From a virus, in IMG/VR virus record IMGVR_UViG_3300019751_000010, positions 1 to 25,974 of that record: a stretch of 25,974 nucleotides of DNA. One strand, 5' to 3'. The position numbers were made by a program, and so were the translations under genes. This document shows, piece by piece, positions 1 to 25,974 of this stretch (its first letter is position 1; every line of letters starts with the position of its first letter). The notes under the pieces are model-generated. The model saw only the letters and a list, made by a program, of their open reading frames with translations. It ran no database searches and had not been told where the DNA came from.

Positions 1-179
1 CCCTTCTCGTTCTTCACGTACACCTTGAACTTCTTATTGGGGTTCTCAGATGTACGGATAGGGTCATTCAGTTTGACCTTCTTTCCTTGATATTCCGACT
101 CAGTTATTTCTAAGTCTTCGTAGAGATCATTGCATTCGCAATGTTCATCTATGGCTAGGTAATCGGTAAATTTTTTCAT
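1..179 (-). CDS. Phage protein with capsid-targeting-like N-terminus (partial, C-terminus beyond window)
   Basis: The start codon is ATG at 179-177, overlapping the stop of the upstream gene as ATGA; the frame runs open off the left edge, so only about 59 residues are visible. The N-terminus MKKFTDYLAIDE has the aromatic/aliphatic pattern followed by I-D-E seen on other genes of this block and resembles a T4 capsid-targeting sequence. Residues after about 36 (GKKVKLNDPIR, then KKFKVYVKNEKG) recall a small basic module seen in marine T4-like phage proteins, where a short conserved strand is followed by a K-F-x-V-Y-V strand. No function can be assigned. The first gene of the module likely co-transcribed from the late promoter near 6814 lies far upstream, so this gene is probably expressed late. 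The reading frame is secure because of the translational coupling; the role is inference. Confidence 0.75.
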   Translation of the reverse strand, partial: MKKFTDYLAIDEHCECNDLYEDLEITESEYQGKKVKLNDPIRTSENPNKKFKVYVKNEK

Positions 180-460
180 GTGATATATGTATTGAGTTCG
201 TAACGCTTATTGTCCAGATTAGTTACCTGTACTGCTAGCATCTTACGTTTCTCATCCTTTAATTTGAGAGTGAAACTGTTGGTCTTACCATTGGAAGGTT
301 TCCTAGGCCCCATTGCCACCTTTCTATCAATGTCATCGGTATCCACTTCAAAACCCCTTTTCTTTGCAAATGCGTATGCAGCTGCCATCGCAGCAGAATA
401 GGTTTTGTGATAGATTGGATAAGAGTCCTTCTTTTCCCTGAGTTGGTCGAATGTAATCAT
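176..460 (-). CDS. Small phage protein, late block
   Basis: A 94-residue protein starting at ATG 460 with a good ribosome binding site (GAGG, five bases before the ATG). It is mixed in charge, with a basic middle and no membrane segment or signal peptide. The start MITFDQLREKK resembles the other N-termini of this block: Phe at position 4 and a Leu-Arg-Glu that would fit a T4 gp21-type prohead protease site. It follows the preceding gene by two bases and its stop overlaps the next start (ATGA), so it belongs to the same late transcription unit. I do not recognise the family. It could be a minor head-internal protein or an unrelated accessory protein; only the N-terminal similarity supports the former. 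Confidence 0.8.
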   Translation of the reverse strand: MITFDQLREKKDSYPIYHKTYSAAMAAAYAFAKKRGFEVDTDDIDRKVAMGPRKPSNGKTNSFTLKLKDEKRKMLAVQVTNLDNKRYELNTYIT

Positions 461-462
461 GG

Positions 463-1368
463 TTACCTCTTCTTCATCATTTTGTAGGCCACATCCGCAA
501 GAGCAGGGATAGTCATTCCATCCATTCTCTTCTTGTTCTGATCGTTGACCTTATCGTAGATTTGAGTAATTGCGGATGCTGTAAACATATCTACCATAAC
601 ACCATTGACCTTCTTGGCCTGTTTGTTCTTTACTATATCACGTAGTTGATCCATATGTCCAGCCTTTTTTTCAACAATTCCATATGTCTCACACGGTGTC
701 TTACCACAACCACAGTTCTCTGCTTGTTCTTGCATCAAGCGTCCATTCTTGAACATTCCATGTTTCTTAAGAATTGACAAAACACCATCACGGGGATCGG
801 TGTCCATATTAGAAACATGTTTCTTCAATCCCATGAATGCCTTGTTCTGAACCATAGTAGATGAGTTTTTACCAATCTCTCTTACGTATGCGGCCGCCTT
901 TTCGAAATCTCTCTTGTCGATACCACCAGACTTCTTTGCGTAGTCGGATAGTGCCTTGGATGTCTTGAAGAAATCAATTGCTTCATTGACTTCTGGTTTC
1001 TCGTGGGTATAACCCATCTTGTCATACTTGACATGATCGGCATACTTATTTGCTTTGAAACCCTTACCCGTCTTCGGGTCATACATCATGTGAGGTTTGA
1101 AATCATCCTCAGACGCACATTCCTTTTGTTCTTTCTCTTTCTTGGAGATTGCAATCGCAGCTTGTTGAGCAGGAGATACTGCTTCATTTACTCTTTTGAG
1201 TACTGCTTTAACCTGTGGGTGATCAGAGAGACCTTTCTTAATCTTCTCAATAGCTTGACTCGCACCAGTCATATTGCCACCCTTGTAGCGTTTGTCTGTT
1301 GCAATACCAATAGCCATTTTGATTTCTTTTGGCGTGAATCTCTTCTCACGCAAATCTTTTAATTTCAT
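463..1368 (-). CDS. Putative virion-associated protein, late block
   Basis: A 301-residue, lysine-rich protein. The start is ATG at 1368, overlapping the preceding TAA by one base (TAATG), with AAGGA nine bases upstream. It begins MKLKDLREKR, again with a Leu-x-Glu near residue 8. Apparent modules include an SPAQQAAIAISKKEK segment at about residues 65-79, a helical basic region around 130-210, a Cys-containing CGCGKTPC segment near 220 and a C-terminal helical domain (VDMFTASAITQIYDKVND, about 255-272). I recognise the first and last modules as ones that recur in predicted structural proteins of marine T4-like phages, but no biochemical role is known to me. The Cys-Gly-Cys-Gly-x3-Cys cluster could bind a metal. 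Role in or on the particle is inference from these modules, the late promoter and the neighbours. Confidence 0.8.
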   Translation of the reverse strand: MKLKDLREKRFTPKEIKMAIGIATDKRYKGGNMTGASQAIEKIKKGLSDHPQVKAVLKRVNEAVSPAQQAAIAISKKEKEQKECASEDDFKPHMMYDPKTGKGFKANKYADHVKYDKMGYTHEKPEVNEAIDFFKTSKALSDYAKKSGGIDKRDFEKAAAYVREIGKNSSTMVQNKAFMGLKKHVSNMDTDPRDGVLSILKKHGMFKNGRLMQEQAENCGCGKTPCETYGIVEKKAGHMDQLRDIVKNKQAKKVNGVMVDMFTASAITQIYDKVNDQNKKRMDGMTIPALADVAYKMMKKR

Positions 1369-1616
1369 TACGCTAAGTCCTTATCGTGGTTTAACCCACC
1401 TTTTTTCTTTTTTACTATGAAGGCGTTGACACGTGCATATCCCCATTGCTGAGGGGTAGTGCCTGGCCTATGACCAGTCTTCCAAGCTGCAACACCACGA
1501 TTATAAACCTTTCTTAAAGTAGCTACGGAGATACCAGATTTCTTTGCTTTCGCAGCAAGTCCGTCTGGGCCTTCTCCCAAGTCACCTAAACTGTCCCAAA
1601 GAGAATACCGTTTCAT
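1368..1616 (-). CDS. Small conserved phage protein (DUF5824-like)
   Basis: An 82-residue protein. The core at about residues 26-66, with GISVATLRKVYNRG, then AAWKTGHRPGTTPQQWGYARV, is a pattern I recognise from many T4-like phage proteins, often as an appended domain (DUF5824-like, from memory). Here it stands nearly alone behind a short N-terminus with an L-G-E-G at 14-17. The start ATG overlaps the preceding stop (ATGA) and its own stop overlaps the next start (TAATG), so it is translated in tandem with both. The invariant-looking R-P-G-T-T and Q-W-x-Y-A-R-V residues suggest a small folded, possibly nucleic-acid-binding unit, but the function is unknown. Confidence 0.8.
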   Translation of the reverse strand: MKRYSLWDSLGDLGEGPDGLAAKAKKSGISVATLRKVYNRGVAAWKTGHRPGTTPQQWGYARVNAFIVKKKKGGLNHDKDLA

Positions 1617-3106
1617 TCCGTTTCCCGATTTTTAACTTTAGCACGAGCAAGTCTTGCACGATCCAAGATTCTATCGTGTCTTTTTTTGTCTTGTTCTTTT
1701 TCTCTGTTGATATCATTACGAGCGGATTTTACTGGATCGGTCTCTTCATATGCCTCACCACGTACCACACCACCCAATGCTTTGATATCCAACTTCAAAC
1801 CGTGTTTACGGATAAGTTGTTGTGCGTAGTACTCAGGGCCATGTCTACCCTTGTCCGCTTTCATTTGTTTGCGAATATAGTCCGCAACTTGTTGATACTG
1901 TTTTTTCTTAATGGTCTTTGCTGCCCAACGAGATATCATCTGAGGTGTGGTCTCTGCCTTGAGACACATCTCAAAAGTAATTTCAAGTTCTTCAGGTACG
2001 CAATCAGGAACAGTCTTGTTCCCCTTCTTCTTCATACCAACCTGTTTGAATCCATCCCAACAGTCTTCATCATACATGTCTTTGAACTGTTTAGTGTACT
2101 TGGATGGTTTAGTCTTTGCGGTCTTATCGCCAGGCGCAGGCTTGTATGCGGATGCGTCATCATCATCCTTCTTGCCGTGCTTCTTAAAATGTGCGTCTCG
2201 TTTTGCCTTGGTAGACTTCTTTAGTCCGGCGTGATACCTTGCGGGTTGTGTGCCTTCTCTATCTTTGATATCAGGGTCTTGTCGTTCAACGAGTTCGATT
2301 GCATCCAACCATTTGCGTAGTCGAGTGCCATCTGGGCGTTCGACGATAACGTAATTTGATCCGAGCATTGAGACCGTGGCCACTTCTTCGCTTTCTTTAA
2401 TAACAACAGAATCTCCAATTTCATAGAGTTTACCCTGTACATATTTTTCTCTTGTTTCAGAAACAGGCGTCAGTTCAATATGATTCTTGAATGAGTGCTC
2501 TTCCTTGAGACCCATCCCTTTACGGACATCATTGAACAACTTCCTTGCATCTCTGTCCGACATAGACTTAGGCACACCTTGTGCGAAAGTCACGAAGTCA
2601 TTGTTCTGTGCGTTTGCACGTTGCTTAGATGCGGACATACCTTCCACACCCTCAGCATCCGGATCACGTTTACCAGCGGATACTACACGAATAGTTTCGA
2701 AGTTATAAAACCCGTGACGAGCTTTCTTACCATTGTACTTAGACAACAGGACATCAAACTCACGTACACGGTCATCCCCGACAACCATTGTTACTTTTTT
2801 ATACCCTTGGTCATACAACCGTGATGCGACATCAAATACATTCTTGACGTTCTTGTCGATCATCACACTACGTGCATGTTTTGGAAACATCTTACGCACG
2901 TGTTTAACCTTGTCTGAATATGACAAAGGGTCTTTCTTGGGGTTTGATACTTGGGACAAATAGACTTTGTAGTCTGCACCACCAGATTTGGAGGCAAGTG
3001 TGTTCATTACTTTACCGTGGCCGATAGTAGGTGGGTTCATTCTACCAAAGGTAAAATAAACTTCCTTTTCTTCTTCGGTTAGGTACTGTGAAAAATTCTT
3101 AATCAT
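1613..3106 (-). CDS. Nucleotidyltransferase (NMNAT/cytidylyltransferase-like) with virion-type C-terminal modules
   Basis: A 497-residue multidomain protein. I chose ATG 3106 over an in-frame GTG at 3124 because it gives MIKNFSQYLTE, matching the N-terminal pattern of this block, and an 8-base overlap with the preceding stop. Residues about 15-170 are an HxGH-type nucleotidyltransferase: F20-GRMNPPTIGH30 (here T-x-G-H), VVGDDRVREF near 108-117, and MSASKQR near 157-163 at the place of the ISxTxxR signature. This fold transfers a nucleotide to phosphate-containing substrates such as NMN; the true substrate is unknown. The remaining two thirds include a conserved-looking ARYHAGLKKSTKAKRDAHF segment, a D-C-W-D-G-F-K Cys/Trp segment and a helical basic C-terminus that I associate with predicted particle proteins of marine T4-like phages. 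A head-packaged enzyme is inferred. Confidence 0.85.
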   Translation of the reverse strand: MIKNFSQYLTEEEKEVYFTFGRMNPPTIGHGKVMNTLASKSGGADYKVYLSQVSNPKKDPLSYSDKVKHVRKMFPKHARSVMIDKNVKNVFDVASRLYDQGYKKVTMVVGDDRVREFDVLLSKYNGKKARHGFYNFETIRVVSAGKRDPDAEGVEGMSASKQRANAQNNDFVTFAQGVPKSMSDRDARKLFNDVRKGMGLKEEHSFKNHIELTPVSETREKYVQGKLYEIGDSVVIKESEEVATVSMLGSNYVIVERPDGTRLRKWLDAIELVERQDPDIKDREGTQPARYHAGLKKSTKAKRDAHFKKHGKKDDDDASAYKPAPGDKTAKTKPSKYTKQFKDMYDEDCWDGFKQVGMKKKGNKTVPDCVPEELEITFEMCLKAETTPQMISRWAAKTIKKKQYQQVADYIRKQMKADKGRHGPEYYAQQLIRKHGLKLDIKALGGVVRGEAYEETDPVKSARNDINREKEQDKKRHDRILDRARLARAKVKNRETE

Positions 3107-3551
3107 CTTTATTCTGTCCGCCACGCTTTCGGTCTTTTTCCATTTTGCGTACTTTAGGTAACAGTTTACGAGCTACCTTATCAATTTTAGGACGCATTTT
3201 ATCTAGGCGTTTCTCTATCTCCTGTCTACGAGCAAATGAGAGTTTACCTTTATCCGCACCCTTAGTCAACTTTTTGAAGAACATAGTACGTGCTTGTTTT
3301 TGTGCACGTTTCTTAAGTTTGTCCATATCGGCAAATTTACGTGCAGCTCTTTTACGCCCCATGGCGATCTTAGCTTTATTCTTCTTAAGTGATCGTGCGA
3401 GTTTTCGACGGGCAGCAAAGTCTAACGCCTCGCCAGTGTTACCTGTTGGGATGTCCAGTTTTCTTTTCTTGGATTGTTTTGCAAGCTGATCATCACCCGA
3501 CTGAGTGTAATCTACGCTTACAAAATCTTTAAATCGTAACGGTTTAGCCAT
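3099..3551 (-). CDS. Highly basic phage protein, possible DNA-binding internal head protein
   Basis: A 150-residue protein with extreme Lys/Arg content: from residue 45 on it is almost entirely basic helix, with runs such as RKLARSLKKNKAKIAMGRKR and LLPKVRKMEKDRKRGG. No Cys, no signal peptide, no membrane segment. The N-terminus MAKPLRFKDFVSVD has the aromatic spacing of its neighbours but lacks a clear Leu-x-Glu. It lies between the ligase-fold candidate and the nucleotidyltransferase, with short spacing on both sides. Similar basic proteins occur in this position in other T4-like marine phages as far as I recall, unnamed. Charge and context suggest binding to DNA in the head or to RNA; this is inference. 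A ribosomal-protein-like or histone-like role cannot be excluded. Confidence 0.8.
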   Translation of the reverse strand: MAKPLRFKDFVSVDYTQSGDDQLAKQSKKRKLDIPTGNTGEALDFAARRKLARSLKKNKAKIAMGRKRAARKFADMDKLKKRAQKQARTMFFKKLTKGADKGKLSFARRQEIEKRLDKMRPKIDKVARKLLPKVRKMEKDRKRGGQNKDD

Positions 3552-3552
3552 T

Positions 3553-4773
3553 CTAGTTTCTCGTTGGTTTATCCCATCCTTTCAAAATATCTGGTGAAAA
3601 GTTGTTGTATGAAAACTCCATACGATCAACAAGTTTCACTGCGTCACCACCAAGTTTATCGATTGCAACGTAACCTTCTTCTCCGGTTACTTTATACCCC
3701 TGTTTTGTCTTAACAAAAGTATCAATCTTCTTTAAACTATCAAGTTTATTTATAAGTTTTAACTTCGCAAGTACGATACTTTTTTGCAAATCAAACATAT
3801 TAACCAGAGACTTACGGTTCTTGGGTGAGAAGAATTCTAGGATTTCGTCTCGTTTTGCGTACTGTGTTGCCTTACCCCTTTCAGTAGAACGTTTGTCAGC
3901 CTCTTTCTGGAACTTATCGTTGATCCACTTGATCAACCCTCTTACGTGCAGATTAGTGTCACCAATCACTTGATTTTGCCGCACAAAAGTGTTGTTGTAC
4001 TGTTCGATCAGTTGTGCAATGTGTTGTTTTGATCCTAACTCACGAAGGGTCGATCCGGCAATCTTATTGAACAATCTGCCTGCGGTACTTAGGTATCCGT
4101 TAACTTCTTCGGTGTCACTCGCAGACATGGTTGCCTTGGTAACATCTCGTAACATCGCATCCTGAGACCAGACTGTAGTAGACTTCTTGAACTTGGACAC
4201 GTCCACACCATAGGACGCCTTCATGGATTCGAAGTCATTACCCGTGTAGGTGGTGTGCCATACAATACCGATCTTCGCTTTCAGAATATCAGAAGCCATT
4301 TTAACGGGAACAGCATATACAATAGTATTAGGATGAAACGTAACATAGGACTCTCCGTCTATTTTCTTTCTCTGTAGATCGCCAGGCCCAAACAGGAAGT
4401 CACCCTGAATGACACCCTTGATTCCTAATGCGGGTAGGTGTTGCAATGCAGCCTTCATCTTGTCTGCGAGGTCACCAGACATGTCCGCATCGATCTCTGC
4501 ATCTGTCTTGTAGACCTTGGGACTCTTCGCAAAGATACCTTTCTTAGCGACAAAGAACTTACCGTCTCGTGGGTCTTGACCACAGAAGATTGCAGGCGCA
4601 CCGTCCCACTTAACAGAAACTTTACCCTCGTGTTTACCTGACAACATGTCACGTAACTCACGCAAGGCAAGGATTGCTTCTCGTGTACCCTTGACACCCC
4701 CATAGAGAACCTTGTCCTCAATATGGGTCATGTGAGTGTTTTTCTGTTCTGTGATAAACTCTGCGAAATTCAT
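3553..4773 (-). CDS. Putative ligase-fold (KxDG) nucleotidyltransferase with capsid-targeting-like N-terminus
   Basis: A 406-residue protein starting MNFAEFITEQ, very like the T4 internal-protein targeting sequence (…QEFIxE). A segment VSVKWDGAPAIFCG at 52-65 matches motif I of covalent nucleotidyltransferases (ligase/capping family), with K55 as candidate adenylated lysine, followed by FFVAKKGIF. Further along, VIQGDFLFG (121-129) resembles motif III, EEGYVAID (365-372) motif IV (EGYV) and AVKLVDR (378-384) motif V. A long helical insert (about 205-350) separates III from IV. DNA and RNA ligases have the motifs in this order, so a polynucleotide ligase-like role is plausible, but the A-P instead of the usual R after KxDG is unusual and activity is unproven. 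I recall such proteins as an unnamed phage family (DUF6267-like). The start overlaps the preceding stop (TAATG). Confidence 0.85.
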   Translation of the reverse strand: MNFAEFITEQKNTHMTHIEDKVLYGGVKGTREAILALRELRDMLSGKHEGKVSVKWDGAPAIFCGQDPRDGKFFVAKKGIFAKSPKVYKTDAEIDADMSGDLADKMKAALQHLPALGIKGVIQGDFLFGPGDLQRKKIDGESYVTFHPNTIVYAVPVKMASDILKAKIGIVWHTTYTGNDFESMKASYGVDVSKFKKSTTVWSQDAMLRDVTKATMSASDTEEVNGYLSTAGRLFNKIAGSTLRELGSKQHIAQLIEQYNNTFVRQNQVIGDTNLHVRGLIKWINDKFQKEADKRSTERGKATQYAKRDEILEFFSPKNRKSLVNMFDLQKSIVLAKLKLINKLDSLKKIDTFVKTKQGYKVTGEEGYVAIDKLGGDAVKLVDRMEFSYNNFSPDILKGWDKPTRN

Positions 4774-5621
4774 TAATTATCTACCAGTATAATATCAAAA
4801 GAAGATGAAATAACTGAACCAGTGTCACCAGTTCCTCTCACTTCAATATCAGTTTTTTCTGGAAAGCGCAAAGGAACTGAATAATTCTGAGTAGTATACC
4901 CACCTACGATATCCATAATATCCTTTGATCTAAATGGTGCGCCACCATCTAATTCTCTTGCCAACAAAGTAACTGTGACAGCATTATTCATTGGTGCTAC
5001 GCCGACGTTCCAAGTAGTAAGATAACCAGTCTTTCCAGCCGGTATTGTATAAAGTGCAAGTTGAGTTTGACCTAAACCTGTAGTTTGCCCGCTACCAATA
5101 ACGCCAATATCAGCAAGAACTGTACCGCCTCCAGACGCTGCGGTGGATATAAGAATATTATCATCATTTGCCGCTAACGCCCCAGCGGTCGCAACAAATG
5201 CTCTATAAACTCTTAGGAATGAAGCAGTAGAAGCTGCACCATTTACAGTAATCGTTTCTTCAATTAGATTGAAATCATTATCTAAACCTTGAACAGTAAT
5301 CGTGTGAGCACCATCGTTGCCAGGGCCATCGTCACTGCTTGCGCTATATGCATAAATTGTACTATCAGAACCAACATCAAGATAACTATAAAGTCCTCCG
5401 TGCATCCAAATAGTTTCTGGTATGTTTCCTACATTTGGATTTCTACCAAACTTATGTATTGCACTATACCCATCAACGAGTCCACCTGCAATAGGGATAT
5501 TGGAAGCAGAACCAAACGAGTTGATAATGTTTCCATCCTTATCAGCCAACAACATGATTTCATGTAAGTCACTGTTTGATGCGTTGTGATGTGCGTTTCT
5601 GTTTACCGAGTACTGTGCCAT
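4773..5621 (-). CDS. Beta-rich virion structural protein candidate
   Basis: A 282-residue protein rich in Gly, Ser, Thr, Asn and Ala with alternating beta-strand pattern and no Cys, signal or membrane segment. Segments such as GLVDGYSAIHKFGRNP, NIPETIWMHGG, and a T-I-T-V-Q-G-L-D-N-D-F-N-L-I-E-E-T pattern followed by V-Y-R-A-F are familiar to me from abundant, unnamed structural proteins of marine phages. Unlike its neighbours it lacks a Leu-x-Glu N-terminus, so it probably assembles on the outside of the particle (decoration, neck or tail component) rather than inside. It begins at ATG 5621 after an AAAGG ribosome binding site. The exact position in the virion cannot be told; no tail-fibre or baseplate signature is visible. 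Confidence 0.8.
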   Translation of the reverse strand: MAQYSVNRNAHHNASNSDLHEIMLLADKDGNIINSFGSASNIPIAGGLVDGYSAIHKFGRNPNVGNIPETIWMHGGLYSYLDVGSDSTIYAYSASSDDGPGNDGAHTITVQGLDNDFNLIEETITVNGAASTASFLRVYRAFVATAGALAANDDNILISTAASGGGTVLADIGVIGSGQTTGLGQTQLALYTIPAGKTGYLTTWNVGVAPMNNAVTVTLLARELDGGAPFRSKDIMDIVGGYTTQNYSVPLRFPEKTDIEVRGTGDTGSVISSSFDIILVDN

Positions 5622-5622
5622 G

Positions 5623-5679
5623 TTACGTTACCTTTAAGTGAACTGCTGATAGGGGAGATTGGGATTTTGCGAAATTCAT
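5623..5679 (-). CDS. Possible 18-codon leader or gene remnant
   Basis: The 57 bases between two genes contain an open frame that starts with ATG overlapping the upstream TAA (TAATG) and stops one base before the next ATG. It begins MNFAK, the same first four residues as the ligase-fold candidate (MNFAEFITE), and then diverges. It may be the decapitated start of a lost gene, a translational coupling peptide carrying the next ribosome binding site, or chance. No other evidence of expression. Confidence 0.25.
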   Translation of the reverse strand: MNFAKSQSPLSAVHLKVT

Positions 5680-6776
5680 TAGGTTGCCTTCGTATTCGGT
5701 TTGTAATCACACATGATATGTGATGGGTAGAGACCACCCTGTTTGTTACGAATATTAAATTTGAATATGTAGAGCGGGGTGACAACTTCTATGTCAATTC
5801 TTTTTGCTTCACCTTTCTTGGGATAGAGAATCTTGATCGACTTGATTGTAGAAGCCTTTCTCATACGTGCTCTAGTCATCTCATAGAACTCTACCTTCTT
5901 ACCTTTACGGTGTACCATCCAGTATCCCATACCGATACCCGTAATCAGAAGTCTTTGTAGTGCACGTTTGTTTGCTTTTGTTGGAATGACAACATCTTTT
6001 TTACCACGAGTAGCCGCCTTTTTAGGATCGTACTTGGTAAACGTTTCGATGAATCTATCATGATCGATGCCGAACATGTTTAATAGTTTCTTAGCATCAG
6101 TGTGTGTGATCTTGCCACTCTCAAACTGATCGTCGGTAAAGATGGTGCGGACACCCGCATTGAAAAATGTTACTGTACCACCAAATTTGGCAGACAGATA
6201 GTATGTACCTTTGTCGGTAGTAACTGTTACGTCTGTTACTTTGTGACCAATGTTCAGTTCACGTGAACCGATAACTGCACTGACATCTCCGAACACTAAG
6301 GGCCTTTTGGTGTTCGCTGTACCGTCTAGCTTGACTTCGATAAAAGATGCATCCTTCAGAAACGCATCGTGCATTTTCTTTATCATATTAGGGAACTTGA
6401 AATCCCCATCTAGACCGGCTTCTTTATACTTAATTAGGTCAGTCACAATCTGACCTTCGAATGCAAACCCTTGTGAGTTTACACCAGTGCCTCCACGAGA
6501 ACCATTTCCCGCACTAAGTTTGAAACCATATTCAGAACCAAGGGCCGGTAGATTTAGATCAACTGCAACGGATCGTGCAATCTTAAGACCTTTCTCTTTA
6601 GGATTTTTGGACAATGCAATGGGATCAGCCATACCAGTCTGTTGAGTGATATATGCGTAGAGTGTCTTGAGGTTTTCCCTCTTCTCATCTGATAGATGAT
6701 CTAAGTCATCTACCTCTGATTGAGATTTTGGAATTATGTCATATGCTTCTGACACATACGATCCGAACTTCAACAT
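5679..6776 (-). CDS. Late phage protein with capsid-targeting-like N-terminus, possible nuclease
   Basis: A 365-residue protein, first gene after the late promoter at 6814-6821. The start MLKFGSYVSEA has an ideal Val-Ser-Glu followed by Ala for a T4 gp21-type cleavage. The middle (about 85-210) contains conserved-looking pieces: FAFEGQIVTDL with E107, SFIEVKLDG with E147-x-K149, FGDVSAVIG with D164, and YYLSAKFGGTVTFFN with K197. The order acidic helix, D, strand with x-x-K is reminiscent of PD-(D/E)XK nucleases, but the usual acidic residue before the last Lys is Ser-Ala here, so this is only a suggestion. The C-terminus is basic, ending in a GGLYPSHIMCDY motif that I have seen in phage proteins of unknown function. 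No signal peptide. Confidence 0.8.
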   Translation of the reverse strand: MLKFGSYVSEAYDIIPKSQSEVDDLDHLSDEKRENLKTLYAYITQQTGMADPIALSKNPKEKGLKIARSVAVDLNLPALGSEYGFKLSAGNGSRGGTGVNSQGFAFEGQIVTDLIKYKEAGLDGDFKFPNMIKKMHDAFLKDASFIEVKLDGTANTKRPLVFGDVSAVIGSRELNIGHKVTDVTVTTDKGTYYLSAKFGGTVTFFNAGVRTIFTDDQFESGKITHTDAKKLLNMFGIDHDRFIETFTKYDPKKAATRGKKDVVIPTKANKRALQRLLITGIGMGYWMVHRKGKKVEFYEMTRARMRKASTIKSIKILYPKKGEAKRIDIEVVTPLYIFKFNIRNKQGGLYPSHIMCDYKPNTKAT

Positions 6777-6801
6777 AGTGTTATTCCCATAAGTCTTGGT
6801 G

Positions 6802-6821
6802 ATTATACCATACTATTTATA
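6802..6821 (-). promoter_or_regulatory. T4-type late promoter plus extended -10
   Basis: On the minus strand TATAAATA (6821-6814) is the exact T4 late promoter octamer, 38 bases before the start of the first gene of the particle-type block and overlapping the stop codon of the exonuclease gene. Seven bases from its start point region lies TGGTATAAT (6810-6802), a perfect extended -10 for sigma70. Both would direct transcription toward lower coordinates. This suggests late expression of 6776-1, with possible additional host-polymerase expression. Confidence 0.65.
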
Positions 6822-7500
6822 AGAATTGAACGCTTGTATTTTCCTCATTCCATTGTGCAATTGTCTCTTTTAATGGTCTCACCCAATTGTCACGATGTTC
6901 GATAAAGACCTGAGGCTCGTGGTTGTCTACCGCAATGATAGTTACCAACTGAGTGATAGGCATACCTGTACGTTCTTCCCACATAATTGAGTATGCAGAT
7001 TCTTGCATGAAGTACTGTTTGATCATAGAAGGAAACTTCTTCTTACGAGAAGTTTTGAAATCTATGATGCTGAGGGCACCATCAAACTCAGCAACACAAT
7101 CCACCCGACCAGCCACACCAAGGTGATTGGAATATAGTGGAGCCTCTTGTGCAAATACTGTCCCAATACGATTATCGAGAATATCACGAACATCATTAAA
7201 AGACTGAATAATATCAGGGGTATATCCATCAGAGTAATCCTCTTTGTTATCAATATACTTTTCAATAATCTCATGAACCTTCGTACCACGAGTTGAAGCA
7301 ACACGAGAAATTCTATTCGCTTCTTCCTCACCTACACGTTTACGCCAGGCGGCAATACCGTCCCGACTTAGAATTGACAGACATGTAGTGATTGAAGGAA
7401 GATCAATGCCTTCTGGGGTATGGTACTTACGACCTTCCTCAGTAGTCACTGCTTGCATTTCAGTTAGTTCCACCTGTTGGTGGTCAAATATTTTTCTCAT
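6817..7500 (-). CDS. PD-(D/E)XK exonuclease, RecB/Cas4 type
   Basis: A 227-residue nuclease. Motifs in order are G72-TKVHEIIE (His76 and Glu of the first helix), G131-RVDCVAEFD with D134, SIIDFKTSRK with D147-x-K149, and a Q-x-x-x-Q-x-S-A-Y helix near 162-170, the pattern of RecB-family nuclease domains (PDDEXK_1 type). Such phage enzymes degrade or trim DNA ends in recombination or host DNA breakdown. There is no helicase domain and no Cys cluster, so it lacks the iron-sulfur site of Cas4 itself. The start ATG 7500 overlaps the preceding stop (ATGA). It is the last gene of the early-looking module starting at the promoter near 9300; its own stop overlaps the late promoter. Confidence 0.9.
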   Translation of the reverse strand: MRKIFDHQQVELTEMQAVTTEEGRKYHTPEGIDLPSITTCLSILSRDGIAAWRKRVGEEEANRISRVASTRGTKVHEIIEKYIDNKEDYSDGYTPDIIQSFNDVRDILDNRIGTVFAQEAPLYSNHLGVAGRVDCVAEFDGALSIIDFKTSRKKKFPSMIKQYFMQESAYSIMWEERTGMPITQLVTIIAVDNHEPQVFIEHRDNWVRPLKETIAQWNEENTSVQFL

Positions 7501-7766
7501 AAAAATTCCCGTATGAATGCGGTTCCCAATAACAAAGTCATTGACGCATTTAAAATAATCAATGCACGATCATTCCACATGATCGATACCCATAACCATA
7601 GTATTGTACCAATAGTACCTATGGACAAATCAAACGCACGCCACTCTGGGCCTGCATTACGAAAAACAACAGACGTTAAGATTGCCACAGTAGCCGCCCA
7701 CTTCAAATACCAGTCAAAGTTATCTGGATACCAATTCCTATCGGGTGTTTGTTTTGTTAGTTTCAT
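7497..7766 (-). CDS. Small integral membrane protein
   Basis: An 89-residue protein with two to three predicted membrane helices: about 23-36 (WYLKWAATVAILTSVVF), 48-65 (LSIGTIGTILWLWVSIMW) and 68-86 (ALIILNASMTLLLGTAF). The loop between helices two and three carries N-D-R-A, and the N-terminus is polar. I recall similar short phage membrane proteins (DUF6552-like) with the W-K/N-D-R-A-L feature, without known role. It is translationally coupled at both ends by ATGA overlaps. Holin or superinfection-exclusion roles are possible in principle but nothing here, such as an adjacent endolysin, supports one. Confidence 0.8.
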   Translation of the reverse strand: MKLTKQTPDRNWYPDNFDWYLKWAATVAILTSVVFRNAGPEWRAFDLSIGTIGTILWLWVSIMWNDRALIILNASMTLLLGTAFIREFL

Positions 7767-8050
7767 AAATCCAATTCTAATTGATGACTGTTATTAATCA
7801 TCTCATTCAGTTTGCGGTTAGCGTACTCAGCCGCATCTTCCAATGCTTGAACAAAACGTTGTGCATCTACCGCTGTCCGTGGTGTAATTATACCACCAAG
7901 TAGGGTATGTGCGTCAAGTTCTTTATCAATTAAAGTTTCATATGACTCTTCGATTTCGACAACAGCATCAGCTGTTCCAAAGAACACCGTAGTCTGAATT
8001 CCATTAGCAGTCAACCATGAACCAGCGTCTATTGTTATATTACCTACCAT
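7763..8050 (-). CDS. Small soluble phage protein, unknown
   Basis: A 95-residue acidic protein. The first half is strand-rich (MVGNITIDAGSWL, TTVFFGTADAVVEI), the second is helical (FVQALEDAAEYANRKLNEMI). No motif is recognised. It starts at ATG 8050 inside the end of the metallopeptidase gene (11-base overlap) with GGAG about ten bases upstream, and its stop overlaps the next ATG. Part of the early module. Nothing suggests a specific partner. Confidence 0.75.
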   Translation of the reverse strand: MVGNITIDAGSWLTANGIQTTVFFGTADAVVEIEESYETLIDKELDAHTLLGGIITPRTAVDAQRFVQALEDAAEYANRKLNEMINNSHQLELDL

Positions 8051-8678
8051 TTCTTAAATTCTCCATTCTTGCCTTGGAGGCTTTCCACTGTTCAAACCCC
8101 ATAGGTTTACGAGCTTCTCCGAAAGCGAGTTTACGTTTTTTGAATTCCGCCTTCAACACCTTCTTACAATCGGAACCTAAAAATGTACCAACCATTTGAA
8201 GTAGAGTTTTACGGAACGACCTTCCGTGGTGCATATACCCAAGACAATGAGTTAACTCATGAATCAAAGTGTATGCATCGAATCCACAGTAACTATCTAG
8301 GGTGACGGTATATCCGTTAGTGTGACCAGCAGTACCACGTCCGGATGAACGTGCCTTCTGAATCACCTTCGGAGTCGAAGCAAAGATGCGAGTCACATCC
8401 CCGTCGATAGACTGAGACCAGAGTTTCTGCCAAGTCTTAGACTTGTAAATCTTCTTGGCGAACTTCTCCGCCTCTTTGATATCCTTGAATTGAGGAATCG
8501 GTTTGAAGGCAGTACCCGACTGCCTTTGCATGGCCCATTCCGCTTCGTAACACTTTGAACGTTCAGAGTCCTTAGTCCCGAAAGAACCTTTGTTCTGAGA
8601 AGCCTTCTGTTTCTTCAGGTAAGCTTTGTAACCGGACACAAACTCACCATTGAACTTTTCGACTTGAGCACTAGGCAT
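8040..8678 (-). CDS. SprT-like zinc metallopeptidase
   Basis: A 212-residue protein whose C-terminal half has the zinc-binding H140-ELTH144 followed by x6-H151-G-x-x-F, the arrangement of the SprT family (HExxH … HGxxF). H140 and H144 plus H151 would bind zinc and E141 would be catalytic. The N-terminal 90 residues are basic and helical. SprT-like proteases in cells cleave proteins crosslinked or bound to DNA; the phage target is unknown. A C-terminal zinc-ribbon seen in cellular SprT proteins is absent; the end is a basic tail (EFKKRKLAFGEARKP). The start ATG overlaps the stop of the preceding gene by eight bases. Confidence 0.85.
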   Translation of the reverse strand: MPSAQVEKFNGEFVSGYKAYLKKQKASQNKGSFGTKDSERSKCYEAEWAMQRQSGTAFKPIPQFKDIKEAEKFAKKIYKSKTWQKLWSQSIDGDVTRIFASTPKVIQKARSSGRGTAGHTNGYTVTLDSYCGFDAYTLIHELTHCLGYMHHGRSFRKTLLQMVGTFLGSDCKKVLKAEFKKRKLAFGEARKPMGFEQWKASKARMENLRNGR

Positions 8679-8949
8679 TCTTCAGAATCTCCTCAATGTA
8701 TTCGTATCTGACCCTCTCTCTATCGATAGAGTCTCCACCACCCCAAGTGTAGTTGCCGAATCCTTGTTTGTGGATACCGTCCTTGTGGACTTCGACCTTC
8801 TTGAGGTATTCAAAGATTGCCTTCTCGACAATGGCGACAGTCAGACCTTCGGTAGGATAGATGCCGTCATAGGCGTAGAAAGACAAAATGTAATTCCTGA
8901 ACTCGACAAATTTAGGATTGTTTCTCAATGCAATGCAATTAGTAATCAT
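8671..8949 (-). CDS. Small phage protein, unknown
   Basis: A 92-residue protein starting MITNCIALRN at ATG 8949; a TTG six bases upstream in frame is a worse start because AGGAG lies exactly six bases before the ATG. Predicted mostly helical, with a C-terminal W-G-G-G-D-S-I-D-R-E-R-V-R segment that I have seen in other phage hypothetical proteins. No catalytic motif can be named. Sits in the early module between two other small genes and the metallopeptidase. Confidence 0.75.
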   Translation of the reverse strand: MITNCIALRNNPKFVEFRNYILSFYAYDGIYPTEGLTVAIVEKAIFEYLKKVEVHKDGIHKQGFGNYTWGGGDSIDRERVRYEYIEEILKNA

Positions 8950-8958
8950 AACCAACTC

Positions 8959-9258
8959 CTATTTCAAGTACAGTGGGCCAGTCCACTGAACAACATAATC
9001 TTCGAACAAGTTCCCTCTAGGGGCGTTAAGAGCGGGAGCATTCCAGCTTGCAGCCTTAAGAATGTCACCTTTCTTGAACTTAGGATTCGCAAGGTTGATA
9101 AAACCCCATGCGCTACCACCACTCAAGATTTTGATGTACTTCTTACCGATCTTGTAGTCAAGACCCTCAGCGTACCTCTCTTCCATTTCGGGTCTAAAAC
9201 CCATCCTTTTGTAATCGGCGATGCACGCTTCAAACAACTTTTTGATTTCATTTTCCAT
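8959..9258 (-). CDS. Small conserved phage protein, unknown
   Basis: A 99-residue protein, first gene downstream of the near-consensus promoter at 9289-9317, with ribosome binding site GAGAGG six bases before ATG 9258. The C-terminal half (SAWGFIN, KGDILKAASWNAPALN, PRGN, then VVQWTGPLYL) is a pattern widespread in phage hypothetical proteins. The conserved Trp, Gly and Pro residues suggest a compact beta fold. Its position directly behind a strong promoter implies early expression. Function is not known to me. Confidence 0.8.
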   Translation of the reverse strand: MENEIKKLFEACIADYKRMGFRPEMEERYAEGLDYKIGKKYIKILSGGSAWGFINLANPKFKKGDILKAASWNAPALNAPRGNLFEDYVVQWTGPLYLK

Positions 9259-9288
9259 AATTTACCTCTCTCATCAATTTACTGTACC

Positions 9289-9317
9289 AGTATAACCTAT
9301 TCTTGTTATAATGGCAA
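9289..9317 (-). promoter_or_regulatory. Sigma70-like promoter with AACGCTTG box
   Basis: On the minus strand TTGCCA (9317-9312) is followed after 17 bases by TATACT (9294-9289), close to the sigma70 consensus. The -35 is embedded in GAAAAAACGCTTGCCA, a block shared with the promoters at 9544-9571 and 11413-11442. It would initiate near 9282 and drive the genes from 9258 to 6817. Confidence 0.75.
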
Positions 9318-9336
9318 GCGTTTTTTCAAACTTTTT

Positions 9337-9513
9337 TTAACAAAAACAATACTGAGGAACCTTAAATTCTTCCTCAAACATACCAACTTCATCGAAACCG
9401 TACAGGACATAACCGTCCATAGGGTCACCACCTTTCTCGTAAACCACTAAGTCCGCACCAGCTCGGGGGCGTTCAGGGATCACACCATTTATGTCAAAGT
9501 CAACGTGTTTCAT
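9337..9513 (-). CDS. 58-residue acidic phage protein
   Basis: A short protein starting MKHVDFDING at ATG 9513. An in-frame ATG at 9531 is rejected because it would lie within a few bases of the predicted transcription start, whereas AAGGA lies six bases before 9513. It is acidic, ends in Y-C-F-C, and shows alternating strands (LVVYEKG, YVLYGF). It forms a single-gene unit with its own promoter upstream (9544-9571) and another promoter directly downstream, a layout typical of small early host-takeover genes. No function is recognised. Confidence 0.7.
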   Translation of the reverse strand: MKHVDFDINGVIPERPRAGADLVVYEKGGDPMDGYVLYGFDEVGMFEEEFKVPQYCFC

Positions 9514-9543
9514 ATCAATTCCTTTTCTCATTTTTCAGACTAT

Positions 9544-9571
9544 ATTTTAACACATCCACAGCTCGTTGCAA
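9544..9571 (-). promoter_or_regulatory. Sigma70-like promoter with AACGCTTG box
   Basis: On the minus strand TTGCAA (9571-9566), then 16 bases, then TAAAAT (9549-9544). Preceded by CAAAAAACGC, giving the same AAAACGCTTG block as the promoters at 9289 and 11413. It lies about 30 bases before the start of the 58-residue gene. Weaker match at -10 than the other two. Confidence 0.6.
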
Positions 9572-9635
9572 GCGTTTTTTGAAAAAAAGATGAGGTTTTT
9601 TAGAATATTTTGTTATAAGGATATAACTGGAGCGT

Positions 9636-9674
9636 CTAATTAGATGCCTAAGTGTTAGTTGGGCATCTAATTAG
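9636..9674 (-). terminator. 13-bp perfect hairpin after the NMNAT-like gene
   Basis: CTAATTAGATGCC (9636-9648) and GGCATCTAATTAG (9662-9674) are exact reverse complements around a 13-base loop. The structure begins 17 bases after the stop of the NMNAT-like gene, in a 177-base gap between operons. On the minus strand no T-run follows directly, so it may protect the 3' end or act as a weak or factor-dependent terminator rather than a classical intrinsic one. Each arm also holds the 8-base palindrome CTAATTAG. Confidence 0.55.
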
Positions 9675-9690
9675 CAACCTTAGAGGTGAA

Positions 9691-10047
9691 CTACTGAGTC
9701 ATATTTTCTCTAATTTTTGTAGCGGAAATTGACTCTATTTCATCTCCTAAGAACTCCTGTTCAATCGTATACCCCACATCTCGACCATAGGTAATATGGG
9801 TGATGTTAGGTACTGCGATAACTGTGAAGTGAAGGTCTACCTCGTAACCATCCTCAGCGAGTGCTGAGATGATCTGAGTCTTTCTCTCTTCGACAGTGAA
9901 CGGGTTCTTTGCATCGACTTCCGTGTCTCTCAGAAGAATTGCTACCTGACCAGTTTTGGCAAGTGCTCTTTCAAAAAGAGCGGTATGTCCTTGGTGCCAG
10001 GGTTGAAATCTTCCAAGCATTTGCGTAGTTGGCTTAAATCTATCCAT
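9691..10047 (-). CDS. NMN-adenylyltransferase-like nucleotidyltransferase (short)
   Basis: A 118-residue protein. G12-RFQPWHQGH21 carries the HxGH motif (H18, H21) and I107-SATKIRE the ISxTxxR motif of the NMNAT/NadM family, so both ATP-binding signatures are present in a protein shorter than the usual 160-180 residues. NadM-type enzymes join NMN and ATP to NAD; in phages related proteins are thought to serve NAD salvage, but here the substrate is unproven. The start ATG 10047 has AAGGA seven bases upstream and lies inside the preceding kinase gene, giving a 106-base out-of-frame overlap that covers the HxGH motif. In some phages I recall kinase and nucleotidyltransferase parts being fused. 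Second enzyme of this fold in the window (see 1613-3106). Confidence 0.85.
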   Translation of the reverse strand: MDRFKPTTQMLGRFQPWHQGHTALFERALAKTGQVAILLRDTEVDAKNPFTVEERKTQIISALAEDGYEVDLHFTVIAVPNITHITYGRDVGYTIEQEFLGDEIESISATKIRENMTQ

Positions 10048-10391
10048 TCAGTTATCCTTATATTATAATCGCTAGGTTCTTGAAATGCCTTATTGGTATC
10101 CTCAAACCTACCTTCCTTTATTGTGTCCATCCAGATCATGAAATCACAAGGGAAGTTCCTTTGGAAAACATCTTTAGGACAAACGAAATCACAAATACCA
10201 AATCCCACTTCTGCCAAGTATCCGGCCATACGATGAAATTGTCGTTCTCTCCCTTCAGGGGTGAAGTCCCAATCATCATTGGCTTGTCGGATACTGTCAG
10301 CATTGAAATGCGGTATCATGAAATGGTAGGACAACTCCCTTGCGAGAGTTGTCTTTCCAGAGCCGGGCAAACCCATTATCAATATTTTCAT
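9942..10391 (-). CDS. APS-kinase-like P-loop kinase
   Basis: A 149-residue P-loop kinase starting at ATG 10391 with AAGGAG upstream. Walker A is G7-LPGSGKTT15; the FNADSIRQ segment (about 29-36), the R-x-R-Q-F-H-R-M helix and the D-F-V-C-P-K-D-V-F strand fit the adenylylsulfate kinase (CysC) family, which phosphorylates adenylyl-sulfate or, in broader relatives, other small substrates or polynucleotide ends. The last 35 residues (after RITEW) overlap the start of the NMNAT-like gene in another frame. Phage-encoded CysC-like kinases are often of uncertain substrate. It is the second gene of the unit that starts with the DUF932 protein. Confidence 0.85.
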   Translation of the reverse strand: MKILIMGLPGSGKTTLARELSYHFMIPHFNADSIRQANDDWDFTPEGRERQFHRMAGYLAEVGFGICDFVCPKDVFQRNFPCDFMIWMDTIKEGRFEDTNKAFQEPSDYNIRITEWIDLSQLRKCLEDFNPGTKDIPLFLKEHLPKLVR

Positions 10392-10399
10392 ATTGCTCC

Positions 10400-11356
10400 T
10401 TACGCTGCAGTCGCAAACTCTACTGCCTTGTTGACAGCTTTTTCTTTACGACTTTGGTTAGAACCGAACCAAGCGGAAGCTAAACGGGTATCCGCAGAAC
10501 GTCCCATCTTGTGATCGGTCAAGTAGGTAACACTGTTAAGTGCTTGCCACCATGTACCTTCACCGAACTGAGCGCCGGGTTGTGTCTCAAGGAATGAGTA
10601 CGCAGCCTGACCGTTAGTGGTGAGGTCTTTGAAGTCCTGAACGGTTACTTCTTTCTTACCTTGGTAGGTACGTGGGAAGACTTCGTTGTAGTAGTTGATC
10701 AAAGATTCAACTGTGAACTTCTTAGTTGAGAGGAATTCAGCCATCTCTTTGTACTTCGCAAACTTCTCGTGTGCGATGCCAAGGGCTTCTTTTACCTTCT
10801 CAGGGTTGAACTCTGAACGGTGGTTCAACTTGCAAGAGTTTGCAACTTGTTGTCCCAACGATAGTGTCAGAGTATTGTTACACACAACACGAATCGGAGT
10901 GAATCGAACATCGATTGACTTACCATACATGTGTGGGTTTGAGAACAAGAGGTATGAATCAACTTGGTCACCACCAAGGATGTCAAAGGACTCCTTGATC
11001 TTCGCAAGTGCCCAGACCATCTGTCCACCTTTTAAGGAACCAGCGGTGTGCATTTCCATGTCACCAGCAGCACAGTACTCTGCAAAGAAGTCGAATGCTT
11101 CCTCGTTTTGTACAGGGTTCCAGTTTGCACCAACTTGAGTCAGAACCTTGTTATCCGAGGATCGGACAAGGGCTTCTACACCTGTTGGAATTTCTTGATC
11201 ACCTACTCGTGCGTAGGTAGGGATTTTCTCGACAGACCAGTCGAGTCCCGCTTTCTCCATCATTTGACGGGGTGCGAGATCATTTGAGACAGCAACACCC
11301 AGACCATGCCAAGGGACAGCTCCGGCGTATGCCATTGTTTCTACTTCATGTGCCAT
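10400..11356 (-). CDS. DUF932 phage/plasmid protein (TIGR03299-like)
   Basis: A 318-residue soluble protein. The N-terminus MAHEVETMAYAGAVPWHGLG, the DVRFTPIRVVCNNTL segment (about 150-164) and a C-terminal part with LNSVTYLTDHKMGR are diagnostic of DUF932 proteins (TIGR03299), common on phages and plasmids and of unresolved function. Length is normal for the family. It is the first gene after a strong promoter (11413-11442), with a GGAG site nine bases before ATG 11356 and a small hairpin in the leader, so it is probably made early and in quantity. No catalytic residues are agreed for the family. Confidence 0.9.
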   Translation of the reverse strand: MAHEVETMAYAGAVPWHGLGVAVSNDLAPRQMMEKAGLDWSVEKIPTYARVGDQEIPTGVEALVRSSDNKVLTQVGANWNPVQNEEAFDFFAEYCAAGDMEMHTAGSLKGGQMVWALAKIKESFDILGGDQVDSYLLFSNPHMYGKSIDVRFTPIRVVCNNTLTLSLGQQVANSCKLNHRSEFNPEKVKEALGIAHEKFAKYKEMAEFLSTKKFTVESLINYYNEVFPRTYQGKKEVTVQDFKDLTTNGQAAYSFLETQPGAQFGEGTWWQALNSVTYLTDHKMGRSADTRLASAWFGSNQSRKEKAVNKAVEFATAA

Positions 11357-11383
11357 AATATATTTCTCCGTAGTTAAGGCGTT

Positions 11384-11400
11384 TGGGGAACCTCTCCCCA
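11384..11400 (-). promoter_or_regulatory. Leader hairpin of the DUF932 gene
   Basis: TGGGGA (11384-11389) and TCCCCA (11395-11400) form a perfect 6-bp, GC-rich stem with a 5-base loop. With transcription predicted to start near 11405, the hairpin would sit at the very 5' end of the message. Such 5' stems can stabilise mRNA. No T-run follows, so it is not a terminator. Confidence 0.45.
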
Positions 11401-11412
11401 GACAACATACGT

Positions 11413-11442
11413 ATTATCTCATAATAGAAACAAGTTTGTCAA
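11413..11442 (-). promoter_or_regulatory. Strong sigma70-like promoter with AACGCTTG box
   Basis: On the minus strand a perfect TTGACA (11442-11437) is followed after 18 bases by GATAAT (11418-11413). The -35 overlaps GAAAACGCTTGACA, shared with the promoters at 9289 and 9544. It is in a 104-base gap and points at the DUF932 gene. Confidence 0.75.
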
Positions 11443-11460
11443 GCGTTTTCTTCAATTAAT

Positions 11461-11646
11461 TTAAAGTTTTTTTCTACGGACTAGTTCGTTCTTGATCTTC
11501 TGTCGTAGTTTAGGGGTGGTGTTGGATTTATCCAACGCTTCAACCAACTCCGGAGTAGGAGTAGATTTCATGTACTTGTGCACTACGGTGACCTTTCCGG
11601 TCTCCCTATTGCGTAATGACTGTGATTTTCCGAATTTTACTGGCAT
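11461..11646 (-). CDS. Small basic conserved phage protein
   Basis: A 61-residue basic protein, MPVKFGKSQSLRNRETGKVTVVHKY then a helical part ending in NELVRRKKL. I recognise very similar small proteins in T4-like cyanophages, where they are conserved but unnamed. The layout (two strands, then two helices) and charge would fit nucleic-acid binding. It follows the preceding gene by four bases and is the last gene of the unit that begins at the late-type promoter near 15585; the promoter for the DUF932 gene begins right after its stop. Confidence 0.8.
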   Translation of the reverse strand: MPVKFGKSQSLRNRETGKVTVVHKYMKSTPTPELVEALDKSNTTPKLRQKIKNELVRRKKL

Positions 11647-11650
11647 CTTA

Positions 11651-11908
11651 TTATACGAATTTTGCTAGGGTCTCAACAACCTTCACTAGTTTTTGTTTCA
11701 TCTGAGTGATCTCTGCTTCTTCCCAGATCAGTTCTGTGGTGCGAATATCACCAAGTAGTTCGATGTACTCTTCTTCTGTCAGTTCACCTTCACGTCTAGC
11801 ATGGACTATATCGATGATGACTTCTCCCAGTCTACTGGCTTCCCAGTCTTCATCTTCGTTGTCAATAACTTCTTGAAGAATCCTTTCTTCTTCGGTATAA
11901 CTAGTCAT
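11651..11908 (-). CDS. Small acidic helical phage protein
   Basis: An 85-residue, strongly acidic, helical protein beginning MTSYTEEERILQ. I use ATG 11908, which overlaps the preceding TGA (TGATG) and has GGAG nine bases upstream, instead of a TTG one codon earlier. No motif recognised. It follows the secreted cassette but itself has no signal peptide, so it marks the end of the exported block. Confidence 0.7.
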   Translation of the reverse strand: MTSYTEEERILQEVIDNEDEDWEASRLGEVIIDIVHARREGELTEEEYIELLGDIRTTELIWEEAEITQMKQKLVKVVETLAKFV

Positions 11909-12294
11909 CAATCATATCTCCTCATAACCGTTAACGCAATTGCTTCTGCTTGTTGTTGCAACACACCTTGTTTCAAGGCACAGTATCTTTGCGATACAGT
12001 TTCCTTCTCATACATGGGGTCTAGGGTTAGAGACATCTTATCCAATAGGTATTCAATGTCACTAGTACCTTTAGTTTCTACATAAGTACTTAACCAACCA
12101 TGCTTCTTATAGATGTCATCTATCATGTGTTTGATCAACACGGGATCAAGATCACAATCTAGATACATGATTGCCCATCTCAAATCAGTTACACCAGCTG
12201 CCTCATTGTCATCCCACTTGGATGGCAACAAACTACAACCAGTAATCAGCATCCCCAACAGGGTAGCTGTAATTATACCATTAAATCTTTTCAC
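11908..12294 (-). CDS. Predicted phage lipoprotein
   Basis: A 128-residue protein. Starting at GTG 12294, which has GAGG six bases upstream, gives MKRFNGIITATLLGMLITGCS, a classic lipoprotein signal with lipobox I17-T-G-C20; an in-frame TTG 12 bases earlier is less good. The residue after Cys is Ser, so sorting to the outer membrane is expected. The mature part is about 108 residues and helical, with two more Cys. Small phage lipoproteins next to a membrane coiled-coil protein can be outer and inner spanins of lysis, but the mature protein is not proline-rich and no endolysin is present, so spanin function is only one possibility. Confidence 0.75.
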   Translation of the reverse strand: MKRFNGIITATLLGMLITGCSLLPSKWDDNEAAGVTDLRWAIMYLDCDLDPVLIKHMIDDIYKKHGWLSTYVETKGTSDIEYLLDKMSLTLDPMYEKETVSQRYCALKQGVLQQQAEAIALTVMRRYD

Positions 12295-12302
12295 TGTCAA
12301 CC

Positions 12303-12782
12303 TCAATCTGATAAAGGATTATCTAAAGCTTTCTGCAATTTATCATCTAGTTTTTCTTCTAGTTCTTCGATCTCTTTTCGCAGTTTAGCATATGCTTGAT
12401 CGTAATCATCGGATAACTTATCTCGACGATTCTCAAATCTTTCTTCTGCATTATCTATAGTATCCCTAACTTCTACTTCTACGGAACGAAGTTTATCTTC
12501 CATACGATCTACACTCTTTTCAATAGCAAGTAAATCGTCACGAAGACCCGATTTAATATCACGGGTGTAATCAATTGCATCGTCAAGTTTGGATATGGTT
12601 AGTTCATTTTCTGCTCGGATAGCGTCCACGTCGATGTTTTGGACAATCTCTCTCATGTCCATGTAGTCCTTATAGAACTCAAAACCAGCCCACGATGCTC
12701 CACCCAGTGTAGACAGTGCGGTAAGTAAGATTGCCATCTTACCCCCAGTAAACTTCATTCCCGCAAATTCTACCTCTGCCAT
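12303..12782 (-). CDS. Membrane-anchored coiled-coil protein
   Basis: A 159-residue protein with a membrane segment at about 14-35 (GKMAILLTALSTLGGASWAGF) followed by roughly 110 residues of highly charged heptad-like coiled coil (MEDKLRSVEVEVRD, LRKEIEELEEKLDDKL). No cleavable signal is evident because the segment is preceded by an acidic N-terminus (MAEVEFAG). It likely sits in the inner membrane with the coiled coil on one side. It is adjacent to the lipoprotein gene with an eight-base gap, so the pair could span the periplasm. Inner-spanin-like or scaffold role are alternatives; neither is proven. Confidence 0.75.
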   Translation of the reverse strand: MAEVEFAGMKFTGGKMAILLTALSTLGGASWAGFEFYKDYMDMREIVQNIDVDAIRAENELTISKLDDAIDYTRDIKSGLRDDLLAIEKSVDRMEDKLRSVEVEVRDTIDNAEERFENRRDKLSDDYDQAYAKLRKEIEELEEKLDDKLQKALDNPLSD

Positions 12783-12784
12783 TC

Positions 12785-13240
12785 TTACTCCTCAAATTTT
12801 AGTTTACGTAGGTTGACAATCTCTTGTTGCAACCTCATAACTTCTAATCTCTTTTTTTCCAATTCTAATTTGTATAGTGCGTTACAGTTCAACCTTTCTT
12901 TAGGTGCACCGATTGGCACTGTGATCCTTGCGTATACACCAACGTTACGCATAAAGTCATCATTGTAAGGTAATACCGTTCTATTCGGGTCAACAAAACT
13001 GCCGTTCCCTATCCTGTATTGATCCCACGGATCATTTTGATCCATGATACCGACAACACCAAACTCTAAGTTCGTGGATGAACCGATAGCTGCTGAACAC
13101 TCAACGTCACCCGCTCTCACCCTGTCAGATTGAAAACTTTGTGGTGACTGTGGTATTGCCAAATTCAAAGAACCGGACTGTGCGTTAGCTGATCCTGCCC
13201 AGAAACTTATTACCAAACCAAATAATAATATCAATCTCAT
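12785..13240 (-). CDS. Secreted protein with C-terminal coiled coil
   Basis: A 151-residue exported protein. I start at ATG 13240 (ATGA overlap with the preceding stop), which gives the clean signal peptide MRLILLFGLVISFWAGSANA and cleavage before Q; an upstream ATG at 13255 would put an acidic residue in front. The mature part is Ser/Asn/Gly-rich and strand-like (GDVECSAAIG, NLEFGVVGI, VGVYARITVPIG) with two Cys, and the last 35 residues (LYKLELEKKRLEVMRLQQEI) form a helix with heptad pattern. The family is not recognised. The alternation of strands recalls outer-membrane or extracellular proteins. Confidence 0.75.
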   Translation of the reverse strand: MRLILLFGLVISFWAGSANAQSGSLNLAIPQSPQSFQSDRVRAGDVECSAAIGSSTNLEFGVVGIMDQNDPWDQYRIGNGSFVDPNRTVLPYNDDFMRNVGVYARITVPIGAPKERLNCNALYKLELEKKRLEVMRLQQEIVNLRKLKFEE

Positions 13241-13611
13241 TTTATTTTCGAACATATCCTTGAAGCGATCAAAGCTTTCGTGCCAGAATCCTTCACTAAT
13301 TTAGACCTTGAACAGATGTATGTTACTCTTTCACTGTCCGACTTTCGGATGTAGATGTTGACATCCATCCTACTCAAATACTTTACTCTCACAACTCTTT
13401 GTGCAATTGCAAAGGGGACTGGATTCCATTCACTGTCCCATACGTTTATCTGGTAGTACTCAACATCTTGTCTACCATTCCACAGTTCCATCTCTGCGAC
13501 CAGAACGCTTTCAACATACGATTGATTTAGTTCTGGGTAGGTGGGTGTCCACTCGTGGGCCCTCAGACCCACTGAGCAGAACACCAAACTTAGAATCATA
13601 ACAAAGCGCAT
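13237..13611 (-). CDS. Secreted small protein, unknown
   Basis: A 124-residue protein with signal peptide MRFVMILSLVFCSVGLRA cut before H19. The mature domain (about 106 residues) is strand-rich: VEYYQINVWD, PVPFAIAQRVVRVKYL, VNIYIRK, and two Cys at 100 and 120 that could form a disulfide in the periplasm. The pattern could be an immunoglobulin-like domain as in pilus chaperones, but I see no diagnostic Arg-Lys pair or other chaperone signature, so I leave it unnamed. I recall similar phage proteins in marine myophages in the neighbourhood of other exported proteins. Coupled to the next gene by a short overlap. Confidence 0.75.
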   Translation of the reverse strand: MRFVMILSLVFCSVGLRAHEWTPTYPELNQSYVESVLVAEMELWNGRQDVEYYQINVWDSEWNPVPFAIAQRVVRVKYLSRMDVNIYIRKSDSERVTYICSRSKLVKDSGTKALIASRICSKIK

Positions 13612-13615
13612 ACTA

Positions 13616-14113
13616 TTATATAGCTATACACTCAGCTGTTACCACTGCACGATATTGTCCAGCAGGAAAAGCTTTGTCATAACCATAATTAGCAGTTGAT
13701 GCGACTTTAAACCATGTGCTTCCAGCAATAGTCAAGTCGATCTCTGTCACGTTATTGTACTCAATTTTGTCGTTGTCATAGGCAGACATACCAGCATCAG
13801 ATACTTCTGATACAGTTACCTCTCCCGTCCAATTGACCACATCATTGAGATTAGGACTCTCTGTGAATGCATCCGGTCTTGAGATGACAGCCTTGTAGTA
13901 ATCCGCTTGGATCACATCATATCTAACGATAGGCGGTACACCACCATTCGACAGATTAGTTGTCAACGTATTTGGCGTTGGGTTACCATAGACACCTTGA
14001 GTGTCTGTTGTTACTACACACTTAGAATCTACAGAGCCCATAATTGGGACTTCGGCAGCTACTGCGTTAGACAACGTAAAAATGCCTAGTAAGGCAAATA
14101 TATTTTTAAACAT
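13616..14113 (-). CDS. Secreted pilin-like protein candidate
   Basis: A 165-residue protein with signal peptide (about 1-20, MFKNIFALLGIFTLSNAVAA) and a beta-rich, Asn/Thr/Val-rich mature part. The only two mature Cys are C32 near the start and C162 near the end, a layout that would tie the two ends of a sandwich fold, as in several fimbrial or coat-type subunits. Sequence elements such as STWFKVASTANYGYDKAFPAGQYRAVV near the C-terminus recall such domains, but the homology is not certain. AGGAG lies eight bases before ATG 14113. It could be the extracellular subunit of the cassette. Confidence 0.75.
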   Translation of the reverse strand: MFKNIFALLGIFTLSNAVAAEVPIMGSVDSKCVVTTDTQGVYGNPTPNTLTTNLSNGGVPPIVRYDVIQADYYKAVISRPDAFTESPNLNDVVNWTGEVTVSEVSDAGMSAYDNDKIEYNNVTEIDLTIAGSTWFKVASTANYGYDKAFPAGQYRAVVTAECIAI

Positions 14114-14139
14114 TATAGTGCTCCTATGTAAAATGTTTT

Positions 14140-15006
14140 TTATTTTTCATACTGTAGATTCACTAACTCTTGATGTAATAACTGTTGAGCGAGATTTTGT
14201 CTCCGTAACCTTTTATTGTCTAGAAGACTTGCATCTTTCAAAACAACAGTCTCTTCATATTTCGAGTCCGGAAGAACGTCAAAGTAATTAACCGGAATAT
14301 AATTCTGAGCCATCAATGACGTATGTTTACGTAATGATTCAGAGGCCAACAAAGAGTTGTTAACCGTACCCAAAATCTTCTCCAATCTCATGTCTTCTAT
14401 TTCTTCTTCCGACATCATTTTACGACGATCTCTATCTTCTTCATCTTCATCACGTGGTTCCCAATCCTCTTCTAGTTCTTTCTGAACCCACTGATCGTCT
14501 AGTGGATCATAAATCTCTATCTCCGGAATTTCCGGAACAGGCGGGATGTAGTCAGGGCAAGATGGGTCTGTAGTAACACCGAAACACGTATCGTAAGAAT
14601 AATTGTACAATACAGTGGCGTCCTCTACCGAACCTTCCCCTTCTACTTCAATCGACCCATCTCCCCAATACTCAAGCGGTATTGAATTAACGGGTACGAG
14701 TTTATTAATTGAGTTGCCAGGCAACCCACTCCAGTCATCTGCGTTCCTAAAGATATAACCACCATTGATGGCATCTTCGTTTTGAACATAAACAACCATA
14801 TCATCTTCTGCATTCTTTACCGTAGTATAACGGTATACGATTCCATTGACAGTCAATCCCGCATTCTGAGGCAGGATATTAGTCATTACCCAATTAAGAC
14901 CGAGTGCGGCCGCATTGGTTGAGGTTTCGTTTACTTGTTCAGAGTAAGAGTAGGACGAGCAGACTAGCAACGCCAGCACCGCCCAATAGTGTCTTGTTTT
15001 GATCAC
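14140..15006 (-). CDS. Secreted acidic protein with Pro-rich linker
   Basis: A 288-residue protein. The start is GTG 15006 with AGGAG seven bases upstream. The N-terminus MIKTRHYWAVLALLVCSSYSYSEQ is a signal peptide (cleavage near 22). The mature part has a beta-rich domain (about 30-150, with YRYTTVKN, MVVYVQNED, GYIFRN), two Cys near 144 and 153, a Pro-rich linker (DYIPPVPEIPEIEIYDP), a very acidic helix (about 170-215) and a C-terminal basic/helical tail. Its first 68 bases overlap the end of the upstream gene in another frame. No family recognised; the build suggests an extracellular or outer-membrane-attached protein. Confidence 0.75.
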   Translation of the reverse strand: MIKTRHYWAVLALLVCSSYSYSEQVNETSTNAAALGLNWVMTNILPQNAGLTVNGIVYRYTTVKNAEDDMVVYVQNEDAINGGYIFRNADDWSGLPGNSINKLVPVNSIPLEYWGDGSIEVEGEGSVEDATVLYNYSYDTCFGVTTDPSCPDYIPPVPEIPEIEIYDPLDDQWVQKELEEDWEPRDEDEEDRDRRKMMSEEEIEDMRLEKILGTVNNSLLASESLRKHTSLMAQNYIPVNYFDVLPDSKYEETVVLKDASLLDNKRLRRQNLAQQLLHQELVNLQYEK

Positions 15007-15547
15007 TCAGTGGCTCCTTTTTCTTATCTTCATCTTCAACAGGTAGATCGTCAGTATTTACTGACCATGCAGCTTTAGCTTCCTCACCTATTAGTCCGTC
15101 AAACGGACAAGGTGTACCAGCATTCATCATAGCGTCAAAAACCCGTGGGTCTTGACACATAAGAGATACTGCTGCAACTTTCATACCCATATCGAATAAT
15201 GTCTTAGAATTTTTTAATCTTTCACAGTTTTCGTCTGTTACTTGTGTGCCTGTTGAGATACCGAGTATCTGAGTCTGAATTGCACCCGCAACACCAAACG
15301 TACATAAGTCTGAGTTGGAGGTGTTGATCGTAGGGGAAATTGCTGAGGCCGGAGGCGACTTTAACACAGTTGTGGTCTTACCATTAGTAGTAACGGTAGA
15401 CTCAGTTATGATAGGTTCGATTGCAGGCGCTTCGGGTGCATCTGTGCCCCCGCTTCCGCCATCTTGAGCGTTAGCGTCTTCTGCCAGTAATCCGAAAGAG
15501 AACACACAAAGTGCAATCAAGGACAATTTGGTTATTGCGTTGTACAT
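14939..15547 (-). CDS. Secreted Cys-rich protein with C-terminal membrane anchor
   Basis: A 202-residue protein, first gene after the late-type promoter at 15581-15612. Signal peptide 1-27 (MYNAITKLSLIALCVFSFGL… ANA, cut before Q28), a Gly/Ala/Pro/Thr linker to about 65, a domain with four Cys (82, 108, 131, 147) with segments NSDLCTFGVAGAIQTQILG, DENCERL, MCQDPRVFDAMM and GTPCPFDG, an acidic spacer, and a hydrophobic C-terminus (LLGGAGVASLLVLLLL) ending at the last residue, as in a tail anchor. I recall the four-Cys domain from unnamed proteins of marine phages. The two pairs of Cys suggest disulfides, so the domain should be periplasmic or outside. The start codon ATG 15547 has no good ribosome binding site. 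Confidence 0.8.
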   Translation of the reverse strand: MYNAITKLSLIALCVFSFGLLAEDANAQDGGSGGTDAPEAPAIEPIITESTVTTNGKTTTVLKSPPASAISPTINTSNSDLCTFGVAGAIQTQILGISTGTQVTDENCERLKNSKTLFDMGMKVAAVSLMCQDPRVFDAMMNAGTPCPFDGLIGEEAKAAWSVNTDDLPVEDEDKKKEPLSDQNKTLLGGAGVASLLVLLLL

Positions 15548-15580
15548 ATTATACCCATTGAAAATAATTCATATCAAGGG

Positions 15581-15612
15581 TATTTATACAAGTAGTTATC
15601 TCAAAGCGTCAA
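15581..15612 (-). promoter_or_regulatory. T4-type late promoter overlapping a sigma70-like promoter
   Basis: On the minus strand TATAAATA (15588-15581) matches the T4 late octamer exactly, 34 bases before the first gene of the secreted cassette. The same bases give a sigma70-like TTGACG (15612-15607), 18 bases, TATAAA (15588-15583). The 82-base gap contains no gene. Confidence 0.65.
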
Positions 15613-15621
15613 TTAATTGAC
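15608..15621. repeat. 14-bp perfect palindrome at the cassette promoter
   Basis: GTCAATTAATTGAC (15608-15621) is an exact palindrome overlapping the -35 region of the promoter at 15581-15612, just after the stop of the 102-residue gene. Position and symmetry are what is expected of an operator for a dimeric repressor, or of a short stem in the transcript. No regulator is identified. Confidence 0.5.
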
Positions 15622-15629
15622 AGCTAAAA

Positions 15630-15938
15630 TTAGATTCTTTCGGGAATAGTTGCATCTAAGAAATCCAGTTCCTTACCCCTACGGTGATACTCTCCACAGA
15701 CAGCTTCAAACTCTTCCCACATTTCTTGGAATCTTAGATCAGTCAATTCTTTTGTTCCAAGCAAAAGGTTTGCTATCTTATCCGCATGTTCAGCTGCGAG
15801 AGGAAGATTATCAACATATCGTAAGACGCTATCGACATCATCGACTACAGTCCAAGACTTCATAATTTTATCTTCCAGTGCAGAGATGTCGGCGGTTCTA
15901 TCTTCAGCCGTTATGGTTAGACTAAATGGCATGCTCAT
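15630..15938 (-). CDS. Small helical phage protein, unknown
   Basis: A 102-residue acidic protein starting MSMPFSLTI at ATG 15938, AAGGA six bases upstream. The C-terminal half (AAEHADKIANLLLGTKELTDLRFQEMWEEFE) is helical, and resembles small conserved proteins I have seen in T4-like cyanophages with an A-D-K-I-A-N-L-L core. No function. Last gene of the long unit that starts with sugar and replication genes; a hairpin (15960-15977) separates it from the SGNH gene. Confidence 0.75.
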   Translation of the reverse strand: MSMPFSLTITAEDRTADISALEDKIMKSWTVVDDVDSVLRYVDNLPLAAEHADKIANLLLGTKELTDLRFQEMWEEFEAVCGEYHRRGKELDFLDATIPERI

Positions 15939-15959
15939 GACAATTCCTTAGTTGGTGAT

Positions 15960-15977
15960 GCGGTAATGTTTTACCGC
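15960..15977 (-). other. 7-bp hairpin between two genes
   Basis: GCGGTAA (15960-15966) and TTACCGC (15971-15977) form a perfect stem with loop TGTT, starting two bases after the stop of the SGNH-like gene. On the gene strand no T-run follows; on the opposite strand TTTT follows, but no genes there need terminating. It most likely structures the intergenic part of the message. Confidence 0.4.
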
Positions 15978-15979
15978 TT

Positions 15980-16732
15980 TTAGTAGTATTTCTGAAAAAG
16001 GTGGTGAAGTAGTTCCGCATAGTAACTGTGCGATTCTTCGCCTGGATGTCCGTTAAACTTGAGGTCTCCGATCTTTTCTCTTGAAAGTGAGTATAGATCA
16101 TCTCCGACACCCAAACCCACTCTGGAAGATTTCCTTAATCTACCGAACATATTAGATATCTTGGTGGTGTAATCTTGCCATTCGGGACGATTGGTCAGGT
16201 ATATCATTCTAATATTTTCAAGGTTTCTTTCATGGAAGACACCCTGAACCAACTTAATACCTTTAGCGTCACATAGGTCTTGGAGGGCCAACATAAACGC
16301 CAATCCGTGAATAACATCGGTCTTGTATGTCTGACATATATTATACCATTGATGCATAGCACCCCATCGTTTAGACGCTAACCAGTTAATCCTATCAGCA
16401 GAGAACTGAGTCATACAGTCACTTCTCTGTACCTTCATTTCATATTCTTTATGGTCAAGTTCGTGCGACCCTTCTGCCAACTCGTTTCTTTGCCATGCTG
16501 ACCAAAGGACAACAACGTGAGTAATGTCATCATTTTTTGCAAGAGTCTCAATTGTGTCACGGAATATCTTCTCGTTTCCGTTACCACAGGCTGCAATGTT
16601 CAAAGGTTTAACACGCAACTTTTTCGCAAGCTGATATGTGAAGGTTAATTTCTCGTGTGTAGGTGGATTGTTATAACAGCCGGGCAGTTCATCTCCCCAT
16701 ACAAAACTACATCCACATGTTAATAATTTCAT
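15980..16732 (-). CDS. SGNH-hydrolase-like protein, copy 2
   Basis: A 250-residue protein, second of two tandem paralogues. It has block-I-like CGCSFVWGDELPG (G7-C-S9), CGNGNEKI as a possible block II (about 49-56), VVVLWSAWQRNEL where the block III Asn would be, and a C-terminal GHPGEESHSYYAELL (H229, H235) matching the block V His region. S9, H229 or H235 are candidate catalytic residues. SGNH enzymes hydrolyse or transfer acyl groups on sugars, lipids or peptides; the substrate here is unknown. I recall such phage proteins as a DUF family (DUF6071-like). It shares QDLCDAKGIKLVQG with its neighbour; the start overlaps the neighbour's stop (ATGA). Confidence 0.75.
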   Translation of the reverse strand: MKLLTCGCSFVWGDELPGCYNNPPTHEKLTFTYQLAKKLRVKPLNIAACGNGNEKIFRDTIETLAKNDDITHVVVLWSAWQRNELAEGSHELDHKEYEMKVQRSDCMTQFSADRINWLASKRWGAMHQWYNICQTYKTDVIHGLAFMLALQDLCDAKGIKLVQGVFHERNLENIRMIYLTNRPEWQDYTTKISNMFGRLRKSSRVGLGVGDDLYSLSREKIGDLKFNGHPGEESHSYYAELLHHLFQKYY

Positions 16733-17562
16733 GGTGCTCCCGGCGTCATGTTAGTAAATATCTCATAGAGCATCTTTGCATAATGCGTGTGTGTATTTTC
16801 ACAAGGATGTCCTAGAGGATATATGAAACAATCTGGTCTTGATTCAGCAATACTTGTCATGTCTCTGCCGTCACCAAAACCAAGTTTACATTCAGGTCTT
16901 AAATACTTTATATAGTGTTTTATTTCCTTTGTCGCAAACGGTAGAACATCTTCTTCCATGAGAACAGCTTTGACATTCTCCCATAAAGACCAATGAATGA
17001 TTCCTTGAATTAACTTAATACCTTTAGCATCACACAAATCTTGCATTATGGTCATGTAGTTTAGATGATGGAGAACTGGAGTTGCCATGGTGTAGGCATG
17101 TTTGAACCAATTTATACAGGCCTGTTCATGTTGTATTTTCTTTTCGTCTGCCCAGTGTTCGTTCCAACCTCTTAATCCAAAACGCAAACGTCCCTGATAA
17201 TGATCTGGGATTAATTGATTCATATTGCATTCTTGGAAAATCCAAACCTGTTCGTCAGTAGGTCTGTGATCCATACTAACAATTTCGGTTCTACCCCAAC
17301 TAGACCAAATGATAACCATGTAGTCAACTTGTTTAGAGGTTTTCTGTAAGAAGGTGGTGCCTCTTCTTAGAATTTTTTGATTGGACGCACCGTTAGCCCC
17401 TAAGTTTACATAATCACGGTCTAAGTGTTCTGCTAGTTTGTGGGAGAATGTGAGATGATGATGGATAGGCGCCATAGGCCTACCCTTCTCATTGAGTCTT
17501 CTAGAGCCAGGCAGTTCATCGCCTTGGGTGAAACTATCACCATTAGTCAGTAGTATTCCCAT
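16729..17562 (-). CDS. SGNH-hydrolase-like protein, copy 1
   Basis: A 277-residue paralogue of the next gene. NGDSFTQGDELPG has the typical G-D-S nucleophile region (S10), NLGANGASNQKI (about 53-64) block II, VIIWSSWGRTE the position of block III without a clear Asn, and GHPCENTHTHYAKML near the end the block V His region (H252, H258/H260). With a true GDSF it is the more canonical of the pair; the other has GCSF. Divergence is high outside the motifs, so the duplication is old. It starts at ATG 17562 inside the end of the preceding DUF3310-like gene (20-base overlap). Modification of a surface glycan or a tail component is possible; unproven. Confidence 0.75.
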   Translation of the reverse strand: MGILLTNGDSFTQGDELPGSRRLNEKGRPMAPIHHHLTFSHKLAEHLDRDYVNLGANGASNQKILRRGTTFLQKTSKQVDYMVIIWSSWGRTEIVSMDHRPTDEQVWIFQECNMNQLIPDHYQGRLRFGLRGWNEHWADEKKIQHEQACINWFKHAYTMATPVLHHLNYMTIMQDLCDAKGIKLIQGIIHWSLWENVKAVLMEEDVLPFATKEIKHYIKYLRPECKLGFGDGRDMTSIAESRPDCFIYPLGHPCENTHTHYAKMLYEIFTNMTPGAP

Positions 17563-18010
17563 GTATTCTATCGTGCTCGAATAACATCAAAAACCCGTAA
17601 TGAATAATCTTCATTATATCTTTTCGATGATCTTCTGCTGCTCCTTTTTTACCGTAACGTCCATTGTATTTATCAACATTGCCAGAAAAGAAACCCATAC
17701 CATGACCACGATCAATGATCACTTCAGACGATTGTAGTCCGCCTTGACCATAGTGTGCACCATAGGTAGAATCGATGTAGTTCTGAAACTCTTCGATAAG
17801 TTCACCTTCACGAAATTTATATTCAATTTCTTCCATATCATAATCCAAGTTGTTGTAGTCACTATCAGTGACCGTAAATATTTCTTCACCGGATGCTCGT
17901 TGAGATTCCATTGTTTGTTTTCGTTTGATTTCGTCTAACCACGCCCGGTTCATTTCATTCCACTGTTGTGGTGTGATATCATCGATGCTGCCGTTATTTG
18001 TTTTCGCCAC
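17543..18010 (-). CDS. DUF3310-like phage protein
   Basis: A 155-residue protein. The start is probably GTG 18010 (GAGG ten bases upstream, 17-base overlap with the preceding stop); an ATG at 17953 is an alternative. The N-terminal third is acidic and disordered-looking. Residues about 85-150 carry YGQGGLQSSEVIIDRGHGMGFFSGNVDKYNGRYGKK then DIMKIIHYGFLML, the G-N-x-x-K-Y-x-x-R-x-x-K-K pattern of DUF3310 (a small phage domain, sometimes called SaV-like). Function unknown; the domain often lies in nucleotide-metabolism regions of phages. Here it separates the ANL enzyme from the SGNH pair. Confidence 0.75.
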   Translation of the reverse strand: MAKTNNGSIDDITPQQWNEMNRAWLDEIKRKQTMESQRASGEEIFTVTDSDYNNLDYDMEEIEYKFREGELIEEFQNYIDSTYGAHYGQGGLQSSEVIIDRGHGMGFFSGNVDKYNGRYGKKGAAEDHRKDIMKIIHYGFLMLFEHDRIHGNTTD

Positions 18011-19448
18011 TGTTCAAGTACCTCACTCTGTTGACTTCATATTCATCAAATCCATATTCAAACTGGTTCTTTAAAGCATGCCAGTCCCTATACCTGCTAT
18101 TTTCCAAACAGAAGGCCATCTTATCAGAAACACCTATGTCTGTCAAGCCTAATGTATCTAGCATCTTCATTTGGTGCGCTGAGGGTTCTTCGAACACTGC
18201 GAGATAGTTTAGGGCGTTCTTACGCAACAACCAGAAATTATCATGACCCAATATATGTTCTACACGTTCTTGGAATGGATGTACCTCAACAAAACCCTTG
18301 AAGATGTACTCTGCATTATCCAACTTCTCCAACTTAAACGATAGGGGATAATACTTGGTATCATTATGAGAACGAACAAAGCACACATTCTTCTGTGGAC
18401 TGTGTACTACCTCATAGTAGTTGTCCGCTATGAACCCTACACTGTCTTCAACATATGATCCTTTTATTGGTTTTACAAAAAGAGTCATACATTTGGATCG
18501 GGTCTCACCATACATAATTGCACAATTCAATTGTCTCTCATCACACAGGTCATGAAGTTCTGGTGTGATCACTCCCATAGGGGAAACGAACTCTATTCTT
18601 TTTGCTTGTTCAGGCGTAATATCTCTAGTACAAACTTCCAAGGTTTCTACATTCTTGAAGAAGATAACCTTTCTATCATCCATCTCAAAGACGTTCTTTA
18701 AGGCCTTACCTAGACCACCCAGTTGCCACATCTCTACCCTATCCCACCAGTTCACAAAGTAGTGTTCTGTTGAACCCATGAAAGAGGCACACGTATATGT
18801 GATGAAAGACATGCCATGCAACACATTAAAAGAATGGACACCAATAGTGTCCTTCATGTTAAACAATTTATAGTGACGATGAGCTAGACCCCAACACTCC
18901 TTGTGAGTATAATACTGGTACTCAAATCCGTCTTCGAACTGACCATCCGAATAGGTGACCCAAAGAGGATCGTCGGGTAGAACATCTGGATGATCAAACT
19001 CAATCGGTTCATTATAGTTTTCAATGTCTACAGTATCGAGGTTTATCATTTCAACCTCAACAGTATCCTCGTAATACTCTTCCTGAACTCCATCCAACAT
19101 CTTAAGTGTCAAGGAATCCCAAAATCCAAATGATGCGGGCAAGTCTGTCGCAACCATAGGAACCTTTGCTTTCGGATTCCAAGCTAAGTTAGCAGAAAAA
19201 ACCTGTGCACCTAGTTCTGCACAAGCCATAACGAGAGCGGTAGTCTTCACATTGTTCTTTGAAACACCAAGACCAACCAATTGACCCTTGCGTAGTCCAT
19301 ACTCGTTTGATAGATACGCTTTCCACTTGTCGATAACATCCCAAAAACGTTCCTTGTCATAAGGTGTTGGATCACCCAACATTTGATTCATAACGTTTCT
19401 GAGTTGAAGTTGTTCTCTGTTTTGAATCAAGTATCGATCAATAATCAT
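17994..19448 (-). CDS. Divergent ANL-superfamily adenylating enzyme (acyl-CoA-synthetase-like)
   Basis: A 484-residue protein with AGGAG six bases before ATG 19448. Residues about 35-90 (WKAYLSNEYGLRKGQLVGLGVSK … ALVMACAELGAQVFSANL) are typical for the N-terminal part of acyl-CoA synthetases and related ANL enzymes. PLWVTYSDG (161-169) stands where the A3 loop (YTSGTTG) should be but is degenerate; YYTHKECW follows, then LHGMSFITYTC (210-220) as in the family and CAIMYGETRSKCMT (309-322) at the A5 motif (YGxTE). The C-terminal third is less clear; the A8/A10 Lys is not certain. ANL enzymes activate a carboxylate with ATP to an acyl-adenylate. Degenerate A3 may mean altered chemistry or lost activity. 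Not a usual phage gene to my knowledge. Next to the SGNH pair. Confidence 0.65.
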   Translation of the reverse strand: MIIDRYLIQNREQLQLRNVMNQMLGDPTPYDKERFWDVIDKWKAYLSNEYGLRKGQLVGLGVSKNNVKTTALVMACAELGAQVFSANLAWNPKAKVPMVATDLPASFGFWDSLTLKMLDGVQEEYYEDTVEVEMINLDTVDIENYNEPIEFDHPDVLPDDPLWVTYSDGQFEDGFEYQYYTHKECWGLAHRHYKLFNMKDTIGVHSFNVLHGMSFITYTCASFMGSTEHYFVNWWDRVEMWQLGGLGKALKNVFEMDDRKVIFFKNVETLEVCTRDITPEQAKRIEFVSPMGVITPELHDLCDERQLNCAIMYGETRSKCMTLFVKPIKGSYVEDSVGFIADNYYEVVHSPQKNVCFVRSHNDTKYYPLSFKLEKLDNAEYIFKGFVEVHPFQERVEHILGHDNFWLLRKNALNYLAVFEEPSAHQMKMLDTLGLTDIGVSDKMAFCLENSRYRDWHALKNQFEYGFDEYEVNRVRYLNSGENK

Positions 19449-19780
19449 TGTCCACTCCTACCTACTTTTTCTTTACGATAAATCGCTGTAATATTTGCAC
19501 CCATCTGAGGACATACTAAAATGATATCAGGCAAACCATGATCGTCTTTCTCGCCACTTTCACCGCAGATAAAGAACGAACCACTCTTGTCTGGTTGAGT
19601 GTGAAACCAAATCTTTTTGAGTTTCTGAAACAGTGCATGTTCTTCATCGGTTAGTATGTTGTTGTAGGCTTCCTCAAGAGCAGATACCATGTAAGAAACA
19701 TCTTCAGGTTTCAACTTACCGCCATTGACCACGTGGTGATATAAACGTCTTGCTTGTGCTAGTATGGTTTGTTCAATCAT
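19445..19780 (-). CDS. Small phage protein, unknown
   Basis: A 111-residue protein; ATG 19780 (MIEQTILAQ) is preferred over an in-frame TTG 12 bases upstream because it overlaps the preceding stop by eight bases and follows a GGA site. Helical N-terminal half (about 1-55), then strand segments KIWFHTQPDKSGSFFICG and DIILVCPQMGANITAIYRKE. Two Cys, no signal. It is coupled by ATGA to the ANL gene and may work with it, but no family is recognised. Confidence 0.7.
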   Translation of the reverse strand: MIEQTILAQARRLYHHVVNGGKLKPEDVSYMVSALEEAYNNILTDEEHALFQKLKKIWFHTQPDKSGSFFICGESGEKDDHGLPDIILVCPQMGANITAIYRKEKVGRSGQ

Positions 19781-19988
19781 ATTCAATTCCAAGGTGTTCG
19801 CCTTTATTAAAATGATAGCCCATTGATTTCATAAAAGTTTCTAGTACTTCAATCATCTCATCTTTGCTCAAATCTTTTTCCATTACGTCAATGGTGATTC
19901 GTGTATTAGTTGAACTTTTATCTTCGTATGGATTACAAATTAATGTAATATACGGTTTATCTGTTGCTAATTTTGCATTTAACACCAT
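19773..19988 (-). CDS. Small phage protein, unknown
   Basis: A 71-residue acidic protein with pattern strand (YITLICNPYE), strand (TRITIDVMEK), helix (KDEMIEVLETFMKSMGYHF). A compact alpha/beta unit, function unknown. The start is ATG 19988 and the stop overlaps the next gene by eight bases. Typical small accessory gene of the block. Confidence 0.7.
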   Translation of the reverse strand: MVLNAKLATDKPYITLICNPYEDKSSTNTRITIDVMEKDLSKDEMIEVLETFMKSMGYHFNKGEHLGIEYD

Positions 19989-20004
19989 TTAACTCCTAAT
20001 AATA

Positions 20005-20676
20005 TTAAGAAGCAGTTTCAATTTCCTCAATCAACATGTCACGTAACTGTATTGCATTTTCATCACGGGAATCATTTTTACCATATCCACAGAATTTATA
20101 TGCGAGAGTAATACGTTCTCCACCAGCGTAGGCGGCATGCCAAAATATGTTTTCGGGTTCTTCTTTTGGCCCAAAGTAATAGTGTCTGCACTGCCAACCT
20201 TTAACATCTGGAATAGTAACTACTTCGTCTTTCTCGTTATCATAATAAGTAAAGTAACCATCACCATCTGACCAAGTAAAGAGAACTTGATAGGCAGAGG
20301 CATCCCAGTTAGTGTGCCATCCCACGAAACCGCCTGGCGGATAATACGACAAAAGGGCGCTGGTGTGTGCCCCTATCTCAGATGCAAAGTCATACTTGAC
20401 CATGTTCATATATGAAGACCAAACATTCGGGTCTTCACGTACCATCTTTCCAATCGGTTGTGCGAAGTGTCTGTCTGGTGGGCCTACCAGTTCACCCTTT
20501 AGAGATACATCTCTCAGGTATTCTTCACTGGTGTAATACTCACCCTTCTCCATGTCCTCATTGGAACTATAAGCGTAGTACTTGGGGTTTCTGTAACCCT
20601 CTGTAAAGAACATCTCATCTTTGAACTTATCAAGGGTAGCAAGAAACGCCTTGTTGCGAATCGTGACTTCGGACAT
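20005..20676 (-). CDS. 2OG-Fe(II) oxygenase-like protein
   Basis: A 223-residue protein whose middle part resembles phage 2-oxoglutarate/Fe(II) dioxygenases: LLSYYPPGGFVGWHTNWDASAYQVLFTWSDG has H121 and D125 (spacing H-x-x-x-D rather than the usual H-x-D), and NIFWHAAYAGGERITLAYKF has H180 and R188 (distal His and 2-oxoglutarate Arg with normal spacing). Such enzymes hydroxylate proteins, nucleotides or small molecules; the target is not known. The start overlaps the preceding stop (TAATG). If the iron site is H121/D125/H180 the enzyme could be active; the atypical first spacing is the weak point. Confidence 0.7.
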   Translation of the reverse strand: MSEVTIRNKAFLATLDKFKDEMFFTEGYRNPKYYAYSSNEDMEKGEYYTSEEYLRDVSLKGELVGPPDRHFAQPIGKMVREDPNVWSSYMNMVKYDFASEIGAHTSALLSYYPPGGFVGWHTNWDASAYQVLFTWSDGDGYFTYYDNEKDEVVTIPDVKGWQCRHYYFGPKEEPENIFWHAAYAGGERITLAYKFCGYGKNDSRDENAIQLRDMLIEEIETAS

Positions 20677-20945
20677 TAGACAATAAGACCGGATACCGCT
20701 TGACGATATGAAGATGCAAAGTCATCACTAGTTGGTACAACATACACATAGTTTTTAAACTGAGCGCTGGTAGGATTTTCACGTCCGGTCATACAGACAC
20801 CACGTGCGAATCCAATCTCGTTATCGGGAGTTGCAACCAACATACGAGGATCGTTGATCAAAAGAACACCGTCTTTCTCACCATTATATTTACCAACATA
20901 TTCACCACTCTGTGCTACCACAGATACAATATCACCTTTCTTCAT
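20676..20945 (-). CDS. Small conserved phage protein, possibly Sm-like fold
   Basis: An 89-residue, strand-rich protein: GDIVSVVAQSGEYVGKYNG, VLLINDPRMLVAT, IGFARGVCMTG, then FKNYVYVVPTS. This pattern of short strands with D-P-R-M-L and G-F-A-R-G-V-C-M-T-G is familiar from small proteins of T4-like marine phages. The layout recalls Sm-like barrels, which bind RNA, but that is only a guess. AAGGA precedes ATG 20945, which lies within the end of the AbrB-like gene. Confidence 0.7.
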   Translation of the reverse strand: MKKGDIVSVVAQSGEYVGKYNGEKDGVLLINDPRMLVATPDNEIGFARGVCMTGRENPTSAQFKNYVYVVPTSDDFASSYRQAVSGLIV

Positions 20946-21105
20946 TTCTCATTTCCTTTTTAAAAGACCACTGACCAGTGATATCATTTTTCTCCCAGAC
21001 AATAGTATCACCAACCTTAAGGTCAAGTGCATCCATCATCTCATCAGAGAATTCTAAACACTGATAGCCGTCACTATCTTCAATTACGTTACACGTATAA
21101 ATCAT
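20932..21105 (-). CDS. AbrB/MazE-like small DNA-binding protein candidate
   Basis: A 57-residue frame from ATG 21105 to TGA at 20934-20932. Its start overlaps the thyX stop as ATGA and its end overlaps the next gene by 14 bases, so the 160-base space between thyX and its neighbour is really coding. The sequence GYQCLEFSDEMMDALDLKVG then DTIVWEK matches the swapped-hairpin AbrB/SpoVT/MazE layout (x-L-x-F-x-x-E/D-x-x-x-x-L-x-L-x-x-G-D-x-I-x-W). Such proteins are transcription factors or antitoxins; many phages carry stand-alone copies of unknown role. No toxin partner is apparent next to it. Confidence 0.75.
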   Translation of the reverse strand: MIYTCNVIEDSDGYQCLEFSDEMMDALDLKVGDTIVWEKNDITGQWSFKKEMRNEER

Positions 21106-21791
21106 TCTTCAAATGCCTTCATTACACTTGGGAAGTGTACTGATAGTACATCCCAACAATCTCTGGCAATCACCATATGCTCTTTCTGAGTACCGTTAGC
21201 CATTCGCAATTGACAGTAGTGAATCCATGATCGAAGTGTACCGGACACATAAAGAGTTGTCTCCGTGTTACCTTCAGGTAGGACTGCACGTGCTTGTTCT
21301 TTTGCGATACCATTATCTAGTGCCCATTTATAAACTTGTTTTGCCTTATTAATAACTTCGGACTGTTTCATATTCCAGTTTTCGTACAGGCGTTCTTCTT
21401 GAGTTTTATTACCACCCTTACCAAAGTCTTCGATATCTAGGTCAACAGAATTCTGTCGGTTCTTAGGGTCTTGCAGTCTTGCAGCCCTTTGAGTAAAGTT
21501 TTCACTGACCGCATACCGTTGAGAGAACTCTTGAAATGAAAACGAGCGATGTCGAATAATTTGTCGAGAGATATCACGTGTTGTTGTGATCTCCATAGTC
21601 ACACTAACCATTTCAAAAGGTGACCAGTGTTGTTCACGAATCAAGTATTTTAACAGTTTTGGTGCCGTCTCTTTGTTCGCCTGATTGCCGGGATTACTCA
21701 CTCTAGCTGCATACGCAACAAGTTCTTCAGCAGTATGACAACCAGTGATTGCACTGGGTTGACTTAGAGAAATTAATTTAATCTTGCTCAT
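21102..21791 (-). CDS. thyX: Flavin-dependent thymidylate synthase ThyX
   Basis: A 229-residue enzyme making dTMP from dUMP with folate and FAD/NADPH. The signature RHRx7S is R80-HR82-SFSFQEF-S90, followed by QRY; the C-terminal part has R-A-V-L-P-E-G (about 161-167) and the T-L-Y-V-S-G-T-L-R-S-W-I-H-Y helix that binds substrate. Length is normal for the family. It supplies dTTP for phage DNA synthesis, consistent with helicase and recombinase nearby. Start ATG 21791 overlaps the preceding membrane-protein gene by 14 bases; stop overlaps the AbrB-like gene (ATGA). Confidence 0.95.
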   Translation of the reverse strand: MSKIKLISLSQPSAITGCHTAEELVAYAARVSNPGNQANKETAPKLLKYLIREQHWSPFEMVSVTMEITTTRDISRQIIRHRSFSFQEFSQRYAVSENFTQRAARLQDPKNRQNSVDLDIEDFGKGGNKTQEERLYENWNMKQSEVINKAKQVYKWALDNGIAKEQARAVLPEGNTETTLYVSGTLRSWIHYCQLRMANGTQKEHMVIARDCWDVLSVHFPSVMKAFEE

Positions 21792-21972
21792 TTTTTATTT
21801 CCTTTTCTTTTTCTTCATCGAACCAGCCATTTTCCATGAAATATTCAATGGCGTCTTCGACTCCTTCTATTTTACCTTCTTCTTTTCCAAGGTATCGTGC
21901 TGCATACCACATAGGTACTAACACTAACATAGAATAAAATAGGTGTTCCCACACTCCAATCGGTTCAGACAT
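21778..21972 (-). CDS. Small single-pass membrane protein
   Basis: A 64-residue protein with one hydrophobic stretch at about 10-27 (LFYSMLVLVPMWYAARYL) followed by an acidic helix ending in EKEKEIKNEQ. Start ATG overlaps the helicase stop (TAATG); its end overlaps thyX. No function recognised. Confidence 0.7.
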   Translation of the reverse strand: MSEPIGVWEHLFYSMLVLVPMWYAARYLGKEEGKIEGVEDAIEYFMENGWFDEEKEKEIKNEQD

Positions 21973-23363
21973 TAGATTTTAAATCCTCTGAATTTATTTT
22001 CCATGTTCAATCTCTCACCAGAGGCAGAGTTATCAAACGCTGGGCCATTGTCCTCTTCTTCCTTTTCAGAAGACTGATCGCAATCGTATAACCGCATCTT
22101 ACTACGATCCACACCAACTACGAAACGTGCATTGTATGTAGGATCATTGTATCGGTTCTTAAGTTGTTTTACCAACATCTTACCTTGTGCTTGTAATTCT
22201 TGATTTGATATCAAGGCAAACATAAAGTCAGCAGTTGCGGGAAGTCCGAATGATTCGGAAGTGTCCTCAAGACCAACATCATCATTAGAGTAACCAGAAC
22301 GTGTTGTCTGAGTCGCAGATACGATTGGTAGATCGAACTCCACAGCAAGTCCACGTAACTCTTCTGCAATACTCTTGATGTAAGTGTACGAGTTAATTGC
22401 ACCGCCCATAGATTTCATACGTGAAGAGGCACAGATGTTTAGATAGTCAATATAGATGATATCAGGGACAAAGTTCTTCTTCAGTTTTAGTTCATTGAGA
22501 AGGGCACGGAAATGACTGGCGTTCGCTTGTCCTGTAGGATACTCCTTGACAATTAACTTGCCTTGAGTTTTACGGGATATCTCACCCACCCTATCACGGA
22601 ACATATCCAGAGAGAGGTTCTCAAGTTGATCTATCGGAACATTCAATAGATTAGCATCGATACGTTCAGCAATGCGTTCCTCAGCCATTTCCATAGTGAC
22701 ATACAATACATTCTTACCTTGGGAAAGGTTAGCTCCAGCACAGTGGCACATAAAAAGGGATTTACCTACACCCGTACCCGCAAGGGCAATGTTCAGGGTC
22801 TTGTTAGGTATTCCACCCTTAGTGATGGAGTTGAAGTATTCTAGATCAAACGGTAGTCGTTCTTCCTTCTCATGATAGAAGTTGTAACGAGAGTCTACGT
22901 TCTCTAGGTAGTCATGACCAATGTTGGTATCAAAGGTAACCGCCAATGCCTTGGTCAGAACATCGGGGATAGAACCCTTGGAGAGGGTCTTGTGTTTACC
23001 TTCAATAATGTTGATTGATTCCATGACAGCATTGAACACGGCCCTATCTTGGCACCATGATTCAGTACGGTCAACTAACCAATCTAAATTAGTGTTTTCT
23101 TCTTTCTGAAATAAGTTAGGTAGTATCTCCATTGCATGACGGTACTGTTCATCCGACATACGATCACCTTCATCAATCTCAATCTTGAAGGCTTCCATCG
23201 TAGGAAGTTTGTTGTACTTAGCAATGAACTTGGTGAACTCTTTGAATAGAGATCGATACACACCATCAAAATAATCTGGTTGTACGAATGCAGCTACTTT
23301 ACGGGCATACTGATCGTTTGTTACGAGGTTTTTAAGTACGGTCTGTTCTAAATTAATTTCCAC
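21972..23363 (-). CDS. 41: Replicative DNA helicase (T4 gp41/DnaB family)
   Basis: A 463-residue DnaB-type helicase if started at GTG 23363, which gives (M)EINLEQTVLKNL, aligning with the T4 gp41 N-terminus (MVEIILSHLIFDQ); an in-frame ATG at 23399 lacks a ribosome binding site and overlaps the preceding gene by 47 bases. N-terminal domain about 1-150, then a RecA-fold domain with Walker A G196-TGVGKS202, VLYVTMEMAEERIAERIDANLL (as in T4 gp41), Walker B DIIYIDYLNI (about 301-310), and QTTRSGYSNDD then ESFGLPATADFM of motifs H4/R-loop. It unwinds DNA 5' to 3' at the phage replication fork as a hexamer on the lagging strand. The primase and loader are not in the window. Confidence 0.95.
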   Translation of the reverse strand: MEINLEQTVLKNLVTNDQYARKVAAFVQPDYFDGVYRSLFKEFTKFIAKYNKLPTMEAFKIEIDEGDRMSDEQYRHAMEILPNLFQKEENTNLDWLVDRTESWCQDRAVFNAVMESINIIEGKHKTLSKGSIPDVLTKALAVTFDTNIGHDYLENVDSRYNFYHEKEERLPFDLEYFNSITKGGIPNKTLNIALAGTGVGKSLFMCHCAGANLSQGKNVLYVTMEMAEERIAERIDANLLNVPIDQLENLSLDMFRDRVGEISRKTQGKLIVKEYPTGQANASHFRALLNELKLKKNFVPDIIYIDYLNICASSRMKSMGGAINSYTYIKSIAEELRGLAVEFDLPIVSATQTTRSGYSNDDVGLEDTSESFGLPATADFMFALISNQELQAQGKMLVKQLKNRYNDPTYNARFVVGVDRSKMRLYDCDQSSEKEEEDNGPAFDNSASGERLNMENKFRGFKI

Positions 23364-23679
23364 TAGTTTTCTCTTTTGCGACAAGCCAACCTTCAGCATG
23401 GGCAGTCTCTAGGATGTCTTCTAGAATATCTGCAGCATGTTCCTGAAGGTAAGCGTCTTCAGTTGTTACGTCAGGGTCAGGGGTGTATACTATCACAAAA
23501 TTAAACGTGAGGCAATCCCTTTTTCCATCAAACGCAACATTACCATAACGAATAACAGTTTCCACAAAATAACCACGTAGGATGCGAACATCCCACGCTT
23601 GATCGTTTGGAGAGTCTTCTACGGGGATAAGCTCGTAATCCAACCCCGCACAAACTTTGTCTATATTAAGCTTCGGCAT
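23353..23679 (-). CDS. Conserved phage protein between uvsX and helicase
   Basis: A 108-residue protein. ATG 23679 (MPKLNIDKVCAGLDYEL) is chosen over an ATG 15 bases upstream because M-P-K-x-N-I-x-K is how I remember homologues in T4-like marine phages beginning. Predicted strands ELIPVEDS, AWDVRILRGYFVETVIRYGNVAFDG and CLTFNFVIVYTPDPDVT, followed by an acidic helix. Position between the recombinase and helicase is retained in other T4-like phages as far as I recall. Function unknown; a replication or recombination accessory role is inferred only from location. Confidence 0.75.
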   Translation of the reverse strand: MPKLNIDKVCAGLDYELIPVEDSPNDQAWDVRILRGYFVETVIRYGNVAFDGKRDCLTFNFVIVYTPDPDVTTEDAYLQEHAADILEDILETAHAEGWLVAKEKTSGN

Positions 23680-24721
23680 TCTCAGCAATCTCATCCATGT
23701 CTACTTGAGTAGGAAGACCAATCTGGTATTGCTTTTTCAGGAACTCAGCGAAGTCAGTGAATTCAAAGATGGGTGTCCAGAACTCTTCTTTGAGAGTTTC
23801 TGCTAACCGTACTTTTGGTTCAACGATCTCTCCAGTTTCCCTATCAACACGAGCATACCAACCATTGGAAGGTTTAGTACAATAACCACCAGCAAGAGCA
23901 GCGTCCAACAGACCGCTGAAACGCTCCACGCCACCGTCCCAAGAAACAGAGATAGGGATTTTACTTTTCTCTTTAACATAGCGAGACTTTTCAACGTTGA
24001 TGATGAAGTCATACCCTGTAACCTCCGTACCTGTTTTATTCTGTCTGCGTCCAAGAATCCAGATGTTGTCTGCACTGTAGTAAATACCAGTACCACCACC
24101 TACGATGTCTTTAGGAAACAAACCAATTTCTTTATATGTATGGTTTACGGCAAGCATGGGGATGTTTTTCATTGCAAGGTATGGAGTTGCCATACGGAAC
24201 AGACCTTTCAGTGCCTTCGCACGTGACATGTCCGCAACAGACTTCTCGTTGATTGCATCTTCTAGTTCTTTCTTAGATGCAAGGTTACCAATAGAATCAA
24301 TAACCACAATAACATTGTCAGTCCTTTCCATAGATTCAAGTTGACTGATTAGGTCAAACTTGAGTTCTTCTACGTTTGTGATAGGAGTATGCAGAACCCG
24401 ACTAGTGTCAATTCCAAACTGTGTGAAATAAGACTGGGGGGAACCAAACTCACTATCGTAAAATAACATGACCGCATCTTCTTTCTCCCGTAGATACGCA
24501 CCCGCCATCAACAGGGCGAATGAAGTTTTAAAGTGTTTACTAGGGCCTGCTAGTACAGTCAGGCCAGGCGTAACACCACCATCGATTGATCCCGACAATG
24601 CCACATTAACCATTGGCACATCGGTGGACACCATGTCCTTTTCAGTAAAGAATTTACTCTCCGACAGTACTTCCGTTGTCTTGATCTTTGAGTTCTTCCT
24701 CAGTTTGTCCATCACGCTCAT
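23666..24721 (-). CDS. uvsX: UvsX RecA-like recombinase
   Basis: A 351-residue protein. ATG 24721 (MSVMDKLRKNSKIK) has GGAG six bases upstream and matches the T4 UvsX start; longer in-frame starts would add residues without homology. Walker A is G59-PSKHFKT66, then LFYDSEFG, VVIDSIGNLASKKE (Walker B, as in T4), NHTYKE and GGGTGIYYSADNIWILGRRQ of loop L2 region, VEKSRYVKEKS near 260. It forms filaments on single-stranded DNA and drives strand exchange in recombination-dependent replication. Slightly shorter than T4 UvsX (about 390), lacking the acidic C-terminal tail. Its first 68 bases overlap the end of the upstream sugar gene. Confidence 0.95.
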   Translation of the reverse strand: MSVMDKLRKNSKIKTTEVLSESKFFTEKDMVSTDVPMVNVALSGSIDGGVTPGLTVLAGPSKHFKTSFALLMAGAYLREKEDAVMLFYDSEFGSPQSYFTQFGIDTSRVLHTPITNVEELKFDLISQLESMERTDNVIVVIDSIGNLASKKELEDAINEKSVADMSRAKALKGLFRMATPYLAMKNIPMLAVNHTYKEIGLFPKDIVGGGTGIYYSADNIWILGRRQNKTGTEVTGYDFIINVEKSRYVKEKSKIPISVSWDGGVERFSGLLDAALAGGYCTKPSNGWYARVDRETGEIVEPKVRLAETLKEEFWTPIFEFTDFAEFLKKQYQIGLPTQVDMDEIAENAEA

Positions 24722-25685
24722 TATCATCTCCAAATGTAATATTATTAACTTTCTCTCTTTCATCCAACTCGTAGTGTCTACGATATCCAGAATTGATATC
24801 TAGAACTTTCTCTAACAAGTCAAATGAAATAGTCTCACCAGCTTCATTCTTAAACTCAGAGAACTTAAGAAAAGCCGTTGTGTCTTTAGGTAGACACGCA
24901 CCACCAAACCCACGTTTCCTGTCATAGCCAGGCACACGAGTGTGTCCAATACCTACACGAGGGTCATTACCCATTACACGTGTAATAATATTGTAACTAC
25001 AACCAAACGCATTCACCAGATCAAAGAACTGGTTGAAGAACGTTACCTTGGTCGCAAGGTATGAATTGATTCCGTACTTCACAAAGGATGCCTCTGCGGC
25101 TGACATACGGTAAAAAACATCTGACTTACACAAACTGAAGATATCATAAATCTCTGTCAGTTCACCAGTGGCGTTTGGTGCACCACCCAATACATGGAAC
25201 TCCGCATTCACGAATTGTTCCTCTGCGTTCTTCTCTGTGAGGAACTCAGGATTGTATACAAGTCTTTCCACACCATCTTCGAACATAGAGTTGTATAGTC
25301 TATCGATGATGTCAGGTGTGATTGTTGATTTAATAACAACCAAAGCTTCGGTGTGCTCGATTAGTTTGAGTACCGCATCCTCTACAATGGATGCATCAAC
25401 AAATCCAGATTCAGGATTCATTGGTGTTGGCGCACACACAAAAACACACATAGGACTGAACTCAACCATTGAGTCAATGTCCGTATCATACTTCGGGTCA
25501 ACAATATGCAAGTCAACCAAAGGATGACAGAATGCATACTCTACTGCACGGCCAACAAAACCATGTCCGACAATACCCAAACGAAATGGGTTTGTTGGAC
25601 TGATCGGTTTCTGTTTGTCCGCTGTTGTCAAACCATCGGTGTCGGTTAACCCCTTCGGTTTGTATTGATCAAAATCATCTGCCAT
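24654..25685 (-). CDS. ugd: UDP-glucose 6-dehydrogenase-like nucleotide-sugar dehydrogenase
   Basis: A 343-residue enzyme. The NAD site is G37-IVGHGFVG45; NPEFLTE (145-151) and E200-SFVKYGINSYLATKVTFFNQ (K204) are family motifs, and the catalytic Cys264 is in GFGGACLPKD. The first 33 residues are an extension and the C-terminal sugar-nucleotide-binding domain is largely missing, replaced by a short acidic tail (EREKVNNI … STVGE), so it is about 50-100 residues shorter than cellular Ugd. It would oxidise UDP-glucose to UDP-glucuronate for surface polysaccharide or glycan synthesis. The start overlaps the end of an NAD-dependent epimerase by 11 bases; the last 68 bases overlap uvsX. Confidence 0.85.
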   Translation of the reverse strand: MADDFDQYKPKGLTDTDGLTTADKQKPISPTNPFRLGIVGHGFVGRAVEYAFCHPLVDLHIVDPKYDTDIDSMVEFSPMCVFVCAPTPMNPESGFVDASIVEDAVLKLIEHTEALVVIKSTITPDIIDRLYNSMFEDGVERLVYNPEFLTEKNAEEQFVNAEFHVLGGAPNATGELTEIYDIFSLCKSDVFYRMSAAEASFVKYGINSYLATKVTFFNQFFDLVNAFGCSYNIITRVMGNDPRVGIGHTRVPGYDRKRGFGGACLPKDTTAFLKFSEFKNEAGETISFDLLEKVLDINSGYRRHYELDEREKVNNITFGDDNERDGQTEEELKDQDNGSTVGE

Positions 25686-25974
25686 TAGTCACATCTCCTA
25701 TTTTCGGTATCCACTCAGAATACCATTGATAAAAATTAGTAACACCGTGTTCTATTGACACCTTCGGTTTGTACCCGAATGCCTGAAGCTTTTCGGTGTT
25801 ACTCCAAGTCTCTGTTGTATCAGCTGGGTGTTTAGGCACCATATTCATTATAGCTTTCTTACCACAATTCTGTTCTATTGACTTAATGAAGTCTAATAGA
25901 TTTACCTGTTCACCACGTCCGATATTAAATATCTCGTTTGATTCAATCTCACCAGAGTCAAAGTTCTTCAATAC
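25675..25974 (-). CDS. NAD-dependent sugar epimerase/dehydratase, C-terminal part
   Basis: Only the last 99 residues are inside the window; the frame continues past the right edge. NEIFNIGRGEQVNLLDFIKSIEQ, then GKKAIMNMVPKHPADTTETWSNTEKLQAFGYKPKV and EHGVTNFYQWYSEW are typical for the C-terminal substrate-binding part of UDP-glucuronate 4-epimerases and relatives (extended SDR). With the adjacent Ugd-like enzyme, it would convert UDP-glucuronate to an epimer (or a related sugar). The nucleotide-binding half and catalytic Tyr-x-x-x-Lys are not in view, so the exact activity is open. Confidence 0.85.
   Translation of the reverse strand, partial: VLKNFDSGEIESNEIFNIGRGEQVNLLDFIKSIEQNCGKKAIMNMVPKHPADTTETWSNTEKLQAFGYKPKVSIEHGVTNFYQWYSEWIPKIGDVTNGR

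Follow-up and report, generated by a model that had tools for sequence, protein, structure and literature searches.

We describe a block of six conserved genes, P1 to P6, in a 25,974-nt stretch of DNA from a marine bacterial virus (IMGVR_UViG_3300019751_000010; the whole stretch is termed the window), and tentatively read it as a late operon that would assemble an envelope complex around a chaperone-subunit pair without an usher, most likely altering the surface of the infected cell. This is the explanation that we prefer, even though we consider it somewhat less than probable. The genes, together with a seventh that follows them, are all located on the minus strand of the window, as listed here with their promoter:

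15581..15588, minus strand: late promoter motif TATAAATA, T4-type, 41 nt upstream of P1
14939..15547, minus strand: P1, 202 aa, predicted to be exported; the mature part has four invariant Cys and a hydrophobic tail at its C-terminus
14140..15006, minus strand: P2, 288 aa, predicted to be exported; GTG start within the end of P1, acidic central part, conserved C-terminal region, two Cys invariant
13616..14113, minus strand: P3, predicted exported protein, perhaps pilin-like, 165 aa, C32 and C162 invariant
13237..13611, minus strand: P4, predicted exported single-domain protein, modelled with the domain 1 fold of a fimbrial (PapD-like) chaperone; C100 and C120 invariant
12785..13255, minus strand: P5, 156 aa (shorter if it starts at 13240), predicted to be exported; C53 and C124 invariant
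12303..12782, minus strand: P6, N-terminal TM segment followed by a coiled coil, ends in NPL
11908..12306, minus strand: P7, putative lipoprotein, lipobox LITGC

The sequence-only reading of this DNA had described five consecutive genes with Sec signal peptides, and this description held when a simple self-made rule for n-, h- and c-regions (not SignalP) was applied to 41 selected window ORFs of at least 60 aa: five passed, and these are exactly P1 to P5, all consecutive (15547-12785). Their homologues are enriched as well, passing with the first start in 59/81 (P1), 56/81 (P2), 55/80 (P3), 66/77 (P4) and 71/78 (P5) cases, as against 60 of 1129 other ORFs of at least 100 aa from the same loci. 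None of the 72 P6 homologues passes with its first start, and 19 do so if any start within the first 40 codons is allowed, at which setting the background is 78/1129. Sec-type signals on P1 to P5 are supported by these N-terminal sequences. The even numbers of Cys that had been remarked upon were likewise recovered, since the alignment columns with Cys in every sequence number four in P1 (37/37 sequences) and two each in P2 (23/23), P3 (38/38), P4 (36/36) and P5 (38/38), giving each exported family an even set. The protein said to end in a membrane anchor corresponds to P1, whose conserved hydrophobic C-terminal tail is encoded by DNA that overlaps the P2 signal-peptide codons in a different frame. 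The start of P2 is most likely the GTG at 15006, with AAGGAG 8 nt upstream, while P5 may start at 13240, overlapping the P4 stop, instead of at 13255.

A late-type promoter had also been placed before the cassette, in agreement with the position of TATAAATA, which starts 41 nt upstream of the P1 ATG (window 15588-15581, minus strand); the window holds three sites of this type on the coding strand and none on the other, with 0.78 expected per strand. Among viral loci, many of them near-duplicates, the motif was found at P1 in 49 of 80 versus 59 of 1399 control ORF starts, the stretch inspected covering the 150 nt before the ORF and its first 40 nt. It was found at none of the P2 (0/81), P3 (0/80), P5 (0/78) or P6 (0/72) starts, and at 10/77 P4 starts. 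Judging from this motif, the P1-P6 block is probably switched on late in infection.

In every one of the 66 close-kin viral loci that offer room for them, P1 to P6 are collinear, and the flanking genes vary; at least 560 P1 relatives exist, of which the 80 closest supplied these loci, and the set is therefore biased towards near kin. Values of dN/dS for P1 to P6, calculated against a relative with a 95% identical P1, range from 0.09 to 0.27. A P7-like gene is present in 18 of the 66 loci and adjoins P6 in 12. Single-sequence searches of Pfam, PHROG and NCBIfam with P1 to P5 returned no informative function, and a sequence-profile search of the PDB with five profiles returned nothing under E 0.09. 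Relatives of P1 occur in SAR11, Roseobacter and Achromobacter N4-like phages, and in SAR11 phages P1 recurs with P2- and P6-like genes, whereas a tblastn search with P2 against 50,697 phage records gave no match at E 0.01.

The structure model of P4 (pLDDT 88.9) has the fold of domain 1 of a fimbrial chaperone, a fold for which other PapD-like folds tie, and the P4 profile is remotely similar to that domain. Using VIA-align, 37 of the 50 listed rows were fimbrial chaperone entries (Z 9.2-10.4 over 93-107 residues, the chaperone chain being assigned from entry titles and alignment ranges), and the alignments cover domain 1 only (FimC 1-114); the list is headed by a CsxA domain with Z 10.5, tied with the chaperones. 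Foldseek gave fimbrial chaperone entries in 11 of 50 listed rows, including rows 2, 3, 5, 7, 8 and 12, its top row being a potassium channel (E 8.6e-4) and the sole row under 0.001. Searches of Pfam and NCBIfam gave no fimbrial or PapD match. Profile comparison was performed against references restricted to surely extracted loci (8/14 chaperones, 11/16 SCPU and 15/29 OEP). The joined P4 profile of 46 relatives, when compared by hhalign to eight bacterial PapD_N proteins, scored 31.3 (probability 53%, E 1.4e-4) with 89 columns in register, versus 16.8 for the best of 60 column shuffles and at most 12.9 for the control profiles of P1, P2, P3 and P5. The T4-like-phage P4 subfamily by itself scored 23.7, and the Vibrio subfamily scored 16.6, within its own shuffles (best 17.3). 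The comparison of the joined family with eight chaperones was a later attempt, which may count against it, following a non-decisive set of seven chaperones, against which T4-like P4 (17.0) and Vibrio P4 (16.8) both scored below their best shuffles (20.4 and 17.4, respectively). As P2 reached a chance score of 23.1 against SCPU, the joined score (31.3) is the only one to stand out. An invariant Cys lies in each of the last two predicted strands of P4, and some fimbrial chaperones possess an F-G disulfide; furthermore, K122 of P4 would presumably fall near Lys112 of FimC. A second chaperone domain is lacking, as the 36 aligned members (134 alignment columns) stop after domain 1. Both this chaperone-like protein and the strict gene order in close kin go beyond what the sequence-only reading had put forward.

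The neighbouring P3 is perhaps pilin-like. The pilin-like layout formerly attributed to it stands as regards its Cys, C32 and C162 being located close to the two ends of the mature protein, and finds weak support as regards the fold. In its structure model (pLDDT 89.7), fimbrial subunits account for 26 of 50 listed Foldseek rows at query-normalised TM-scores of 0.46 or less, and VIA-align gave no Z of 8 or more, the 50 listed rows including MSCRAMM adhesins and integrins and no fimbrial pilin. Against the SCPU profile P3 scored 18.2, whereas the control P2 scored higher. A search of BFVD with P3 returned nothing under E 0.001 and no useful named family, and a genome scan yielded only three loci, all located on MAG contigs that look like phage and have P1/P2-like genes as well.

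P5, in which two strand-like stretches and a C-terminal helix can be discerned by eye, recurs with P3 and P4 beyond the close kin. In Vibrio phages spanning several genome sizes, P3-, P4- and P5-like ORFs are collinear in 6/6 loci, and P3-like and P4-like genes are each present in 179 Vibrio-phage records; P5-like genes also lie beside P4-/P3-like genes, some of them weak matches, in a jumbo Klebsiella phage, an Erwinia phage and a Vibrio plasmid. The gene directly upstream of P3 in Vibrio phages encodes a large phrog_10818 protein in 5/5 loci tested, which by eye looks like a fibre protein and hints at a link with host recognition. Genes of this type occur without the P3-P4-P5 module too (257 records versus 179), PHROGs gives no function for them, and the block of vB_VhaS-tm has capsid genes on one side and head-tail genes on the other. 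No gene of phrog_10818 size adjoins the block in the window, the Klebsiella and Erwinia phages or the plasmid, and the receptor link is therefore confined to the Vibrio phages. The candidate identity of P5 as a TolC-like (OEP) piece, prompted by weak matches of single proteins to OEP (E 0.065 and 0.0017), was dropped: P5 profiles scored 12.5-14.5 against 15 OEP sequences, which is shuffle level.

With respect to known systems, the block shares with chaperone-usher fimbriae (FimC/FimA, Caf1M/Caf1, CsuC/CsuA-B) the fold and profile of chaperone domain 1 in P4, the Foldseek resemblance of P3 to pilins and the adjacency of the two genes, but differs in having no usher that could be found, a one-domain chaperone, the constant third partner P5 and a setting in a phage late operon. 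The outer-membrane usher (PF00577) was detected in 0/10 viral records of 37-155 kb, which may be incomplete, the E. coli control being positive; as P4 also lacks the second domain, export past the outer membrane is left unexplained. A CsgG-like secretion gene, for which a search had been proposed, was not found either: the CsgG pore (PF03783) was present in 0/9 viral records of 29-155 kb, some incomplete, versus 4/14 control genomes, and a curli reading was rejected on that result. The clusters for curli (type VIII secretion) known from SAR11 and OM43 phages resemble the block in that marine phages encode exported proteins, yet no CsgG accompanies the block in the nine records searched, and the P1-P6 families are not named in the accessible text of the curli-phage papers. 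Llp of phage T5 is a superinfection-exclusion envelope protein, an exported small lipoprotein whose gene lies beside a host-recognition gene; the Vibrio-phage arrangement is similar in that exported proteins are encoded next to a putative gene of this kind, but six conserved genes are found here versus one small lipoprotein there. No description of a phage chaperone-pilin module was found in the literature searched by titles and abstract openings.

The strongest rival to a surface change is a lysis accessory, in which the exported proteins would destabilise or breach the outer membrane as infection ends, P6 and P7 acting as a spanin-like pair of the inner and outer membranes and P1 to P5 as their periplasmic partners; we regard it as unlikely. 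As had been claimed, a membrane coiled-coil protein and a lipoprotein follow the exported genes: inspection by eye shows a single TM segment at the N-terminus of P6 and then a coiled coil, its Pfam matches are coiled-coil noise only, and its C-terminal NPL is common to most aligned relatives, while P7 carries a lipobox. This topology, as seen by eye, resembles that of two-component spanins (Rz/Rz1, i-/o-spanin), and the late promoter is also in keeping with lysis. A T4-type lysozyme gene begins less than 1 kb upstream of P1 in 10 of 72 loci, where it ends 4-409 nt before P1, and co-transcription with P1 is suggested because none of these ten loci has the motif at P1; in seven more loci the lysozyme gene ends 2.6-5.4 kb upstream. 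An Rz-like pair is located in the examined flanks of 13/81 loci, 3.9-8.6 kb from the P1 start, and in SAR11 and Roseobacter phages P1 lies near an M15 peptidase or lysozyme gene. In the T5-like Vibrio phage pVp-1, a T-type holin and an M15 endolysin are encoded two small genes downstream of P3-P4-P5; a survey of spanins counts pVp-1 among the phages with both spanins, its main text leaving the genes unnamed (PMC6139136), and these could be pVp-1_0079/0080. Elsewhere among Vibrio phages, the genes that come after the block are of HNH, head-tail or unassigned type rather than lysis genes, although 1.205.O has an M15 peptidase gene 2.3 kb further downstream. Larger relatives, moreover, carry an Rz1-like gene (7/10) and a T4-type lysozyme gene (8/10) as separate genes, which in the nearest long relative (147 kb) lie ~43 kb and ~27 kb from P1, respectively. 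P7 is mostly absent, and since it adjoins P6 in so few loci and separate Rz1-like genes exist, P6/P7 were set aside as the phage's only spanins.

A second possibility, which appears quite improbable, is a surface fibre that sticks infected cells together and so captures siblings, the chaperone-pilin pair serving in the role proposed for curli in other SAR11 phages. The possible pilin likeness of P3 and the chaperone likeness of P4 speak for it, as does the interpretation of SAR11-phage curli genes as exported surface fibres in the accessible text of two reports (PMC7029224, PMC9599517). Against this stand the missing usher and CsgG in the records searched, the single pilin-like gene per cassette and, in the accessible part of the report on the curli phage Melnitz, the statement that no clumping was observed (PMC9004378). 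Least likely, and in our opinion very unlikely, is a link with the virion, in which the exported proteins would coat particles or help them mature, either as these are released or afterwards, or would chaperone a tail fibre: the position of Vibrio-phage P3 directly after large virion-type genes would suit such a role, but five proteins carry Sec-type signals and no virion genes are annotated in the 14.4-kb stretch that holds the plasmid copy of the core. Apart from curli-like clusters, tailed phages are not known to export folded envelope proteins in sets.

The phage-made envelope structure proposed from sequence remains the likeliest sense of the block, and we infer its function as follows. 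P1 to P6 would form one late operon, with P7 as an optional extra, whose products assemble into a complex in the infected cell's envelope. P1 to P5 would leave the cytoplasm via Sec and form disulfides, while P6 would remain in the inner membrane with its coiled coil extending into the periplasm. At the core of the complex, which may reach beyond the periplasm, P4, as the equivalent of chaperone domain 1, would hold or cap the pilin-like P3 without an usher; P5 would be the constant partner of both, and the tail-anchored P1 together with P2 may represent an add-on pair common to SAR11 phages. The likeliest use would be a late surface change that keeps other phages, or released progeny, off the doomed cell and its debris.

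It is possible, albeit rather doubtful, that P3-P4-P5 constitute a mobile ‘mini chaperone-subunit’ module for secretion, so far undescribed and carried by phages and plasmids, which would need no usher to display an Ig-like subunit on the envelope, since P5 would replace the outer-membrane part, and with which several phage lineages would rebuild the host surface late in infection. The question is now open to experiment, because the 179 Vibrio-phage records with P3-/P4-like genes include isolates on laboratory hosts; Thalassa and Bennett, both listed with host BAA-1116, are cultured Vibrio phages with the P3-P4-P5 genes. The core recurs in several kinds of Vibrio phage and, less surely, in the Klebsiella jumbo phage, the Erwinia phage and the plasmid, and a conserved late operon with a chaperone-like member points to a common, as yet unnamed, form of remodelling of the Gram-negative envelope by mobile elements.

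The window, a viral record of 25,974 bases, is regarded as T4-like because it carries genes that we take, by eye, to be UvsX- and gp41-like, together with a thymidylate synthase gene matching annotated phage genes. The block under study comprises the following genes:

P1, 15547-14939, minus strand, exported protein
P2, 15006-14140, minus strand, exported protein
P3, 14113-13616, minus strand, exported protein
P4, 13611-13237, minus strand, exported protein
P5, 13255 or 13240 to 12785, minus strand, exported protein
P6, 12782-12303, minus strand, transmembrane coiled-coil protein
P7, 12306-11908, minus strand, lipoprotein

One DNA stretch (14939-15006) encodes, in two frames, the conserved C-terminal hydrophobic tail of P1 and the signal peptide of P2; among the aligned SAR11 relatives, such a tail was seen by eye in HTVC115P only. 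Elsewhere in the window, two adjoining ORFs (9691-10391), perhaps a split or frame-shifted fusion, match one half each of phrog_10255, named kinase; two ORFs next to each other (15980-17562) belong to a single protein cluster, members of which precede the cassette in 23 loci; and a 484-residue ORF (17994-19448) without a PHROG match bears a resemblance, by eye, to AMP-binding (acyl-CoA synthetase-like) proteins.

A scan of IMG/VR with P1 returned at least 560 relatives, of which the best 80 were used, a sample skewed towards close P1 relatives and with frequent near-duplicates (36 P1 representatives after clustering at 85% identity). Among these and the window, the order P1-P2-P3-P4-P5-P6 is kept in all 66 loci that extend at least 3,500 nt beyond P1, a P7-like gene being present in 18 of the 66 and adjoining P6 in 12, while the genes flanking the block vary widely. 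Based on dN/dS against one relative with a 95% identical P1 (P1 0.12, P2 0.26, P3 0.27, P4 0.19, P5 0.09, P6 0.18), P1-P6 are under purifying selection.

The T4-type late promoter motif TATAAATA, counted from 150 nt upstream to 40 nt inside the ORF, occurs at P1 in 49 of 80 loci versus 59 of 1399 control starts. In the same interval it is absent at the P2, P3, P5 and P6 starts, and it lies near the P4 start in 10 of 77 loci, representing either a second late promoter or chance. This distribution fits a putative single late operon headed by P1. Ten loci (L030, L034-L038, L047-L049 and L081) combine absence of the motif at P1 with a lysozyme gene that stops 4-409 nt short of P1, and in these the block may therefore be read through from, and co-transcribed with, the endolysin gene.

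Among 41 selected ORFs of the window, P1-P5 alone pass the signal-peptide rule, which is also passed by most of their homologues (P1 59/81, P2 56/81, P3 55/80, P4 66/77, P5 71/78), compared with 60 of 1129 background ORFs. Four cysteines are invariant in the P1 family and two in each of the P2-P5 families. AlphaFold2 models of P4 and P3 reached pLDDT values of 88.9 and 89.7, respectively. Domain 1 of fimbrial chaperones accounts for 37 of the 50 VIA rows obtained with the P4 model, the remaining 13 (six CsxA domains, five MSP-type domains, a WxL protein and an ASH domain) sharing the same general fold at a Z level with the chaperones. The joined-family P4 profile scored 31.3 against chaperones (shuffle maximum 16.8); the runners-up of the 33 profile comparisons were P4 of T4-like phages against the same chaperones (23.7) and P2 against SCPU (23.1), the latter showing how high a score chance can give. 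The profile test thus supports a kinship of P4 to chaperones specifically; the P3 assignment is less certain.

With an E cut-off of 0.01, P1 matched 14 phage records, namely SAR11, Roseobacter, Achromobacter N4-like and uncultured phages. In several SAR11 phages P1 is followed by a P2-like exported protein and soon after by a P6-like transmembrane coiled coil, most of the latter with an NPL terminus, and in some an M15 peptidase or lysozyme lies near the cassette; no P3, P4 or P5 matches were found in the SAR11-phage loci examined. P2 likeness between groups is weak (16-23% identity; HTVC115P, E 3e-4). Among 50,697 phage records, P2 gave no tblastn match at E 0.01, P3 none at E 1, and P4 a single match (E 0.9). 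A Rhodobacteraceae MAG (G013; L097, L098, L104) contains five separate P2 matches, one on each of five contigs, which probably represent several binned phages and could hint at the host.

Weak matches to P5 occur in 70 Vibrio-phage records, with E about 4e-3 to 5e-3 among the matches listed, and in the Vibrio T5-like phage pVp-1 the two genes preceding the P5-like gene are P3- and P4-like (hhalign: P3 E 5.9e-7, P4 E 3.7e-7, P5 E 5.6e-13). The P3-like protein of pVp-1 has relatives in 179 Vibrio-phage records and so has its P4-like protein, the records being of about 57-62, 79, 83-85 and 111-129 kb among the matches listed; P5 of phage PS14A.1 was found in 185 records, of which 180 are Vibrio. 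P3-P4-P5 are consecutive in all six Vibrio-phage loci examined, the P3 match in L101 being weak (E 0.03). The order is P4-P5-P3 in Klebsiella phage vB_KvM-Eowyn and Erwinia phage pEa_SNUABM_56, where P5 is clear (E 3.5e-9 and 7.9e-9, respectively), P4 weak (E 0.004 and 0.03) and P3 assigned from signal peptide and cysteine layout alone. Two plasmid records also matched; the gene order, taken from one of them, a Vibrio nigripulchritudo plasmid, is P3-like (E 0.003), a second cysteine-bearing exported protein, a P4-like ORF (E 2.2e-6) and P5 (E 5e-19). The P4-like ORF of this plasmid (NZ_AP027051; L120:6610-7017), placed between two exported proteins and the P5-like gene, is missing from the PLSDB gene table, itself incomplete.

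The block is best seen as a putative envelope assembly, since several of its products are exported, carry invariant cysteines in pairs and include a chaperone-like protein, and its genes appear to be expressed late and stay together. No CsgG gene (curli secretion pore) was found in 9 records searched and no usher gene in 10. As to the role of such an assembly, one in lysis comes close behind our preferred reading: a lysozyme gene adjoins P1, starting <1 kb upstream, in 10 of 72 loci. It ends just before P1 in genome record G010 and lies about 3 kb upstream in G012. Ten larger relatives carry an Rz1-like (spanin) gene in seven cases and a T4-type lysozyme in eight, and in the 147-kb relative nearest the window these lie about 43 kb and 27 kb from P1, respectively.

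In Vibrio phages of various types, a large phrog_10818 gene lies directly upstream of the block in all five loci tested (L094, L099-L102); its relatives occur in 257 phage records of widely differing genome sizes, some of which lack the block. A pairing of a putative fibre gene with putative surface-changing proteins would resemble exclusion modules, and for this reason a change of the infected-cell surface, or exclusion, is our preferred choice for the putative role of the block.
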